A stretch of DNA of 64,000 nt, taken from contig JAFEBQ010000012.1 in assembly GCA_018242585.1 (NCBI GenBank), positions 62,001-126,000 on the forward strand, written 5' to 3'. The notes beneath the pieces were generated by a model. The model had not been told where the DNA came from and did not search any database. It saw only the letters and a list, made by a program, of their open reading frames with translations. Shown one piece after another: positions 1 through 64,000 of the stretch; position 1 is the first letter of the stretch; each line of letters opens with the position of its first letter. Position numbers and translations under genes: made by a program. The DNA is from Planctomycetota bacterium (GTDB lineage: Bacteria; Planctomycetota; Planctomycetia; Pirellulales; PNKZ01).

Positions 1-548
1 TCCAGCAGACTCGCAAGCTCGGCGACTTCTCCCTGGGGCAGCTCGTCGATCCGATTGATGATCACGAAGTCGGCTTCTTCGATCTGCTTGCGGAAGATGT
101 ACTCGGCCTTGGGCGAAAAGCCGGCGTTTGCCTGCTGGCGCAGAATCTTGCCGCCGTGGCTCGGCTTGACGATCACGCCATAGGGGGCGATGTCGAGCGG
201 CACGGCGTAAATCTGTTGCAACGGGCGAATGACCGTCGCCACCAGATCGGTGCAACTGCCGACCGGCTCGACGATGATCACGTCGGGGCGCTGTTCCTCG
301 CTCAATTGCTCGACCGTCGCTGTCAGCGCGTTGAAGTTGCAGCAGAAGCACGAGCCAGCCACTTCGCCGACGTCGAAACCTTGCGAGCGGAGCAAGTTCG
401 TGTCGACCAGGTCGGTCGTCTGGTCGTTGGTGACGACGACGACACGCTTGCCTAGGGATTGAAAACGCCGAGCCAGTCGCGCGATGGTCGTCGTTTTGCC
501 GGCACCCAGGAAGCCGCCGATCATGATGAAGCGAGGAGCGTTGCTCAT
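1..548 (-). CDS. COG0523/CobW-family (G3E) P-loop GTPase, 3' end cut by window edge
   Basis: Reading the minus strand from the ATG at 548 gives an open frame of 182 codons that runs off the window. Near the N terminus lies a Walker A motif, GGFLGAGKTTT, and about 55 residues later the sequence GSCFCC, matching the CxCC metal-binding motif of COG0523 proteins. An IIVEPVGS Walker B-like stretch and an IINRIDEL guanine-specificity-like motif follow. Members of this family are GTP-driven metallochaperones or cofactor-insertion proteins (CobW, HypB, UreG, zinc chaperones). The metal cannot be told from this fragment. The next gene upstream is a methyltransferase pseudogene in the same orientation. 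Confidence 0.85.
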   Translation of the reverse strand, partial: MSNAPRFIMIGGFLGAGKTTTIARLARRFQSLGKRVVVVTNDQTTDLVDTNLLRSQGFDVGEVAGSCFCCNFNALTATVEQLSEEQRPDVIIVEPVGSCTDLVATVIRPLQQIYAVPLDIAPYGVIVKPSHGGKILRQQANAGFSPKAEYIFRKQIEEADFVIINRIDELPQGEVAELASLL

Positions 549-714
549 GGCTGATTCCAACGTGTGTGGCGTGTGATGGGCGGAAAACGATCCAGCGCGT
601 GAACCCCGCCGGGTTCCCTTCGCGCCATGAATGCGAACCGGATCGGACACTCTAGCCTGTGTCGAAATGAACGGCAACCACTGGCCATTGCCCTCGTCGA
701 GATCAATCCGGCAT

Positions 715-1122
715 TCACTTGCCAAACTCAGCGACGGTCGGGTCACTGAGATGGATATGCGAGACGACGCCACGTTCCACCGGCGCGGCTTGGAATACAA
801 AGCAAAAGTAGCGCATCGCGCCGCTCCGATAGGCCACCAGGGCGCAGCCAGCTTGCCGCGCGGCGAAGAAAGGCTTGTTTGTCGAACAGGTGTTCGAGCA
901 CTCAATGCTGCATACCACGTCGAACGATTGCGGCGCGAAGCCAATGCGATTGGCATCGGCCCACATCCATTGTGGCGGGCTGAGCGTCATGCCGGTGACC
1001 CGACAGCCGGCGTGCCACAAGCCATGATGAATATGCTCGCCCCACAACAGCCGGTAAAACGGCGTGACCAGGTCATAGTGACTTCGGACGGCGGATTTCT
1101 TGACGTCACAAACGGAAATCAT
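715..1122 (-). pseudogene. Decayed SAM-dependent methyltransferase (tocopherol O-methyltransferase-like)
   Basis: The minus-strand frame encodes recognisable blocks of a class I methyltransferase. These are HYDLVTPFYRLLWGEHIHHG near the N terminus, then GMTLSPPQ, then FDVVCSIEC. The roughly 50 residues that should carry the glycine-rich SAM-binding loop between the first two blocks are missing, and a second gap lies before FDVV. Around position 895 the frame shifts. The other frame continues with EHLFDKQAFLRRAASWLRPG, exactly the next conserved block of the family, consistent with loss of one G. After that neither frame looks conserved. Two deletions plus a frameshift make this a pseudogene rather than a small gene. 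The upstream limit is uncertain, since an in-frame ATG also lies at 1170. Confidence 0.8.
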
Positions 1123-1305
1123 CGGGTGATCTTGCCAAGAGGTGCTGGCGAGGGAGCTCTCGTAACACATTAAGCGACTCGTGAGGCGATTGCGACTGCT
1201 AGCAGGCTGCCCCGCAATACTGACCTTGCGGCAAAGGGCGAACCGGCTTACAAGTCCCCGCTAGCTTCGGTTCAGTGTCGCTTTTTTTAAGGCAAGGTCG
1301 ACCCG

Positions 1306-3153
1306 ATGGAACTGACCATGCGGCGAGGGAACGACGTGTTCGTTCCCGAAGGTGGCTTTCGCGATCTGACGGGGCGCCTGGCCACGCGGCGCGAAGAGCT
1401 CGCGCAGATCCCGGTCGTGGTCCTATCTTGCTTTGACGCGCGGACTCGGCTCTTGCCGTTCGTGATCTACGATCACTCGATCTTTCCTGCCGGCGCGCGA
1501 ACGGTCGCCGGCGCGGTTTACCAGGCCGGCTTCACGCGGACCCGGGCGGTGTTCCAACTGTGGAACAAGAACTTCCGGCCCAGTCGCGCCAAGATCGACG
1601 GCTTGCCGGTTCAAGTGCTGTTGGTGTCGTCCATGCAGATTCACGCCGGCAAAGCGTACGAGGCGATTCGCGAAGCGCGCAACATGGGGGCCGAGCGTCC
1701 GCTGATCATCGCCGGTGGTCCCAAGGCGGTCTACGAGCCTTATCACTTTTGGAATCGTGGCGCGGGCGGCGAGTGCGCGCCCCCCGACGTGGTGGTGACC
1801 GGCGAGGCGTATGTGCTGGTCGAGTTGTTGAGCGTACTGGTCCAATTTCGCGGCCATGGCGAGACCATGCGCATGGCCTTTGAGCGGGCACGCCGCGAGG
1901 GGGCGCTCGACGGAGTGCCCGGCCTGGTTTACATGGACCCGGCGTCGACGTTGCAGGAACCGCGGCTGGTCGACACCGGCTTACAGCGACTGGTGCAGCA
2001 CTTGGACGAGTTGCCCGACGAAGTCACCGCGCTACGGTTGATGGAGCCGCCCCACAAGGGGCCGGGGCTCTCGGCCCGACCGATCGCCGATAACCAGGTA
2101 CGGCACCACGCGCGGTTCGTGAGCTTACTGCTCACGCAAGGTTGCAAGTTCAATTGCTCGTACTGCCCAATCCCGGCCATGAACCAGCGCAGTTGGCGGT
2201 TCCGCAGCCCAGAGGGCATTGCGCGGCAATTAAAAACCGTTCACGAGACATTCGGCGTCCGTCACTTCTTCGGCACCGATGACAACTTCTTCAACCGCCG
2301 CGAGACGGCCGAAGGCATTTTCGAGGCGCTGGCCAACACCAAGCTCAGCAACGGGTCGCCGCTGGGTCGCAAGGTCCGCTGGGCCACCGAGGCGACGCAG
2401 TTCGACACCTTCAAGAACCGCGACCTGCTGCCGCTGGCGCGAAAAGGGGGCCTGTCGGGCATTTGGTTCGGGATCGAAGACCTGACGGCCGAACTGGTCA
2501 ACAAGGGGCAGAAGCCCGAGGTCACCATCGAGCTGTTTCGCGAGCTACAAGCCCAGCGGATCATGCCCATGGCGATGATGATGTACCACGAGGGTCAGCC
2601 GTTCCACACGCGCGATTCACTCTACGGCTTGTACAATCAGGTCGACTTCTTGCGCAAAGCGGGCGCCATTTCGGTCCAGGTGACGGTCCACATTCCAGCG
2701 GTCGGCACCCGCGAGTACGAGAAGACCTACGAAACAGGGCAGGTGCTGAAGGCGCTCGGCGACGAGCACGTGCCCGAGTCGGCAATTGATGGCAATCACG
2801 TGATCGTGGCGGGGCGCGAAGCGATGTGGCGCCGTCAGTTGAAGCTGCTGGCGGCCTATGCCACGTTTTACAATCCGCTCAATCTGTGGCGGGCCTGGCG
2901 TCACGATCGTTCGCCGGTTCGCGATAAGCGGATCGCGTTTCAGGCGCTCGGGTTCTTCGCCGTGCTATGGACGACGTGGAACGTGCTGCCCTACCTGTTC
3001 AAGCTGTTGACGCGTCGCGCGGCCTTTCACGCCGGGCCAGTGCCGCAAAGCACCGTGCCGGTGCGTCAGCCTTGGCAATCGTTTTCGCGCTTGCCCGAGG
3101 GCTGCGCTCCCGACAGTGTCACGCAGATCGAACCGTTGCAATCGGCGGCGTGA
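1306..3153 (+). CDS. B12-binding-domain radical SAM protein
   Basis: A 615-residue protein. Residues about 95-180 have the look of a cobalamin-binding Rossmann domain (VLLVSSMQIHAG, then LIIAGGP, then VVTGEAY). A radical SAM core follows with cysteines 280, 284 and 287 in the pattern CxxxCxxC (GCKFNCSYCPI), which bind the 4Fe-4S cluster. Near residues 540-565 is a hydrophobic stretch (ALGFFAVLWTTWNVLPYLF) that may anchor it in the membrane. Enzymes of this architecture often methylate or rearrange unactivated carbons, some of them in lipids or hopanoids, but the substrate is not readable here. It stands alone, convergent with the next gene. Confidence 0.85.
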   Translation: MELTMRRGNDVFVPEGGFRDLTGRLATRREELAQIPVVVLSCFDARTRLLPFVIYDHSIFPAGARTVAGAVYQAGFTRTRAVFQLWNKNFRPSRAKIDGLPVQVLLVSSMQIHAGKAYEAIREARNMGAERPLIIAGGPKAVYEPYHFWNRGAGGECAPPDVVVTGEAYVLVELLSVLVQFRGHGETMRMAFERARREGALDGVPGLVYMDPASTLQEPRLVDTGLQRLVQHLDELPDEVTALRLMEPPHKGPGLSARPIADNQVRHHARFVSLLLTQGCKFNCSYCPIPAMNQRSWRFRSPEGIARQLKTVHETFGVRHFFGTDDNFFNRRETAEGIFEALANTKLSNGSPLGRKVRWATEATQFDTFKNRDLLPLARKGGLSGIWFGIEDLTAELVNKGQKPEVTIELFRELQAQRIMPMAMMMYHEGQPFHTRDSLYGLYNQVDFLRKAGAISVQVTVHIPAVGTREYEKTYETGQVLKALGDEHVPESAIDGNHVIVAGREAMWRRQLKLLAAYATFYNPLNLWRAWRHDRSPVRDKRIAFQALGFFAVLWTTWNVLPYLFKLLTRRAAFHAGPVPQSTVPVRQPWQSFSRLPEGCAPDSVTQIEPLQSAA

Positions 3154-3158
3154 CGAAC

Positions 3159-4076
3159 TCAACTCCCTTTCACACCACTTAACGGGTGTTCGATCACTGC
3201 CTGCCACGCCAGCTCTTGAAGCACGCGGTTCAGCGCCTCGGCCGTCTTAGCGTCGTCGACTCCCTTCAGCGCCGGTGGCACAGGCAGGCCGACCGGACTA
3301 CGGCCGTAAATCTGCGAAAAGTAGACGTACGCCACCAGCACCTGCAACGGCGGCTTGGCGTGGCCGATCGCGTCGGTGAACAGGTCGAGTTGATCCTTTA
3401 ACCCCGGCGCTTTGCCATCGGCAATCGCTTTGCGCAGCAGGAGCACCGCCTGACCCGCCGGGGCGACATACACGGCCGGCTTCCCTTCGTACTTCTTGTT
3501 CAGCATCGTCACGTGTTCGTCGATGTCGTGGAAGTACCGGTCATGCTCGGCTTGCAGCTTGGCCAGGTCGAACTGGGTGCGATCCGGAGGGGTCGGCTTC
3601 TCCTGCTTGAAGTTCACGTAGTAATCGAACGGTAGCCAGAACTCCTGGACCAACACGCGGATGTTGGGGCTCTTCTCCGAGGCCAGCTTGACGAAGTTCT
3701 CGATCCCATCGTCGGGGAGATAGAGCGCCGCGATTGTCAACACGTCCAGGTTGCCCGAGTTCAATGTCGCCTTGGACTTGAACTTGTCGTCATCGACGTT
3801 CCAGTGCTGGTGGACAAACGAGCCACCGATCGACGAGACGCCGACCTGTTGATGCTCGGCAATGCCAGCCGACTTGGCGATTTGCGACAAGATGCCGGGC
3901 ATGAAGACGTGAAAGCTGTGCCCGATTGAATAGACACGCTTCGCCTGGGCCGGCGCACTGGCGGCGTCGTTTGGCGAGTCAGCCGCGCGGACCTGGAATG
4001 CGCCGTGCGTTGCGTAGGCCAGCGCGGTGCAAAGGCCAGTAATCAACAGCAAAATGGTGCGACGGCGCGTGCGCAT
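3159..4076 (-). CDS. Secreted SGNH/GDSL-like protein of unknown substrate
   Basis: A 305-residue protein beginning with an arginine-rich n-region and a hydrophobic core ending near residue 30, a signal peptide for export. The mature part opens with VYSIGHSFHVFMPGIL, which resembles block I of SGNH hydrolases with GHS in place of GDS. A VGVSSIGGSFVHQHW stretch follows that could be a block II region. I do not see a clear C-terminal DxxH block, so catalytic activity is unproven. Its stop codon is five bases beyond the stop of the upstream radical SAM gene on the other strand, so the two are tightly convergent. Confidence 0.6.
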   Translation of the reverse strand: MRTRRRTILLLITGLCTALAYATHGAFQVRAADSPNDAASAPAQAKRVYSIGHSFHVFMPGILSQIAKSAGIAEHQQVGVSSIGGSFVHQHWNVDDDKFKSKATLNSGNLDVLTIAALYLPDDGIENFVKLASEKSPNIRVLVQEFWLPFDYYVNFKQEKPTPPDRTQFDLAKLQAEHDRYFHDIDEHVTMLNKKYEGKPAVYVAPAGQAVLLLRKAIADGKAPGLKDQLDLFTDAIGHAKPPLQVLVAYVYFSQIYGRSPVGLPVPPALKGVDDAKTAEALNRVLQELAWQAVIEHPLSGVKGS

Positions 4077-4317
4077 GGGAGTTACCTCAACAAGGCGGGA
4101 AGTGAAGGGGCGGAGCCGGCTCGTCGGGCGGCGTCATCATCTTTAGCCTCCGCCCGGGGCGCGTCCAGCTTTTTCTTGCCCAGCACCAGCTTTTTCCAAG
4201 TGCCACCGCATGCCCGCGAAACAGGTTGCACGTCGCGACAATGGTGAGGATATTCAACGAATGGAGCTTCGTCCCCCCTGCACCCTAGCCCCCCTGCACC
4301 CCTGCCAAAGAATCGCC

Positions 4318-5799
4318 ATGCCGCGACGTTTCGTGATGCACCGATGGTTTGCGTTGTTGCTTGCCGCCATCAGCGCCCGAGGTGCCATTGCGGCCGAGGC
4401 GGCGCCCGAGCGGCTGAACGTCGTGCTGATCTTGTTGGACAATTGCGGCCAGGAATGGCTCGGCTGCTACGGCAGCGACGAAGGACGCACACCGTTCATC
4501 GACCGACTGGCCAGTCGCGGCACGCGCTTCGAGCATTGTTACACCTTCCCGGTCTGTGGACCGAGCCGGATTCAGTTGCTGACCGGGCGCTATCCGCTGC
4601 GGACAGGATTCGTCATGCATCACGACGCGGCGCTTTACGGCGGCGGCGGACTCGATCCACGGCGCGAAGTCATCTGGCCGCGATTGTTCCACGACGCCGG
4701 CTACGTGACGGGTATTGCGGGCAAGTGGCAGGTGAACAATATGTATGACGAGCCGGACATTCTGAAGCAGCACGGCTTTGACGAGTCGCTCGTCTGGCCC
4801 GGCAGCATCGACCGGGACCGGATTAGCCCTGGGGATCGACGTCGGTACGATGCGGCCATCGCGGCCCGGGACGCGGCGACACTGACCGATCTGAATCGCT
4901 TCATCGAATCGCGCTATTGGGATCCCGTGATTATTCACAACGGCCAGCGCGAAGTCCGGCGAGGCCAGTTCGGTCCCGACGTGTTCCAGGAGTACGCGCT
5001 CGGTTTTCTCGAACGTCACCGTGACGAGTCCTTCCTGCTCTACTATCCAATGGTCCTGACTCATGGGCAGAGCTTTACTGAGCACGTTGTGGCGACGCCG
5101 CCCAATCGAACGTCGGGCCGGCCCGAGCACGAGATGTACGGCGAAATGGTGCAATATGCCGATCAGCTAGTACATCAGGTCGAAGAGAAGCTTGAAGCAC
5201 TGAAGATTCGCCAGCGGACGATTCTGGTCGTGGCCACCGACAATGGCAGCGAGTCCAGCCTGGTGGCGCGGCGAAACGGGCGCTCGGCGCGTGGTGGGCT
5301 GTACCAACTGACCGAAGCGGGTGGGGACGTGGCCCTGATTGTCAGCGACCCGCGTAACCAATCGGCGTCGACCAGCCCGCTGGCCGATTTCACCGATGTG
5401 CTTCCCACGCTGTGCGACCTGGCCGGCGTGCCGGTTCCCAAGAGTCTGGCCCTCGACGGCGTTTCACACGCGGCGACCGTGCGCGGTACATCGCCCAAAC
5501 TCGCGGCTCGCGATTGGATATTGAACCAGTACAACATCCGGCGGGTGGTGCGAGACCGTCGTTATAAGCTCTATTCCACGGGGGAATTCTTCGATGTGGA
5601 AGGCGACCGGGACGAGCGGCAGAATCTGGCCGAGGACACGCGTCCCGAGATCGTCGCGGCCCGCCAACGATTGGAAAAGGTGCTGGCTTCATTGCCCGTC
5701 GATATGCCACCGCCGATTGAATTGCGCAGCCTGTCGGCCTTCAAGCTCGGCGATGCCGTGGCCCGGCCGGCCGTGCGATCGGGCACGCCACAACATTAA
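4318..5799 (+). CDS. Secreted sulfatase
   Basis: The chosen ATG at 4318 puts a signal peptide (MHRWFALLLAAISARGAIAA) at the N terminus, whereas the longer frame from 4210 would bury it. The mature protein shows the sulfatase signature CGPSRIQLLTGRYP, whose cysteine would be oxidised to formylglycine, followed by GIAGKWQVN with the expected lysine. It has a C-terminal ATDNGSES metal-site block. The first metal-binding block reads LLDNCGQEWLGCYG, so the usual DD pair is DN. The product should hydrolyse sulfate esters, probably on polysaccharides, outside the cytoplasm. It is monocistronic as far as can be seen. Confidence 0.88.
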   Translation: MPRRFVMHRWFALLLAAISARGAIAAEAAPERLNVVLILLDNCGQEWLGCYGSDEGRTPFIDRLASRGTRFEHCYTFPVCGPSRIQLLTGRYPLRTGFVMHHDAALYGGGGLDPRREVIWPRLFHDAGYVTGIAGKWQVNNMYDEPDILKQHGFDESLVWPGSIDRDRISPGDRRRYDAAIAARDAATLTDLNRFIESRYWDPVIIHNGQREVRRGQFGPDVFQEYALGFLERHRDESFLLYYPMVLTHGQSFTEHVVATPPNRTSGRPEHEMYGEMVQYADQLVHQVEEKLEALKIRQRTILVVATDNGSESSLVARRNGRSARGGLYQLTEAGGDVALIVSDPRNQSASTSPLADFTDVLPTLCDLAGVPVPKSLALDGVSHAATVRGTSPKLAARDWILNQYNIRRVVRDRRYKLYSTGEFFDVEGDRDERQNLAEDTRPEIVAARQRLEKVLASLPVDMPPPIELRSLSAFKLGDAVARPAVRSGTPQH

Positions 5800-5997
5800 G
5801 AAATGGCAAGTAACTGCTCCATCGTTGCAACCGTTGCGACCGGCTGATCTGGCTCGAACAATTCCGGGTGGCATCGTATATTAAGGTAGCTGCTAGGGGC
5901 TGCGCGCCCGAGACGTGATTTGGGAGCGTCCTCCCTGTCAGCGGCGCGGCGATTCGCTCTGGCCCACTACCTGATTCGCTTTCCAGCCCAGGACTCC

Positions 5998-7419
5998 ATG
6001 ACGGGACATCACCCACAATCAGGTGCGCCACCGGCTTCGTCCTCGTGGCGTCGCGCCGGATGGTTGATCATGGTCGTTGCGCTGGGAGGAGCGGGCTGGT
6101 TCGGTTATTCGAGGCTCGGCCACCAGCGACCGGCGGGCAAGGCGGACAGCATTTCGACCCACTTGATGGAGTTGGTTGACGGAGATCACAACTCGGTCGA
6201 CGTGCCGGCCGACGTGGCCGAGATTATGCAACTGAAGACGGCACCGGTCACGTCGGCGCCGCCGCGAGCGCCGCTGGTGATGGCGGGTTCGTTGATCCTG
6301 GACGCCGATCGGATGATTAACATCCACTCGCGCTTCCCGGGCGAAGTGGTGGGCATCGGCTCGGTAGCCGACCTGCGCCCATCGCCTGTCAAGGAACAAT
6401 CGGGCAACCGACCGTTGCAGTTCGGCGACCATATCGAGAAGGGACAGTTGCTGGCCATTGTCTGGTGCCGCGACGTGGGGGAAAAGAAGAGCGACCTGGT
6501 CGACGCCCTCACCCGACTGGCACAGAGCGAACTGACGCTGACGCGGCTCAAGGGACTGGAGCGAGGGACCGTCGCCGAGTTGACTGTTCGCGAGGCGCAG
6601 CGGGCCCACGAAGCCGACGTGATCCTCGTCGAGCGGCTCGAACGGACCTTGCGTTCGTGGCGACTGGCTGACGAAGAACTGGCCGAAGTCCACGCCGAAG
6701 CCGATCGGATCAAGTCCGGCAAGCGCGAGGCGGAAGCCGACTTGGAAAAGAAGTGGGGCGAAATCGAAATTCGCGCGCCGTTCGCCGGGACGATTCTGGA
6801 AAAGAACGTCGTGGTTGGCGACATCATCGAGTCAAGCTCCGACCTGTTCAAGATCGCCGACCTGAGCCGGCTGGGGGCGATGGCCAATGTCTATGAAGAA
6901 GACCTGGCCGATCTCCACAGCCTGAAGCCCTCGGAGCGGACCTGGGGGATTCAAGTTCCGGCCACGCCCGAAGAGCCGCTGATCCACGGCGAGTTCAACG
7001 TGATCGGCAAGGTGATCGACGTGACCCAGCACTCGGGCAAGGTGCTCGGCTGGGTCGATAACCGCGGCGGCCGGCTGTACGTCGGCCAGTTCATCACCGC
7101 GATTGTCAAGCTGCCGCCCTCGCCGCGCGAAGTCGCCATCCCCGAGTCGGCGATTCTGGAGGACACGCCGCTAAGCCTGGTGTTTGTCGCCGATCCAACG
7201 CACAAGCATCGCTTTACCGCTCGCCGTGTGGTGCTGGTTCGTCATCACAGGGGAATGGCGGTCGTGGCGGCCATCCCCAACGCGCAGCAGGAGGCGCAAG
7301 GCGCCGAGCCGCTGCAAGCGGGCGAGACCGTGCTATCGTCCGGCGCGCTGGAAATGAATTCCCAACTGCAAGACCTGCGCAATCGCCTCGCGCCAGCCCA
7401 CTCGGCGGCGCGGCACTAG
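5998..7419 (+). CDS. CusB/HlyD-type efflux periplasmic adaptor (MFP)
   Basis: A 473-residue protein with one N-terminal membrane segment (about residues 20-37, LIMVVALGGAGWFGY). The order is an N-terminal barrel/lipoyl half, a long alpha-helical hairpin around residues 160-260 rich in E, R and L, then IRAPFAGTILEKNVVVGD, the second lipoyl half typical of HlyD/CusB adaptors, and a beta-barrel domain. The ATG at 5998 is preferred over 5920 because it leaves a short cytoplasmic tail before the membrane segment. Such adaptors bridge an inner-membrane pump and a TolC channel. The TolC-like gene next door is on the opposite strand and no pump gene is present. Confidence 0.88.
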   Translation: MTGHHPQSGAPPASSSWRRAGWLIMVVALGGAGWFGYSRLGHQRPAGKADSISTHLMELVDGDHNSVDVPADVAEIMQLKTAPVTSAPPRAPLVMAGSLILDADRMINIHSRFPGEVVGIGSVADLRPSPVKEQSGNRPLQFGDHIEKGQLLAIVWCRDVGEKKSDLVDALTRLAQSELTLTRLKGLERGTVAELTVREAQRAHEADVILVERLERTLRSWRLADEELAEVHAEADRIKSGKREAEADLEKKWGEIEIRAPFAGTILEKNVVVGDIIESSSDLFKIADLSRLGAMANVYEEDLADLHSLKPSERTWGIQVPATPEEPLIHGEFNVIGKVIDVTQHSGKVLGWVDNRGGRLYVGQFITAIVKLPPSPREVAIPESAILEDTPLSLVFVADPTHKHRFTARRVVLVRHHRGMAVVAAIPNAQQEAQGAEPLQAGETVLSSGALEMNSQLQDLRNRLAPAHSAARH

Positions 7420-7468
7420 CAGCATGCGTTTGACGTTGCACATGGTCGGGCGTCAGCCCTTGCCGCTT

Positions 7469-8869
7469 TTACGGAAACGTGTCGAGTTGCAACAACCCGG
7501 CCAATTTCGCGGCCGCGGTCAGCCGGGTCTGCTGGGCCTGAATGTAATCCAGATTCGCTTCGAACAGCGAGCGCTGGGCCTGTAGCACGCGCAAGATGTC
7601 GAATAGCCCCTGCTCATAGCCGCGTTGAATCAATTCCAGCGCTCGGGTGGCGTCGGGGATCAGGCCTTCCTCGTAATTACGCACTACGTTGGCGGCCGCT
7701 CGGTAGTCGCTTTCGGCGTCGGCCAATTGGCGAAACAGATCGAGTCGCGTCACCCCCAGTTGAGCTGACGATTCGCGAATCTGGGCATTGGCCGCGCGAA
7801 TGTTCCCCTGATTGCGGTTGAAGATCGGCACGTCCATGTACAAGCCGATCGTCGCCTGAGAGGGATTGTCGCCAATCAGGTATTGGTAACCCCCTTGCGC
7901 GATTAAGTCGGGAATCGAGTCGGCGCGCGCCCGGCCCAATAGGAACCGCACCCGATTGATATCGACTTCGGCGCGGCGGACCTGAGAGTTGTTGTCGACC
8001 ATTTCCGGCGCCAAGGGTGCGTCGTCCAGCAACGGCACGCGCGCCTTCAGATCGCCGGTGACTTGCCCGATGGGGTAGTTGGCAATACCCAGCAACGTGG
8101 CCAGTTGCCGGCGATAGCCAATGATCTGTTGCTGCTCGCTGCGCAAATTCGACTCGGCGCGGCGGCGCTCAATACGGGTCAACAGCAAATCGCTCTCGCT
8201 TACCCGGCCGGCGCGGAGCAAGTCGGAACTGATTGTCTCGGAGTGCTGCAAAATCGTGACCAGCCGCTCGAGCGTGGCGATTCTTTCTTGCGTCGCCAGG
8301 ACGATGACGAACTGATTGCGGACGTCGGTCAAGACGTTGAACCGGGTAGTGATGATATCGAGTTCCGCTTGTCGCAGCGCCTCGCGCGCCGCGCTTTGGC
8401 TCAGCCGCAACTTGCCGCCGCGGACCACGGTTTGGGTCAGACCGACGTTGTAGACCGAGTTGAGCCCGCCCAGGATGAACTGCGGGTTGCCGTTGTCGAG
8501 GCGTGGGTTGGGATAGAGCCCGGCTTGCACCACCTGGCCGTAGGCTTGCTCGACGTTAGCCTGGGCCACGATCAGGTTCGGATGGTTGGCCAGCGCGAGC
8601 CCCGAGCATTGGCCGAGTGTCAACGGCGCGATCGCCTGTAGCGCTGGGGGCAGCATTTCGGCGCCGGGGACCGCGGCCGGCGGCATGGCAACTGGCGGAA
8701 TGGCACTCGGCGGCGCTTGAACTTGCGATGGTTGTGCGATAGGGGGAGCGGCCTGCTGGGCCACTACACGCAAGGTTGGCCCCAGCGGTGGGTTTGGCGG
8801 TCCCTGTCCCTGGGCAACAGCCACCAGCCCGAGGATCATCGCGGAGAGTAGGCCGAGCCAAGGTCGCAT
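7469..8869 (-). CDS. TolC/CusC-family outer-membrane efflux protein
   Basis: From the ATG at 8869 the protein has 466 residues and starts with a signal peptide (MRPWLGLLSAMILGLVAVAQG). A proline-rich linker of about 60 residues comes next. Two repeated coiled-coil halves follow with the marks of TolC proteins: ALANHPNLIVAQANVEQA, LYPNPRLDNGN, VPIFNRNQGNIRAANAQI and a C-terminal LEANLDYIQAQQTRLTAAAKLAGLL. It would form the outer-membrane exit duct of a tripartite pump. It converges with the adaptor gene and the two stop codons are about 50 bp apart, so they are not one operon. Confidence 0.88.
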   Translation of the reverse strand: MRPWLGLLSAMILGLVAVAQGQGPPNPPLGPTLRVVAQQAAPPIAQPSQVQAPPSAIPPVAMPPAAVPGAEMLPPALQAIAPLTLGQCSGLALANHPNLIVAQANVEQAYGQVVQAGLYPNPRLDNGNPQFILGGLNSVYNVGLTQTVVRGGKLRLSQSAAREALRQAELDIITTRFNVLTDVRNQFVIVLATQERIATLERLVTILQHSETISSDLLRAGRVSESDLLLTRIERRRAESNLRSEQQQIIGYRRQLATLLGIANYPIGQVTGDLKARVPLLDDAPLAPEMVDNNSQVRRAEVDINRVRFLLGRARADSIPDLIAQGGYQYLIGDNPSQATIGLYMDVPIFNRNQGNIRAANAQIRESSAQLGVTRLDLFRQLADAESDYRAAANVVRNYEEGLIPDATRALELIQRGYEQGLFDILRVLQAQRSLFEANLDYIQAQQTRLTAAAKLAGLLQLDTFP

Positions 8870-9070
8870 AACGCATAAGCTGTAACAAGGATGCGGGCAC
8901 TTGCGCGCTGGCGCGCCTTCATCGTGTGTCGGCACCGGCAAGGCCGCTAGCTTAGTTATGTCCGTTATCTGCGCTTGGGTCGACGCAACCGAAAAGGTTT
9001 AACGCGCCAGGTAACGGAAAAGTGAAACTCGGCCCGGCCCCTTGAAGACTGCTGGCACTTACGAGGGGTG

Positions 9071-9625
9071 CTACGACTGCCTCGACGCCTGTTGCAACTT
9101 CAACTCGTCGGCCAGCGTTTTCGCCTGCCGGTCGAGCCACCAGCCGATGCGTCCCGCGCTGGGGAACTTCAGAATCATCACGACCAGCGCCATGCCCACC
9201 GCGACGAGCGCGACCGGATGACGTTCCGTCTGGTAGGCCATGCAGCCGAAGAAGGCGGTGCCTTCGATCATCGCCAGCTCAATGATCAAGGTCGTCTGGC
9301 GAACCGCCATCAGCTTGTCGACGAGTGTCAGCGGCTGGTCGGGCTGCGACTCAGAACTTGGCTTCCAGGTGCCGGCGATGATCTGTTGCCGCGCGGCATT
9401 GGTTAAAATGCGCGAGACGATCAGCGACATCGGAACCGCCACCGCGACCAGACCCATCGCCAGCGTGCTGAAAGTCATAGGACGCACTTCGCCAAGCGCC
9501 GGCGGTTGCGTGGCTGACATGACGACAAATCCCAAAAACGTCGAGATGCCAATCACCAACGCCAGCCAGATGATCTGCAGCACGCGCAATGGCTGAGGGG
9601 GCACGATCGGACTGGCACCACTCAT
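9071..9625 (-). CDS. Four-helix membrane protein of unknown function
   Basis: A 184-residue protein with four hydrophobic stretches: about residues 14-36, 50-72, 112-130 and 136-153. Between the second and third is a polar loop of roughly 40 residues, and the C-terminal tail is charged. I recognise no motif that assigns a function. It lies alone between the TolC-like gene and panD. The start ATG at 9625 is the first in frame and leaves a short cytoplasmic N terminus. The membrane topology is the only solid statement. Confidence 0.7.
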   Translation of the reverse strand: MSGASPIVPPQPLRVLQIIWLALVIGISTFLGFVVMSATQPPALGEVRPMTFSTLAMGLVAVAVPMSLIVSRILTNAARQQIIAGTWKPSSESQPDQPLTLVDKLMAVRQTTLIIELAMIEGTAFFGCMAYQTERHPVALVAVGMALVVMILKFPSAGRIGWWLDRQAKTLADELKLQQASRQS

Positions 9626-9889
9626 GGATCAACTCTAGCGATGGGGCGTCGAATGTTCAGGCCACGATTGTTCACGCCATTTGCAAGCCTGGCGCTGATA
9701 TTTAATCGCACTCGCCCCAGGGCCGCAAGCAGTTGCTAACTTGCGGCGCTGACGAGTGATAGGCGATGCTTTCAGTCGTAGCCCAAGCAGGCAATGCCCT
9801 TTCCGGCGGCCAAGGCCGCTTCTACAATGGGACGTGGGCCGAGCGTGCCGAGCTAGACGGCAGTTTCACTGGGACCGCGGATCGAGACC
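9626..9889. other. Intergenic spacer before panD
   Basis: No coding sequence is supported. The spacer separates a minus-strand and a plus-strand gene, so promoters for both should lie here, but I see no convincing -35/-10 pair. The small hairpin-prone stretch around 9801-9815 (CGGCGGCCAAGGCCGCT) may be part of the panD leader. Confidence 0.4.
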
Positions 9890-10240
9890 ATGCTGCGTCG
9901 GATGTTCAAAAGCAAGATTCACCGGGCCACGGTGACCGATGCCAACCTCGACTACGAGGGGAGCATCACCATCGACCCGCTGCTGATGGAGGCGGCCGAC
10001 ATCCTGCCCGGCGAGCAGGTCCACGTCTGGAACGTGACGCGCGGCAGCCGGTTGACGACCTATGCCATTGTGGCCGAGCGCGGCACCGGGACGGTCTGCG
10101 TGAATGGCGCGGGAGCCCATCTGGTCAGCCGCGGCGATCTGGTGATCGTGGCGACGTTTGTCGATCTCAACGATCAAGAAGCCCGGGCGTTCAAGCCGCG
10201 GATCATCCTGGTTGACGAAAAGAATCGGCTGCGCTCGTAG
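9890..10240 (+). CDS. panD: Aspartate 1-decarboxylase
   Basis: The 116-residue protein matches PanD over its whole length. It starts [16 protein letters not shown] and contains YEGSIT, where the proenzyme self-cleaves between Gly and Ser to make the pyruvoyl group. It continues with [18 protein letters not shown]. PanD converts aspartate to beta-alanine for pantothenate and coenzyme A synthesis in the cytoplasm. No other pan gene is nearby. Confidence 0.97.
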
Positions 10241-10309
10241 CGTTTCTAACCCTTTGCCATGTGGCAAAGCGAGCCGTTAGCGTCCGCCCCCCGGTCTCAT
10301 CGCTAATGG

Positions 10310-10672
10310 CTAACCGCTAGTCGCCTTGTGTTCCACGCTTACCGTGGTCGAAATACCACCGCGAGGGGTGAACGCCGCTCGCAGCTCCATCCAGCGGGGT
10401 TGGCTGACGGCGACCAGGTCGTCGAGAATCCGGTTCGTGACGTGCTCGTAGAAGATGCCTTCGTTGCGAAACTGCTGCAAGTACAGCTTCAGGCTCTTCA
10501 ACTCGATGCACTTCTCGGCCGGCGTGTAGGTGATGGTCAGCACGCCAAAGTCAGGCTGCCCGGTCTTGGGGCAGACGCTCGTGAACTCCGGGCAGACGAT
10601 CTCGATTTTATAGTCGCGCCCGGGGAACTGATTGGCGAAGATTTCAAGGGTATCGCGAAAGCTGGCAGACAT
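10310..10672 (-). CDS. queF: NADPH-dependent preQ0 reductase (7-cyano-7-deazaguanine reductase)
   Basis: The ATG at 10672 gives a 120-residue protein of the short YkvM-type QueF class. The conserved [16 protein letters not shown] block holds the catalytic cysteine that forms a thioimide with preQ0. The glutamate-containing [20 protein letters not shown] block contacts the substrate. The enzyme reduces preQ0 to preQ1 in queuosine synthesis. It diverges from queC about 95 bp away, so the two may share a control region. The longer frame from 10741 adds residues not seen in the family. Confidence 0.95.
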
Positions 10673-10766
10673 GTCGGCTCCTTTAATTCGAGCGCCTATT
10701 GTGCCATGATGGTGGATTGGGAAACAGGGGCCGAAGTTCAATCAGGTCGTGCAAAGTTCAACTGCG

Positions 10767-11453
10767 ATGAGCGAGCGGGCGGTCGTACTACTGTCGGGCG
10801 GGCTCGACTCCGCCACGGTGGCGGCCTTGGTGCGAAGCCAGGGCTGTCAGTGGCATGCGCTGTCGGTCGACTATGGCCAGCGGCATCGCTGGGAGCTTGA
10901 CGCCGCGCGACGCGTGGCCGTGGCGATGAATGCCACGGAACATCGGATCGCCCACGTCGATCTGGGCCAATTCGGCGGCAGCGCCCTGACCGCCGATATC
11001 GCCGTGCCCAAGGATCGAGACGAGCGGACGATGTCGGCCGGGATTCCGGTGACCTATGTACCGGCGCGGAATACGGTCTTCTTGTCCCTGGCGCTGGGCT
11101 TTGCCGAAGTGGTGGGGGCGGCCGACATTTTCGTCGGCGTGAATGCCGTCGATTACAGCGGCTATCCCGATTGCCGGCCGGCGTTCATCGAAGCTTTCGA
11201 GCGCTTGGCCAACCTGGCCACCAAGACGGCCGTCGAGGGTACGATGAAGTTCACGCTGCACGCGCCGCTGATCTCGATGACCAAGGCCGAGATTATTCGC
11301 ACGGGCACGAAACTGGGCGTCGACTATCGCCTGACCCACAGTTGTTACGACCCGCTGTCGGATGGCCGCCCGTGCCGGCGCTGCGACGCTTGCCGCCTGC
11401 GCGAGCGGGGCTTTGAAGAAGCGGGGCTCGTCGACCCGCTGGTCGGTACATGA
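10767..11453 (+). CDS. queC: 7-cyano-7-deazaguanine synthase
   Basis: A 228-residue protein from the ATG at 10767; a GTG at 10749 is an alternative start. It opens [17 protein letters not shown], the PP-loop ATP pyrophosphatase motif. It ends with the zinc-binding pattern of QueC, SCYDP followed by [11 protein letters not shown]. It converts 7-carboxy-7-deazaguanine to preQ0 using ATP and ammonia. Its stop overlaps the start of queE by four bases (ATGA), indicating translational coupling. Confidence 0.96.
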
Positions 11454-12136
11454 AAATCGCCGAACATTACTTGTCGATCCAAGGAGAAGGGGCGCTGACC
11501 GGCGTCGAGAGCGTCTTCGTGCGCACCAGCGGTTGCAATCTGCGATGCTGGTTCTGTGATACGCCGTTTACCTCGTGGCATCCCGAGGGGGACGACCTGG
11601 CGATCGATGAAATCCTCGCGCGCATCGAGCGGCACGATTGCCCGCACGTGGTCATCACCGGCGGCGAGCCGATGTTGCACGCCGAGCTAGTGCCGCTGAC
11701 CGAACGACTGCACGCGCTGGGCAAGCACATTACGATCGAGACGGCCGGCACGCTTTATTTGCCGGTGCGATGCGATCTGATGTCGATTAGCCCCAAGCTG
11801 TCGAACTCGGCGCCGCCGCGCAGCGAGGATCCGCGTTGGCACGCCCGGCACGAGCGCACGCGCAACGCGCCCGACGTGATTGCCCACCTGGTGGCCGAGT
11901 ACGACTATCAGGTGAAGTTCGTCGTCGACACGCCGGCCGATTGCGACGAGGTCGAAGGTTATCTCGCCAAGATGCGGTGCATCGAGCGCGACCGGGTCTG
12001 GCTGATGCCGCAAGGCATCCAGCCCGAGGCGCTGGTTAAGCAAGGGGAATGGCTGCGGCCCCATTGCAAGCAGGCGGGGCTGCATTTCTGTGCCCGGCGA
12101 CACATCGAGTGGTTTGGGCTTGTCCGGGGCACCTGA
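11450..12136 (+). CDS. queE: 7-carboxy-7-deazaguanine synthase (radical SAM)
   Basis: A 228-residue radical SAM enzyme. The N terminus [13 protein letters not shown] is typical of QueE. The cluster motif is [15 protein letters not shown], that is CxxxCxxC, and ITGGEPM provides the SAM-binding GGE element. QueE rearranges 6-carboxytetrahydropterin to the deazaguanine ring and supplies queC, with which it overlaps. The gene that should make its substrate, queD, is not in the window. Confidence 0.95.
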
Positions 12137-12144
12137 GGCTTATT

Positions 12145-12292
12145 TGCCGCGGAGGCACTGAGTCACGGAGGACAGCACGGAGGAATTGCGAGAGAATACT
12201 CAGCGATGCGGGGGAATGCAGAAATAATTGATTTGCCGTCAACAAATCTTATTTTCTCCGTGTTAACCTCCGTGTCTCTGCGTCCCCGTGGC
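12145..12292. repeat. Long inverted-repeat element, copy 1
   Basis: The left arm, starting GCCGCGGAGGCACTGAGTCA at 12145, is answered by a right arm ending TCCCCGTGGC at 12292, reading CTCCGTGT on the way. The arms are about 40 bases and imperfectly complementary, with about 65 bases between them. The element fills the spacer between the convergent queE and the next minus-strand gene. The same arm sequence recurs at 39628, 44725 and 46929. Confidence 0.85.
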
Positions 12293-12307
12293 TAAGCATT
12301 TCCTGAG

Positions 12308-12877
12308 CTAGAAAACATCCAGCGGCGTCACGATCTCAAGCAACTCGATTGCGTGTTCGCCGTTGCATTCGATGATGGCCGTCCGGCCATAGGTGACCAG
12401 CGGCTGGTCGATGCCGAATATCGCGGTCAACGCTCGGCCGGGAATCACGCGCCACAGCCCGACCAGCCGCACCCGGCGGTGGACGTTGTGGTTGATCAGA
12501 ATTCGACCCAGCGGCGTGCTTTCCGCGCGAATCTCGCGCTGCACTTCGTCGGACATGTAGGCAAAGTTGATTCGCACGATGCCGAACTGCACGATCCGGC
12601 CGTCGCTTTGCCTGGCCAGGCTGATCAATCGCGAATAATGCGTCGGCGTTTCCCGCTTGGCCAGCACGCGGACGTCGACCGGCGAATGATGATGCTCCTC
12701 GACGCTGACGGTCATGTGCGAAGTGTGAGCCAAAAGCTGACGATACGTGTCGGGCATCGACTGGAGCGACACCTCGTCGAACGTGGCCAGTTCGTCCGCC
12801 TGGGGATAGAACAGCCCGACGAGCGTATCGAGATCGACGTTCGCGGGTCGGTTCGTGGGCATAACGTGCCAGGGCAA
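12308..12877 (-). CDS. Conserved protein, possibly of the chorismate lyase (UbiC) fold
   Basis: A 189-residue protein with no signal peptide or membrane segment. The region VSVEEHHHSPVDVRVLAKRE, the later RESTPLGRILI-like stretch (read here as RAESTPLGRILINHNV), and its length recall UbiC-like chorismate lyase domains, where an Arg and a Glu near a PLG turn line the active site. This is a weak motif-level resemblance and could be wrong. It is the third minus-strand gene of the terpenoid locus, 61 bp beyond the polyprenyl synthase stop, so co-transcription is plausible. An aromatic head-group role would fit but is speculation. Confidence 0.45.
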   Translation of the reverse strand: MPWHVMPTNRPANVDLDTLVGLFYPQADELATFDEVSLQSMPDTYRQLLAHTSHMTVSVEEHHHSPVDVRVLAKRETPTHYSRLISLARQSDGRIVQFGIVRINFAYMSDEVQREIRAESTPLGRILINHNVHRRVRLVGLWRVIPGRALTAIFGIDQPLVTYGRTAIIECNGEHAIELLEIVTPLDVF

Positions 12878-12938
12878 TGACAGTCGGTGGGACGCGCGAA
12901 CATTATTCTAGCGGCGGCCATCCGCCGCGTGTCGCGGG

Positions 12939-14921
12939 TTACGAATGGTGGGGGGCAACCCCGATCGGCACCACGGCGGGTTCCTCGGCGTCGGTGGGGC
13001 GCTCGAGGACAGTGTCGATGAGGTAATACAGTAATCGGCGAAGTTCGTCGTTGCCCACTTCATCGGCGACTTTTTCGGCCCGCTCATGGTATTTGTCGAC
13101 CAGCCGCTGGGCCTGCTCGAACACGCCGGCTCGCTCGTACAGCCGGCGGACCTTCTCGATCGAATCGGCATTGCACACTCCGGCGCGAACCACCTCCTGC
13201 AACTCGGCGCGGTCGGCGTCGTCCAGCCCCTCGAGCGCCAACGCCCACAAAACCGTCGGCCGATCGCCGAACACGTCGCCACCAGCCAGCAGCTTGTTGT
13301 GGTTATCCGGTCGCCAGTCGTTCAGGTCGTTCAGAATCTGGAAGGCAATGCCGATGTTCTTGGCGAACGAGTTCACGAACGTGTTCTGTTTGTCGACCGG
13401 CCCCGCCAGGCGCAGACCCGAGTACAACGCTGCCTCGAACGCCGGCGCGGTCTTCAGGGCGTAAATCTTCAAGGCGTCGAGCGGCGCGAGCTTCTTATGC
13501 AGCGAATCGCGCCACAATAGCTCGGCGCCTTGCCCTTCGGACAGTTTCATGTGCGCGTCGGCCAACCGGTCGATGATGTCGGCGGCCATGTCGGGCCCCA
13601 GCGTGCCAGCATCGCGGCTGACCAGTCGATAGCCCAGGCCGATCATGTAGTCGCCGACGTTGATCGCCGTGGGAATGCCGAACTTGCGGTGGACCGTCGT
13701 CTCGCCATAGCGGAACTGGTCGTCGTCTTCGATATCGTCGTGGACGAGCGACGCTTTGTGGAACGTCTCGATCGACAAGGCGGCGCGCTTAACGGCGTCG
13801 GGCAGGCCTGCCAGATACTCACTCCCGTCGGCGTCGCCACCGCGGCCGCCGGTCATGGCGTCATACGCAGCCAGCGTGATGAACGGACGCGAGTGCTTGC
13901 CACCCTTGGCCAGAAAGTCGTACGCGATCGCTTCGGTGCCGGCCACCGGATCGGCGCCGGCAATTCCCTGGCCGTTCAGCTCGGCCAGTCGTGGTCCACC
14001 GCGCAATCGCGGGGCCAGTCGTTCCAACTCGTCGGGCTCGAACATGCCCGCCGCGGCGCGCATCAGATGAACGTAGGTCTTGGTCTGGTGCGTCGGCTTC
14101 GATTGGGTCGACGTAATCACCTCCAGCACGCGATCCTCATCGACGCTGGTGTTACGACAGTCGCTCGACAGCAGCGGCACCGCCATGCACGGGATGCCGG
14201 CCAGCAGAATCTTGTCGATCGCCTTTTCCAGCACGTTCAGGCAGGCCACGCCGACAATCGCGTCGACATAGCCGCTGACAATGATCTTTAACACGATCGG
14301 CGACCCCTCGGCCACCAGCACCTTGTAGCCCAGATCCTCGGCCTTGGTCCGGAAGTCGGCAATCGTGCAAGCGCCACAGCGGCGACAGTCGAGCCCGAAT
14401 TCGTCGTACTCGGCGGGGCAGCCTTCGGCGTGCTTCAAGCAATGAGGCAGCAGCAACAGCCGGCGATTGAACGGCACGGCGGCCACTTGTGATCGCCAAA
14501 AGGCCGACGCCAGCGCAACCATCGTCCAGCCGACGTAACCTTCGGCCAAACCTGCGTCAGCCAGCAAGCCCCGGGCCACGGCTTCGAGTTGGTCCTTGTT
14601 CAGCGGCCGCGTCTTGTCGAGCTTGTCGGCCACCGCGTCACAGCGGGCCTGCAGTGCATCGCGCGCCTCGCGAGTCTCGGGGACCAGCTTCAGGTGGCTG
14701 GTATTGCGGCGACGGGGTCGGCGAGTTTCGGCCGATAACGCGGGGTCTTGGCCATCTCCATTCAGCGGCGGATCGAGCGGGGCGGTGGCCAAAGTAGCAG
14801 ACCCTTGTTCGGCTTCGATTTTGTTTTGATTGCAGGGCGGGCGGCGCGCAACCCCAGCGCCGCTGGCGTGCCAGCCGCGGCCTCTCGGCGGCCGGACCCG
14901 TCGCGGCGGGCCGCTTGCCAA
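12939..14921 (-). CDS. DUF116 - polyprenyl synthase fusion protein
   Basis: A 660-residue two-domain protein. Residues about 90-290 carry a DUF116-type domain with the cysteine pattern HCLKHAEGC followed by DCRRCGAC near residues 160-185, suited to a metal or Fe-S centre. Residues about 330-640 are a trans-polyprenyl synthase: GGKHSRP, then the first aspartate-rich motif HDDIEDDDQF at about 395, then FQILNDLNDW at about 531. In this second motif the usual leading Asp is Asn. Such synthases condense isopentenyl diphosphate onto allylic diphosphates. The start at 14921 follows the cyclase stop by a few bases, which supports an operon. A later start inside the basic, low-complexity first 70 residues is also possible. 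Confidence 0.82.
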   Translation of the reverse strand: MASGPPRRVRPPRGRGWHASGAGVARRPPCNQNKIEAEQGSATLATAPLDPPLNGDGQDPALSAETRRPRRRNTSHLKLVPETREARDALQARCDAVADKLDKTRPLNKDQLEAVARGLLADAGLAEGYVGWTMVALASAFWRSQVAAVPFNRRLLLLPHCLKHAEGCPAEYDEFGLDCRRCGACTIADFRTKAEDLGYKVLVAEGSPIVLKIIVSGYVDAIVGVACLNVLEKAIDKILLAGIPCMAVPLLSSDCRNTSVDEDRVLEVITSTQSKPTHQTKTYVHLMRAAAGMFEPDELERLAPRLRGGPRLAELNGQGIAGADPVAGTEAIAYDFLAKGGKHSRPFITLAAYDAMTGGRGGDADGSEYLAGLPDAVKRAALSIETFHKASLVHDDIEDDDQFRYGETTVHRKFGIPTAINVGDYMIGLGYRLVSRDAGTLGPDMAADIIDRLADAHMKLSEGQGAELLWRDSLHKKLAPLDALKIYALKTAPAFEAALYSGLRLAGPVDKQNTFVNSFAKNIGIAFQILNDLNDWRPDNHNKLLAGGDVFGDRPTVLWALALEGLDDADRAELQEVVRAGVCNADSIEKVRRLYERAGVFEQAQRLVDKYHERAEKVADEVGNDELRRLLYYLIDTVLERPTDAEEPAVVPIGVAPHHS

Positions 14922-14926
14922 GCGAC

Positions 14927-16861
14927 CTAACTGCGATGGCCGTCACCGGTTACGGGCGGTTTTCGTTCCCAAGCTTCGATCGCCTGCCCCAGGGCGGCGA
15001 CCGTGAAGATTATGGGATACAGACGCTCATAATACCACAGCTTGGCAAAGTATAAACCGATAGGAGCGGGCTGTTGATAACTGCCGTTTTCCACACGTTC
15101 GACCAGCCAGTTAAGTCCCTTGAGCCACGCAGGTTGCACCATTGGGTCGCCGGCCACGGCCGCGAGGGCTTCGATGGCGAGGGCGGTTTCCTCGACAGAG
15201 GAAGAGGGGCTAGGGGCTAGGGGCTGGGGACTAGGGGTGGATGCGGCTTGCGCCGCAGCAGAAAAGGAGGGGGACGGGGGATCGTTCGACTGTTTAGCCG
15301 CAGGGCCAGAGGCCCGCGCGCCCTCGGCTTCCGCAGCCACTTTCTCGTTCATCGTTTCTCGTTCATCGTTTCCCGCCGCTCCCCAGCCGCCGTCGGCGTT
15401 CTGGCGCGAGACGAGATAGCGCAGCCCGCGCCGGGCCGGCTCGCTGCTGAGCAAATTCAAGTCGCGATACGCCAGCAGCACCCGTGCCGTGCCGTACACC
15501 GGGTTTTCTTCCCCCGGCTCGAACTGATTGCCGAACCAGAGCGGCACCCAGGCCCCATCGGCGCGCTGAGTCCGCGCGAGATATTTGAGTGCGCGTTGAA
15601 CCCCGTTGCCAGACTCTGGCCGACCGCTCAGCGATCGAATTGCGTGCGCCGTCAGATCGGTGCCGCTCCGATCAAATGGCAACTTCCCCCAGCCACGGCA
15701 AAAGGTCGGCGTGCCTCCATCACCGTTTTGCAATCCAAGCAACCAATGCCTACCCAAGCCGTCGGCTCTGCCGACATTCCTCGTTGTCTTCGCCGCCTCG
15801 TCCCAGTGGCGCAGCGCCAGCAACGCCCCAGGCGTGTCGTCGGCGTCGGGGACCGCGCCGCTCAGGTCGCTCCAGCCCCAGCCGCCTGGTTCTGCGCCAG
15901 TGAACGGATGCCGCTCGGTGTGCTGACAATCGAGCAGCCAGGCGAGTAGTTCCGGCGTCAGGTGTGACCGGTCGCCGCGCGTGCCGATCGCGTTGATCGA
16001 CAGCGACGTCACCCAGGTGGCCAGGTTCGAATCGATCGGCCAACTGCCGTCCTCGCGGGCCGAATCGACCAGGAACCGCGCCCCGTTCTCGGCCACGGCG
16101 TGATCGGCCCGGCCAATGCTGGCCAGGCTCATCACCACGAAACTCGTCAGTGGTGTCGCTTCCAGGTAGCCGCCGCTGGCCGGCTGCATCCGCCGCAGCA
16201 CGTGCAAGCTCCGTTCGACCGACGCTCGGCGAATCGCCCGCACCAGCGGATTCCGCGGCGGCCGGTGAAAGAACCGCGCCTGGCCAATCGCCACCAAGGC
16301 CGGAATCGCGTAACTCACCACTGGCAATCGCGCCAGCCGATACCACGACTGGGGCAGACACGCCGCCTCGAACGGCAGCGGCGCGACCTGCTCCCACGGC
16401 ACCAATCCGGCCAGCGCCGCGTTGGTCAAGATCGGCACCGAGAATGTCTTGTCCTTGCCATACCGCGCGGCCAGTCCCGCCAGCCCGCCGGCCCGCTCGA
16501 CATAGCTACTCGCTCGATCGAGCATCGGCCGATGCTGGTCGGCCACCCCGGCCAGGTGAAACGCCGCCTCGACGAGCATGGTCGTGGCGATGTTCGACCG
16601 GCTCAGGTCGGTGTCCCCCCAACCCCCATCACGGTTCTGTTGGGCGACGATCCAAGCGAGCCCGCGCTCGACGAGCGCCGTCCAGCGGGCCGAGTCGCCG
16701 CCACGCGCGTGGCGACGCATTAAAGAAAGCGCGCTCACGGCCGTGGCCGTCGACAAGGCCGACGACGATAGCCGCCCTTCCCAATGGCCATCGGGCGTCC
16801 GCTCGGCCAGCAAATCGCGCCGCGCGGTATTGTAAGCTCGCTTTAACCGTTCTAAATCCAT
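14927..16861 (-). CDS. Class II triterpene cyclase (squalene-hopene cyclase family) with an in-frame insert
   Basis: A 644-residue protein built of QW repeats, for example QNRDGGWGDTDL near residue 75, EDGSWPID and RADGAWVPLWFGNQ. The protonating motif is PDADDTPGAL with DADD at residues 339-342, the DxDD of squalene-hopene and sporulenol cyclases. It should cyclise squalene or a related polyprene at the membrane. Between GGWGA and SVEETALAIEAL, normally about ten residues apart, lies an insert of about 60 low-complexity residues (about 497-556) coded by repeat-like DNA. The frame survives, so the enzyme may still work. The polyprenyl synthase fusion follows immediately. Confidence 0.87.
   Translation of the reverse strand: MDLERLKRAYNTARRDLLAERTPDGHWEGRLSSSALSTATAVSALSLMRRHARGGDSARWTALVERGLAWIVAQQNRDGGWGDTDLSRSNIATTMLVEAAFHLAGVADQHRPMLDRASSYVERAGGLAGLAARYGKDKTFSVPILTNAALAGLVPWEQVAPLPFEAACLPQSWYRLARLPVVSYAIPALVAIGQARFFHRPPRNPLVRAIRRASVERSLHVLRRMQPASGGYLEATPLTSFVVMSLASIGRADHAVAENGARFLVDSAREDGSWPIDSNLATWVTSLSINAIGTRGDRSHLTPELLAWLLDCQHTERHPFTGAEPGGWGWSDLSGAVPDADDTPGALLALRHWDEAAKTTRNVGRADGLGRHWLLGLQNGDGGTPTFCRGWGKLPFDRSGTDLTAHAIRSLSGRPESGNGVQRALKYLARTQRADGAWVPLWFGNQFEPGEENPVYGTARVLLAYRDLNLLSSEPARRGLRYLVSRQNADGGWGAAGNDERETMNEKVAAEAEGARASGPAAKQSNDPPSPSFSAAAQAASTPSPQPLAPSPSSSVEETALAIEALAAVAGDPMVQPAWLKGLNWLVERVENGSYQQPAPIGLYFAKLWYYERLYPIIFTVAALGQAIEAWERKPPVTGDGHRS
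15195..15375. repeat. Repeat-derived insert inside the triterpene cyclase gene
   Basis: This stretch of about 180 bp combines three repeat types seen in spacers. They are tandem GGGGCTA units at 15208-15237, the 31-bp GTTTAGCCGC...GCGCGCC module at 15292-15322, and a 14-bp unit TTTCTCGTTCATCG present twice in tandem at 15341-15368. Its length keeps the reading frame and it has no stop in the cyclase frame. The 31-bp module is nearly identical to intergenic copies at 42791 and 44865. Confidence 0.85.
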
Positions 16862-17280
16862 GAATCAATGCATGACGTGCCGAGAGAATGATTCATAAGA
16901 GTTTAACCACGACGACACGGCATGTGGGAATGACGTATGACGAAATCCGAATGACGAAGGAATTCGACCACGACGGCATGACTGGCACGACGTGGAAAAG
17001 AGTAAGAATGAGTGCGTTGCTACAAAGCGCGCGGGGTACGATTTCAATTCATCACGTCGCGTCGCGCAAACCCTTCTCCCACCGCAACATTATGCAACCG
17101 CTAGCAAGAGACGACGCGATGTAACAACTTGCGAACGCTAGCGGACGCCTACTGGAGACCTGCTAGCGGGACTAAGTCGTTTGCAATCGGTCAGGCTGAT
17201 AGCTGTTGCATAATGTCGCACAAGGGGCGAGGGTTGACAGAGGCGGCCTCAATACCATCCCCAAAGTTTGGAGTAACACG
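16862..17280. repeat. Intergenic spacer with repeat modules
   Basis: No gene is supported in these 419 bases between divergent genes. At 16903-16925 lies AACCACGACGACACGGCATG, whose complement recurs at 53785-53810. It is followed by tandem-like GAATGACG units to about 16960. An 11-bp inverted repeat, CATTATGCAAC at 17088-17098 and GTTGCATAATG at 17205-17215, brackets a segment rich in CGCTAGC and GCTAGCGG words. Promoters for the flanking genes must lie here but are not evident. Confidence 0.6.
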
Positions 17281-18678
17281 ATGCCACGCGCCGCGATTCG
17301 CTGTTGCCTTGTGATCCTCGCATGGGCGGTCGCCGGCTCCGCCCAGGCCGAGCCGACGCGGCAGACCGCGCTGTACCAGCGGATCAAGGCGCACCTGAAC
17401 CAGGTTCGCGCGATCGACACGCACGATCATCTGTTCCCGTTCGACAAGCTGCCAGCCGCCGTCGATACCGAACAAGGCAAGCAAGTGAACCTGGCGGGCC
17501 TGTGGTTGAACAGCTACTTCCGCGTGATGAATCCGTTGCCTGTCTGGCAAACTGGCCAGCAGTTCGACGACTGGTGGCAACGCGCCCAGCCAAACTTCGA
17601 CAACGCTCGCTCAATGAGCGTCTATCGCTATCTGCTCCCGGCGTTTCAGGACTTGTACGGCGTCGATTTCAACACGCTCACGCTGGAACATGCTCGCGCG
17701 TTGAACGAACAAGTAATTAAGAACTACAGGAACGAGGACTGGATCTATCACGTGGTAACCCAGCGGGCGAACATCGAAGTGATGTTCAACGATCAGAACT
17801 GGGCACGCTTTGAATTCAAAACTGATTACGACTTCACCGTGCAGGTGATGAATACAAACACCCTGATCGACGGGTTTCACCCCTCGGAGTTCAAGATTGC
17901 CACGAGCGACCCTTATGAGTTCGCCCGCCGTCAGCAATTGCCCCTCGAGACCTTGGACGACTACGTGCGCGTGATCGACCGGCTGGTCGCCGACGCCAAA
18001 GAGCGCGGGGTGATTTGCCTGAAATCGACGCTGGCGTACACGCGGACGTTGCACTACGAGGCGGCCACGCGCGAGCAGGCCCAAGCGGCCTTCGGCAAGC
18101 CGCGCGAGGAACTTTCGACCGCGCAGATCAAGACGTTCCAGGATTACATCATGGGCAAGCTGGCAAAGACTGCGGCCCGGCACAACTTGCCGTTTCAGTT
18201 TCACACCGGCTGGGGGCGCGTGCAGGGCTCGAATCCGCTGCTGCTGGTCGACCTGATCGAGTCGAATCCGAACACGAAGTTTCTGCTGTTTCACAGCGGC
18301 TACCCCTGGGTGGGCGAGTCGGCGGTGATTGCCGCGCGCCATCGGAACGTCTGGCTCGATTCGAACTGGCTGCCGACGTTGAACTACTCGATGGCCAAGC
18401 GCGCCTACCACGAGTGGCTCGACGGCGTGCCGTCGAACAAGATCATGTGGGGCGGCGACTGCAACAATGCTGAGGGGATTTACGGCGCGACCGAAACGAC
18501 GCGCCGCTGCCTGGCCGAAGTGCTGGCCGAGAAAGTCGATCGAGGCGATCTGCTCGAAGCCCAGGCGCTGAAGATCGGCGAACAAATCCTGCGTGAGAAC
18601 GCGCTGGCGCTGTTTCCGCAATTAAAAGCCCGCGTTAAGCCGCCGGCTTCAGAAGCAAATGACGCTCGCAAGCAGTGA
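17281..18678 (+). CDS. Secreted amidohydrolase-superfamily metal-dependent hydrolase
   Basis: The ATG at 17281 gives 465 residues with a signal peptide (AIRCCLVILAWAVAGSAQA). The first metal-binding HxH appears as RAIDTHDHLFP. Later come FQFHTGWGR and LLFHSGYPWVG, each with a histidine expected on a barrel strand, and IMWGGDCNN with an aspartate near the C terminus. This order is that of TIM-barrel amidohydrolases related to COG2159 and uronate isomerases. The substrate is unknown. It is preceded by an ACACG spacer without a strong ribosome-binding site, and no partner gene is adjacent. Confidence 0.78.
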   Translation: MPRAAIRCCLVILAWAVAGSAQAEPTRQTALYQRIKAHLNQVRAIDTHDHLFPFDKLPAAVDTEQGKQVNLAGLWLNSYFRVMNPLPVWQTGQQFDDWWQRAQPNFDNARSMSVYRYLLPAFQDLYGVDFNTLTLEHARALNEQVIKNYRNEDWIYHVVTQRANIEVMFNDQNWARFEFKTDYDFTVQVMNTNTLIDGFHPSEFKIATSDPYEFARRQQLPLETLDDYVRVIDRLVADAKERGVICLKSTLAYTRTLHYEAATREQAQAAFGKPREELSTAQIKTFQDYIMGKLAKTAARHNLPFQFHTGWGRVQGSNPLLLVDLIESNPNTKFLLFHSGYPWVGESAVIAARHRNVWLDSNWLPTLNYSMAKRAYHEWLDGVPSNKIMWGGDCNNAEGIYGATETTRRCLAEVLAEKVDRGDLLEAQALKIGEQILRENALALFPQLKARVKPPASEANDARKQ

Positions 18679-18700
18679 ACGGCCTGCGATGCGAGCGATG

Positions 18701-18822
18701 AACACCCCTCCCTTTCAGGGAGGGGGTAAGGGGGAGGGGCGACGCGTTGAGCGCCGAGCATGCTGCGTGACCGATCGATCGGCCGCGTCACTCGCCCCCG
18801 GTCATTGACCGGGGGCTAAAGG
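18701..18822. repeat. Paired hairpin modules, copy 1
   Basis: Two palindromes lie after the amidohydrolase. The first, CCCCTCCCTTTCAGGGAGGG, begins near 18704. The second, CCCCCGGTCATTGACCGGGG, begins near 18795 and is followed by GCTAAAGG. The same two modules in the same order and orientation occur at 36829-36977. The first could terminate transcription but lacks a T tract. Confidence 0.85.
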
Positions 18823-18846
18823 TTAGCACATCGTTCAACGCGCGCC

Positions 18847-19320
18847 CTATTCCTTCTTCTCGCGTTCAAACACCAGCGTGACGTAATCTTCCGAGTCCGA
18901 GTCCAGGTCGGCGGGCCGGCCCGTCTTGCTCTGATCCTTGCTGAAGCGGATCGTCAGCTTGTCCCCATCGATCTTGTACAGGCAGCTGATCGTCCCCAAC
19001 TCTTGCGCGCCCGCCTTGATCGCCATGTCGAGCGTCTTGGGGGTGTACTTGGGCTCCATGGCGTACGAGCCCGCGATGTCCTGGGAGCCTTGCTCGAATT
19101 GCAGCGTCAGCTTCCAGCCTTCGCTGTCGAATGCCAGGACAAAAGCTTCGACGTCGTCCGACAGGTTCGGAATCAGCTTCATGGCGTCCTTGGGAAGCCG
19201 CCAGGTGCCGATGACCTGCTCCTCGTCAGACTTGTCGGCAGCCTTCTCGGCCGGCTCGGCCGCGAACGTCCAAGAAGCGATCAACGCACACGCCGCCACG
19301 AATGACAAGAACCGCGTCAT
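18847..19320 (-). CDS. Small secreted protein, TIGR03067-like lipocalin-type domain
   Basis: From the ATG at 19320, behind a good GGGAG ribosome-binding site, the protein has 157 residues. The signal peptide is MTRFLSFVAACALIASWTFA. The mature part has the features of planctomycete TIGR03067-type proteins: a GTWRLPKDAMKLI start, then alternating beta strands such as LTLQFEQG and a C-terminal YVTLVFERE. The function of these proteins is not known. An extended frame from 19386 would put the signal peptide internally, so the inner start is chosen. Confidence 0.7.
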   Translation of the reverse strand: MTRFLSFVAACALIASWTFAAEPAEKAADKSDEEQVIGTWRLPKDAMKLIPNLSDDVEAFVLAFDSEGWKLTLQFEQGSQDIAGSYAMEPKYTPKTLDMAIKAGAQELGTISCLYKIDGDKLTIRFSKDQSKTGRPADLDSDSEDYVTLVFEREKKE

Positions 19321-19469
19321 AACCAACTCCCTTATTCGACAAGTCGCAATCGAAACAGGCACAACGTCGCCAGCCGGGCCTTTCACGCACCCGTCACGTT
19401 ACGCCTTTTCGCCAAAAGGTGTCAAGCAAATCGCAGGTCTTCGATGGCCCCGATTCGACACGCAAATAC

Positions 19470-19488
19470 ATAGCGCATATGCTATAAT
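19470..19488 (+). promoter_or_regulatory. Probable -10 box with overlapping operator-like palindrome
   Basis: The sequence ATAGCGCATATGCTAT at 19470-19485 has arms ATAGC and GCTAT around a six-base centre. A perfect TATAAT overlaps its right arm at 19483-19488, 35 bases before the start of the XRE regulator. The layout suggests a promoter the regulator could repress itself. No good -35 is visible. Confidence 0.5.
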
Positions 19489-19522
19489 AATCCGCCTGAA
19501 CCAAGGAACTTCGAGAGATTCG

Positions 19523-19837
19523 ATGCCAAGAAAGAACTTTCGCGAACTCAAAGACAAACTGCCGGTCGAAGTGCGCGCACGAGCCAAAGCGCGGGCCAAG
19601 GAAATGATCGCGGAAATGCTGCTGGCCGAGATTCGCCAGTCGGTAGGTCTTACCCAGGAGCAACTCGCCGCTGCGCTCGGTGTGGCGCAACCGACGTTGT
19701 CACGGTTGGAATCGCAGCACGACATCCAGGTCAGCACGCTGCGACGGTTGGTGAACGCTCTTGGCGGCACTTTGGAACTTGTCGCCCATTTGCCGGGCGG
19801 CACGATTCGAATCACGCAATTCGACGACGCGGCGTGA
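19523..19837 (+). CDS. XRE-family HTH regulator, orphan HigA-type antitoxin-like
   Basis: A 104-residue protein from the ATG at 19523. The helix-turn-helix is clear: VGLTQEQLAAALGVAQPTLSRLES, followed by ISTLRRLVNALGG-like helices (read here as VSTLRRLVNALGGTLELVA). The lysine/arginine-rich N terminus and short C-terminal strand match solitary antitoxin-type XRE proteins usually paired with a RelE/HigB toxin. No toxin frame is present upstream or downstream. The downstream gene is a convergent sulfatase whose stop lies 8 bases away. It probably binds the palindrome in its own promoter. Confidence 0.85.
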   Translation: MPRKNFRELKDKLPVEVRARAKARAKEMIAEMLLAEIRQSVGLTQEQLAAALGVAQPTLSRLESQHDIQVSTLRRLVNALGGTLELVAHLPGGTIRITQFDDAA

Positions 19838-19844
19838 TCTGTCT

Positions 19845-21332
19845 CTAATTTGTCAACTGCCCCGGCTTGCGTACGCCGTTGCCGATGCGTTTGGTCAGCG
19901 CGTCTCCCAAGTCTTCGCGTGCTTGCTCGGCCACGGCTAGCAATCGCTGGACGATGTCCGCGTGCTCGCTGGCCACGTTCTTCGTTTCGCCAAGGTCGTT
20001 TTCCAGGTCGTACAACTCGGGCGACTCGATCTTCACGTTCTGATAAACGGCCGGCGCGCCGTCGCGGCCCCCGGACTGGCCGGCCAGCGTGCGATAGACG
20101 TGAGGCAGTTGCAGCTTCCACCGGCCGTCGCCCGTGACGACCGCTTGCAGTTGATTCTGCTCGTAGTAGTACAGGTACGCCTCGTGCGGGTTCTTGGCCC
20201 CCGGCTCCCCAGCGATCAGCGGCCAGCAATCGAGCCCGTCAATCTTGTGCTGGGGCAAGGATAGCCCCAGTCGCGCCGCCACGGTCGGGAAGATATCGAT
20301 CGTCATCAGCATGGCGTTGGAGGTCGTGCCGGCGGGAATCTGTCCGGGCCAGCGCATGATGCAGGGCACCCGCACGCCACCTTCCCAACTGGTCCCCTTC
20401 CCTTCGCGCAGCCGCCCCGCCGTGCCGGCATGATTGCCGTACGACAGCCACGGCCCATTATCGGTCGTGAAGATCACCCAGGTGTTCTCTTTCAGCCCCA
20501 GGCGATCGAGCGTTTGCATCACCTGCCCGACCGACCAATCGACTTCCTCGATCACGTCGCCATAGGCACCCTGTGCCGAGCGGCCGGTGAACTTGTCGCT
20601 AGTGTGCAGCGGCACGTGGGGCATGCTGTGGGCCAGGTAAAAGAAAAACGGCTCGGCGCGATGCCGTTCGATGAACGACACCGCCCGCTCGGTGTATTGC
20701 CGCGTCAATTGTCGTTGATCGTCGTGCGTGACGTTCGCGTTCACGATCTTTTCGTTTTCGATCATCGGCAGCGGCGGCTGCTTCTTGTTGCTCGGATGCT
20801 CAGGCCACATGTCGTTCGAATAGGGCAGACCGTAATACTCGTCGAACCCATGTCGCGTCGGCAGAAACTGCGGGTGATGTCCCAAGTGCCACTTGCCGGC
20901 AATGCCCGTCGCGTAGCCGCGCTGCTTCAGTAGCTGGGCCAGCGTCACTTCGCTGTCGGCGATGCCGTGTGTGTTGCGGGGGCCCAGCGCGCCGTGGATG
21001 CCGAGCCGATTCGGATAGCAACCGGTCAGCAGGGCCGTACGCGACGCCGAGCAAACCGCCTGGGCCACGTGAAAGTTGGTGAACTTACAACCACCGGCCG
21101 CCAGTTGATCGAGGTTCGGCGTCTTGAACCCCGTGGCCCCGAAACAGCCGACGTCCCCATACCCTTGATCGTCGGTGAAGACGATCACGATGTTCGGCGG
21201 GCGATCCGCCGGCGCGGCCCAGGCCAGCGCGCCGGGAAGCATCGCGGCGACGGCGACCGCGAGCGTCGCCAGGCGCAAACCAAACGAGAAACATTCCAGA
21301 GCGAAGGACTGGCGAGGTGAGCGAGCGAACAT
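19845..21332 (-). CDS. Secreted arylsulfatase
   Basis: A 495-residue protein with a signal peptide ([21 protein letters not shown]). It has all main sulfatase blocks: [16 protein letters not shown] for metal binding, [14 protein letters not shown] with the formylglycine cysteine, [12 protein letters not shown] with the lysine and histidine, and [13 protein letters not shown]. The catalytic set looks complete, unlike the first sulfatase of the window. It should desulfate a polysaccharide or small sulfate ester in the periplasm. It is monocistronic here. Confidence 0.93.
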
Positions 21333-21949
21333 CGTGGCGTGACCTTTCCAACTCGACAGATTGGGCGAGAGATGGCTGGCGGATGTCGCTCAATATCATT
21401 CGCCGCCGAGCGAGGCACAACGATTTTTTCAGATCATGGCCGATGGTCCATGAATGTTTCGTCACGTTGCGCGCCAGCATCGATCGCGCAGTTCGACCCA
21501 ATCCCCCACGTACCGCGTAAAAACCTGGGCGTGGACATCGGCGGTCTCGCTCGTTCCATCCCAAACCGCACGATGGCGAACCAACGATACGTCGTTGCCT
21601 GACTCTGACGTTGCCCTGAGCGGTTTTAGCGGTGCGCGTTGAAACTGCCGCGGTGGCGGATCCGGCCCTAATCTCCCGCCAATCCGTGGCTTCCGCCGAG
21701 CAAACTGGGGGCGAATCCTATTGCAGCCCTGCATGCGGCAGCGGAGAATAAATAACTAGCGATTTGCCCCACCTTACGTCCGATGTTTCTCCGCCGGCCG
21801 ATTGATCACGCCTGGCGGAAGACGCTTCCGATACGCGCCTACCGGCTACCCTTGGGACGCCGCTCAAAACAATTCGCAGCAATGCACGCGCTTGAACGGA
21901 ACCTGTGGCCCACGGCCGGGGTTTCATTCGGGCTGACCAAAGGATTTTC
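21333..21949. other. Divergent intergenic region, no gene seen
   Basis: These 617 bases separate the sulfatase from the EF-hand adaptor gene. Short frames on both strands have no motif, no ribosome-binding site and no family look. It should hold promoters for both flanking genes. I see no repeat of the families listed elsewhere. Confidence 0.5.
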
Positions 21950-23968
21950 ATGGCCACCACGCCCGACTCAATTCACGACATCGCGCAGCCGTGGGCCCCT
22001 CCGACCGCGCCCGCCGGACGCAAGAAGCCCAAGGCCCGCTCGGCCGCCTGGGTCTGGATGTTGCCCCTGGGGCTGGTGTTTGTCGGTGGCGTCGCCGCGG
22101 TGGCGGTCTACCTGCAATCGTCAGGCGCGAGCGTTGACGATCAACACATTATGACCCAAAAGGTCCAGCGGGGCGAGTTGATCGTCACCGTGATCGAAGA
22201 CGGCAACCTGGAAAGCGCCGCCAACATCGACGTCAAATGCCATGTTCAGGGCGGCAGCACGATTTTGTGGATCGTCGCCGATGGTTCCGAGGCCAAGAAG
22301 GGTGATCTGCTGGTCAAGCTCGATAGCTCGCTGCTCGAAGAACAGATCAACCAGCAGCGGATTGTCTTTGAGCGCGCCAACGCCACGCGCATTCAGGCTG
22401 AAAAGGATTACAACGGCGCCTGTATTGCCGTCAAGGAATACCTGGAAGGGACGTACCGCAAGGATATGCAGTTGATCGAAGCGCAGATGAGCGTGGCGCT
22501 CGAAAACCTGCGCGGCGCCGAGAATACGCTGCAGCACACCTCGCGATTGGCCCGCAAAGGTTACGTCACGCCGTTGCAGTTGGACGCCCAGCGGTTTGCC
22601 GTCGAGAAATCCAAGCTCGACTTGCAGACGGCCGAACTGGCCAAGAACGTGCTTGAAAAGTTCACCAAGCCAAAGATGCAGGGTGATCTCGAAGCGTTGC
22701 GCGATACGACCGAAGCGCGCATGCGCAGCGAGCAGGCGGCCTGCGACCTGGAAGGTGTCCGGCTCAAGCGGTTGCAAACGGCCCTGGATAACTGCCAGAT
22801 TGCCGCGCCGCAGGACGGCATGGTCGTCTACGCCAACGAATCCAGCAGCGGCTATCGCAGCAGCAGTTCGGGCGTGAAAATCGAAGAAGGTGCCAGCGTC
22901 CGCGATCAGCAGACGATTCTCCGCGTGCCCGACTTGTCCCAGATGCAATGCCGGGTACTGGTCCACGAATCGCGGATCGAAAGCATCACTCCCGGCATGC
23001 GCGCCCATCTAAAGATTCAAGACCGGGTGTTTCAGGGCGAGGTGATTTCCATCGCCAATCAGCCCGAGCCGACCAGTTTCATGTCGGCCAACGTCAAGGA
23101 ATACGCCACCTATGTCCGCATCGAGGGGGAAACCAACGGCAAGCTGCGACCTGGCATGACGGCCGAGGTTGAAATTCTGATCGCGGACTTGAAAGACATC
23201 CTCACCGTGCCAGTCCAGTCAGTGGTCGAGAAGAATCGCACGTTCCATGCCTGGGTCCGCAAGCCCTCCGGCGCGATCGAGCGCCGACCGGTGATCGTCG
23301 GCGTGACCAATAACAAGATGATCGAAGTCAAAGACGGCCTCGTCGAAGCGGAAGACGTCGTGCTCAACCCGCGGGCCGTGATCGCCGACGCCCGCGAAGA
23401 CGTGCTGAAGTCGGGCCAGGATGACGTCAAGAGCAAGTTCGGCCAATCGCAACGCAAGGATGACGGCGCCTCGAATGGCGGTGCGCCGCGCGGCGAAGGA
23501 CCAGGGCCGGGCGCGAATCACGCCGCGGCCGGGGGCGCCGGTCGTAGTGGCGGCGGCGTGGATATCATGCGCGCCGACGCCAACGGCGACGGCAAAGTCA
23601 GCCTGGAAGAAGCTCCCGAACGGATGAAGGCATTCTTCGATACGATCGACTCGAATAAGGACGGTTTCATCGACGCTGGCGAAGCGGCCCGGGCCCGGGC
23701 CAATCGCGCCAAGCAAGGGGGCGCACAGGGGGGCTCTGGAGGGCAAGGCGATCCCGCTGGACAGGGTGGCCCGGGCGGTGGACAGGGACGTGGCCCCGGT
23801 GGCCAGGGCGGGCGTCCTGACTTCAGCTCCTTGGACTCGGTGCCCGCTACAACCAATCCGGCCGCAACCAAGCCGGCCACGGCCGAACCCGCCGTTACCG
23901 CCACGGCCAGCGCCCCGACGGTCCTGCCAGCGAACTCGCCCCCCCCGGCGGCAGCCGCGGGCCGCTGA
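21950..23968 (+). CDS. HlyD/MacA-type membrane-fusion adaptor with C-terminal EF-hand pair
   Basis: From the ATG at 21950 the protein has 672 residues. One membrane segment lies near residues 32-55 (VWMLPLGLVFVGGVAAVAVY). The adaptor part follows: a split lipoyl domain, a long helical hairpin (about 130-270) and a beta-barrel domain up to about 490. Then come two canonical calcium-binding loops, DANGDGKVSLEE at 543-554 and DSNKDGFIDAGE at 567-578, and a G/P/A-rich tail of about 85 residues. EF-hands on an adaptor are unusual. It is followed by an FtsX/MacB-type permease and probably forms an export system with it. Confidence 0.87.
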   Translation: MATTPDSIHDIAQPWAPPTAPAGRKKPKARSAAWVWMLPLGLVFVGGVAAVAVYLQSSGASVDDQHIMTQKVQRGELIVTVIEDGNLESAANIDVKCHVQGGSTILWIVADGSEAKKGDLLVKLDSSLLEEQINQQRIVFERANATRIQAEKDYNGACIAVKEYLEGTYRKDMQLIEAQMSVALENLRGAENTLQHTSRLARKGYVTPLQLDAQRFAVEKSKLDLQTAELAKNVLEKFTKPKMQGDLEALRDTTEARMRSEQAACDLEGVRLKRLQTALDNCQIAAPQDGMVVYANESSSGYRSSSSGVKIEEGASVRDQQTILRVPDLSQMQCRVLVHESRIESITPGMRAHLKIQDRVFQGEVISIANQPEPTSFMSANVKEYATYVRIEGETNGKLRPGMTAEVEILIADLKDILTVPVQSVVEKNRTFHAWVRKPSGAIERRPVIVGVTNNKMIEVKDGLVEAEDVVLNPRAVIADAREDVLKSGQDDVKSKFGQSQRKDDGASNGGAPRGEGPGPGANHAAAGGAGRSGGGVDIMRADANGDGKVSLEEAPERMKAFFDTIDSNKDGFIDAGEAARARANRAKQGGAQGGSGGQGDPAGQGGPGGGQGRGPGGQGGRPDFSSLDSVPATTNPAATKPATAEPAVTATASAPTVLPANSPPPAAAAGR

Positions 23969-24099
23969 GGCTCGCATCGGTTTGACGCCGGCCCGCGTCG
24001 GTTCATAGTAGAACGAGCAGCCGGCGCCCCGAACGGTTCGTAAGGGATCGGCCAGGCAACGACTCACTTTCTTACTTTCGCGACGTTCACGGTGCTCAC

Positions 24100-25449
24100 T
24101 TGCTCGCTCGCCTGGTGCAGACATTCCGGCTGGGCCTGAAAAGCCTGATGCTGCACAAGCTGCGCTCGGGCTTGGCGGTGCTGGGGATTACCATCGGCGT
24201 CTGGGCGGTGATCTGGCTGGTGGCGATGGGCGAAGGGGTCAGCCAGCAGGCCCAGGACCGCATCAAGGAACTCGGCGCGCGGAACATCATCATCCGCAGC
24301 ATCAAGCCCAGTGAAGTCTCCTCGGGTTCGACGTCGCGGTTTCAGCGCTATGGCCTGTTGCGCGAGGATTTCGAGCGTGTGCAGTCGACGCTGCACCCTT
24401 GGCTCGAGGACGCCGTGCCGCTGCGCGTCATGTCCCGCAACGCTCGGTATCAATCGGAAACAATGGACATCACCCTGGTCGGCTGTTCGCCCAAGTACTT
24501 CGAGATGAATCATCTCAAGATGTCCGCGGGGCGGTTTATCAGCGATCGCGATCTCGACCGGCGGGACAATGTTTGCGTGCTTGGAGCCAACATCGCTCAC
24601 CACGAATCTGATGGCCAGGTCACGGGGCTGTTCCCCTACGAAGACCCGATCGGCCGCAGCGTTCAGGTCGACAAGGATTTCTACGTGATCATCGGCGTGG
24701 TCCAGGCCCGCGAGGCCACCGGTGCCATTGGTGGCAGCCTGTCGGGCGACGACTACAACAACAACGTCTACATTCCGATCAGCACGCTCCGCTCGCGAAT
24801 CGGCGACCAGGTGATGACCGCGCGCTCGGGCAGCCTGGAAGGCGAAGTCGTCGAACTCAGCCAGATCACCGTCACGGTCCACGACATCAAGGACGTGAAC
24901 ACGGTGGCCGACAATATCCGCGCGCTGTTGAAGATGTATCACAAGACGGTCGACTACAGCATCGTGGTGCCGCAAGAGCTGCTGCGCGAGGCCGAACTGA
25001 CGCGAATCACGTTCAACGTGCTGCTGGTGCTGATCGCCGGCATCTCGCTGTTCGTCGGCGGCATTGGCATTATGAACATCATGCTTGCCACGGTCACCGA
25101 GCGGACCCGCGAGATCGGCATCCGCCGGGCCTTGGGGGCCAAGCAACGCGACATCATCGAGCAATTCCTGACCGAGACCGTGGTGTTGACCGGCACGGGG
25201 GGCTTGCTGGGCGTGATGGTCGGCTTCCTGGTTTCGCCGGCCGTGAAATTCGCGCGGTTCCTGCTGGCGAACCTGTTTCCCGACGTGCTTACCGCGCTAC
25301 CCGTGTTGCAGGGATTGCAGCCGTTGATTGCCTACTGGTCGGTGGCGGCGGCGTTTCTCATTTCGGTCGGCGTGGGGGTGATGTTCGGGCTGTATCCAGC
25401 TTATCGCGCCGCCTACATGGACCCGATCGAAGCCTTGCGGCACGAATAA
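24100..25449 (+). CDS. MacB/FtsX-type ABC transporter permease without ATPase domain
   Basis: A 449-residue protein, starting with TTG at 24100. It opens with the first membrane helix of MacB-type permeases (LHKLRSGLAVLGITIGVWAVIWL) and then has a large periplasmic domain of about 240 residues. The C-terminal part holds three helices, including GGIGIMNIMLATVTERTREIGIRRALGA, the FtsX signature. No Walker motifs are present. The ATPase must come from elsewhere, because the gap to the upstream adaptor is only 131 bases and holds no gene. It probably works with that adaptor in export or in envelope mechanotransmission. Confidence 0.9.
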   Translation: MLARLVQTFRLGLKSLMLHKLRSGLAVLGITIGVWAVIWLVAMGEGVSQQAQDRIKELGARNIIIRSIKPSEVSSGSTSRFQRYGLLREDFERVQSTLHPWLEDAVPLRVMSRNARYQSETMDITLVGCSPKYFEMNHLKMSAGRFISDRDLDRRDNVCVLGANIAHHESDGQVTGLFPYEDPIGRSVQVDKDFYVIIGVVQAREATGAIGGSLSGDDYNNNVYIPISTLRSRIGDQVMTARSGSLEGEVVELSQITVTVHDIKDVNTVADNIRALLKMYHKTVDYSIVVPQELLREAELTRITFNVLLVLIAGISLFVGGIGIMNIMLATVTERTREIGIRRALGAKQRDIIEQFLTETVVLTGTGGLLGVMVGFLVSPAVKFARFLLANLFPDVLTALPVLQGLQPLIAYWSVAAAFLISVGVGVMFGLYPAYRAAYMDPIEALRHE

Positions 25450-25834
25450 CCTGGGCCGCCCTTCAGTTATTCAGGCCGGTTCATGGCTCGCGTTGGATGG
25501 GTACGTTACGGGGTCGCCCGAGAGTCTCCGCCGAGACTCGGCTGGCCCGGCCGCTAGTCGGCCGTGGTTGCGTCAGCAACAAGAAGACCGAGCGACGCTG
25601 CCGATCAGCCGACATCAATGCTTCTTCTTGTCGCTTTCGCGACCCAGCCGGCAAGCGGCTGGGCCACCCTATTTCATCGTCATTTCCCACGACTAGGTTG
25701 CACCCCCTTGTCGCTGGCCGCGACGCTTCGCATCATCTACGATGTTCAGCGGCTGACTTTACTGGCGAGTCCTTGCTTCGCCGTCACCTGACCATTCACC
25801 AACTTCCAAGTCGCACCTACCCGGAGATGCAAAC
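25450..25834. other. Intergenic spacer with hairpins
   Basis: The 385 bases after the permease carry no supported gene. They hold palindromic stretches, including GAGTCTCCGCCGAGACTC near 25523 and the 8-bp stem CCCAGCCGGCAAGCGGCTGG near 25652, neither with a T tract. These look like members of the spacer hairpin repeats of this genome rather than terminators. Confidence 0.5.
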
Positions 25835-26422
25835 ATGCCGTTCCTTACGCTTCGCTCGGCCCTGGCGGGCTTGTTGAGCCTTGGCTTGGCGCTCGCTGTC
25901 AATGCTGCGACCGTCGCGGCCGCCGACAACACTTTCACCCTGGCCGATGGCGTGGCCAAGCTGACCGTGCCCGAGGGCTGGAAGGCGACGCAGCCCAAGT
26001 CGCGCATCATTGAATACGAATTCGAGATCGCCCCGGTCGAAGGAGATTCGGCCGCGGGACGCACCACGGTCATGGGGGCCGGCGGGTCGATCGACGACAA
26101 CATCAATCGCTGGTACGGCCAGTTCAACCAGGCGGACGGTTCGAGCACCAAGGACAAGGCCAAGCTCGACAAGCGCACGGTCAGCGGCCAGGAAGTGGTC
26201 GTCGTTGACGTTAGCGGCACCTACATGGACCGCCCGGGACCATTCGCCCCGGGGCCAGCCATTGAGCGTCCGAATTATCGGATGCTTGCCGCGATCATCT
26301 CGCTGAAAAAGGACGGCAAGCCGGCTGGCAACTACTTCATCAAGTTCTACGGTCCTCAGGCCACGGTGGCCAAGCACGAGGCGGCCTTCCTGAAGATGAT
26401 CGACAGCCTGCAGGTGAACTAG
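25835..26422 (+). CDS. Secreted protein of unknown function
   Basis: A 195-residue protein with a signal peptide ending near residue 30 (LLSLGLALAVNAATVAAA). The mature part is a single domain with LADGVAKLTVPEGWKATQPKS at its start and IIEYEFEIAP later, reminiscent of small planctomycete exported domains. I know no function. The KAP-like NTPase gene begins 51 bases downstream on the same strand, so the two may be one transcript, although no functional link is evident. Confidence 0.7.
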   Translation: MPFLTLRSALAGLLSLGLALAVNAATVAAADNTFTLADGVAKLTVPEGWKATQPKSRIIEYEFEIAPVEGDSAAGRTTVMGAGGSIDDNINRWYGQFNQADGSSTKDKAKLDKRTVSGQEVVVVDVSGTYMDRPGPFAPGPAIERPNYRMLAAIISLKKDGKPAGNYFIKFYGPQATVAKHEAAFLKMIDSLQVN

Positions 26423-26473
26423 TCCACCGAGGTTATCCGCCAGATTTCGTCCTCCGGTTCGTTTGGCACGTGC

Positions 26474-27994
26474 ATGAACATTCAGCAATTCCTCGACCAC
26501 CACGGCATTGCCAGCAATCCGTTCGTGGAAGAAGACGCGCAGACTGATCCGGTGTTCAAAGAACACTGCATCGCCAGCATGCGCCATCCGACCTGGGACA
26601 AAATCTGCGGCGACCCGCGCGAGCCCAGCACCTCGGTCGTGTTTGGCGAGAAAGGGGCCGGAAAGACGGCCCTCCGCTTGCAAATCGCCCGGGAAGTGGC
26701 CCGGTTCAACCAGGCCAATCCCAACCAGCGGTTGTTCGTTATCGAGTATGACGACTTCAACCCGTTCCTCGATCGCTTTCGCGACACGCTCAGCCGCCGC
26801 AAACGCCGCGTCGACCGAGTGCTGGGGGAATGGAAGCTGTGGGACCACATGGACGCGATTCTGGCCATTGGCGTCACCCAGTTGGTCGACGCCTTGGTCG
26901 GCCCGGCGCCGGCGGCCAATGGCAAGGCTCCGCCGGTCGACGAGACCACCGGCGCGGCCAGTGTCGGGCGATTGGAACCAAAGCTCCTGTCGCGGCACCA
27001 GGCTCGCGACTTGCTGCTTTTGGCAGCCTGTTACGACCGGTCGACGGCCGAGACCCCCGTGGCGCGCTGGAACCGGCTGCGTCGCGTCCTCAGATTTCGC
27101 ACGTGGAAGACGCTTTGGCCGACGACGCTGGGAATCGTGGTCTTCCTGACGATTGCCGGACTAACCATTGGCTTGCAAGAGTGGCACTGGCTGGCGACCC
27201 CTTGGCCGTACCTGGCGGCCGCGGCGGCCTGGTTGCCGTGGCTGTGGAAGTTGTTGCGCGGCTGGACGCGCGCCCGGCGAGTGGCCCGCAACCTGAAAGT
27301 GTTGAATCGCCCGGTCGGCCCACTGACCAAGATATTCAACTCATTCTCCAGTGATGAACTGGCCGGCCAGCCGATGCCGACGCACGAGCGCACCGACGAC
27401 CGGTTCACAATGTTCGAGAAGTTTCAGGGGTTGCTTTCGACCCTCGGTTTTCCAGGCGTCCTAGTGCTGATCGATCGCGTGGACGAGCCTCATTTGATCA
27501 ACGGCTCGCCGGAACAGATGCGGGCCTTGCTCTGGCCGATGCTCGACAACAAGTTTTTGAAACAACCGGGGCTGGGCTTCAAACTGCTGCTGCCGATCGA
27601 GTTGGCCTACTTCATTGACCGCGAAGACCGCGATTTCTACCAGCGGTCGCGCCTGGACAAGCAGAACATGATCCGCTCGCTGGAATGGACCGGCGAGGCG
27701 TTGTACGACGTGGCCAACGCACGCTTGCGGGCCTGTGCCGCGCCGGGCAAGAAGCCCTCGCTCAAGGAGTTGTTCGACGCCAAGGTCGGCGAGCGGCGGC
27801 TGATCGACGCCCTGCAGAGCCTGCGCGTGCCGCGTCACTTGTTCAAGTTCCTCTACCGGTTGTTCGTGGCCCATTGCAACCGGTACACCGACGAAAACCC
27901 GGTTTGGGAGATCGGCAGCGAGACGTTCGAAGCGGAACTGGCCCTCTACCAGCGCGATCAAGACGCCTTCGATCGCGGCCTAGGGGCAGGCTGA
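26474..27994 (+). CDS. KAP-like P-loop NTPase with inserted transmembrane helices
   Basis: A 506-residue protein. Walker A is GEKGAGKTAL at residues 58-67 and a Walker B-like VLVLIDRVDEP lies at about 329-339. Between them sit two predicted membrane helices at about 214-234 and 240-262. Membrane helices inserted into a P-loop domain are the hallmark of KAP NTPases. The C-terminal part is helical and ends RDQDAFDRGLGAG. KAP proteins are thought to act at the membrane in signalling or defence. No recognisable effector is fused or adjacent. An alternative is another STAND-type ATPase. The start ATG at 26474 is the first in frame. Confidence 0.7.
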   Translation: MNIQQFLDHHGIASNPFVEEDAQTDPVFKEHCIASMRHPTWDKICGDPREPSTSVVFGEKGAGKTALRLQIAREVARFNQANPNQRLFVIEYDDFNPFLDRFRDTLSRRKRRVDRVLGEWKLWDHMDAILAIGVTQLVDALVGPAPAANGKAPPVDETTGAASVGRLEPKLLSRHQARDLLLLAACYDRSTAETPVARWNRLRRVLRFRTWKTLWPTTLGIVVFLTIAGLTIGLQEWHWLATPWPYLAAAAAWLPWLWKLLRGWTRARRVARNLKVLNRPVGPLTKIFNSFSSDELAGQPMPTHERTDDRFTMFEKFQGLLSTLGFPGVLVLIDRVDEPHLINGSPEQMRALLWPMLDNKFLKQPGLGFKLLLPIELAYFIDREDRDFYQRSRLDKQNMIRSLEWTGEALYDVANARLRACAAPGKKPSLKELFDAKVGERRLIDALQSLRVPRHLFKFLYRLFVAHCNRYTDENPVWEIGSETFEAELALYQRDQDAFDRGLGAG

Positions 27995-28231
27995 TCGAGT
28001 GCCCTGCCCTAGTCTCTAGCCCGTCGTCTCTATCCTCTCTTCCTCCTCCTGCTAGCACGCGCTGTTCGCCAACCTGCGCGGCGATATTCGTCTTGACCCT
28101 GCGGGCTGGTTCGTGCGACACTTCCGCTGCGCCGGCAGGGATGCCGGGCTCAATACACGCAAAATGCCGCTCGGTTACGCCGAATTGCACTCGTGCCGGC
28201 CGACAACGAATGTTTTCAGGAGACCGTAGCG

Positions 28232-28849
28232 ATGGATCGCCACCTGACCACTTGGGCCTTGGTTGCTGGATTCCTCACGCTTGCCGGTTGCGGTTCTTCG
28301 TCGAGTGGGCCCGCCGCCGGCGCCAATCAGCCGGGCGCCGACCGCTCGGTCCATGCGTTCCTCGAAGCCGTTCGCACCGGTCAGGAACAGCAGGCCGCAG
28401 CCATGCTCACCAAGGCGGCACGTGAAAAGACCGCCCAGATGAACCTGATCGTCGCCCCGCAAGGAAGCGACACCGCCAAGTTCGCGATCCTCGAAACCGA
28501 AATGCAAGCCGACGGCACCGCCCAAGTGGCCACGCAATGGACCGACGTTGGCGACGACGGCAAGCCGCAGTCGGATATGATCGTCTGGCTGGCCAAGTAT
28601 GAGCCGGAAGGCTGGCGCGTGTTCGGCATGGCCAGCAAGATATTCGACGATCAACCGGCGTTGATGCTCAATTTTGAAGACCCCGAAGACATGGTCCGCA
28701 AGCAACAAGCGGCCGAACTGGAAATGAATCGGCGGATACAAGCAGCCAAGGCCCAAACGACTCGCGCACAAGCGAGCGGCTTTGCCCCCACGCCGTCGGG
28801 CACGTTACCACCGCAGCAGGCCACCGCGCCGGGCACCGTTCAGCGATAA
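28232..28849 (+). CDS. Lipoprotein of unknown function
   Basis: The ATG at 28232 follows an AGGAGA ribosome-binding site. The 205-residue protein starts with a lipoprotein signal whose lipobox is LAGC, followed by SSSSG. The mature domain (about residues 35-150) contains SVHAFLEAVRTGQEQQAAAML and WLAKYEPEGWRVFGMA, which look like the planctomycete NTF2-like or DUF-type lipoproteins. A coiled helix and a Q/T/A-rich tail follow. The protein is probably anchored in a cell-envelope membrane facing the periplasm. Nothing adjacent suggests a partner. Confidence 0.75.
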   Translation: MDRHLTTWALVAGFLTLAGCGSSSSGPAAGANQPGADRSVHAFLEAVRTGQEQQAAAMLTKAAREKTAQMNLIVAPQGSDTAKFAILETEMQADGTAQVATQWTDVGDDGKPQSDMIVWLAKYEPEGWRVFGMASKIFDDQPALMLNFEDPEDMVRKQQAAELEMNRRIQAAKAQTTRAQASGFAPTPSGTLPPQQATAPGTVQR

Positions 28850-29545
28850 CGCGATCCAATGGTAAACCAGCCTGCTCACTGATTACTTTGACGCGCAGCT
28901 CTGAGCCATTTCCGGCCGCGCGATCGACATGAATCGTCCGCGCATTGCGCACGCTGCGTCTGTTTGGCAGTCTGTGCGCTCTTTGACGCCTTCCTCGCGG
29001 TTGCCAACGGAGCGGTGCCAGGGCCTTTTGCTCCGACTCTTGCGCGATCTCTAACGCTGAGTGCCCCCCCTGGCCGAAGAGGCTTCTACGGGACAGCATT
29101 GACAGCATCGCCTGCAATGCTTTCTGGCTAGCAAAGCCCGCACCGTTACGTCGGTCGAGCCAATTGCTAGCACTGACAAAGTTTAACATCGCCAAGAAAA
29201 AACGACGTAAGCCATTATCCGACAAATGGTTTAGGAATGGCTAACAAGCCGGTCGTCACGGGCAACCAAAACAACTTTTTTTACGCTGCTTTCCCCACCC
29301 GAATTGATTTTGGTGTAAACTTACTCGAAAATCATCGTCAAGCACCCAGAATGCCGAAACAACGCAATACGTTTACGTTTCCATTTCGGTACTTGACATC
29401 GCGATCGGCAATGCTAACTTAACCGACCTAACCTGTGTACTTGTGCCTGATGCTGTAACCGGCAAGGTTTGTTTGACAGGGCAATCGACCGACTGTTGCT
29501 AGCGTCAGCACATCGCAGTTTTTAGGGCAATTGTGGCCTCCCGTG
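28850..29545. other. Long intergenic region before the Cys-rich gene, no gene seen
   Basis: About 700 bases without a supported gene. Two TTGACA hexamers, at 29394 and 29473, lie upstream of the Cys-rich gene and either could be a -35 element, though no matching -10 is convincing. A minus-strand frame covering 28668-29225 lacks family features and overlaps the lipoprotein gene. Confidence 0.45.
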
Positions 29546-29620
29546 ACTGCCGTCACACTGGGGGGCGAGACCCAGGAAGACGGCAGTGGTTCGTTCCCGT
29601 ACGTACGGTACTAGTTTTTT
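29546..29620 (+). promoter_or_regulatory. Structured leader upstream of the Cys-rich protein gene
   Basis: A perfect 9-bp stem, ACTGCCGTC (29546-29554) with GACGGCAGT (29579-29587), encloses a further ACTGGG/CCCAG pairing. It is followed by the 12-bp palindrome CCGTACGTACGG (29597-29608), then TACTAG and six Ts ending at 29620. The ribosome-binding site GGAGG begins four bases after the T tract. This is the arrangement of a leader attenuator or a small structured regulatory RNA. Confidence 0.6.
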
Positions 29621-29635
29621 GTGGAGGACTTGAGG

Positions 29636-30007
29636 ATGAATCGTGCTTTGGTTTTCGGTATCGCGATTTTCTTCGCGGTTGTTGGTATCGCCCTGGTGGG
29701 CGGTGAAAACAACAAGGTGATGGCTGGTCACGGCTGCCACGGCTGCAGTGGCGCTTGCGATGGCTGCTCGGCCCCCGCTTGCTGCGCTCCGGCTGCTCCG
29801 GCTTGCTGCGCTCCGGCTGACTGCTGCGGCTGCTCGGGCCGTCGTCATCACCGCCTGTTCCATCGTAACCGTTGCTGCAAGCCCGCTTGCTGCGAACCGG
29901 CCTGCTGCGCTCCGGCGGCCTGCGCTCCGGCGTGCGATGCCCCGGCCGCTGAAAAGAGCGAGTCGGCTCCTCCGAAGGGTGACAAGAAGCCGGGTCCGTC
30001 GGCCTAA
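29636..30007 (+). CDS. Secreted cysteine-rich protein with CCAPA-type repeats
   Basis: A 123-residue protein from the ATG at 29636, behind GGAGGACTTGAGG. The N terminus is a hydrophobic signal (ALVFGIAIFFAVVGIALVGG). The mature part has about 25 cysteines in pairs spaced by ACCAPA and PACCEPACC-like repeats, plus HGCHGCSGACDGC and a histidine/arginine cluster RRHHRLFHRNR. It ends in a charged tail. Metal binding or disulfide cross-linking in the envelope would fit, but neither is shown. The strong ribosome-binding site, structured leader and strong terminator suggest high expression. Confidence 0.85.
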   Translation: MNRALVFGIAIFFAVVGIALVGGENNKVMAGHGCHGCSGACDGCSAPACCAPAAPACCAPADCCGCSGRRHHRLFHRNRCCKPACCEPACCAPAACAPACDAPAAEKSESAPPKGDKKPGPSA

Positions 30008-30084
30008 GGCCTGACGGGTGAACTGAGTCGACTCCCTCCCTGAAGGAAGGCGGCAAGTTCTCCTGGTTTTTTGGTCCGATCTTG

Positions 30085-30122
30085 GGCCGCTCCTCGTCGC
30101 AAGATGAGGAGCGGCCTTTTTT
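30085..30122 (+). terminator. Intrinsic terminator after the Cys-rich gene
   Basis: An 11-bp stem, GGCCGCTCCTC with GAGGAGCGGCC, closes a ten-base loop and is followed directly by six Ts at 30117-30122. It ends the Cys-rich transcript about 80 bases after the stop codon. Confidence 0.93.
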
Positions 30123-30468
30123 ATTGCGCACGATCCAATTTCCTTGCGCATGGTCCAAATGGCGACCATTTGTCAGGGGCCACGCCTCGCGGGGGGGCCG
30201 CACGACTATCCATTTAACTGAGGTAATTCAGGGCGTGTCACTGGTCGTCCATGCCCTGCCCCAGGTGCCTTGCGCCGCTGAACTTAGCGGTACATCTTCC
30301 CAGCAAATGCCACGATTCGCTCCACGCACCCGATTGCGTGAAATGCCTCGGGCAGAGAGAATCAGAACACGAGCGATTCGCCCCCTGGCCGCAAAGTATC
30401 TGCTGGCGGGGAGGCTGTCTGGGCCCGTCGCTCGACGATGCCCCCCGCGGTAGGAACGAGGAAGCGAT
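30123..30468. other. Intergenic spacer, no gene seen
   Basis: No coding sequence is supported in these 346 bases. A GAGG purine run just before 30469 serves as the ribosome-binding site of the next gene. I see no clear promoter hexamers. Confidence 0.4.
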
Positions 30469-31203
30469 ATGTCAGGTATTGGCGCGGTGCTCCGACAACT
30501 GCACCGCATCCATCGACAACTGGGCGATTTGCGTGATCGGCTCGAACGAGGGCCGCGAATGCTCAAGGCTCGCGAGGCCAACGTGGCCAAGGCCGAAGCC
30601 GAGTTGAATCAGATCAAGTCCGATCAAAAGGCCGCTCGGATGGCGGTTGATCAAAAGCAACTGCAACTAAAAAGCGGCGAGTCCAAGCTCGCCGATCTGC
30701 GCACCAAGCTGAACACCGCGAACAGCAATCGCGAGTACCAAGCCTTCCGCGATCAGATCGCCGCCGACGAAATGGCCGGCAGCGTCTTGTCGGACGAGAT
30801 TCTCGAAGGGATGGAAAAACTCGAAACCTTCAAAAAGCAAGTTGCCGAGTCCGAGCAACGCCTGGCCCTGGTGCAACAAGAACACTCCAAGGCCCAGAAG
30901 CAGGTCCAGGAACAATCGGGACTGATTGCTGGCGACGTGACGCGATTGGAAACCGAACTTCGGCCCGTCGAGAAACAACTGCCCCCCGAAGCGCTGGAGT
31001 TCTACCTGCGCGTGGTCAACGCCAAGGGCTTCGAGGCCATGGCCGAGGTTGAAGGGGACAGTTGCGGCGGCTGCTTCCAGCACATTACCCCCAACATGCA
31101 GAACTCGCTGGCGCTCGACAAAGTCGTGCAGTGCCAGACCTGCGGGCGATTGCTCTACCTGCCCGAAGATCGCATGCCCAATCGCTCGCGTGCCAGTACT
31201 TAG
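30469..31203 (+). CDS. C4 zinc-ribbon, coiled-coil protein (CdsZ/COG1579 type)
   Basis: A 244-residue protein with a long coiled coil over residues about 20-175 (MLKAREANVAKAEAELNQIK) and a C-terminal zinc ribbon. The ribbon has cysteines at CGGC and CQTCGR, with the helix LPPEALEFYLRVV in front. COG1579 proteins (CdsZ in Chlamydia) are thought to bind nucleic acid or assist translation-related RNA work. It precedes greA on the same strand by 195 bases, but a terminator-like hairpin lies between them. The ATG at 30469 follows GAGGAAGCGAT. Confidence 0.88.
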   Translation: MSGIGAVLRQLHRIHRQLGDLRDRLERGPRMLKAREANVAKAEAELNQIKSDQKAARMAVDQKQLQLKSGESKLADLRTKLNTANSNREYQAFRDQIAADEMAGSVLSDEILEGMEKLETFKKQVAESEQRLALVQQEHSKAQKQVQEQSGLIAGDVTRLETELRPVEKQLPPEALEFYLRVVNAKGFEAMAEVEGDSCGGCFQHITPNMQNSLALDKVVQCQTCGRLLYLPEDRMPNRSRAST

Positions 31204-31301
31204 CGGTACGACCTGACGACGTTTGACGTGCGGCCAAGCGCCCAGGCGGCGGCTTTACATGCCCCGGCTGGCCCGTCACAATTGCTTTTCGTTGCCGATA
31301 C

Positions 31302-31376
31302 GTTCGGGTTGCCCGAACCGGCTTGACAAGTTCGCACCGCGGTCTCGACCCCCTTGGTCGATGAACCGCGTTTTTG
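31302..31376 (+). terminator. Tandem hairpins with a terminator just upstream of greA
   Basis: A 7-bp stem, GTTCGGG/CCCGAAC, lies at 31302-31318. Then CGCGGTCTCGACC (31338-31350) pairs with GGTCGATGAACCGCG (31356-31370), a stem interrupted by a small bulge, followed by five Ts at 31371-31375. The T tract ends about 15 bases before the greA ribosome-binding site. It may end the upstream transcript or attenuate greA. Confidence 0.85.
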
Positions 31377-31397
31377 TTTTCCAGATAGGTGAAGGCG

Positions 31398-31877
31398 ATG
31401 GATTCGATCCCCATGAGCCGCAACGGCTATGACAAGCTGATGGCGGAACTCAGGCACATGCAAGACGTGGAAATGCCCAAGATCGCGGTTCGCATCGCCG
31501 AGGCCCGCGCCGAGGGGGATCTGAAGGAAAACGCCGAATACCACGGCGCGCGCGAATCGCAAGGACTGATGCAGGCCAAGATCAACATGCTGAGCGACAA
31601 GCTCTCGCGGGCCAAAATCATCGACGCTTCGACCATCAAGAAGGACGAAGTCGGCTTTGGCTGCAAGGTGCTTGTCACCGATTTGGACTTTGGCGACGAC
31701 GAAGAGTTCACTCTGGTCGGCGCTGGCGATGAAGATTATGACACGGGCAAAATCCTGATTACCAGCCCGCTGGCCCAAGGGTTGGTCGGCAAGCAGGTGG
31801 GAGACAAGGTCGAAATCTCCGTCCCCCGCGGCACGATGAAGTTCAAGATCAAGGCCATCTCGTACGACGATCTCTAA
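31398..31877 (+). CDS. greA: Transcription elongation factor GreA
   Basis: A 159-residue protein with the GreA coiled-coil N-terminal domain. The acidic tip is [15 protein letters not shown], which rescues backtracked RNA polymerase by stimulating transcript cleavage. The C-terminal FKBP-like domain follows ([17 protein letters not shown], then [18 protein letters not shown]). The ATG at 31398 follows a GGTGAAGG ribosome-binding site; a GTG nine bases upstream is a weaker option. A terminator-like hairpin sits immediately upstream. Confidence 0.97.
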
Positions 31878-31896
31878 CTCGTACCGTTCGCCGTGA

Positions 31897-32226
31897 TTAC
31901 GCCAGCGCGGCTTCGACGCGCCGCGATAGTTCCTCGGCGGTCACCCCAGCGATCAGAAACCGCTTCTCGGCCGACGTGTCGCCCGACAGAAGCTCGATCT
32001 GGCCGCGGCGCAGTTCAAGTTCGTCGGCCAGCACTTCGATGATCGCTCGGTTTGCCTTGCCGCGCTCCGGCGCTTGAGTCACCGCCACGCGCAGGGCTCC
32101 GTTGCGCAGCCCGACGATTCCATTACGTCGCGCTCCAGGCTGGGCCTTGACCGCCAGCACTGCCCCCTGGGGATGAGATTCGACCAGTTGTGGCACGACG
32201 TCGCCTCGCGCGATAATGGTCGCCAC
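31897..32226 (-). CDS. DUF167 (YggU) family protein
   Basis: A 109-residue protein with the DUF167 core: LAVKAQPGARRNGIVGL, then LRVAVTQAPERGKANRAIIEVLA, then ELLSGDTSAEKRF. The family has no firm function. It begins nine bases past the ruvA stop, so it belongs to the ruvC-ruvA transcript, a neighbourhood also seen in other bacteria for small conserved proteins. It converges with greA. Confidence 0.88.
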   Translation of the reverse strand: MATIIARGDVVPQLVESHPQGAVLAVKAQPGARRNGIVGLRNGALRVAVTQAPERGKANRAIIEVLADELELRRGQIELLSGDTSAEKRFLIAGVTAEELSRRVEAALA

Positions 32227-32235
32227 GCGGAGCGA

Positions 32236-32859
32236 TTACCCGCGCTGCGCTTGGTAGATCGCCGCCAGGACGCTCTCGACGTCGGGAAACTTCTTCTTCG
32301 CCTTCAGTACGTTGTCGAGCAGCCGGCGGGATTCAGCCTCGGAATGCCCCAGCGAACGCAAGGCTTCGTACGATTCCTTGATGACGTCGTGCTCGACCTG
32401 GGCTTCATGCGATTCCAGTCGATCGACCAAGAGCGCGAACTTCGGCACCTTGCGCCGCAGCTTGGCCACGATCCGCTCGGCCGTGGCGGCGCCAATGCCC
32501 GGTAGCGCAGCCAGCGACTTGGTGTCCTGCTCTTCGATGGCAATGGCGAAATCGCGCACCGGCCGGGTCATGGCACGCAGCGCCTTTTTCACCCCCACCC
32601 CATCGACCGAGCAGATCAGATCGAAGAATTCGCGTTCGGCCACGTTCACGAACCCGATCAGCCGCGGCGTCATGCGGCTGGCCATGTTACTGCCTTCGAG
32701 ATACTGAATCGTGTGCAGACTGATCGCCTGGCCCAGTTGAGACTGCAGTTGCCGCCGCGTGTAGTCGGTGATCCGCACTTCATATTCAAACGCCTCGACG
32801 CGCAATGTCGCAATCTCATCCGCCAAGGCCAACAACTGTCCGGTAATCTTGGTAATCAT
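32236..32859 (-). CDS. ruvA: Holliday junction branch migration protein RuvA
   Basis: The ATG at 32859 gives 207 residues. The N-terminal OB-fold begins [10 protein letters not shown], and the two helix-hairpin-helix motifs are [14 protein letters not shown] and [20 protein letters not shown] flexible linker and C-terminal domain III ([17 protein letters not shown]) follow, the latter binding RuvB. RuvA recognises four-way junctions during recombination repair. It follows ruvC in one direction. ruvB is not in the window. Confidence 0.94.
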
Positions 32860-33006
32860 CAATGCTCGATTCGTATTTCGTGGGGGACAAAACTCGGGGT
32901 GGCCGCGACAACTTGTTGTCGGGGTTGCGAAGCAGCAAGAGGACTCTGTGGTCAACTGTCCCTCCGCTTCGACACGTCGCCTCGGCCCTCTTGTCGTTTG
33001 TACGAC

Positions 33007-33028
33007 CCGGACAGACAAGCTGTCCGGG
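33007..33028. repeat. Hairpin in the ruvC-ruvA spacer
   Basis: CCCGGACAG (33007-33015) pairs with CTGTCCGGG (33020-33028) around a four-base loop. It has no T tract in either direction. The 198-base spacer contains no gene. A second small inverted repeat, CGACAACTTGTTGTCG, lies near 32907. Confidence 0.7.
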
Positions 33029-33057
33029 CTACCCAATGGTTTGACTCTAGCTATCCA

Positions 33058-33579
33058 TCACCGCTTGCGATCCACCACTCCGCGCCGCGCCAGCGACACC
33101 CACTCGGGCTGAGTGTAATAGTGACACAGGGCAATCGCCAAGGCGTCCGCCACGTCGTGCGGCTCGGGCATTTGTTGCAGCCGTAGTTCCCGCGTCACCG
33201 CCTGTTGCATTTGCAGCTTGCTGGCGCGGCCGTTGCCAGTAAGCGCTTTTTTTACCTTGGTTGCGTTGTAACTCGACACGCTCAAGCCGTTCCGCTGAGC
33301 CGCCAGGCAGATTACTCCCCGGGCGTGTCCCATCAAAATAGCCGTTCGCGGCCGCTGGTAATGCGAATACAACTGTTCTAGGGCCACGAACTGGGGCCGA
33401 TGGGTGGTGATCGTCTCGCACAAATCGGTGTAAATCTCGTCCAGCCGCGCCGCCAGCGAGTTCCGCGTGCGCCCCCGGATGATGCCTGCCTCGATCAGGC
33501 GCGGCCCGCCGACCGCCACCTCGAGCACGGCGTAACCGGTCACGTTTAGGCCCGGGTCAATGCCCAAGACACGCGGCAT
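33058..33579 (-). CDS. ruvC: Crossover junction endodeoxyribonuclease RuvC
   Basis: From the ATG at 33579 the protein has 173 residues, the usual RuvC size. Catalytic acids are visible as GIDPG near the N terminus, FVALEQLY in the middle, and HDVADALAIALCH near the end. RuvC resolves Holliday junctions as a dimer. An upstream in-frame ATG at 33663 would add 28 residues not expected for the family. It leads the ruvC-ruvA-DUF167 series. Confidence 0.95.
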   Translation of the reverse strand: MPRVLGIDPGLNVTGYAVLEVAVGGPRLIEAGIIRGRTRNSLAARLDEIYTDLCETITTHRPQFVALEQLYSHYQRPRTAILMGHARGVICLAAQRNGLSVSSYNATKVKKALTGNGRASKLQMQQAVTRELRLQQMPEPHDVADALAIALCHYYTQPEWVSLARRGVVDRKR

Positions 33580-33772
33580 GCCGGTGGTCGCCTCGCCGGC
33601 GCGTGCATCCTTGCTTGGTTGCTGGCGCGCGCTTCGCGGCGCGCTCTGGGGCTCTGACGGCATGACGAAACCGAGACCTCCCTGTCTTTCGAGGGCACTG
33701 TCATTCGATGGCATGCCCTGTGCGCTGAGCTTAACATGGCCACTCCGATGGCCGCGGGCATGCGCGAGCCGG

Positions 33773-35575
33773 CTATTCGAGCCGCACCGACAGCCCGGCG
33801 CCGGTCTCGTCAAAGCGGGCTCGCACGCTTATTGTATCGAGCCCTTCGAGCCAGGGGAGTATGTCTTGAGCCGCCCGGTCGAATTCATTGGCCCAGGGGG
33901 CGCGCTGTCGAATGCCATCAGCGCTGGCTTCGTCGCGCGGATACAACTTGCGGAACCGCTCGACGTCGACATAGATCAACTGGCTGGTCGCTACTTCCGA
34001 ATTCGACGCCGCCGAGTTCGGTGCCGCCAGTTTCAACGCCTCGGCCACGGCACCCGACTGCTGCGAGCGTTCCAGCACCGTGACCGACGTGGCCAGCGAC
34101 AGCCAGTTACCCGCCGTGGCCAGACACAGTTGCCGCTCGGGGCGGTGCCGATCGAAGCCAGCTAGGCTGGTGATCTTCATCGCACCGCTCTGCTGGCTGG
34201 CGACCTTCAGATTGGGCATCTCTCGGGCAGCGCGGTCGGCCTGTTGCGCCGTCTGGAGCCAGGCATGGACCATTGGCCCGAACATTTCCGCGAGCGCAGG
34301 CTGGTCGCTGCCAGCATCAGGGGATTGGGTTTCGAGCGAGACGACCCAATCGATCGGCGAGGTGGTCGCCGCGCCGGCAGTCGCTTGCTCGGCGTCGCTC
34401 GACACCGGTGCGGCCGCGACTGCCACGTTCGGTCCTACTCCTTTGAGCACGGTCATCAAGCCGGCCCAGGCACCGACGTCCCCTTCGGGCTTGAACCAGC
34501 CCGGCTGCTCGGCCGAGTGTTCGCCGAGCCAGGCCTTGAGGACGCTCCCCAGGTCAAACTGCCCCGCCGCGACCAGACACGCATCGCTGGGCACATGGCC
34601 AATCGTCGTCACATCGCCGGCCAGCGCCGACGCCACGCGCTGCAATCCCGGCGGCAGCTTCGCACGCGGGCAGTCCCACACCACTTGGCACTCGACAGCG
34701 TCGTCAAATCGCAGCGTGCCGGCCAGATAGCGCGAGGCCGACCAGATGTTAATCAGCCCACGCCGCACGGTCGCCCGAGGCTCGCCGCTGGGGGCCGCCT
34801 GCTCGCGTAGTAGCTTGTCCCACCGGCGCGGATTCAGTAGAACGCGCACCTGCGCCTTGGGGTCCAAACGACCAACTGCCTCGTGATACTCGGGCACCGA
34901 TTCCAAAGTCAGCGGCTTGCCAGCCGCCGGGTTCCAATGGGCCAGCGCCATATCGAACGCCGGGCGGTGTGTGGCCACGATCAGCAACGAACCTTGGGCG
35001 ATCCCTTGCGCTGGCGTGAGGACCGTGATCCAGGTCCGGTCCTCGATGTGTGGTGGTGCGACCTCGTAAATGGTCGCCTCGCCACCGATCAATCGCATCT
35101 GGCTGGTCTTGAAGACCGATTCCTTTCCCTTCACCAGCCGCTCGACAAACTCGGCTAGCCGGCGCTGATCCTGGCTTTGCACCAACAGGAGCATGGTCCC
35201 TTTGTCTTCGAGGCGATCGGGGGGCCAAATGGCCAGCGTCGTCTCGTCGCCCAGCAGCAGGTCGGCCAGTTGTGGCAGGCCGGCGCCGATTTGTTTTTGC
35301 AACTTATCGTTGATGTTGCGGCCTTCCTTCATCACCCCCTCTGCCACGCGCCGCCAAAAGGGTGATTGCTGCCAGCGGGCCAGCGCTTCGCTTCCCAGCA
35401 TTGAGCGCACGGCGGGCGAAACCTGGTGGAACTCGATGACCAGCCCCGCCTCGGCAGGCACCAGCGATGAAAGACGCGGGATCGGCCGTGACGGTTCGAC
35501 CGCCCACGAAGGCCTCGCGCTCGCCAACGGCACGAGCAAGCCCAACAGCAACAATTGGAGAACCGGCCGAATCAT
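33773..35575 (-). CDS. Secreted DUF3352-like protein linked to an ECF sigma pair
   Basis: From the ATG at 35575 the protein has 600 residues and a signal peptide (LQLLLLGLLVPLASARPSWA). The N-terminal part reads SLVPAEAGLVIEFHQVSPAV, resembling DUF3352-type planctomycete proteins, and the rest is long alternating strands and helices without catalytic motifs. Its ATG overlaps the anti-sigma stop by four bases (ATGA), so translation is coupled. It may be an envelope protein whose state is monitored by the sigma/anti-sigma pair, but that is inference. Confidence 0.7.
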   Translation of the reverse strand: MIRPVLQLLLLGLLVPLASARPSWAVEPSRPIPRLSSLVPAEAGLVIEFHQVSPAVRSMLGSEALARWQQSPFWRRVAEGVMKEGRNINDKLQKQIGAGLPQLADLLLGDETTLAIWPPDRLEDKGTMLLLVQSQDQRRLAEFVERLVKGKESVFKTSQMRLIGGEATIYEVAPPHIEDRTWITVLTPAQGIAQGSLLIVATHRPAFDMALAHWNPAAGKPLTLESVPEYHEAVGRLDPKAQVRVLLNPRRWDKLLREQAAPSGEPRATVRRGLINIWSASRYLAGTLRFDDAVECQVVWDCPRAKLPPGLQRVASALAGDVTTIGHVPSDACLVAAGQFDLGSVLKAWLGEHSAEQPGWFKPEGDVGAWAGLMTVLKGVGPNVAVAAAPVSSDAEQATAGAATTSPIDWVVSLETQSPDAGSDQPALAEMFGPMVHAWLQTAQQADRAAREMPNLKVASQQSGAMKITSLAGFDRHRPERQLCLATAGNWLSLATSVTVLERSQQSGAVAEALKLAAPNSAASNSEVATSQLIYVDVERFRKLYPRDEASADGIRQRAPWANEFDRAAQDILPWLEGLDTISVRARFDETGAGLSVRLE

Positions 35576-36192
35576 GAACTCGGTTCCTCGGTTGCCGAAG
35601 GCAACAATCGACGCAATGTGCCCAGGGCGCTGGTCGCCGAGTTGGTGACCGGCGACAGGCTGTTGATCACTTCGTCTTCCAACTCGGCGGTGGTCGTGGC
35701 GGCGTTCATGTCGCTGGCCGCCGCGGCATGAGAAGAGAACTCCGGCATCAGATTCCAGACCGCCGCCAGCCCCGTCGGCCCGTCGGCCGCTGGCCCAGCG
35801 CTCGGCCGGGTTAGTCGCGCAGCCGGCTCGACCGCCACGACTTCCACCTTCTTCCCCTGTCCGGGCGCGACTGGTTTGGTCGCACTGTTCCAAACAACCA
35901 GCGCCACGCTGGCGGCCGCGGCCAGGCACGCCCCAGCAAACACCAACTGGCGGCGCACGCGCGGCCGCCGTGGCTCCAGCTGCGCCACCACGCGGTCGGC
36001 CAGATCGATCTTCGACGCCTCGGCCGGCAGCGCGTGCAACACATCGAGCCCCACGCCGAGCGCCATCGCCAGCTCGCGACAGCGCGGGCACGCTTGCCGA
36101 TGCTCTTCGAGCGCGGCTTCCTGGTCGAAATCGAGCGGCCCGCGGTTGTCGAGCCGTTCGTTCCACAGGCTTTCAAACTCTTCGCAACGCAC
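35572..36192 (-). CDS. Anti-sigma factor with zinc-finger-type N terminus
   Basis: Chosen start is GTG at 36192, preceded by AGGAG, and it lies 20 bases inside the sigma gene. The 206-residue protein begins MRCEEFESLWNERLD and has EHRQACPRCRELA, an HxxxCxxC zinc-finger pattern of anti-sigma factors. One membrane helix follows at about 90-108 (LVFAGACLAAAASVALVVW). A periplasmic tail rich in A, T and S comes last. It should hold the ECF factor inactive at the membrane. Coupling by overlap to both neighbours supports this. Confidence 0.8.
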   Translation of the reverse strand: MRCEEFESLWNERLDNRGPLDFDQEAALEEHRQACPRCRELAMALGVGLDVLHALPAEASKIDLADRVVAQLEPRRPRVRRQLVFAGACLAAAASVALVVWNSATKPVAPGQGKKVEVVAVEPAARLTRPSAGPAADGPTGLAAVWNLMPEFSSHAAAASDMNAATTTAELEDEVINSLSPVTNSATSALGTLRRLLPSATEEPSS

Positions 36193-36742
36193 TGGGATAC
36201 TCCTCGATTGCCTGACGCCGACGAAGCCGGTCGGCCAGTTCGCGGCGGCCCCGGTGAACCCAGGTCCGCACCGTCCCCACAGGCACATCGAGCGCCTGTG
36301 CAATCTCCACATAACTCAAATCGGCCTGATGAAATAGCAACAGCGCCTGACGATACTCGTCGCGCATCTGTCCCAGCGCCTGCCCTACTTCTTCGGAAAG
36401 CTGCCCGGCAGCGTGCGGATCGGCCGATCGGTCGACGAGTTGTTCAGGCTCGTCGAGCGTCGTCCCCCGCTTGGGTCGCGCCGCCAGGGCCGTCCGGCAC
36501 CGGTTGGCGGCAATGGTCATCAGCCAGGGTAGGAACTCGCGGTCGGGATCCCAGCGGTCCAGGCTGCGCACCGCCCGGAGGAACGTCTCTTGCGCGACGT
36601 CCTCGGCATCGTGCGAGTTGCGCAGCATGCGCAGACAGAGGCCGAACACCTGCTGTTGATAGCGATCGACGAGCGCGCGGATCGCCCGCTGATCGCCCCG
36701 GCAGCATCGTTCGACCAGGCTGCGGAATTCGTCGGTCACCAC
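36173..36742 (-). CDS. ECF RNA polymerase sigma factor
   Basis: A 189-residue sigma-70 family protein of the RpoE/SigW type. Region 2 is ALVDRYQQQVFGLCLRMLRN with DAEDVAQETFLRAVRSL. Region 4 is LSYVEIAQALDVPVGTVRTWVHRGRREL, a helix-turn-helix for the -35 element. It directs transcription of an unknown regulon when its anti-sigma partner is inactivated. The gene begins the sigma, anti-sigma, secreted protein series, with overlapping ends. Confidence 0.93.
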   Translation of the reverse strand: MVTDEFRSLVERCCRGDQRAIRALVDRYQQQVFGLCLRMLRNSHDAEDVAQETFLRAVRSLDRWDPDREFLPWLMTIAANRCRTALAARPKRGTTLDEPEQLVDRSADPHAAGQLSEEVGQALGQMRDEYRQALLLFHQADLSYVEIAQALDVPVGTVRTWVHRGRRELADRLRRRQAIEEYPSALRRV

Positions 36743-36828
36743 GAGTTCTCGACGGACAAGTTCAGGCCGGCTGACGTAAGAAAATACCCCTATCCCCGCA
36801 GGAAAGTTTCAGCCTTGCTAGCGACAAA

Positions 36829-36977
36829 CACCCCTCCCTTTCAGGGAGGGGCTGGGGGAGGGTAGCGGCGCTGCCAGCCAAAAACGCCCAATTCCAGTAT
36901 CCGCGGAAAGCGGCGGGGTGCCAACTGGCTTGAAAACGGCCGGCCACAGTCCCCCCGGTCATTGACCGGGGGCTAAA
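36829..36977. repeat. Paired hairpin modules, copy 2
   Basis: The first module, CCCCTCCCTTTCAGGGAGGG, begins at about 36831. The second, CCCCCGGTCATTGACCGGGG with GCTAAAG following, ends near 36977. Both match the pair at 18701-18822 in order and orientation, with unrelated sequence of about 100 bases between. This fills the spacer upstream of the ECF sigma gene. Confidence 0.85.
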
Positions 36978-36984
36978 GACGGTC

Positions 36985-37239
36985 CTATTTGGTCACGTCG
37001 TGAAAGATGTCGGCCAATTCGCGGGGCGAGACGTCTTCGAGCCGTTTGCCACGCTGGTCGAGCTTTTCGTTGACCTTGATGACGGTTTCCTGCATCTGTG
37101 AGTGCGTTTCGGCCGTGCCGCCGCAGAGCACGAAGTTCTCGCCGCGGGTCAGCCGCGTGATGTCATCGTTCTTGTCGAGACCCAGCCCCAACAGGGCGGC
37201 TCGCTTGGGACTCTTTTTGGCAGGTTTCTTGGGAACCAT
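36985..37239 (-). CDS. Small conserved-looking protein of unknown function
   Basis: An 84-residue protein with a lysine-rich start (MVPKKPAKKSPKRAALLGLG) and an ordered core, including LTRGENFVLCGGTAETHSQM and SPRELADIFHDV. There is no signal peptide or membrane segment. I do not recognise the family. Codon usage looks coding and the frame is not covered by another gene. The start ATG at 37239 is preceded by AACTCAGCT, with no strong ribosome-binding site. Confidence 0.6.
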   Translation of the reverse strand: MVPKKPAKKSPKRAALLGLGLDKNDDITRLTRGENFVLCGGTAETHSQMQETVIKVNEKLDQRGKRLEDVSPRELADIFHDVTK

Positions 37240-37379
37240 AGCTGAGTTGCCGCATCTAGCGACGTTTGACCCAAATACTCAACCGCCCGTGGCGGAACAC
37301 CCCGCAGGACCACGGACCTAGGGCATTATACGCTCGCTAGGGTCGCGGCTATTGGGTTTATCGGCACGCCGGGCCGGGT

Positions 37380-37586
37380 TTATGCATTCTTCACGGCGTC
37401 GCGAACCGCCTGCCGGGCCAGCTTGAAGGCCGTAATCAGCACCTGGGCCCGCAGGTCCATCTGCTCGGACGACAAGCTGCGGTTGGTGGTGTTCTCGGGC
37501 AAGCCGGCAATGGCCAGGGTCAGCGGGATCAGGTCCATGAACTCGCGGTAGCGTCGCTTGATGGCTTCTTCTTCGGGATTCGACAT
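37380..37586 (-). CDS. Small conserved-looking protein of unknown function
   Basis: A 68-residue soluble protein from the ATG at 37586, chosen because it gives a compact helical protein (SNPEEEAIKRRYREFMDLIP, then LAIAGLPENTTNRSLSSEQM, then VLITAFKLARQAVRDAVKNA). The longer frame from 38003 overlaps the FHA gene in another frame and looks artificial. Function unknown. It follows the FHA gene by about 100 bases on the same strand. Confidence 0.6.
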   Translation of the reverse strand: MSNPEEEAIKRRYREFMDLIPLTLAIAGLPENTTNRSLSSEQMDLRAQVLITAFKLARQAVRDAVKNA

Positions 37587-37683
37587 GCCTGGGCCTCGTA
37601 CTGCGTTGATGCTCGTCAGATGAGTTGGTTCGTCATGGTTCGCGCCTGGCTGCGAGATACGTAGGACGCCAACCAGGGCTCGA

Positions 37684-38271
37684 TTACCGATTTCGGTGCA
37701 TTTTGTTGAGCGCGTCGGCCGCCTTGTCGCGAGTGTTGTCGTTCGACGGCGGCGACTTGGCGGGCGAGGAAGATGGTTTCGCCTGGCCCCCTCCCGTCCC
37801 CAGGGCCGCGATCTCGTCGGGCGTAAGCTGCGCGGCGTAACGCGATGGGGCCGTGCCGGCATCGTCGCCGTTGAGCAAACTGTCAATGTCGAGGTCGTCG
37901 GCCCCTCCGGCACCGGCCATTCGCGCGGCTGCCTCTTCGACGCTGTTGACCTTGGGCTTTTTTGTGCCGGCCACGCGAATGATGATCTCGACGCCGAACT
38001 CAAGCGGCCCCACTCGGAATCGGTCCCCCGCCTTCAATGGTGACGACCCGCTCAATCGCTTGCCGTTCAAGAAGGTTCCCGTCGCACTGTCCAAGTCGAC
38101 CAGCGTGGCCGCGCCGGGCTCGACTTGCACTTCGCAATGGGCTTCGGCAATGGCGTCGCTTTTGGCCCGCAACTGGCACGACGCATCGCGACCGATGCGG
38201 AACCGCGGGCCGGGCACCGCGATTTCCTGCCCGGCGCGCGTACCGGTCAACAACTTCAACTTGACTTGCAT
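37684..38271 (-). CDS. FHA-domain protein
   Basis: A 195-residue protein from the ATG at 38271. Residues 1-100 form a forkhead-associated domain with FRIGRDASCQLRAKSDAIAE, HCEVQV and DLDSATGTFLNGKRL, the GR-x-S/H-NG pattern that binds phosphothreonine. The tail is A/P/S-rich and ends NKMHRNR. FHA proteins usually act with Ser/Thr kinases, but none is adjacent. It is probably cytoplasmic. Confidence 0.88.
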   Translation of the reverse strand: MQVKLKLLTGTRAGQEIAVPGPRFRIGRDASCQLRAKSDAIAEAHCEVQVEPGAATLVDLDSATGTFLNGKRLSGSSPLKAGDRFRVGPLEFGVEIIIRVAGTKKPKVNSVEEAAARMAGAGGADDLDIDSLLNGDDAGTAPSRYAAQLTPDEIAALGTGGGQAKPSSSPAKSPPSNDNTRDKAADALNKMHRNR

Positions 38272-38464
38272 GGTGCTGGTCCGCTGCGTGCCGTCACCCA
38301 AGGCCAAAACTGCCGCTAAGACAATGGTAACAAGGGGGGAACGAGCCGTCAAAAACCGCGGGATACGCTGGTGGCCGCGGGTCATGCCGCTATTTTAATC
38401 GGCAGAGCGCCAATCGGCCAACCGGCAGAGTGAACCATTCGAGCGTGGCGGGTAGGATAATCGC

Positions 38465-38782
38465 ATGGAACAAGAACACGCTGCGCCGTGCGAACATCTA
38501 GCCTTCATCTATCGCCACGAGATTGACCGAGGCAACCGCGTCGCCAAAGTCGTCCGTGCCGATGGCCCTAGCGGGCCATCGCGAATGTACTTCGCGAATC
38601 GGCTCAAAATCTGGGGTACACCAGCCACCGCTGACATTGGCCCCAGCGTTGCTTATTGGGACGCCCTTCCTGAGCTTGGCTTGACGGCTGATGAATGGGA
38701 AGCAATGGACAATCCGCCAACGTGTGACGCCGGATTTCGGTGCGAGGTTCACCAGCACATCATCGCCGGCCCAAGTCCTTAG
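38465..38782 (+). CDS. Hypothetical protein
   Basis: A 105-residue protein with no signal or membrane segment. It is moderately acidic and contains HLAFIYRHEIDRGNRVAKVV and ELGLTADEWEAMDNPPTCD. I know no family. It is a lone plus-strand gene between two minus-strand genes, and a GGGTAGGATA purine run precedes the ATG. It could be spurious, but its composition is closer to a real protein than the shadow frames around it. Confidence 0.5.
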   Translation: MEQEHAAPCEHLAFIYRHEIDRGNRVAKVVRADGPSGPSRMYFANRLKIWGTPATADIGPSVAYWDALPELGLTADEWEAMDNPPTCDAGFRCEVHQHIIAGPSP

Positions 38783-38873
38783 AATCTAATTGCAAATCGA
38801 CCGGGCGCGCCCTGGATCAAAGTGAACCAAAACCCGGGGAATGAAGCACTCGATAGGCTGTGAAATCGGGAGC

Positions 38874-39617
38874 CTAGCGACGCTGGTTCCAGGCGTCGTT
38901 GCCGAAGCGGTTGGCGACTTGGGCGGCGATTTGCTCCTGCTCGGCTGCGGTGAACGGCTCGATGGTTACTTGCAACCGACACGCCTCGGCCAGGCGAGGC
39001 AACCACGCCCGGGCCAGTTCGTCGGCCGAGAGTCGCGTGCCGCATAGGTCGTTAATGCCGGGCAGCTCGGGCGTGAACTCGCTGTGTGCCAACAGCACGC
39101 TGCCATGCTGGAGCACCACATCGCCCAGCCGGCGCTGCGCGCTGCCGGCCACCTTCTGGTCGCCAACTAAGACATCCCCTTCGGCGCGGCGCTGAAAGCA
39201 TAAGAACGCCTCATTGCTCGGCGAAACCTTAGCCGGCGCGTGACAGAGCGTGGCCGTAACGCCCCACCCAGCCAGCGTCGCGATCAGCGAACCATGAGCC
39301 GCGTCGTACAACGCCTGGGTCGATGAGATCGAAGCCGCGGCGACGGGCATCGCCAGGCTGTACGTCAGCTCACGATCGTGCAGAATCGCGCCGCCGCCAC
39401 TCGACCGGCGGACCCAGGCCACACGTTCACTGGCGGCGTGCCGGGCACGCTCGGCATGCTGCTGAAAATAACCGAGCGACAACGTCGCCGGCGACCACTG
39501 GTAGAACCGCAGCACGGCCCGACCGGCCGTCGCGGCATGCTCGGCCAGCCAATGGTCGGCCGTCATATTCCAAGCCCCGTCGTGCGCCGCGTCAAAGATC
39601 ACACGAGCAGGAGTCAT
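38874..39617 (-). CDS. Lipoate-protein ligase A family protein
   Basis: A 247-residue protein from the ATG at 39617. It has WVRRSSGGGAILHDRELTYS, the RRxxGGGxxxH lipoate/biotin ligase motif, and later VLVGDQKVAGSAQRR, which carries the catalytic lysine. It should attach lipoate or octanoate to a carrier domain. Its place directly downstream of gcvPB on the same strand suggests it lipoylates the GcvH protein encoded two genes upstream. An inverted-repeat element lies between it and gcvPB. Confidence 0.82.
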   Translation of the reverse strand: MTPARVIFDAAHDGAWNMTADHWLAEHAATAGRAVLRFYQWSPATLSLGYFQQHAERARHAASERVAWVRRSSGGGAILHDRELTYSLAMPVAAASISSTQALYDAAHGSLIATLAGWGVTATLCHAPAKVSPSNEAFLCFQRRAEGDVLVGDQKVAGSAQRRLGDVVLQHGSVLLAHSEFTPELPGINDLCGTRLSADELARAWLPRLAEACRLQVTIEPFTAAEQEQIAAQVANRFGNDAWNQRR

Positions 39618-39627
39618 CGGAAATTCC

Positions 39628-39862
39628 GCCACGGAGGCACTGAGACACGGAGGTTTTCACGGAGAGGACTTTAAGGGGAAATAATGAATGCAGAGTGATG
39701 AGTGATAAATGGAGGGCCGAAGTGTACAGGCCTATGGCCCTGCGGCTAAGCCGGCAAGCGGACTTCAATTAACTTTCAACTTTCCGCACTCTCCTCTATC
39801 GCTCCCCTGCCCCGCTGCAATTCTCCTCCGTGCTAACCTCCGTGTCTCCGCGCCTCCGTGGC
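39628..39862. repeat. Long inverted-repeat element, copy 2
   Basis: The left arm starts at 39628 (GCCACGGAGGCACTGAGACA) and the right arm ends at 39862 with CGCCTCCGTGGC. Inside are a GTGATGAGTGATAAATGG piece at about 39692 and an inverted, degenerate copy of the GTTTAGCCGC module near 39728-39753. The element almost exactly fills the gap between gcvPB and the lipoate ligase, touching neither stop nor start. Confidence 0.85.
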
Positions 39863-39871
39863 AAAAGTTTT

Positions 39872-41338
39872 TCAAGCGCACAGGACCGGCTTGCGCGCGG
39901 CGCGGACTTCGTCGGCCCGGCTCATCACGGTGCTGTGGGGCGCTTCGTGCAGCAGGTCAGCCGGCTCGTCGAGAATCTTGATGATCGCGTCGGCCAGGGC
40001 GTCGAGCGTTTCCTTGCTCTCGGTCTCGGTCGGCTCGATCATCATCGCCTCGCGCACCGTCAGCGGGAAGTAAATCGTCGGCGCGTGGAAGCCGTAGTCG
40101 AGTAACCGCTTGGCAATGTCCATGGCCGAGATGTCTTTCTCGGCCTTGGCCGTCGACGCGGTGGCGACGAACTCGTGCATGCAACGGTCCCCTTGCGGCA
40201 CTGGCAGCACGTCCTTCAGCCGGCTGAGCAGATAGTTGGCGTTGAGCACGGCGTTCTCGCTGACCTGGCGCAGCCCTTCGGGGCCGTAGGTGCGCAAGTA
40301 GCAATAGGTGCGGACCAGCACGCCGACCTGGCCAAAGAAGGTCCGCACGCGGCCAATCGATTGCGGCCGGTCAAAGTCCAGCCGATACCGCTCCCCTTGC
40401 CTGGCGACCACGGGCGAGGGCAAGAACGGTTCGAGTTTGGCGGCCACGGCAATCGGCCCGGCCCCCGGCCCGCCGCCGCCGTGCGGCCCGCTGAACGTCT
40501 TATGCGGGTTGAAGTGCATCATGTCGGCGCCGACGTCGCCCGGCCGGCTGATGCCGAGGATGGCGTTCATGTTCGCGCCGTCCAGGTAGACCAGCCCGCC
40601 GGCCGCGTGGACCAGGTCGCACGCCCGGCGAATCTGCCGATCGAACATCCCCAGCGTGTTCGGATTGGTAATCATGAACACGGCGGCCTGGGCGTCGAGC
40701 TTGCTTTGCAAGTCGTCCAGGTCGACAAAGCCCGAGGCGTGGCTGCGCACGCCGACCGTCTCGAAGCCGGCGACCGCGGCGCTGGCCGGGTTGGTGCCGT
40801 GGGCTGTGTCGGGCACCAGCACGCGCGTGCGCTCTTGCCCGAGCGCGCGGAAGTGGGCGGCCGCGACCATCAGCGCGGTCATTTCGCCTTGCGCCCCGGC
40901 GGCTGGTTGCAGCGATACGGCTGGCAAACCCGAAATCTCGGCCAGCATTTGCTGCACGCTGTACAGCAGCTCGAGCAGCCCTTGCACCGTGTCGTCGGGC
41001 TGGTACGGATGCACATCAAGCATGCCGGGCAGCGACGCCAGGCGCTCGTTCCGTTTGGGGTTGTACTTCATCGTACACGAGCCGAGCGGATAGCAGTGGG
41101 TGTCGACCGACATGTTCAAGGTCGACAAGTTCGTGAAGTGGCGAATCACGTCGAACTCGGCCAGCTCGGGCAACTCGGGGGCTGCCGCGGCCAGATGCGC
41201 CGCCGGAACCAGCTCGCCCAGCGGGCGCACCGGCACGTCGCAGGCCGGCATCACGGCCGCGCGTCGACCTGGCTTGGACAATTCGAACAACGTCTGGGTC
41301 GCTTGTTGGTTACGCATGAGCCGTTCGAGTCGCTCCAT
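39872..41338 (-). CDS. gcvPB: Glycine dehydrogenase (decarboxylating) subunit 2
   Basis: The C-terminal half of P-protein, 488 residues from the ATG at 41338. The pyridoxal phosphate site is clear as FNPHKTFSGPHGGGGPGAGP with its lysine, and SCTMKYNPKRN and PDTAHGTNPASAA are family blocks. With subunit 1 it decarboxylates glycine and passes the aminomethyl group to lipoyl-GcvH. The start overlaps the end of gcvPA by 29 bases; a later ATG at 41317 is also possible. Confidence 0.96.
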   Translation of the reverse strand: MERLERLMRNQQATQTLFELSKPGRRAAVMPACDVPVRPLGELVPAAHLAAAAPELPELAEFDVIRHFTNLSTLNMSVDTHCYPLGSCTMKYNPKRNERLASLPGMLDVHPYQPDDTVQGLLELLYSVQQMLAEISGLPAVSLQPAAGAQGEMTALMVAAAHFRALGQERTRVLVPDTAHGTNPASAAVAGFETVGVRSHASGFVDLDDLQSKLDAQAAVFMITNPNTLGMFDRQIRRACDLVHAAGGLVYLDGANMNAILGISRPGDVGADMMHFNPHKTFSGPHGGGGPGAGPIAVAAKLEPFLPSPVVARQGERYRLDFDRPQSIGRVRTFFGQVGVLVRTYCYLRTYGPEGLRQVSENAVLNANYLLSRLKDVLPVPQGDRCMHEFVATASTAKAEKDISAMDIAKRLLDYGFHAPTIYFPLTVREAMMIEPTETESKETLDALADAIIKILDEPADLLHEAPHSTVMSRADEVRAARKPVLCA

Positions 41339-42734
41339 GAGGCGTGGGAATGCAGTTGTCGGCGCTGGCCACGCCAGTCGTCTTTTGAGCACCGCTGGCG
41401 TGGAAGGCCGCGGCCAGCCGATCGATCTCGCAGCGTGTTCGCTTTTCGGTTACCGCCACCAGGACACAGTCGCTTAGTTCGGGATACCAGCGCCCCAGCG
41501 GCAGGCCGCCAAAGAAGCCGGCGTCGGCCGCCTGGGCCAAGAGCTGCTCGACGTTGTTTTCTGTGTCGCGGAGGACGAACTCCTTGAACACCGGCGCGTC
41601 AAAGGCCGGTTGCAACCGCCGACCCGCGGTCAGCGTCTGCTTGGCGTACGCGGCTTTCTGCAGGCACAACTCGCCCAGCTCGCGCAGGCCTTGCGGCCCC
41701 ATCAGCGACAGATAAATCGTGGCTCGCAGCGCGAACAGCCCCTGGTTAGTGCAGATGTTGCTCGTGGCTTTCTCGCGGCGAATATGCTGCTCGCGTGTTT
41801 GCAGCGTTAGCACCCAGCAGCGGCGGCCGAGCCGATCGACCGTCTGGCCCGCGATGCGCCCCGGCAGTCGTCGCACGAAGTCTTCGCGACAGGCGATGAT
41901 CCCCAAGTAAGGCCCACCAAACGCCAGCGGATTGCCAAGCGATTGTCCTTCGGCCACGACAATGTCCGCGCCGTAGCTACCCGGCCGGTTAAGCACACCC
42001 AGACTCAGTGGATCGACCGCCACGGCGAACACCGCGCCGGCCGCTTTGGCCGCGCGACCAATTGCCTCGACCTCCTCTAAACAACCGAAAAAGTTCGGCT
42101 GTTGAACTAGCACGCAAGCCGTCTCGGGTGTAATGGCCGCAGTCAATTGATCGAGCGACACCGTGCCATTTGGCGTTGCCACTGTAACGAGTTCGACGCC
42201 CAGGTCGCGCAGGTACGTGGCCAGGATTTGGCGATACTCGGGATGCACGCTGCCGGCTACGACGACGCGGCCACTGCGGCCGGTCACGGCCAGGCTCATC
42301 AACACCGCCTCGGCCGCGGCGCTGCCGCCGTCGTACAAGCTGGCGTTCGAGACGTCCATGCCCGTCAGCCGCGTGATCAGCGACTGATATTCGAAGAAGA
42401 CCTGCAGGTTCCCCTGGCTGACCTCGGGCTGATACGGCGTGTACGAGGTGAAGAACTCGCCACGCGAAGCCAGGGCATCGACAGCCGCGGGGATGAAGTG
42501 GTCGTAGCTGCCGCCGCCGAGAAAGCAAACACTTTGCTGGCACGAGACATTGCGCCCGGCCAGTTGCTGCATGTGGGCGGTCAACTCTTGCTCGGTCAGC
42601 GCCGGGGGCAAGTCGAGCGGCCGATTCAGTTGGCAATCGGCCGGGATCATGGCGAACAATTCGTCGATCGACTTGGCGCCAATCGCGGCCAGCATCGCCT
42701 GCTGTTCCGCCGTGGTGTTGAGGATGTATGACAT
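41310..42734 (-). CDS. gcvPA: Glycine dehydrogenase (decarboxylating) subunit 1
   Basis: The N-terminal half of a split P-protein, 474 residues. Family blocks include FLGGGSYDHFIPAAVDALAS, YTPYQPEVSQGNLQVFFEYQ, SLYDGGSAAAEAVLM and REKATSNICTNQGLFALRA. It forms a heterotetramer with subunit 2. It lies downstream of gcvH with about 190 bases between, that spacer holding two repeat modules. The split P-protein is the usual arrangement in several bacterial groups. Confidence 0.96.
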   Translation of the reverse strand: MSYILNTTAEQQAMLAAIGAKSIDELFAMIPADCQLNRPLDLPPALTEQELTAHMQQLAGRNVSCQQSVCFLGGGSYDHFIPAAVDALASRGEFFTSYTPYQPEVSQGNLQVFFEYQSLITRLTGMDVSNASLYDGGSAAAEAVLMSLAVTGRSGRVVVAGSVHPEYRQILATYLRDLGVELVTVATPNGTVSLDQLTAAITPETACVLVQQPNFFGCLEEVEAIGRAAKAAGAVFAVAVDPLSLGVLNRPGSYGADIVVAEGQSLGNPLAFGGPYLGIIACREDFVRRLPGRIAGQTVDRLGRRCWVLTLQTREQHIRREKATSNICTNQGLFALRATIYLSLMGPQGLRELGELCLQKAAYAKQTLTAGRRLQPAFDAPVFKEFVLRDTENNVEQLLAQAADAGFFGGLPLGRWYPELSDCVLVAVTEKRTRCEIDRLAAAFHASGAQKTTGVASADNCIPTPHGATRTAHA

Positions 42735-42790
42735 TCAGTAGTTTCGATGGGTGCTTACGAAGATTGTTCCACGTGTGAGGCCCGCTTGCG

Positions 42791-42911
42791 GTTTAGCCGC
42801 CGGGCCACAGGCCCGCGCGCCAAGCTAAAAAACGCGAAGCACCAATGTCCAATGACCAATGTCCAAAACGACGGACTTCTTACTCACTTGGTCATTGGTG
42901 CTTGGACATTG
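42791..42911. repeat. Repeat modules in the gcvH-gcvPA spacer
   Basis: At 42791-42821 lies a 31-bp module (GTTTAGCCGC...GCGCGCC), nearly identical to those at 15292 and 44865. Next to it is an inverted repeat: ACCAATGTCCAATGACCAAT at 42841 on the left and GGTCATTGGTGCTTGGACAT ending near 42910 on the right. The second module type recurs inside the element at 46929-47145. Confidence 0.85.
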
Positions 42912-42922
42912 AGGCATTCTTT

Positions 42923-43324
42923 CTAGTGCCCCTCCTCGGCGCACTGCTTTTCATAGGCCGCCGGGGCGAGCAGGTTCTTCAGCTCTCCTTCGTTACTGAG
43001 GCGGACCTGAATCAGCCAGCCCTTGCCGTACGGGTCGTCCTTAAGCGCATCGAGTTGATCGACGACGCCCTCGTGGACCGCGACGATTTCGCCGCTGATC
43101 GGGCTGTACAGATCGCTGACCGCTTTGACCGATTCGATTTCGCCGAACGGTTCGCCAGCCTTGAGCTGGCGACCCTTCTTCGGCAACTCGACGTGGACCA
43201 GATCGGTCAGAGCCTGGAGCGCGAAGTCCGACACGCCCACGGTCGCCACACGTCCGCCGTCGGCCTGAGGTTCGACGCGCAGCCATTCGTGCGTCTTGGC
43301 AAAGAGCAAATTCGCAGGGGTCAC
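42923..43324 (-). CDS. gcvH: Glycine cleavage system H protein
   Basis: The GTG at 43324, four bases after GGAG, gives a 133-residue H protein. The lipoyl-bearing lysine lies in GEIESVKAVSDLYSP and the C-terminal region reads PYGKGWLIQVRLSN. It shuttles the aminomethyl group between P and T proteins on its lipoyl arm. It sits between gcvT and gcvPA. Confidence 0.95.
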   Translation of the reverse strand: MTPANLLFAKTHEWLRVEPQADGGRVATVGVSDFALQALTDLVHVELPKKGRQLKAGEPFGEIESVKAVSDLYSPISGEIVAVHEGVVDQLDALKDDPYGKGWLIQVRLSNEGELKNLLAPAAYEKQCAEEGH

Positions 43325-43380
43325 ACGATTCTCCTTGGTTGATTGCCACGACGACTCAACCGCCGCGGCAAGATGCAGCC

Positions 43381-44541
43381 TCACGACGGACGACGATAAA
43401 ACGGCAGCTTCACAATCTCGGCCGGGACCAACGTGCCGCGGATGTCGATCTCGACCGCGGCGCCGACGGTGGCGTGGCCCGTTTCCAGGTAAGCCATCGC
43501 CAGCGGGCGATCGAACGTCGGCGAGAAGGTGCCGCTGGTGACGCATCCTACCGACTTGCCCCCGGCCAGCACCGTGGCCCCCTCGCGCGCGGCTCGTTTA
43601 CCGGAAAGTTGCAGCCCCACGCGGCGAGGCTTGTTCGGATCGGTGCGCAGCGTCGTCAGCGTTTCGCTGCCAACAAAACGCCCCTTGTCGAATTTCACCG
43701 CCCAGTTCAGGCCAGCCTGGAAGGGATTGATCGTTTCGTCGAGTTCATGCCCGTACAGGGGCATGCCCGCTTCCAGTCGCAACGTATCGCGGGCCCCCAG
43801 TCCGCACGGCGTCGCGCCGCGCTCGACCAGCGCTTCCCACAAGGCGTTGCCTGCGGCCCGTTCAACGACAAATTCAAAGCCGTCTTCGCCGGTGTAGCCG
43901 GTACGGCTGACCAGCGCGGGCGTGCCGCGAAAACTGGCCGGGGTGTAGGTGTAATAACGCAAGGCGTCGAGGTGGCTCTCGGCCGCCGCGGTGAGCAAGC
44001 TGGCGCTCAACTCGACGGCGCGCGGGCCTTGCACGGCCAGCATGGCCGTCGCTTCGGTGATGTCCTGGACGACTACGTCGAGCTTATCACCGGCGCTCGA
44101 CTCGCTGGCCGCGCCGACTGAAAACTGGGCATCAAGTCCCAGTTCGCGAGCGCAGGCCTGCAATTGCTGCCAAATTTTAGCGCGATTCGAGGCGTTGACC
44201 ACCAGCGATAACTTGTCGTCCGGCCCGCGATAGACCAACACGTCGTCGAGAATGCCCCCGTCGGCATTGCAGACCAGGCTGTAGCGCACCTGCCCGACGG
44301 GCATGGTGGCGACGCTGTTGGTGACGGCGTATTCGAGCAAATCGAGCGCCCGGGGGCCGGCAAAGCTGAACCGCGCCATGTGCGACACGTCGAACAGCCC
44401 GCAGGCCGTGCGCGTGGCCAGGTGTTCGGCCACGATCGAGGTGTATTGAATCGGCATCAACCAGCCGGCGAAGTCGACCATCCGGCCGCCGTGTGCCGTG
44501 TGCCATTCATGGAGCGGCGAATGTCGAGGTGCGGAGTTCAT
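43381..44541 (-). CDS. gcvT: Aminomethyltransferase (glycine cleavage T protein)
   Basis: A 386-residue protein from the ATG at 44541. T-protein blocks include HGGRMVDFAGWLMPIQYTS, GLFDVSHMARF, SRTGYTGEDGFEFVVE and ARDTLRLEAGMPLYGHELDE. It transfers the methylene carbon to tetrahydrofolate and releases ammonia. It is the first gene of the gcvT-gcvH-gcvPA-gcvPB-lipoate ligase series. The frame continues to 44730, but that extension has no family match. Confidence 0.96.
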   Translation of the reverse strand: MNSAPRHSPLHEWHTAHGGRMVDFAGWLMPIQYTSIVAEHLATRTACGLFDVSHMARFSFAGPRALDLLEYAVTNSVATMPVGQVRYSLVCNADGGILDDVLVYRGPDDKLSLVVNASNRAKIWQQLQACARELGLDAQFSVGAASESSAGDKLDVVVQDITEATAMLAVQGPRAVELSASLLTAAAESHLDALRYYTYTPASFRGTPALVSRTGYTGEDGFEFVVERAAGNALWEALVERGATPCGLGARDTLRLEAGMPLYGHELDETINPFQAGLNWAVKFDKGRFVGSETLTTLRTDPNKPRRVGLQLSGKRAAREGATVLAGGKSVGCVTSGTFSPTFDRPLAMAYLETGHATVGAAVEIDIRGTLVPAEIVKLPFYRRPS

Positions 44542-44724
44542 CCGTGAAAGGCCCGCCGTTGGGCGGGTCGTGTGCTGGTATGCAAGTCGCGCCAGTCCGA
44601 ACCGTGTCCGGACCCAAGCCCGCTGGGCGTACGCGAAATGCCGAGATGCCAAAAGAACGTGCCAGCATTGTACCGACCAGGGGGCGTTCGACCAGGGGCC
44701 GGGGGGCTCTGGGAGACAAAGGCT

Positions 44725-44985
44725 AGCCACGGAGACACTGAGACACGGAGGTTTGCACGGAGGAGAGCTAATGGGGGAGTGATGAGTGCGGAATGATGAG
44801 TGATGAATGAAGGAAAAGACGATCGGTGATTTCTCGCAAGTTACGCTGGCAGAAACGCTTGGCGGTTTAGCCGCAGGGCCATAGGCCCGCGCGCCCCCAG
44901 TTCCCTATTCATCACTCATCATTCCGCACTCATCACTTCCTCCCCCTTCTCCGTGCAAACCTCCGTGTCTCCGTGCCTCGGTGGC
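44725..44985. repeat. Long inverted-repeat element, copy 3
   Basis: The left arm begins GCCACGGAGACACTGAGACA at 44725 and the right arm ends with CTCGGTGGC at 44985. Inside is a second inverted pair: TGATGAGTGCGGAATGATGA (from about 44781) with its reverse partner ending near 44937. At 44865-44895 lies another 31-bp GTTTAGCCGC module. It fills the region upstream of gcvT and the EboD-like gene. Confidence 0.87.
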
Positions 44986-45167
44986 GGAATTGAAAGCCCA
45001 ACGATTGTTTGCAATTGGTTCGCTTCACAGGCTAAAATGGCTCTGTCCTCCACCCACCTTACAAACCATCGCGCCGTCGGCGCTCTGGCCCGGTTGAATC
45101 AAGCCCGGCCGATGTGTCAGCCGTGCGCGATCCCATCCGGTTGATCCCAGTTCCGTTGAACGATCGC

Positions 45168-46370
45168 ATGACTCCTTCTGATCCATTGTCTCCCCAGCCA
45201 GCGCCGGCCGCTGTCGATGTTCCGTTTGCGATCCAGGCGACTCACCGCCTGCGATTCACCAACGACATTCTCGGCGCCGACCAGCACGTGCTGGCCGCCC
45301 TCTTGGAACCGTCAGGCGACCAGCCGGCCAGGGTGCAATTCTGGGTCGACGAGCATGTGGCCGAGGCCCAGCCCGACCTGAAACAGCGGCTCTACGCCTT
45401 TCTGCGCGCGAACAGTGCGCGGCTGATCTCGACCGGCCAAGTGCAAGTGGTCCCTGGCGGTGAAGCGGTGAAGAACGATGTCCACCTGTTGGAGCAGATG
45501 CTCAAGGTGTTGCACGCGGCCGACCTGGACCGGCGCAGCTACGTTGTGGTGATCGGTGGCGGCGCAGTTCTCGACGCAGTCGGCTTCGCGGCTGCGGTGG
45601 CCCATCGTGGCATTCGACTGGTGCGACTGGCGACCACCACGCTGGCCCAGGCCGACTCGGCCATTGGCGTCAAGAACAGCGTCAACCTGTTCGGCAAGAA
45701 GAACTGGATTGGCACTTTTGCCGTGCCCTGGGGCGTGGTGAATGATGCCGCGCTGCTCAGCACGTTGAGCGACCGTGACTTCACCTGCGGGTTTGCCGAG
45801 GCGGTCAAGGTGTCGCTGCTGAAAGACGCGGCCATGTTCGACCGGTTATGCGCCACGGCCGCCCAGATTCGACAACGCGACATGACGGCGGCCGCGCCGA
45901 TGATTCGCGCGTCGGCCGAGATGCACCTGAACCATATCACCCGTGGCGGCGACCCGTTCGAGATGCTCGAAGCGCGGCCGTTGGACTTTGGCCACTGGTC
46001 GGCCCACAAGCTTGAAGTGATGAGCAACTTCGAGCTGCGTCACGGCGAAGCGGTGGCCATCGGCGTGGCCGTCGACACGGTCTACTCGTCGCTGGTCCAC
46101 GGGCTGCCCGCGGCCGATGCCGAGCGCGTGCTGACGTGCCTGGCCGAACTGGGCTTCACGCTCACCTCGCCGGCGCTGGCCGACGCCGAGACGTTGTTCG
46201 CCGGCCTGGAAGAGTTCCGGCAGCACCTCGGCGGCCGACTGACCGTGACGATGCTCGGCGCCATTGGCCGGCAGCTTGACGTTCACCAGGTCGATCGGCC
46301 GCAGATGCTCAAGGCCATCGAGTACGTCCGAGCGTTCGCCGGGCGACGAATTAAGTCGAAGGCGAAGTAA
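45168..46370 (+). CDS. EboD-like sugar phosphate cyclase (3-dehydroquinate synthase homologue)
   Basis: A 400-residue protein. It has the NAD-binding [20 protein letters not shown] and the expected metal ligands: the Glu of [12 protein letters not shown], the first His of [12 protein letters not shown], and the His of [13 protein letters not shown]. The [10 protein letters not shown] wording, rather than FGHTxGHAIE of AroB, is that of EboD proteins from ebo clusters. The substrate is not established for EboD. No other ebo gene is nearby. The ATG at 45168 is chosen over 45114 for family length. Confidence 0.8.
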
Positions 46371-46378
46371 AAAACTCC

Positions 46379-46461
46379 CCAGGGGGTGAAACCCCTGGGC
46401 TTGCTATCTCGCACAGCGAAGCGCACGCTTTAAGCCCAGGGGTTTCACCCCCTGGGTTTTT
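46379..46461. terminator. Large nested palindrome, probably a bidirectional terminator
   Basis: The arm at 46379-46402 is matched at 46432-46456 by its reverse complement, about 24 perfect bases. Each arm is itself palindromic (CCCAGGGGGTGAAACCCCTGGG). A T run follows at 46457-46461, and the other side ends in an A run (46368-46374) before it, so it can end transcription in both directions. A smaller copy lies at 57836. Confidence 0.8.
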
Positions 46462-46496
46462 CGTTTTCCACGTTACAACAAACGAGATCACACATC

Positions 46497-46907
46497 ATGC
46501 TCAAGCACTTGTCGGCTGTTTGCCTTGGGATTGCCCTCGCCACTGCAGGATACCTTGCCATGCACACCGCCCCATCGGCTCACGGCGCCCCGGCCAGCTC
46601 GACCAGCGTGTTGCGCCACGTGGTGGCCTTCAAGTTCAAGGCCGACGCCAAGCCCGAGGACATCAAGCGCGTCGAAACCGAGTTCGCCAAGCTCCCCAGC
46701 AAGATCGACGCGATCAAGGGTTTTGAATGGGGGCTCGACAACAGCCCCGAGAAGCTGGCCAAGGGGTTCACCCACTGCTGGCTGATCACGTTCGCCGATG
46801 AGAAAGGTCGCGACGAGTACTTGCCCCACGCGGCCCATCAAGAGTTCGTCGGCATCGTCAAGCCGGTCGTGGACGACGTCTTCGTGATCGACTACTGGTC
46901 GAAGTAG
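46497..46907 (+). CDS. Secreted Dabb (stress-responsive alpha/beta barrel) protein
   Basis: A 136-residue protein with a signal peptide (LSAVCLGIALATAGYLAMH). The mature domain has VLRHVVAFKFKADAKPEDIK at its start and FTHCWLITFADEKGRDEYLP, then PHAAHQEFV, the Dabb signature. Such domains dimerise and sometimes bind small molecules, but no role is known for exported forms. It lies between a terminator palindrome and an inverted-repeat element and appears monocistronic. Confidence 0.85.
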   Translation: MLKHLSAVCLGIALATAGYLAMHTAPSAHGAPASSTSVLRHVVAFKFKADAKPEDIKRVETEFAKLPSKIDAIKGFEWGLDNSPEKLAKGFTHCWLITFADEKGRDEYLPHAAHQEFVGIVKPVVDDVFVIDYWSK

Positions 46908-46928
46908 CATCCTGGGATCCTGGGGACT

Positions 46929-47145
46929 AGCCACGGAGGCACTGAGACACGGAGGGATTCACGGAGGAGAAATTCGGGCGGGGGATTCTGAATGACCAAT
47001 GCCCAAATCCCAATGACCAAGGAACCATCGCGGGCCATTTCGATACAAAGACATTGGTCATTGAACATTGGCCATTGGTGCTTCTCGATCCGTTCCCTTT
47101 TTATCCCCCTCCGTGCAAACCTCCGTGTCTCAGTGCCTCTGTGGC
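46929..47145. repeat. Long inverted-repeat element, copy 4
   Basis: The left arm begins GCCACGGAGGCACTGAGACA at 46929 and the right arm ends CCTCTGTGGC at 47145. Inside, GAATGACCAATGCCCAAATC (from 46990) is answered by CATTGGTCATTGAACATTGG (from about 47050), the same inner module as at 42841. It fills the spacer between the Dabb gene and the convergent EcsC gene. Confidence 0.87.
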
Positions 47146-47156
47146 AAATTGACGAC

Positions 47157-48032
47157 TCAGCGTCGCTTCGCGGCCAGTGCGGCTGCGCGGTATTGATCCT
47201 GGACGAAGTCCAGCCCGTACAGCCGTTCCAGGCTGCGGATGCCAAAGTGGTATCGGGCCACGCGGTTGAAGTGGTCCATGAACGCCACGTTGATCATCGC
47301 GCCGGCACCCGCGCCGACTAGCGGAATGGCCTGTGCCACGACCTTCTGCGTGACCGCCACGTCAAAGCGGCGGGCAATCGCGGCAATCAACGCCACCAGC
47401 GCCGGCGAGCTGCCGCGTTGCAGCATCTGGGAGAACTCGACCGCGCTCATCTGCCCGACCAATCGCGCCGACTGGGCCACCGCTTCGTACACGCCAAACC
47501 GGGCGGTCAGGTAGCTGGCCTCCAGCGCGTCGTCCACATCGGACGGGCCGCCGAGGCTGAACACGCTGAGGCATTGCAACTGGACCTCGGGTTGTCCCAG
47601 GTTCTCGCCGGCGTCCTTGGCCACGGCCGCGATCGAACGGAGCATGATCGTCGTGGTCATGGGCAACTCGGCCGCCAGCCCCAGCCAGCCGAACAGCCCG
47701 CCGGCCGTCCCGGTGGCCGCCACCGACAGGTTGCTCCAGAACTTACTGTCGGCGCCGATTTCTCCGACCGGCTTTTCAGCCACCAACGTCCCGGGCGGGT
47801 TGGCCGCCTCGCGTGGCAATGTTGAGATCGCCAGTCGCAAGGCCGAGGTCAACGCCGTGCGGACCGCCGAGTCGATGACGTTCGGCGCGATGGCCTCCAT
47901 TCCCTTCGCGACGACTTCCAGCGGCTTGCCAATGGCGTTGGCCAATCGGATCAAGAGCGAAGGCTGTTCCAGATAGCGCGCCGCCTCGGCCAGAAACTGC
48001 TGTTCGGTCGGAAGAAGCTGGTGATTGGTCAT
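47157..48032 (-). CDS. EcsC-family protein
   Basis: A 291-residue protein with the EcsC layout. Hydrophobic stretches lie at about residues 105-140 (SVAATGTAGGLFGWLGLAAE) and near residue 240 (VVAQAIPLVGAGAGAMINVA), and the C terminus reads RVARYHFGIRSLERLYG, a conserved block of the family. EcsC proteins are membrane-associated and poorly understood, perhaps tied to transport or secretion. It is transcribed alone toward the inverted-repeat element. Confidence 0.83.
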   Translation of the reverse strand: MTNHQLLPTEQQFLAEAARYLEQPSLLIRLANAIGKPLEVVAKGMEAIAPNVIDSAVRTALTSALRLAISTLPREAANPPGTLVAEKPVGEIGADSKFWSNLSVAATGTAGGLFGWLGLAAELPMTTTIMLRSIAAVAKDAGENLGQPEVQLQCLSVFSLGGPSDVDDALEASYLTARFGVYEAVAQSARLVGQMSAVEFSQMLQRGSSPALVALIAAIARRFDVAVTQKVVAQAIPLVGAGAGAMINVAFMDHFNRVARYHFGIRSLERLYGLDFVQDQYRAAALAAKRR

Positions 48033-48094
48033 GTTCGATTGTTCGCAAGGGCGACGCTCGGGACTAGAGCGACGTGACCAGCATCTTAGGGTGC

Positions 48095-48122
48095 CATGCT
48101 CAAGTCAGCAGACTTGAGCATG
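48095..48122. repeat. Perfect 12-bp-stem hairpin
   Basis: CATGCTCAAGTC (48095-48106) pairs perfectly with GACTTGAGCATG (48111-48122) around AGCA. No T tract follows in either direction, so it is not a standard terminator. It lies between two minus-strand genes and resembles the other spacer hairpins of this window. Confidence 0.85.
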
Positions 48123-48132
48123 TGAAGCCAAC

Positions 48133-48600
48133 CTATGGCTTAAAATCGTGCGCAATAAAAACCAATCCCTCAAGCCCGAGTCGCTCACAGTTCCAAAGCA
48201 ACGGACTTGCAGCCGCCTCACATTGGTTAAGTGGATCGCGAAAGATATCCGCAATGTGCTCGTCGCCACAGTGTGGACAATACCAAAAGAGTTTGCGAGC
48301 AATGTAAGGCTGACGAGAGACTTTCTTAGCGTCTATTTCGTCCAACTGGATGTCTATTGCTTCGCCTCCACCTACGACTACTTCTCCCTGGACAACGGGA
48401 ATGGTTTCTGTGGAGTGCGCCACGCACCATTCACTTGGATCATCGTCATACCAAGATGATTCACGAATGTTCTGCCACGCCTCGTCCAAGCTGAGGGCAA
48501 CAATCAAGCATTCGTCACGGTGAATCGCGCGATAGACCTCGACCGCCCTGGTGTCCATATCATTTCTGCTCAGCAACACGACATCGCCACACATGATCAT
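48133..48600 (-). CDS. Unknown protein coupled to a radical SAM gene, with CxxC motif
   Basis: A 155-residue soluble protein. An N-terminal domain (VEVYRAIHRDECLIVALSLD, about residues 18-95) precedes FWYCPHCGDEHIADIF and a later NQCEAAASPLLWNCERLG, four cysteines that could bind zinc. I know no family. Its ATG overlaps the stop of the radical SAM gene by four bases, so the two are translationally coupled. A second start at 48594 is possible. Composition and coupling support a real gene. Confidence 0.65.
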   Translation of the reverse strand: MIMCGDVVLLSRNDMDTRAVEVYRAIHRDECLIVALSLDEAWQNIRESSWYDDDPSEWCVAHSTETIPVVQGEVVVGGGEAIDIQLDEIDAKKVSRQPYIARKLFWYCPHCGDEHIADIFRDPLNQCEAAASPLLWNCERLGLEGLVFIAHDFKP

Positions 48601-49841
48601 TCAGCGGAAATTGACGTATCCGCCAGCACTTCTTCCGGTGCCCGCGGATGCGCGTACGCCCCGAAGTCGTTGAAGAAGTGACGCTTCACGAACCGGTAGG
48701 CCCAGTTCTTCTCGGGCACTTGCTCGGTTCCGGCCGCCTGGGAAGGACGCGACTCCATCGCGTGCAGCTCGGCCAGGGCTGTGTGCCGGCTGGTCGTGTC
48801 GCGGGCGTCGTGCTTGCGGACCAGCCGTTCGAGCAAGTCGGGCCTCTCGAGTACGATGCAGCCGCGCGTGGAACCGGCGGCTAGTTCGCGAAAGTCGCGC
48901 AGGAACGTCGACTGCTCGATGTTCTCGCGCAGTGGCTTGGCGTCGTGAATGCTCTCGCGGGCGAACTGAATGATCGGGCACGGCTCGATGTCGCCGGCCG
49001 GGCCGACGTGATGCGTAAAGCCGGTCGCCGCCGGGCACAATGCCTGCCCCTGGCCGTCGTAATAGGCGTCGATGATCACGATCGGCTTCTTGGCCCGCAT
49101 CTCGACGACGAACTTGCGAGCCTGCAATTGCTGCTCGACGGTCAAGGCCAGGTCGGGCCGCGGGTCGGGCCCCACCGGACGATAGACGTGGAACCAGCAG
49201 TACATGACCCCCATCTCGATCAGCCGATCAACCCACCGCTCGGTCAGCAGGTCGGCATAGTTGGTCTGGCACAAGCTGGTACAAACGCCAGTCAGCAGCT
49301 TGTGACGCAGGCAGGCGTCGAGCCCGGCCATCGTCTGGTTCAAGACATTGAGCCGGCCGCGGCGCTCGTCGCTAACGATCTGCGTGCCCTCGACGCTGAC
49401 CAGCGGCGTGACGTTCCCCAGCTCGCGCAGCCGCCGGGCCACGTCGTCGGTGATCAGTTGCCCGTTGGTGAATACCTGAAAGTAGCAGTCCGGGTGCGCG
49501 GCAAAGATGTCGAGCACCTCGGGGTGCATGAACGGCTCGCCGCCAAGGATGCCAAAGAAGGCGTTCCCCTGCTCCTTAGCTTCGCGGATCACTCGATTCA
49601 TGGCCGTCAGGTCGATGGTCTGTTGCTTGGCCGACACATCGACCCAGCATCCCTGGCAGCGCAGGTTGCAGCTATTGATGATCGACAAGTACAAGAACGG
49701 CGGAAAGAACTCGCCGCGGCGCAGGCGGGCCTTGTGACGCTGGACGCTACGCATGCCGCGAAAGCCCATCGTCCAAGCCAGCTTCCAAAGCAGCCGCTTG
49801 TCGGTTTCGACCAGCAGCCGGCGCGCCATGCTGAGATACAT
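48597..49841 (-). CDS. Radical SAM protein with SPASM-type C-terminal domain
   Basis: The ATG at 49841 follows GGGAGAGG and gives 414 residues. The cluster motif SCNLRCQGCW lies near residues 58-67, and ILGGEPF provides the GGE. The C-terminal part has CPAATGFTHHVGPAGDIEPC and later cysteines, as in SPASM domains that hold extra clusters. Such enzymes modify peptides, proteins or small molecules, but the substrate is unknown. The coupled small protein downstream is a possible partner. Residues before the ATG lack a family match. Confidence 0.8.
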   Translation of the reverse strand: MYLSMARRLLVETDKRLLWKLAWTMGFRGMRSVQRHKARLRRGEFFPPFLYLSIINSCNLRCQGCWVDVSAKQQTIDLTAMNRVIREAKEQGNAFFGILGGEPFMHPEVLDIFAAHPDCYFQVFTNGQLITDDVARRLRELGNVTPLVSVEGTQIVSDERRGRLNVLNQTMAGLDACLRHKLLTGVCTSLCQTNYADLLTERWVDRLIEMGVMYCWFHVYRPVGPDPRPDLALTVEQQLQARKFVVEMRAKKPIVIIDAYYDGQGQALCPAATGFTHHVGPAGDIEPCPIIQFARESIHDAKPLRENIEQSTFLRDFRELAAGSTRGCIVLERPDLLERLVRKHDARDTTSRHTALAELHAMESRPSQAAGTEQVPEKNWAYRFVKRHFFNDFGAYAHPRAPEEVLADTSISAE

Positions 49842-50031
49842 AACCTCTCCCGGGGGATTCGATGGAACAATTATCGCACGTCGCGCCTTGTTCGCAAGGA
49901 TGCAGTGGCAGAGAAGGATGTGCATTCGACCACGACGATACGACGTCGGACAGAAGGTTTAACCCTTCTCGCCGAGGGAAAAGGGGTGGTGCGAACTCGG
50001 TGACTTTGGGAACCGTTCACTTGGCGAACGG

Positions 50032-50919
50032 CTAATCCGTCCAACGTGCAAAGATCATCCGGCCGGCGCTGGTTTGCAAGACGCTGGTCACCGCGGCGTG
50101 AACGGTCTGGCCAATCCGCTCGCGGCCGCCGTCGACCACGACCATCGTGCCGTCCTCGAGGTAGCCAACTCCTTGCTGAGGCGACTCGCCGGGCTTGAGC
50201 AGTTCGACCTCGATCGAATCGCCGGGCAGGAACACGGGCCGCAACGCCGCCGCCACATCGTTCAGATTCACCACCGGCACCCCTTGCAACCGGGCGACCT
50301 TGCCCAGGTTGAAGTCGCCGGTCACCAGCTTGCCGTTCAACTGCCGGGCAATCGCCACCAGTTGCAAGTCGACCGGCGCGACCGCCGTGGCGGCGTCGAG
50401 CTGTCCGCGCCAAATCGAAAATTGGTTATCGGCCGCAGTGCGCAGTTTGTCGAGCAAATCGAGCCCGCGTCGCCCGCGCGCTCGACGGAGTCGATCGGGG
50501 CTGTCGGCCAATGCCTGCAATTCGGTGACGACCACCTCGGGGACGACGAGCGGCCCGTTGAGCACGCCAGTCGCTTGGACGTCGACAATCCGGCCATCGA
50601 TCACGGCGCTGGTGTCCAGGATGAACGGCGTGATCGATTCGGCGGGCATCGACACGCCACTCGAAACAACGGAAGTGCCAGTGATGTAACAGCCGCAAAC
50701 ACCGCCAGCTACCGCGGTCAGGAACACCAGTGTGCCACCACCGAACAAGACAATCAGCTTGGGCGCGGTGCCAATCACTTCGTCGGCGCGGAACAGCCGC
50801 GGCAAGTAGCTAGCCAGGGCCATCCCTATGAGCAAGCCGATCATCGTGCCGAGCCAGATGCGACTCAGGCGGTACATCCGCTCGCGGGTTTCGGCGATTT
50901 CGGCGGGCTGTCGATTCAT
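50032..50919 (-). CDS. PIN/TRAM-domain membrane protein (YacL type)
   Basis: A 295-residue protein from the ATG at 50919. Two membrane helices lie at about residues 20-40 and 53-78. A PIN nuclease-type domain follows with ILDTSAVIDGRIVDV, VTELQALAD and LVTGDFNLGKVA, holding the acidic residues. The end is a TRAM domain (GESPQQGVGYLEDGTMVVVD). YacL-type proteins may cleave RNA at the membrane. The gene begins 31 bases after the dGTPase stop and is part of the HIT-dGTPase series. Confidence 0.9.
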   Translation of the reverse strand: MNRQPAEIAETRERMYRLSRIWLGTMIGLLIGMALASYLPRLFRADEVIGTAPKLIVLFGGGTLVFLTAVAGGVCGCYITGTSVVSSGVSMPAESITPFILDTSAVIDGRIVDVQATGVLNGPLVVPEVVVTELQALADSPDRLRRARGRRGLDLLDKLRTAADNQFSIWRGQLDAATAVAPVDLQLVAIARQLNGKLVTGDFNLGKVARLQGVPVVNLNDVAAALRPVFLPGDSIEVELLKPGESPQQGVGYLEDGTMVVVDGGRERIGQTVHAAVTSVLQTSAGRMIFARWTD

Positions 50920-50950
50920 GTGCGTGGAGGTTCCGAGGTGATCGCCACGA

Positions 50951-52108
50951 CTACGAGCCTTGGAACAACCGGTGGTGCTCATGTCGGGCATAGCGATCGG
51001 TCATGCCGGCCAGATAGTCGCCGACCGAGCGGGCCAGTCCGACCGTTTCGACCCGGGCGCGGAAGCTATCGGGTAAGTGATGAGGCTGCTCGCGGTAGCC
51101 CTCGAACATCTCGCGCAGTTCGCCTTGCACCAGTCGACGCACGCGGAGCACGGTGGCATGGCGATAAACGCGCTCCTGCAAGAAGCGTTCGAGCTCGGCC
51201 TTTTGCTGGGCGAGCGTGCTGCTGGCCTGGATGATCAGTGGCACTCGCTTGACATCGTCGGCCGAGCGGACATTCAAGTCGTTGATCTTGGCGACGGCCT
51301 GCTCGAACAAGTCGCCGACCTGCCAATCGATTAGCTCGTGCAGCACGGTGCGCTTGAGTTGCGGTTCGTCGAGGGCGGAGTATCGGCTGCGGACGCGGCG
51401 GGCCGCTTCGCGCCACAGCGGAATCTCCAGCAACTCGTCGAGCGTCAATAGCTCCAGGTGGAGCGCGTCGTCAGCGTCGTGCGTGTCATAGGCAATGCTG
51501 TCGGCCGCCTCGACCACTTGCACTTCAAGCAAAGGGCGCACCGCGTGGGTGTCATGACGAATCCGCTCGGCTTGGCCAGCCAGGACTTCCTGGCTCAGGT
51601 TCAGTCCGGGGAACTCGGGATAGCGTTGCTCGATCAGCTCGACAATTCTTAGCGCCTGGGCATTGTGCGAAAAGCCACCCACCTCAGCCAGGCAAGCGTG
51701 CAGTACGTCCTCGCCGGCGTGGCCAAATGGTGGATGCCCCAGATCGTGGGCCAACGCCAGCGATTCGACCAGATCCTCGTTCAATCGCAGGGCGCGCCCC
51801 AGCGTGCGGGCAATCGACGACACTTCCAGCGTGTGGGTCAGCCGCGTCCGGTGATAGTCGCCGAGTTCGCCCGTGAAAACCTGCATCTTGGCGCTCAGCC
51901 GGCGATAGGCCGCGCTGTGGACCAACCGGTCCCGGTCACGTTGGAACGGCCCGCGGTAAGGATGGGCCGGCTCGGCGTGCTTGCGGCCGGCCGAATCGAA
52001 GCTGTGCATCGCGTAGGGGGCCAGCAACGCCGCTTCACGCTCGGCAATGGTCAGCGGTACGAACGGCGTCGCGCCGATCGCCGCCCCGCCCGAGGGTGCC
52101 TGGCTCAT
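50951..52108 (-). CDS. dGTPase-like deoxynucleoside triphosphate triphosphohydrolase (HD domain)
   Basis: A 385-residue protein. The HD core is visible as RLTHTLEVSSIARTLGRALR, then ALAHDLGHPPFGHAGED, then EAADSIAYDTHDADDAL, supplying the metal-binding H, HD and D residues. The N terminus has RDRDRLVHSAAYRRLSAKMQ, as in dGTPases. It hydrolyses dNTPs to nucleosides and triphosphate. The ATG overlaps the HIT gene stop by four bases, which supports coupled translation. Confidence 0.92.
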   Translation of the reverse strand: MSQAPSGGAAIGATPFVPLTIAEREAALLAPYAMHSFDSAGRKHAEPAHPYRGPFQRDRDRLVHSAAYRRLSAKMQVFTGELGDYHRTRLTHTLEVSSIARTLGRALRLNEDLVESLALAHDLGHPPFGHAGEDVLHACLAEVGGFSHNAQALRIVELIEQRYPEFPGLNLSQEVLAGQAERIRHDTHAVRPLLEVQVVEAADSIAYDTHDADDALHLELLTLDELLEIPLWREAARRVRSRYSALDEPQLKRTVLHELIDWQVGDLFEQAVAKINDLNVRSADDVKRVPLIIQASSTLAQQKAELERFLQERVYRHATVLRVRRLVQGELREMFEGYREQPHHLPDSFRARVETVGLARSVGDYLAGMTDRYARHEHHRLFQGS

Positions 52109-52653
52109 GACCCGGTCTCCGGCGGCTTGATGGCGGCCGACAAGACTTCGCACATGGCGTCGAGCGACGCCGAGATGACCCGTAGATCGGCTACCGCGGT
52201 CATGAAATTGGTGTCGCCAAACCAGCGCGGCACGATGTGCCAATGCAGGTGCCCCGGCACGCCCGCTCCGGCGGCGCGTCCCAGATTCAACCCGACGTTC
52301 ACCCCTTCGGCCCTGAGCGCCTGCTCGATAGCCAGCACGCCTCGCGAAATCAGGGTGGTGATCTCGGCGTGAGTGGTGGCGTCGATTTGCTCGAATCGGC
52401 CATGATGATCGAGCGGCGCGACCATCAAATGCCCGTTGTTGTAAGGATAGCGATTGAGCATGACGAGGGCCGACGAGCCGCGCGCGACGACCAGGTTGGC
52501 GCGATCGTCCGCTGCGACCGCTGCCCGACACAGAAAGCAGTCGGCGTCAGCGCCGGGGCGCAGCCGGGCCAACTCCTCGGGCGTCGGCCCCTGGGGCTTA
52601 TCGCCTTGCAGATAGGCCAACCGCCAGGGTGCCCAAAGTCGCTCGTCCTCCAA
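52105..52653 (-). CDS. HIT-family nucleotide hydrolase/phosphorylase
   Basis: A 182-residue protein with ERLWAPWRLAYL at the N terminus, CFLC (zinc-type cysteines), MLNRYPYNNGHLMV, and the catalytic triad GHLHWHIVPRW. The order and the WAPWR start are those of the diadenosine tetraphosphate phosphorylase-like HIT group. It should act on dinucleoside polyphosphates or AMP conjugates. It heads the minus-strand HIT, dGTPase, PIN-TRAM operon. Confidence 0.92.
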   Translation of the reverse strand: MEDERLWAPWRLAYLQGDKPQGPTPEELARLRPGADADCFLCRAAVAADDRANLVVARGSSALVMLNRYPYNNGHLMVAPLDHHGRFEQIDATTHAEITTLISRGVLAIEQALRAEGVNVGLNLGRAAGAGVPGHLHWHIVPRWFGDTNFMTAVADLRVISASLDAMCEVLSAAIKPPETGS

Positions 52654-52683
52654 GATGGAATCCTTTTGAAGAGGGGCAAGGGT

Positions 52684-52801
52684 AAGCGATTAGCCATTTG
52701 CGATTAGCAATTAGCCAGAAAGGCTCAGACACGGACTTCGTACTAAAGAGAGCGGACTACTGGCCTCTCTGCTAATCGCTAATTGCTAACCGCTAATCGC
52801 T
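52684..52801. repeat. Inverted repeat of GATTAGC-type modules
   Basis: The left arm (AAGCGATTAGCCATTTGCGA, from about 52684) and right arm (GCTAATCGCTAATTGCTAAC, from 52770) are imperfect inverse copies, each made of ATTAGC words. About 55 bases lie between. It sits between the divergent HIT and scpA genes. A weaker single arm, GCTAATGGCTAACCGCTAG, occurs near 10300. Confidence 0.8.
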
Positions 52802-52968
52802 TCGACACAACGGACCACCCGCGAGTTTACGGCTCGGGTGCCAGCACCGGCAAGTGCGCCCCCCGTGCGAGCCGCAGGCTGCAATTCCATTTTGCCCGGC
52901 GGCTAGCGTAAGATACAGCGTCGGCCGCGTCGAATCGGCCGCTTTGTTTCGTCCTGGGGCTTGCCGGC

Positions 52969-53724
52969 TTGGCCATGAACTTTCGCGTCGATCTCGACAT
53001 TTATCGCGGCCCGCTCGATCTGCTGCTGTACCTGGTGCGAAAGCACGAGGTCGCGATCGTCGATTTGCCGATCGCGCCGATCACCGCCCAGTTCCTACAA
53101 TACCTCGAGGTGTTACAGGAGCTGAACGTCGATTCGGTCGGCGATTTTGTCGAGATGGCCAGTACCTTAATCGAGTTGAAATCGCGCAGCGTCCTGCCGC
53201 ACGAAGGAGAGGACGAAGAGCCGCTGGAAGAGCCGCACCAGGATCTGGTGCGCCAGTTGCTCGAATACAAGCGGTACAAAGACGCCGCCAGCGTGCTCGA
53301 AGAACGCGGCCGCGTGTGGCGCGACCGCTTTGTGCGCGACGCCGGCGCCGCCGGGGCGCCGGGGCCGGCCAAGGAAACCCAGCCGATTCACGAGGTGGAG
53401 CTGTGGGATCTGGTCAGCGCGTTCGGCCGGATCATGAAGCAACACGAGCCGAGCCGGGCCACCAGCATTGTTTACGACGACACGCCGATCCATGTCTTCA
53501 TGGAGCGGATTCACGAGCGGCTCGTCGCGCAAGGACACCTGGCGCTGGGCGACTTGTTCCAGCCTGGCATGCACAAGTCGACGATGGTGGGCATTGTGCT
53601 GGCCGTGCTGGAACTGGTCCGGCACCACTCGGTGCTAGCCGAGCAAGACGCCTTATTCGGCGAAGTCACCCTCTTTCCACCGACAGCGACGGAGCCAGCG
53701 CCGCCGGAAGCCAAGCAAGAGTGA
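52969..53724 (+). CDS. scpA: Segregation and condensation protein A
   Basis: A 251-residue ScpA. Conserved blocks are RVDLDIYRGPLDLLLYLVRK at the N terminus, DFVEMASTLIELKSRSVLP, and LVRQLLEYKRYKDAA. A C-terminal winged-helix part contains LFQPGMHKSTMVGIVLAVLE. It bridges SMC and ScpB in the condensin complex. The start is TTG at 52969 or the ATG at 52975. scpB does not follow. Confidence 0.92.
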   Translation: MAMNFRVDLDIYRGPLDLLLYLVRKHEVAIVDLPIAPITAQFLQYLEVLQELNVDSVGDFVEMASTLIELKSRSVLPHEGEDEEPLEEPHQDLVRQLLEYKRYKDAASVLEERGRVWRDRFVRDAGAAGAPGPAKETQPIHEVELWDLVSAFGRIMKQHEPSRATSIVYDDTPIHVFMERIHERLVAQGHLALGDLFQPGMHKSTMVGIVLAVLELVRHHSVLAEQDALFGEVTLFPPTATEPAPPEAKQE

Positions 53725-53744
53725 TGCAACGGCAGGCTTCTGGC

Positions 53745-53810
53745 CCTCCATTCATCACTCATCACTCCGCATTCATCATTTCCTGGCGTCGTGCCGTTGT
53801 GTCGTCGTGG
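53745..53810. repeat. Single-arm repeat modules
   Basis: CATTCATCACTCATCACTCC, from about 53749, matches the right inner arm of the element at 44725-44985. Next to it, GTCGTGCCGTTGTGTCGTCG (from about 53787) is the inverse of the AACCACGACGACACGGCATG module at 16903. Neither has its partner arm here, so this looks like a decayed or composite copy. Confidence 0.7.
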
Positions 53811-53952
53811 TTGGTCTTCCCCTGATGCGGTTCATGCCACGGCTGGCTGGGTTGTCTCGGGCCAAATCAAGCGTAAACTGAGTGACTTGCGCCGCTGGGC
53901 CAGGCTGTGAATCGGCTGGCGGTTTTACCACGGGCCCGATGACTTCCGTCCG

Positions 53953-54792
53953 ATGCTGCACAATGTTCCAGTCCGCACCCACGTTCACAAAAGCCTGACC
54001 ATCGAAGGCTACTCGCGGGCGGCCGTGCAAAGTTACTGGCGGATTCCCGAGTTGAAGCTCGGCTTCGATCTGGGGGCGCAGCCTTGGACCTTTCTGGGCA
54101 CTGGCAACTGGTTCGTCACGCATACCCACTTGGACCACGTGGCGGCGTTGCCGGTCTATGTGGCCCGACGACGGCTGATGAAGATGGAGCCGCCGACGAT
54201 CTATCTGCCCGAGCATGCCGTCGAGACGGTTGAGAAGATTCTCAAGCTGTTCACGAAGCTCGATCGGGGGCGAATGCCCTGCACGTTGGTGCCGACCAAG
54301 CCCGGGGACGAGATCGAGCTGTCGCGCGAGCACGTGGTCACGGTGTCACAGACTTACCACACGATCCCGTCGCTGGGCTTCGTGGTTTGGGAGCGACGCC
54401 GGAAACTGAAGGCCGAGTATCAGCACCTGGGCGGCGCGCAGATTCGCGACTTGCGACTGGCCGGGACCGAAGTGACCGAGGAACGCCGGATGCCGCTGGT
54501 GGCGTACGTCGGCGACAGCACCGCCCAGGGGCTCGACGCCTGCCCGGCCATGTACGAGGCCCAGGTGTTGATCACCGAAATGACGTTCGTAGCGCCGACC
54601 CATCGAAAGGAAAAGATTCGCAAGTTCGGGCACATGCACCTGGACGACATTCTGGAGCGACGCGACAAGTTCAAGAACGAACTGATCATCGCCGGTCACT
54701 TGAGCACGCGGTACAATTCCAAGCAGGTCCGGCACTATGTCGAACGGGCCTGCCCCGATATGTTCGACGGCCGGTTGTTGCTGTGGCTCTAG
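53953..54792 (+). CDS. RNase Z-like metallo-beta-lactamase-fold hydrolase
   Basis: A 279-residue protein. The metal-binding motif is VTHTHLDHVAALPVYV (HxHxDH), with VTVSQTYHTIPSLGFVVW, an aspartate in AYVGDST and a histidine in ELIIAGHLSTRYN. The N terminus SLTIEGYSRAAVQSYWRIPE is of the RNase Z-like kind. It may process RNA or another ester. hemW begins 15 bases after its stop, so the two are probably one transcript. The link to hemW is not explained by function. Confidence 0.83.
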   Translation: MLHNVPVRTHVHKSLTIEGYSRAAVQSYWRIPELKLGFDLGAQPWTFLGTGNWFVTHTHLDHVAALPVYVARRRLMKMEPPTIYLPEHAVETVEKILKLFTKLDRGRMPCTLVPTKPGDEIELSREHVVTVSQTYHTIPSLGFVVWERRRKLKAEYQHLGGAQIRDLRLAGTEVTEERRMPLVAYVGDSTAQGLDACPAMYEAQVLITEMTFVAPTHRKEKIRKFGHMHLDDILERRDKFKNELIIAGHLSTRYNSKQVRHYVERACPDMFDGRLLLWL

Positions 54793-54807
54793 CCGCGGCG
54801 CGGGCCG

Positions 54808-55974
54808 ATGCTTGTTGATCGCGAGCCGACACCGGTGACCGTTACGACTCAGCCCCGCGCCGCCTACATTCACGTGCCGTTCTGCGCGCACCGATGCGGC
54901 TATTGCAACTTTACGCTAGTCGCGCGGCGCGACGATCTGATCGAGACGTACCTTGCCGCGCTCGCATGTGAATTGCAGGCGCTGGGCCAGCCGCGCGAGG
55001 TCGAGACGCTGTTCATCGGGGGCGGCACGCCGACTCATTTGGAGCCGGCGCAGCTCGAGCGGCTGTTGATGCTGGTGCGACAGTGGTTCCCGCTGGCCGC
55101 GGGATACGAGTTTTCGGTCGAGGCCAATCCGATCGACATCACGTCCGAGCGTGTGGGCGTCTTGAAAGCGCACGGTGTGAATCGGGTCAGCTTGGGGGCC
55201 CAGTCGTTCTCGCCTGACAAGTTGAGGCTCTTGGAGCGTGATCACACGCCCGAGCAGATTCGGACGGCGATTGAGTTATTGCGCCCGGTCGTCCATTCGG
55301 TGTCGCTCGATTTGATCTTTGCCGCGCCGGGTGAAACATTGCCCGAGTGGCAGGCCGACGTGGAACAGGCGTTGGCGTTGCGGCCTGACCATCTGTCGAC
55401 GTATGGACTCACCTTTGAACGCGGCACGACGTTCTATGGCCGAAAGCTGCGGCACGAGTTGCTGGCGGTCGACGAAGAGACCGAAGCGGCCATGTACGAG
55501 TTCGCGCTGGAGCGTCTGCCGGCGGCGGGGCTTGCTCAGTACGAGGTGTCAAACTTCGCACGGCCGGGATATGAATGCCGGCACAACGAGGTGTACTGGG
55601 CGGCCGATGAATACTTCGCCGCCGGGCCAGGGGCGGCGCGTTATGTGGCCGGCACGCGGCAAGTGAACCACCGGAGCGTGAGCACTTGGATCAAGCGCGT
55701 GCTCGAAGGGCATTCACCAGTGGCCGAGGAAGAAACGCTCGACGCCGAGGATCGCGCCCGCGAGGCACTGGCGATTGGCCTGCGGCGCGTGGCGGGGGTG
55801 GATGTCGCCCGGTTCGCCGAGCGCTTCGGATTCAACGTAGAGGCGCTGATGGCGCGCGACTTGGCTCGCTATCGCGACCTGGGGCTGTTGGCGATCGAAC
55901 ATGGCGCGCTGCGACTCACACGGCGCGGCTTGCTGCTGGCCGACACCGTGTGCGGCAGTATTGTTCGCCAGTGA
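54808..55974 (+). CDS. hemW: HemW-type heme chaperone (radical SAM)
   Basis: A 388-residue protein with YIHVPFCAHRCGYCNFTLVA, the CxxxCxxC cluster motif with F instead of the fourth cysteine of true HemN. It then has LFIGGGTPTHLEP and the HemW-type block LDLIFAAPGETLPEWQADVE. The C-terminal domain reads VDVARFAERFGFNVEAL. HemW is a heme chaperone; older annotations call it coproporphyrinogen oxidase. It shares a transcript with the RNase Z-like gene. Confidence 0.92.
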   Translation: MLVDREPTPVTVTTQPRAAYIHVPFCAHRCGYCNFTLVARRDDLIETYLAALACELQALGQPREVETLFIGGGTPTHLEPAQLERLLMLVRQWFPLAAGYEFSVEANPIDITSERVGVLKAHGVNRVSLGAQSFSPDKLRLLERDHTPEQIRTAIELLRPVVHSVSLDLIFAAPGETLPEWQADVEQALALRPDHLSTYGLTFERGTTFYGRKLRHELLAVDEETEAAMYEFALERLPAAGLAQYEVSNFARPGYECRHNEVYWAADEYFAAGPGAARYVAGTRQVNHRSVSTWIKRVLEGHSPVAEEETLDAEDRAREALAIGLRRVAGVDVARFAERFGFNVEALMARDLARYRDLGLLAIEHGALRLTRRGLLLADTVCGSIVRQ

Positions 55975-55992
55975 GTGCTATGAGCGCGTCGT

Positions 55993-56211
55993 TTAGCGCG
56001 TTTGGCCGGCCGGTTGGTTGCCGGCGTTTTGCAGATTCTTCTCGGCCTGCTCCAGCAAGTTGCCGCCGATCTGAGCAGCTTGTTTTTCGACTTGTTGCAG
56101 GCGGTTCTGGTCGACGTGAATGTTGATGTTGTCGCCGCTCTTTTGAACGGTCAACACGCCGGCCACGACCAGGCCGACGACAATCAACGCCAAGAAAAAC
56201 AACGTGCGCAT
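55993..56211 (-). CDS. Small single-pass membrane protein
   Basis: A 72-residue protein from the ATG at 56211, behind GGAGGACTGTCCC. One membrane helix (LFFLALIVVGLVVAGVLTV) is followed by a short helical tail rich in Q, N and E. No function is known. The strong ribosome-binding site supports it. The longer frame from 56265 has no start-proximal support. It converges with hemW. Confidence 0.7.
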   Translation of the reverse strand: MRTLFFLALIVVGLVVAGVLTVQKSGDNINIHVDQNRLQQVEKQAAQIGGNLLEQAEKNLQNAGNQPAGQTR

Positions 56212-56383
56212 GGGACAGTCCTCCGTAACGTGGTTCGCATACTCTGCCGCATGTCGAGCGACCATGTGGCAGCGATGATTTGGGGCCGGGATGGTACGCC
56301 GCCCCGCGGGGCGCGGTCAACGCCAACCGTGCGGCGATAGCACAACGCGGTAGCGATACCATGACCGCACACCAAAGCCCGAG

Positions 56384-56827
56384 TCAATCGGCGAAGTCCC
56401 CTTGCAAAGTCAGGACGATCCGCCGGCTGCCGCCGCGATTGCGATGCTCGCACAAGTAGATCCCCTGCCAGGTGCCGAGGCAAAGTTTCCCTTCGTTCAC
56501 CGGAATAGTGAGCGAGCAGCCCAGCAGCGCCGTTTTGACGTGGGCCGGCATGTCGTCCGGCCCTTCGACCGTGTGCGTGTACGGAAAATCTTCCGGTGCC
56601 AGACGCTCGAACATACTCAACAAATCGGCCGGCACGTCGGGATCGGCGTTCTCGTTGATCATCAATGCCGCGCTGGTGTGTTGCAGAAACACGTGCAGCA
56701 GTCCCACGCGGCAACGAGCGAGGTCCGGCGTGTGTTGCTCGACGTGCGAAGTGATCAAATGCAGTCCGCGCGGCTGGGCGGGGAGGCTGACATTTTTTTG
56801 ACGCCAAGCAAATTTATTTGCGCTCAT
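56384..56827 (-). CDS. YjbQ (UPF0047) family protein
   Basis: A 147-residue protein with the family blocks LLHVFLQHTSAALMINENAD and LCLGTWQGIYLCEHRNRGG, a metal-binding set of His and Glu. Some members have been linked to thiamine phosphate synthase activity. It is a single gene on the minus strand. The ATG at 56827 follows CACAAACATC, without a strong ribosome-binding site, but the family length agrees. Confidence 0.9.
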   Translation of the reverse strand: MSANKFAWRQKNVSLPAQPRGLHLITSHVEQHTPDLARCRVGLLHVFLQHTSAALMINENADPDVPADLLSMFERLAPEDFPYTHTVEGPDDMPAHVKTALLGCSLTIPVNEGKLCLGTWQGIYLCEHRNRGGSRRIVLTLQGDFAD

Positions 56828-57574
56828 GATGTTTGTGGTTCATTCTGGGGGTGTGTTGCGGCTAGCACGAGGGGCATGCACTGCGCGCTCGTGCCGCTGG
56901 CGATTCGCAAAAGGTTCGTAATTCCTAGGCTTTAACCGCAGTAGCGCGCGGGGCGTTAACCGATCGGTGTTAAATTATGCGGGTGTTTTCGTTTGATACT
57001 GACATTCCCAAGCTGAATGCCGCACAGTATTAAGATACCGAAAATTTCTTGACATTCTGAAGTGGACGAACACAATAAGGGCCTAAATCGCAGCCGCAGA
57101 TGTCCTGCGAACCACCCTATGCATGGCGATAATCGCCAACGCGGCGAAGTTCGCAATCGACGAATCGCACGGCCTTGGTTGCCGTGCGACGGAACAGACA
57201 AGTGCGGCAGCAAAGCGAGTCACCATTTTGTCGCGACATCCTTAAGCGGAGGTCGTGGCAGGTTCGCGAGCCGGTTTCCGGTGGCGGGCCGCCGCTTTGC
57301 CAAGCCGTTTCGCCCTTGCGGCAAGCTGCTTCGATTGAACGCGTCACGTGCCCCTGACAGACGCGCTCGCACCTGCAGGTGCTGTCCACCGGACAGTTCC
57401 CTGGCGTGGGCGGCGGTCTAGACCGAGTTGGCTGTGATGCTGAGGGGACGGAAGCGATGCGAAAGGAACGGAAGCCGAAAGAACGACGCAAAAATGCTGC
57501 GTCGGCCTGAACCTGGCCGGCGCGATTGTGATCTATATCGAGTGAGAGAGTTTTAACGTAAGGGAGAATGAACG
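56828..57574. other. Structured intergenic region before a small protein gene
   Basis: About 750 bases without a supported gene. Several strong palindromes occur: GCACCTGCAGGTGC at 57369-57382, then CTGTCCACCGGACAG right after it, and CGACGCA/TGCGTCG around 57485-57506. TTGACA-like hexamers lie near 57048. It may contain a non-coding RNA or a long leader of the next gene. Frames on both strands lack family features. Confidence 0.5.
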
Positions 57575-57790
57575 ATGCGGAATGTGTTTGACTGTATTGT
57601 CGAATGTGGCCACGACGAAGACTACCGGCCGACGATCAACGAAAGTTTTGTCGCCACCGACGCCCCGGCTGGCAGCCCCGAAAAGTTGGCCATCATGGCC
57701 CGCCGGATCGAAATGGGCTTGCCGTTGTGGCACCCGGAAGATCGGGCCGACTACAGCGGCCTGACCGGCGCCGTCCGCCCGCGCGAGTAA
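57575..57790 (+). CDS. Small soluble protein of unknown function
   Basis: A 71-residue protein behind AAGGGAGAATGAACG, a clear ribosome-binding site. Sequence features are VFDCIVECGHDEDYRPTINE and RIEMGLPLWHPEDRADYSGL, ending in VRPRE. There is no signal or membrane segment. I know no family. An intrinsic terminator follows 45 bases downstream, so it is a complete small transcription unit, which argues that it is real. Confidence 0.75.
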   Translation: MRNVFDCIVECGHDEDYRPTINESFVATDAPAGSPEKLAIMARRIEMGLPLWHPEDRADYSGLTGAVRPRE

Positions 57791-57835
57791 GTCTTGCCCG
57801 GCAATAGGCGTCGCCAACTCGTGACGTAAACGATC

Positions 57836-57866
57836 AAGCCCAGGGGTTCACCCCCTGGGCTTTTTT
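57836..57866 (+). terminator. Intrinsic terminator
   Basis: AAGCCCAGGGGTTCACCCCC with CTGGGC forms a stem of about ten pairs followed by six Ts, ending at 57866. It closes the small gene upstream. Its sequence is a short version of the nested palindrome at 46379, so it belongs to the same repeat family. Confidence 0.9.
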
Positions 57867-57902
57867 ATGCGCCCGTGGCTTCTGCGTGCTCGCTGCCACG
57901 CA

Positions 57903-58379
57903 CTATAAATACATCCCCAGATAGCCGCCGTGCTTATCGGACTCGGCTTGCAGCTTTTCGATTCGCTCGACCGCTTTTCGCAAGTCGCCCGCGGAAATAT
58001 AGCGGTCGAACTCGACCATCACGGCCCGCGGCACTGTCTCGGTGAACCAGTCGACGATCGGCTGCTTGAGCCAATCGCAGGTCTCGCGTTCGAGTTTGAC
58101 AGTCAAGTGCTCGCGATCGGTGCGGGCGTCGGCGTCGTCGGTCGTGACCACCCCTTCAAAGCTGAAGTGCAGCATGCCCTGGTCGGGCTGATTGGTCAGG
58201 TGGAAGATGCACCGGGCATTGTGCAGATAGTACGTGTTGAAGGTGCCGTGCTCGTCGAGCGCATGTTTCAGTCGCTCGCAGAAGGCCCGGAATTTCGGCG
58301 ACGCGTCGAGCGGAATGTCGAGCCGGCCGATGGTCCGCAAAGGCAAGCAATCGAACTGGATTTCGACAAATTGCGACAT
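57903..58379 (-). CDS. Conserved-looking protein of unknown function
   Basis: A 158-residue soluble protein. It begins FVEIQFDCLPLRTIGRLDIP and has ARCIFHLTNQPDQGMLHFSF in the middle, with a helical C terminus (DLRKAVERIEKLQAESDKHG). No known domain is evident to me. The start ATG at 58379 and coding composition support it. It may be co-transcribed with the large secreted protein gene downstream of the same promoter region, which is 83 bases upstream on the same strand. Confidence 0.65.
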   Translation of the reverse strand: MSQFVEIQFDCLPLRTIGRLDIPLDASPKFRAFCERLKHALDEHGTFNTYYLHNARCIFHLTNQPDQGMLHFSFEGVVTTDDADARTDREHLTVKLERETCDWLKQPIVDWFTETVPRAVMVEFDRYISAGDLRKAVERIEKLQAESDKHGGYLGMYL

Positions 58380-58462
58380 GAGTGGTGTTTCCCTCTGGCA
58401 ACGACGATCCGCTCGGCAGAGCCGTCATTCTAGCAGCGATCCGTCGCGAGAAAACACCGCCG

Positions 58463-60427
58463 CTATTCGCTCTCGGCCGAGCGGCGCGGCTGATCCGGTT
58501 GCTGCCAGCCGATGGCCAGCCAACCATCGTCGGCCACCAACTGATTGGCCGGCAAGGGATCGTACTGTTCCCAGTTGCCCTTCAACTCGAGCCCGTCCGA
58601 GACGATCGATTCGCGGAAAATGCGCGAGAACCGCTTTTGCAACATCCGCTTCAGAATCACCTGGCGCGTGCTCAACTTGTCGCCCGTATTGGGCTTGAAA
58701 TCGGGCGGGTAGATTTCCAGGTCGCCCTGGCGCAGGGCTTCGATCCGACCCTTGTCGCGGGCCAGTTTGTACCGTGCCGTGATGTTCATCGCTTCAAACG
58801 GCTTGTGGTCTGATGTGTACTTGGCGCCGCGGATGGTGATGACCATCACATTGTCGTCCACGAACATCGTCACCGGTTCGTCGTCGGCAAAGGTGATCGA
58901 CCAGGGTTTTTGAATCTCGTCGTCGCCGATCTCGGGAAGCTTGCCCGTCATGTCGAGCGACAATCGATCCATCTGTTCCTTGTCGAGCGTGCGGCCGGCC
59001 AGCATTCCCAGCGCCGTATTGTTAACCATCGATTCATGCAGCCGGAACGAGAAATCGGTTCCGGCGGCGATGGCCGGCGCCGGCGTGTTCGCGGCCAAAG
59101 TATGCTCGGGAGTTTGCTTGCTGACAACATTCAGCACTTCCTGCGTCGTGCTGAAGTGCAGATGCTCGGGGAACACGCCCATCCGGACCAGCGGGTTGCG
59201 AAAGCGGTTCTGGAAGCGGTCGTTGGCGTTCGTGATCAGTGGCTCGGCCTGGGCGTTAAAGCGACGCGCGAACATGGCTCGCGCGTGCTGCTGGGCCACG
59301 GCCTCGCCTTGCGCCTTGCGCTTGGGAACTTGCTTGGCGGCGATCTTCTTGACCAGACAATCGGCGACCCCCTTCTTGGTCGAGCCGATGCCGGTGATCT
59401 GGGTACGCGTCTTGACCACCGCTTCGGTCGGCAAGCCGCGCAGGCCTTCCGAGTCGAGAATCAGTTGCTTCTTGGCCGAAAGTTGCGACTCGCCGCGGCT
59501 GTAGATCAGGGCTGGGCCGTTGCGCCCGACGGTGCGGGCATGATTCACGCCGGTCATCACGGTTTGAATCACGGCGCGATTATCATCGGCAACCAACTCG
59601 CCGGTGACCTGGCCCACGGTGTGGCCAGTGCCGCTGATTTGCGTGCCCATGATGTTGTCGCGCAGCGGAGCGGTTTCATCGACAGGGCGCGACAGCCCGG
59701 TCGAGACAAGCTTGTTCGACACTTCGACCAGCATGTTCGGATGCGAGAACTGCTGACGCAGCGCCGCGACCAACTGGGGGGCATAGCCGTCCCGGTCGAG
59801 TTCAGCCGCCGCTTCGTTCAGCCGGCGACGATCTTCGTGCTTGGGATTGCCAAGAGTCTCCTCGATTGTCTTCAGGTTGGCCTGATAGTTCGATTCGGCC
59901 TGGGGGTCGCGGGCTGATTCGAGCGCGAACAGGTAGTCGCGAATCTCCTCGGCCACATCGACAAAGCGATGCCACTCGAGACCTTCCTCGGGGGCGGTAA
60001 GCTTGTGCAACAAGCCGCGCAGGACGGCGGTGTCGGCGGTTTCGACCGACAGGGTCTGAGTAACCAGCTTGTCCCAGTCCAGGTATTCGCGCCAGGCCTT
60101 GCCGCTTTTGGAGCGGCCCAGCGGCTTGTCGAGGGCCACCACGGCCACACGCAGTTCGGCCAAGCGTTCCTCAAGCGTTTCCTTGCTGACTGGGTGAAAG
60201 TCCTTTTTCGCCTCGGCTACCAGCTCGACCAGCGCGGGAGCCGGCGCCGGCTTGACGTCTGCTGCTAGGGCCAGCGACGTTTCGGCAGGCTCGGCAACCT
60301 GCGCAACCGGTGCGGGGGAGTCGGCACGATTTTTTTCCAAATCAGCCGCATTTTGCGCGTAAGCCAAGACCGCAAATACGGTTAGACCACAACATGGCCC
60401 CGCGAGCAGCATCCCTTTCAATCGCAT
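58463..60427 (-). CDS. Large secreted protein of unknown function
   Basis: A 654-residue protein from the ATG at 60427, behind AGGCGGAAACT. The signal peptide is MLLAGPCCGLTVFAVLAYA. An alpha-helical N-terminal part of about 270 residues follows, then a beta-rich middle with RGESQLSAKKQLILDSEGLR and a C-terminal domain containing WSITFADDEPVTMFVDDNVM and FEAMNITARYKL. I do not recognise the family. The domain order suggests a periplasmic or surface role. Confidence 0.7.
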   Translation of the reverse strand: MRLKGMLLAGPCCGLTVFAVLAYAQNAADLEKNRADSPAPVAQVAEPAETSLALAADVKPAPAPALVELVAEAKKDFHPVSKETLEERLAELRVAVVALDKPLGRSKSGKAWREYLDWDKLVTQTLSVETADTAVLRGLLHKLTAPEEGLEWHRFVDVAEEIRDYLFALESARDPQAESNYQANLKTIEETLGNPKHEDRRRLNEAAAELDRDGYAPQLVAALRQQFSHPNMLVEVSNKLVSTGLSRPVDETAPLRDNIMGTQISGTGHTVGQVTGELVADDNRAVIQTVMTGVNHARTVGRNGPALIYSRGESQLSAKKQLILDSEGLRGLPTEAVVKTRTQITGIGSTKKGVADCLVKKIAAKQVPKRKAQGEAVAQQHARAMFARRFNAQAEPLITNANDRFQNRFRNPLVRMGVFPEHLHFSTTQEVLNVVSKQTPEHTLAANTPAPAIAAGTDFSFRLHESMVNNTALGMLAGRTLDKEQMDRLSLDMTGKLPEIGDDEIQKPWSITFADDEPVTMFVDDNVMVITIRGAKYTSDHKPFEAMNITARYKLARDKGRIEALRQGDLEIYPPDFKPNTGDKLSTRQVILKRMLQKRFSRIFRESIVSDGLELKGNWEQYDPLPANQLVADDGWLAIGWQQPDQPRRSAESE

Positions 60428-60740
60428 AGTTTCCGCCTCCTTGGCAAACAGCAAGTGCCTATGGTCACGGTCGTTGGGTTTCCTTAATACCACCAAACCC
60501 CCGGTTTGAATAGCGAATTCCGGGTAGGCAACCGTATTTCACGCCGCCACCCCGGGTGGTTGCTTTCGAGACAGCTAGCTGTTAAATCGGGTCCAACTGC
60601 CGTCAAAGTCGGCCTAATCAGAACCGTCGACTTAGACCGCCAAGACGCCCTTTTCGACTTCAGGGTTGCCGCACGCCCGGCGGACCCAGAGGCAACGGAC
60701 TGACTCGCACGCCGCGTCTTGGCAGGCGGGATGGAACCAT

Positions 60741-60775
60741 CGGGCTGGCCCTCGCTTGGCCAGCCCGGATTTTTG
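60741..60775 (+). terminator. Terminator-like hairpin in the leader of a secreted protein gene
   Basis: CGGGCTGGCC (60741-60750) pairs perfectly with GGCCAGCCCG (60758-60767) around a seven-base loop and is followed by ATTTTTG. No plus-strand gene lies upstream to be terminated; the nearest is divergent. It ends about 80 bases before the ATG at 60857, so it may be a leader attenuator or the end of a small RNA. Confidence 0.8.
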
Positions 60776-60856
60776 CATCAATGCTGTGGCACCCTGCCAG
60801 TCTCTGGCGGGCGCATCGCCAGCCATCAGCAGATGCGCACTTATCAGGAGAGGCGA

Positions 60857-61753
60857 ATGCCACGACAAGGAATCTGTCTGACACTATTGTTGTTGCTTGC
60901 TCCGGCCGGCTGGGTGGCAGCCGCCGACGCGGGGCACGAAGGTCGCACGGTTCGTCAGTTGAACTGGATGGCCGACTATGGCGACGCCATGGAATTGGCG
61001 CAAAAACACAGCAAGATGCTGCTGGTTCAGTTCTATGGGACTGATGAAAATACCGTCCGGGACCAGTTCGAGAATCAAGCCCTCGACCAAGACGACATCG
61101 GCGAAAAACTCGCCGACTATGTGCTGGTCCGGGTGCCGGCCGACGCCACGATTACCGCCGGTGGCAAAGAGGTCAACCTGCTCGATCACGAGTCGTTCCA
61201 GGATCTGCACGGCAAGGAAGGGCTGGCGATCATCGACTATGTGCATGTCGACGCTCAGTACTACGACCGGGTCGTCAATGTCTTTCCGCTGGTGGCGGGC
61301 AAGTTCTACCGCTACGAGCCCAGCCATTTATCGGTGATTCTCGACCTGCCGCCGGGGACGTTGACCCAACGGACCATGGTCTTTGCCGTCCGGATTCACC
61401 CCGAAGCCCCGGCCAGCACCCAAGGCCAGTGGTGTAACGTCCTGCGCGACGAGGCCACCAGCCATAGCGACCACCAAGCCGAAATCCGTGTCCAAGGCCA
61501 CCACAACTGGGGGAGCCGCTTCCAGCGGATCCTGGGACGCATGCCGTCAGGCCTTCGGGCGCAAGAGGTTGTGGCCGAAAGCTGGCCGCACGAGAGCCTG
61601 GTCGACGCCGCAGTCGACTGTGTGGGCTGCTGGCGGCAGTCGCCCGGCCACTGGAGCGCTGTTCGCGCAAGTCAGCCCAGATTCGGCTACGATATGCGTC
61701 GCGGCACGAATGGAATCTGGTATGCTACAGGCCTGTTCGGCAACCGCCACTAA
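60857..61753 (+). CDS. Secreted thioredoxin-fold-like protein
   Basis: A 298-residue protein from the ATG at 60857, behind AGGAGAGG. It has a signal peptide (GICLTLLLLLAPAGWVAA) and a domain with NWMADYGDAMELAQKHSKML and LLVQFYGTDENTVRDQ, which resembles the thioredoxin-like folds of planctomycete exported proteins, although the CxxC is missing. The C-terminal half has VVAESWPHESLVDAAVDCVG and WYATGLFGNRH, similar to CAP-type tails. Both assignments are tentative. Confidence 0.65.
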   Translation: MPRQGICLTLLLLLAPAGWVAAADAGHEGRTVRQLNWMADYGDAMELAQKHSKMLLVQFYGTDENTVRDQFENQALDQDDIGEKLADYVLVRVPADATITAGGKEVNLLDHESFQDLHGKEGLAIIDYVHVDAQYYDRVVNVFPLVAGKFYRYEPSHLSVILDLPPGTLTQRTMVFAVRIHPEAPASTQGQWCNVLRDEATSHSDHQAEIRVQGHHNWGSRFQRILGRMPSGLRAQEVVAESWPHESLVDAAVDCVGCWRQSPGHWSAVRASQPRFGYDMRRGTNGIWYATGLFGNRH

Positions 61754-61797
61754 GCACTTGTTTGGCTGCCGGAACGAGTGAATCCAAGGCCAGCGTC

Positions 61798-61841
61798 AAG
61801 CCTCTGTCCGAGTCAGCAATGACTTGGGCGGGGGCTTTTTT
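61798..61841 (+). terminator. Intrinsic terminator
   Basis: AAGCCTCTGTCCGAGTCA (61798-61815) pairs with TGACTTGGGCGGGGGCTT (61820-61837) with a few mismatches, around GCAA, and leads into six Ts. It ends the transcript of the secreted protein gene before the convergent next gene. Confidence 0.85.
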
Positions 61842-61898
61842 ATGCGCTGAGCAGCCCGAGGGCTGGGCCGATGCGAAGTCAAGCGGCACGACGGTCGC

Positions 61899-62489
61899 TC
61901 AATCGATTTCGCGGCGACGACGCAAGCCGAGAATCAACTCAACTTCGCCCAGCGGCGTGTCGGTCTCGGCAGCAATCGCCTCGGGCCGGGTGCCCCGGTC
62001 GGCCAGCGCGTAGATGTCGTCAAACGGTCGCGCGCCTTGCTTGGCCGTCGCCGTGGCGACCGCCGGTTCCATTGCCGTGACGGCGCGGCGGCTTTCGGAA
62101 ACGGGCTGTTCGACATTCCGTCGTGATTCAGCGCCGAGCGGCGAAACGTCGCGAGATTCCTCGGTATTTTGCAGCTTTTCAAGCTGCATGATTCGCTCGT
62201 CGGCCATTCGCATCAACTGTTGCAGCGCGACCATCTTGCTGTCGAGCTGAGCCGACAGGTCACGGGCCAATTCGTGCATACCGACTTCCCAGCGGCGCAC
62301 CTCGCCCGAGGCTTCGCCGACCATCTTGCCGGCAGCCTGGGCGGTTTGCTTGGTCGACGAACGCTTGGCCCAGGGGTCGCGCGTATCGGCGGCTGGCCGG
62401 CGCATTTTCATCAGCACCAGAAACACCACGCCGACCACCAGGATCAGGAAGAACGGCGTGCTGTTGGTTCCCTCGGCCAGTAGCCACAT
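61899..62489 (-). CDS. Single-pass membrane protein with a coiled coil
   Basis: A 196-residue protein from the ATG at 62489. A membrane helix lies at about residues 10-30 (TPFFLILVVGVVFLVLMKM). A helical region of 60 residues that looks coiled-coil follows, with SAQLDSKMVALQQLMRMADE. The C terminus is FDDIYALADRGTRPEAIAAE with a helix-turn-helix-like ELILGLRRRREID. Similar proteins occur in planctomycetes, function unknown. It lies opposite the tetR gene. Confidence 0.7.
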   Translation of the reverse strand: MWLLAEGTNSTPFFLILVVGVVFLVLMKMRRPAADTRDPWAKRSSTKQTAQAAGKMVGEASGEVRRWEVGMHELARDLSAQLDSKMVALQQLMRMADERIMQLEKLQNTEESRDVSPLGAESRRNVEQPVSESRRAVTAMEPAVATATAKQGARPFDDIYALADRGTRPEAIAAETDTPLGEVELILGLRRRREID

Positions 62490-62660
62490 AGCGCAAGCAC
62501 CTTGAACGTCGCCACGGGCGACAAATCTCGCGCGGCATTTCAACGCAAAACCGGTGAGAGGGCCAGAGCAGATTGGCCGCCCGGCGCGGTCGCCGCGCCG
62601 GGTGTCCGCCAGCCCCCTGAAACTGGCATTGCTGGGCCTGGGGAAGCTCCCTACTATTCG

Positions 62661-62676
62661 CGGACCATTTGGTCCG
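62661..62676. promoter_or_regulatory. TetR-type operator palindrome
   Basis: CGGACCATTTGGTCCG has 7-bp perfect arms, CGGACCA and TGGTCCG, around TT. It lies 32 bases before the ATG of the TetR-type gene. This is the usual place for an autoregulatory operator in this family. No -35/-10 pair is clear. Confidence 0.75.
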
Positions 62677-62707
62677 AAAAGTCAGCCGAGGCAGGCGGAG
62701 GTGGCTT

Positions 62708-63400
62708 ATGTCAATACAGCAAAAGCGGTTAGGACGACCGCCCAATCGCGAGCTGCAAAGCCGACGGCGCGAGGAAATCCTCGACGGGGCCGCGTTGTTG
62801 TTCGCTGAGCGGGGCTACGACCACTCGGACACGCAATCGCTCGTGGCGGCTTTGGGCGTCGGCAAAGGAACCCTCTACCGGTATTTCGACAGCAAGCAGG
62901 AGCTGTTCCTGGCCGTCGTGAATCGGGCCATGGACCGTTTAGACGAGTGCATCGAGCAAGCCCTGGCCGCCGTGGCCGACCCGATCGATCGCTTTGAATC
63001 CGCCATCACCGCGTACCTGAAGTTCTTTGCCGAGAGCCCTGCCGTGGTCGAGTTGCTGATTCAAGAGCGGGCGATCTTTCGCGACACGCAGCGCCCGGTC
63101 TACTTCGAGCGCAAGGCCGCCAAGGCCGAACGCCGGCACCAGATGTTGGCCGAATTGATCGCCGCCGGTCGCCTGCGCCAGATGCCCGTCGACTGCATCG
63201 GCGAAGTGCTGGGCAATCAGCTCTACGGCACGATGTTCACCAATCACTTTGCCGGCCGCCGGCAATCGTTCGAAGCCCAGGTGCAAGACATTCTCGACAT
63301 TGTGTTCCACGGCATCCTGACCGATGCCGAGCGCGAGCGCCGCGCCGGGCGTGCCGCGTCGCCCCGTCACGAAACAACCTCACCATCAGTTGACGAGTAA
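62708..63400 (+). CDS. TetR/AcrR-family transcriptional regulator
   Basis: A 230-residue protein from the ATG at 62708, behind GGAGGT. The N-terminal DNA-binding domain has REEILDGAALLFAERGYDHS and the helix-turn-helix VAALGVGKGTLYRYFDSKQE. The rest is the ligand-binding helical bundle. It precedes an RND adaptor gene by four bases on the same strand and probably represses it in the absence of an inducer, binding the palindrome at 62661. Confidence 0.95.
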   Translation: MSIQQKRLGRPPNRELQSRRREEILDGAALLFAERGYDHSDTQSLVAALGVGKGTLYRYFDSKQELFLAVVNRAMDRLDECIEQALAAVADPIDRFESAITAYLKFFAESPAVVELLIQERAIFRDTQRPVYFERKAAKAERRHQMLAELIAAGRLRQMPVDCIGEVLGNQLYGTMFTNHFAGRRQSFEAQVQDILDIVFHGILTDAERERRAGRAASPRHETTSPSVDE

Positions 63401-63404
63401 CCTT

Positions 63405-64000
63405 ATGCGTCTCGGTTTGTTCTTGCTGTTCACCGGTGTCGGCCTGCTGGCCGGCTGCTCGCATCCCAAGTCCGAGCCTGCCGCCGCGGCGCAGACACCG
63501 GCCGCCCCCAAGCCCGTCGCGGTCACGGTCGCGCCGGTCAGCGTGCGCCCGGTGCAGCGCACGGTCGAAGTGGTTGGCACCTTCCGCGGCATGGAAGAAG
63601 TCACCGTCGGTTCCAAGTCAGCCGGCCGCGTGGTCCGTGTGCATCACGACGTCGGTGACGTGGTGAAGCCGGGGGACTTGCTGCTGGAGATCGACGACAC
63701 CGATTATCGGCTGGCCGTCGAGGAAGCGTCACGGCAGCTCGATTCCGAGTTGGCCAAGCTGGGCCTGAGTAAGCTTCCATCACAAGATGCGTCGGTGAAC
63801 GAGTTGCCCACGGTGATCCGCGCGCGCCTACTGGCCGACAACGCCTTACGGCGGTTTCAGCGGAGCGAGAGCTTGTTTCAGCGCAAAGTGATTACTGACG
63901 ACGAATTCGAAACAGCCAAGACCGATTACCAGGTCGCCGAGGCTGACTTCCAGCAAGCGGTGATCGACGCCCGCACCATTCTGAGCAGCGCCCGGCATCG
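63405..64000 (+). CDS. RND efflux periplasmic adaptor lipoprotein, 3' end cut by window edge
   Basis: The 198 codons shown begin with a lipoprotein signal (LFLLFTGVGLLAGC, lipobox LAGC). They continue with VEVVGTFRGMEEVTVGSKSA, the barrel-sandwich start of MexA/AcrA adaptors, then DVVKPGDLLLEIDDTDY and a helical hairpin. The gene begins four bases past the tetR stop, so the regulator and pump adaptor form one operon. The inner-membrane pump gene should follow outside the window. Confidence 0.92.
   Translation, partial: MRLGLFLLFTGVGLLAGCSHPKSEPAAAAQTPAAPKPVAVTVAPVSVRPVQRTVEVVGTFRGMEEVTVGSKSAGRVVRVHHDVGDVVKPGDLLLEIDDTDYRLAVEEASRQLDSELAKLGLSKLPSQDASVNELPTVIRARLLADNALRRFQRSESLFQRKVITDDEFETAKTDYQVAEADFQQAVIDARTILSSARH

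Follow-up and report, generated by a model that had tools for sequence, protein, structure and literature searches.

An Exported Cys-Rich Protein in a Conserved Genetic Context

The window, i.e., the complete stretch of 64,000 nt analyzed here, carries a 123-codon gene (positions 29636–30007) for an exported Cys-rich protein; all the features for which a role in its expression is discussed are, like the gene, on the forward strand. Upstream of it we found, in this order, a promoter, an irregular hairpin designated domain D1, a pseudoknot, a short tail and a Shine-Dalgarno sequence (SD), whereas a hairpin resembling an intrinsic terminator, with a stem of 15 pairs followed by a T run, lies downstream (30084–30124). 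From this strong terminator-like site at 30084, the transcription unit looks monocistronic.

The deduced product has 123 residues, with a Sec-type N-terminus, 19 Cys, 5 His and a His/Arg cluster, RRHHRLFHR, at residues 69–77. A preliminary description of this DNA had correctly recognized the exported protein, its length, the preceding SD and the cluster, although its estimate of roughly 25 Cys was too high. AlphaFold2 was confident only for an N-terminal helix (residues 3–25; mean pLDDT of the protein, 57.3), with no confident fold outside of this signal helix. The best Pfam match, Keratin_B2_2 (PF13885; 22.1 bits over 22 residues), is below the curated cut-off of 27 and corresponds to Cys-rich low complexity sequence. 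We infer that the product is a disulfide-rich envelope protein, and it might also bind metals; nevertheless, metal binding through His and Cys does not hold as a general trait, because His is absent from 15 of 85 complete homologs.

Homologs occur in 33 of the 57 genomes of our set of relatives (source genome counted), including Lacipirellula limnantheis, from the order Pirellulales. Cys content ranges from 8 to 21% in the 85 complete ORFs found downstream of 92 aligned leaders, the other seven ORFs being cut by contig or locus ends. An ATG codon directly follows the leader in all 92 cases, and the ORFs begin with MNR (80), MKR (9), MSR (2) or MYR (1). The mature part diverges strongly between families, with CAPATCAPAT repeats and few or no His in family f17 and CHGRCHGR repeats elsewhere; despite this divergence, Cys-richness, the leader, the promoter and the signal peptide are retained across families. 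Many homologs (e.g., those from L042, L041, L049 and the L128 locus L190) also end in a motif resembling FRxVxFRR, which is absent from the window protein.

A lipoprotein-like gene (28193–28849) is a conserved neighbor: in 84 of the 92 leader loci, a homolog lies upstream in the same orientation, and one of the eight remaining loci had just 256 nt of flanking sequence. This gene, present in 51 of the 57 genomes of the set, had no hit reaching the cut-off in Pfam or NCBIfam. Further upstream, positions 26474–27994 encode a P-loop ATPase of 506 aa, weakly similar to NCBIfam NF053860 (DS41_1 anti-phage protein; 96.7 bits, cut-off 370); a homolog precedes the lipoprotein gene in at least 22 of the leader loci whose flank reached that far. 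Downstream of the Cys-rich gene, positions 30469–31203 encode a protein with a CT398-like coiled coil and a C4 zinc ribbon, for which no counterpart was detected next to the leader in the remaining loci fetched. None of the neighboring genes examined was a metal transporter or a metal regulator.

The Leader Contains an H-Type Pseudoknot

The perfect 9-bp stem noticed in the preliminary description is real, and is formed by ACTGCCGTC (29546–29554) and GACGGCAGT (29579–29587), although it constitutes only half of a larger structure. Alignment of 36 distinct leaders at the start codon revealed a common order of arms, A1-B1-A2-B2, characteristic of an H-type pseudoknot and missed by nested folding; the local nested fold of the window leader is by itself ordinary (z −1.08). 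This order was observed in 34 of these first 36 leaders, those with a consensus-like helix B, and in 40 of 40 further leaders. In the window, the arms of helix A (A1, 29536–29543; A2, 29559–29566) pair at 8 of 8 positions and those of helix B, the stem mentioned above, at 9 of 9, leaving loops of 2, 4, and 12 nt. A first loop of 2 nt is tight for a helix of nine pairs, and the outer pairs of helix B may thus open. The loops differ in sequence and length among leaders.

Helix A was evaluated by comparing the best helix between the own arms of each leader with those obtained after exchanging arms among leaders, a design that takes into account the composition and the words that leaders have in common. 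The 34 leaders of the first set (L020 and L029, lacking a consensus-like B stem, were left out of the 36) had a mean of −15.2 kcal/mol vs. −11.9 kcal/mol when swapped (z −6.9), and none of 20,000 swaps was as good; the same result, 0/20,000, was obtained with one leader for each of 18 families. The second set was fetched with the covariance model R1, which includes helix B and not helix A, and provided 63 new leaders, of which 40, each from a different genus, were used after removal of the doubtful G213 and of three loci from the first set; here the means were −16.2 vs. −11.9 kcal/mol (z −9.1; 0/20,000). In single leaders, including L013, L028, L036, L048, and L062, native helix A was no better than many of the exchanged ones.

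The same pattern was seen within family f17, using 19 of its 23 leaders: 124 of 133 cells of helix A were paired, whereas 5000 swaps averaged 110 paired cells and never exceeded 120. At one pair, C-G, T-A, G-C, and T-G all occur, and G-U types account for 13 of the 124 paired cells; this variety of base pairs and the G-U cells fit RNA, and not DNA. Helix A is not conserved in sequence and covaries freely.

Helix B is conserved in sequence (GCCGUC/GACGGC) and not merely in structure, with a variable spacing between its arms. In the first alignment (31 leaders, without L020, L029, L062, L038, and L059), 98.9% of the cells were paired, vs. 18–66% in slid controls, and four of six pairs showed two-sided changes (six cells), vs. 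a shuffled mean of 0.7 pairs. With 92 leaders (90 distinct rows), the values were 99.4% of paired cells and 13 two-sided cells, in an alignment that was itself fitted to B. The covariation that the preliminary description had proposed to look for in the stem is hence present in helix B as well as in helix A. Two helices crossing in the expected order and both backed by covariation leave us almost certain that the leader contains a real RNA pseudoknot.

Promoter and Upstream Domain

Two further elements had escaped the preliminary description. The first is a promoter at 29393–29420, consisting of TTGACA (29393–29398), a 16 nt spacer and the extended −10 sequence TGCTAACTT (TG at 29412–29413, TAACTT at 29415–29420). 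The arrangement TTGACA-N13-TGnTA was present in 79 of the 92 leaders, with TTGACW-N16-TA in another 12, so that 91 of 92 have this conserved promoter ahead of the two RNA domains; in plain base shuffles these motifs appeared in only 10 of 1840 segments.

The second is domain D1 (29427–29520), an irregular hairpin with its main arms at 29442–29455 and 29500–29512 and a predicted fold of −32.3 kcal/mol in the window (z −2.07). It is formed by the middle of the first 66 nt past the −10 with the stretch that separates those 66 nt from the pseudoknot. Using 70 of 71 segments, its arms paired with −13.35 vs. −11.28 after swapping (0/10,000), and by groups the result was 0/10,000 for f17 (24 leaders) and 3/10,000 for 35 others. 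This pairing was picked after inspection of the sequences and the test is, therefore, less independent than that of helix A with the second set. A pairing test of the initial transcript with the upstream region gave 149/10,000.

The first 66 nt past the −10 (29421–29486 in the window), aligned for 41 of the 71 segments, contain words conserved across families: CCTAGCCTGTGCA, AAAGCTT, and AACAGGG, with ACAGGG at 29476–29481. No structure was found among the conserved words inside these 66 nt; they may represent an operator or, in the RNA, a recognition site. A candidate pairing of the upstream ACAGG with CCTGT in the tail was discarded (1915/10,000 in a test by regions).

Distribution of the Leader

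Matches to R1 were found in 35 of the 57 genomes of the set of relatives, two of them with a second, weak match. Within the order, 92 of 396 genomes had a match, always a single one. A search at the class level gave matches in 30 of 297 genomes, all within the order except G530; at the phylum level there were 12 matches in 392 genomes, eight inside the order and four weak ones elsewhere. These large searches used strict filters, and a missing match does not prove absence. No ORF of the Cys-rich family was seen at G530 and G179. Cys-rich genes do not follow G902 and G851, the two of the four weak out-of-order matches that were checked, nor the extra matches G041:C7, G049:C12, and G044:C92. In the source genome, a fixed pattern was found at two places, the leader and one more, which equals the control and gives no indication of a second copy. 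Altogether, the structural search went from 95 sources, without the G213 locus and a few duplicates, to 92 leaders, and the leader accompanies a single orthologous gene in at least 16 families, all from one order.

The association has exceptions. Besides L020 and L029 among the first 36 leaders, there are four genomes (G053, G044, G061, and G128) in which the gene comes with a pseudoknot that, by eye, has diverged, and G020 has the gene and no pseudoknot. Most of the other genomes with no match, checked via the lipoprotein gene as an anchor or via weak matches, have no Cys-rich ORF at that locus.

Possible Mode of Action

Comparative analysis establishes the promoter, domain D1, helices A and B, a single copy per genome, and a fixed gene partner and locus, and the leader is very probably a dedicated cis element. 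The interpretation that we favor, with a probability of roughly 0.6, is that of a new cis-acting leader RNA that would serve one exported protein by influencing translation or the lifetime of the mRNA. A transcript with a structured 5′ leader of about 200 nt would begin at the conserved promoter; D1 and then the pseudoknot would fold ahead of an open ribosome-binding site, and the leader would act in cis on the translation start or the lifetime of the mRNA for the Cys-rich protein, probably controlling the amount made. The most likely route would be a factor that reads helix B, with helix A retained as structure only: the fixed sequence of helix B as opposed to the free covariation of helix A points to B as the part that is recognized, or that is needed for tertiary contacts, and to A as a scaffold. 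Likewise, with one target gene in each genome, we favor an element dedicated to that gene, with an effect on translation start or mRNA lifetime. Given the exceptions (L020, L029, G020, and single A helices), the lack of a switch partner and the post hoc choice of D1, a clean mode of action is something that we infer. The chances that control of translation or stability would respond to some condition appear evenly balanced.

The main rival is a constitutive 5′ stabilizer or translation enhancer, whereby the folded leader would protect an abundant mRNA and keep the ribosome site open in the absence of any signal. This is possible, with a clearly lower probability than the cis-acting control element, and agrees with the near-perfect, conserved promoter, the single target gene and an SD that is not masked. 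The SD, GGAGGA (29623–29628; GGAGG is nearly invariant across the aligned leaders), was natively paired at 3.49 of 5 nt vs. 3.38 in shuffles (59 leaders), and there was no preferential pairing of A1, the A2 side or D1 with the SD region (mean z of −0.30, −0.07, and 0.04), so that masking of the ribosome site by the leader is not supported. Conversely, helix B is kept in sequence, beyond the needs of a mere road-block, and D1 is a second conserved part, both of which speak against simple stabilization.

A riboswitch for a metal, a thiol or another small molecule, which would recast the metal or redox response suggested in the preliminary description at the level of translation or stability instead of a terminator, is unlikely. 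H-type pseudoknots act as aptamers in known riboswitches, such as those for preQ1, SAM-II, and fluoride, the product is Cys-rich, and D1 contains the conserved words ACAGGG and AAAGCTT; however, there is one gene per genome, the pseudoknot loops vary, and there is no conserved switch partner. Modeling of switching without pseudoknots revealed no alternative pairing that would control the SD or a terminator.

It is improbable as well that the leader corresponds to the little-described Rhodopirellula-1 RNA motif, which is listed for Proteobacteria and Planctomycetes, with a "y" in what we take as the cis-regulatory column, in a table line that gives no Rfam accession (PMC2864571). Going by this table line, both are planctomycete motifs, apparently marked as cis-regulatory in the published case, although the range stated for Rhodopirellula-1 (PMC2864571) includes Proteobacteria, and our leader searches covered planctomycete genomes. 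This was the one planctomycete-related motif that our literature searches returned, structured regulatory RNAs being hardly described for planctomycetes in what they retrieved, and planctomycete terms do not appear in the main text of two large RNA surveys. As anticipated in the preliminary description, which recognized no known riboswitch class, Rfam 15 (4227 families) gave no match at the gathering cut-off in the window and 20 relative loci, and permissive scans yielded low-scoring matches alone, none credible in the leader. From the lack of Rfam matches, and going by the table line for Rhodopirellula-1, we file the leader as a new family within a known kind, the structured mRNA leaders.

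A transcription attenuator is highly improbable: the 12-bp palindrome CCGTACGTACGG (29597–29608) and six T (29615–29620) noticed in the preliminary description do exist, but the hairpin is of only −3.8 kcal/mol and ends several bases short of the T run, the site is not among the terminator-like sites found, and the palindrome with T6 is not a conserved terminator, with most relatives carrying other sequences in its place, usually GGTACCTGTTT. Between pseudoknot and SD, GGTACC is present in 58 of the 92 tails and GGTAC in 69; a third hairpin around GGTACC was weak (41/20,000; tail fold z 0.07) and was discarded, and local tail hairpins are visible by eye in some genera. Equally improbable is a DNA operator, with the inverted repeat GCCGTC...GACGGC bound by a dimeric protein instead of acting as RNA, since the conserved sequence of helix B that would suit it is accompanied by a variable arm spacing, by a helix A that covaries while its sequence changes freely and that accepts G-U pairs, and by a location downstream of the promoter.

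Returning to the cis-acting leader RNA, a bolder and rather doubtful proposal is that of a new class of regulatory leader RNA of Pirellulales, with two domains (an irregular hairpin containing the conserved ACAGGG plus an H-type pseudoknot with one sequence-fixed helix) that would jointly sense a signal from the cell envelope, a thiol or a metal. If true, they would adjust how much is made of one Cys-rich exported protein found throughout the order. For each pseudoknot helix we have a prediction of both strands, which makes compensatory mutants and structure probing directly feasible.

Comparison with Known Systems

The preQ1, SAM-II, and fluoride riboswitches of bacterial 5′ leaders likewise have a knot of the H-type ahead of the ribosome site. 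The leader described here differs in having no Rfam match, in its variable loops, with helix B conserved instead, and in possessing a second, upstream domain and one target gene. Ribosomal-protein leaders of the S15 and S4 type are autogenous pseudoknots, and resemble it in that a knot, possibly protein-bound, is dedicated to one target; however, the product here is an exported Cys-rich protein and not an RNA-binding protein. A sacculus made of protein and linked by disulfides has been described as the wall of planctomycetes (PMC2754498), and our Cys-rich exported protein comes from the same bacterial group, the likeness being one of group and Cys-richness. The leader also gives a handle on a family of Cys-rich exported proteins within the group for which a disulfide-linked sacculus is described (PMC2754498).
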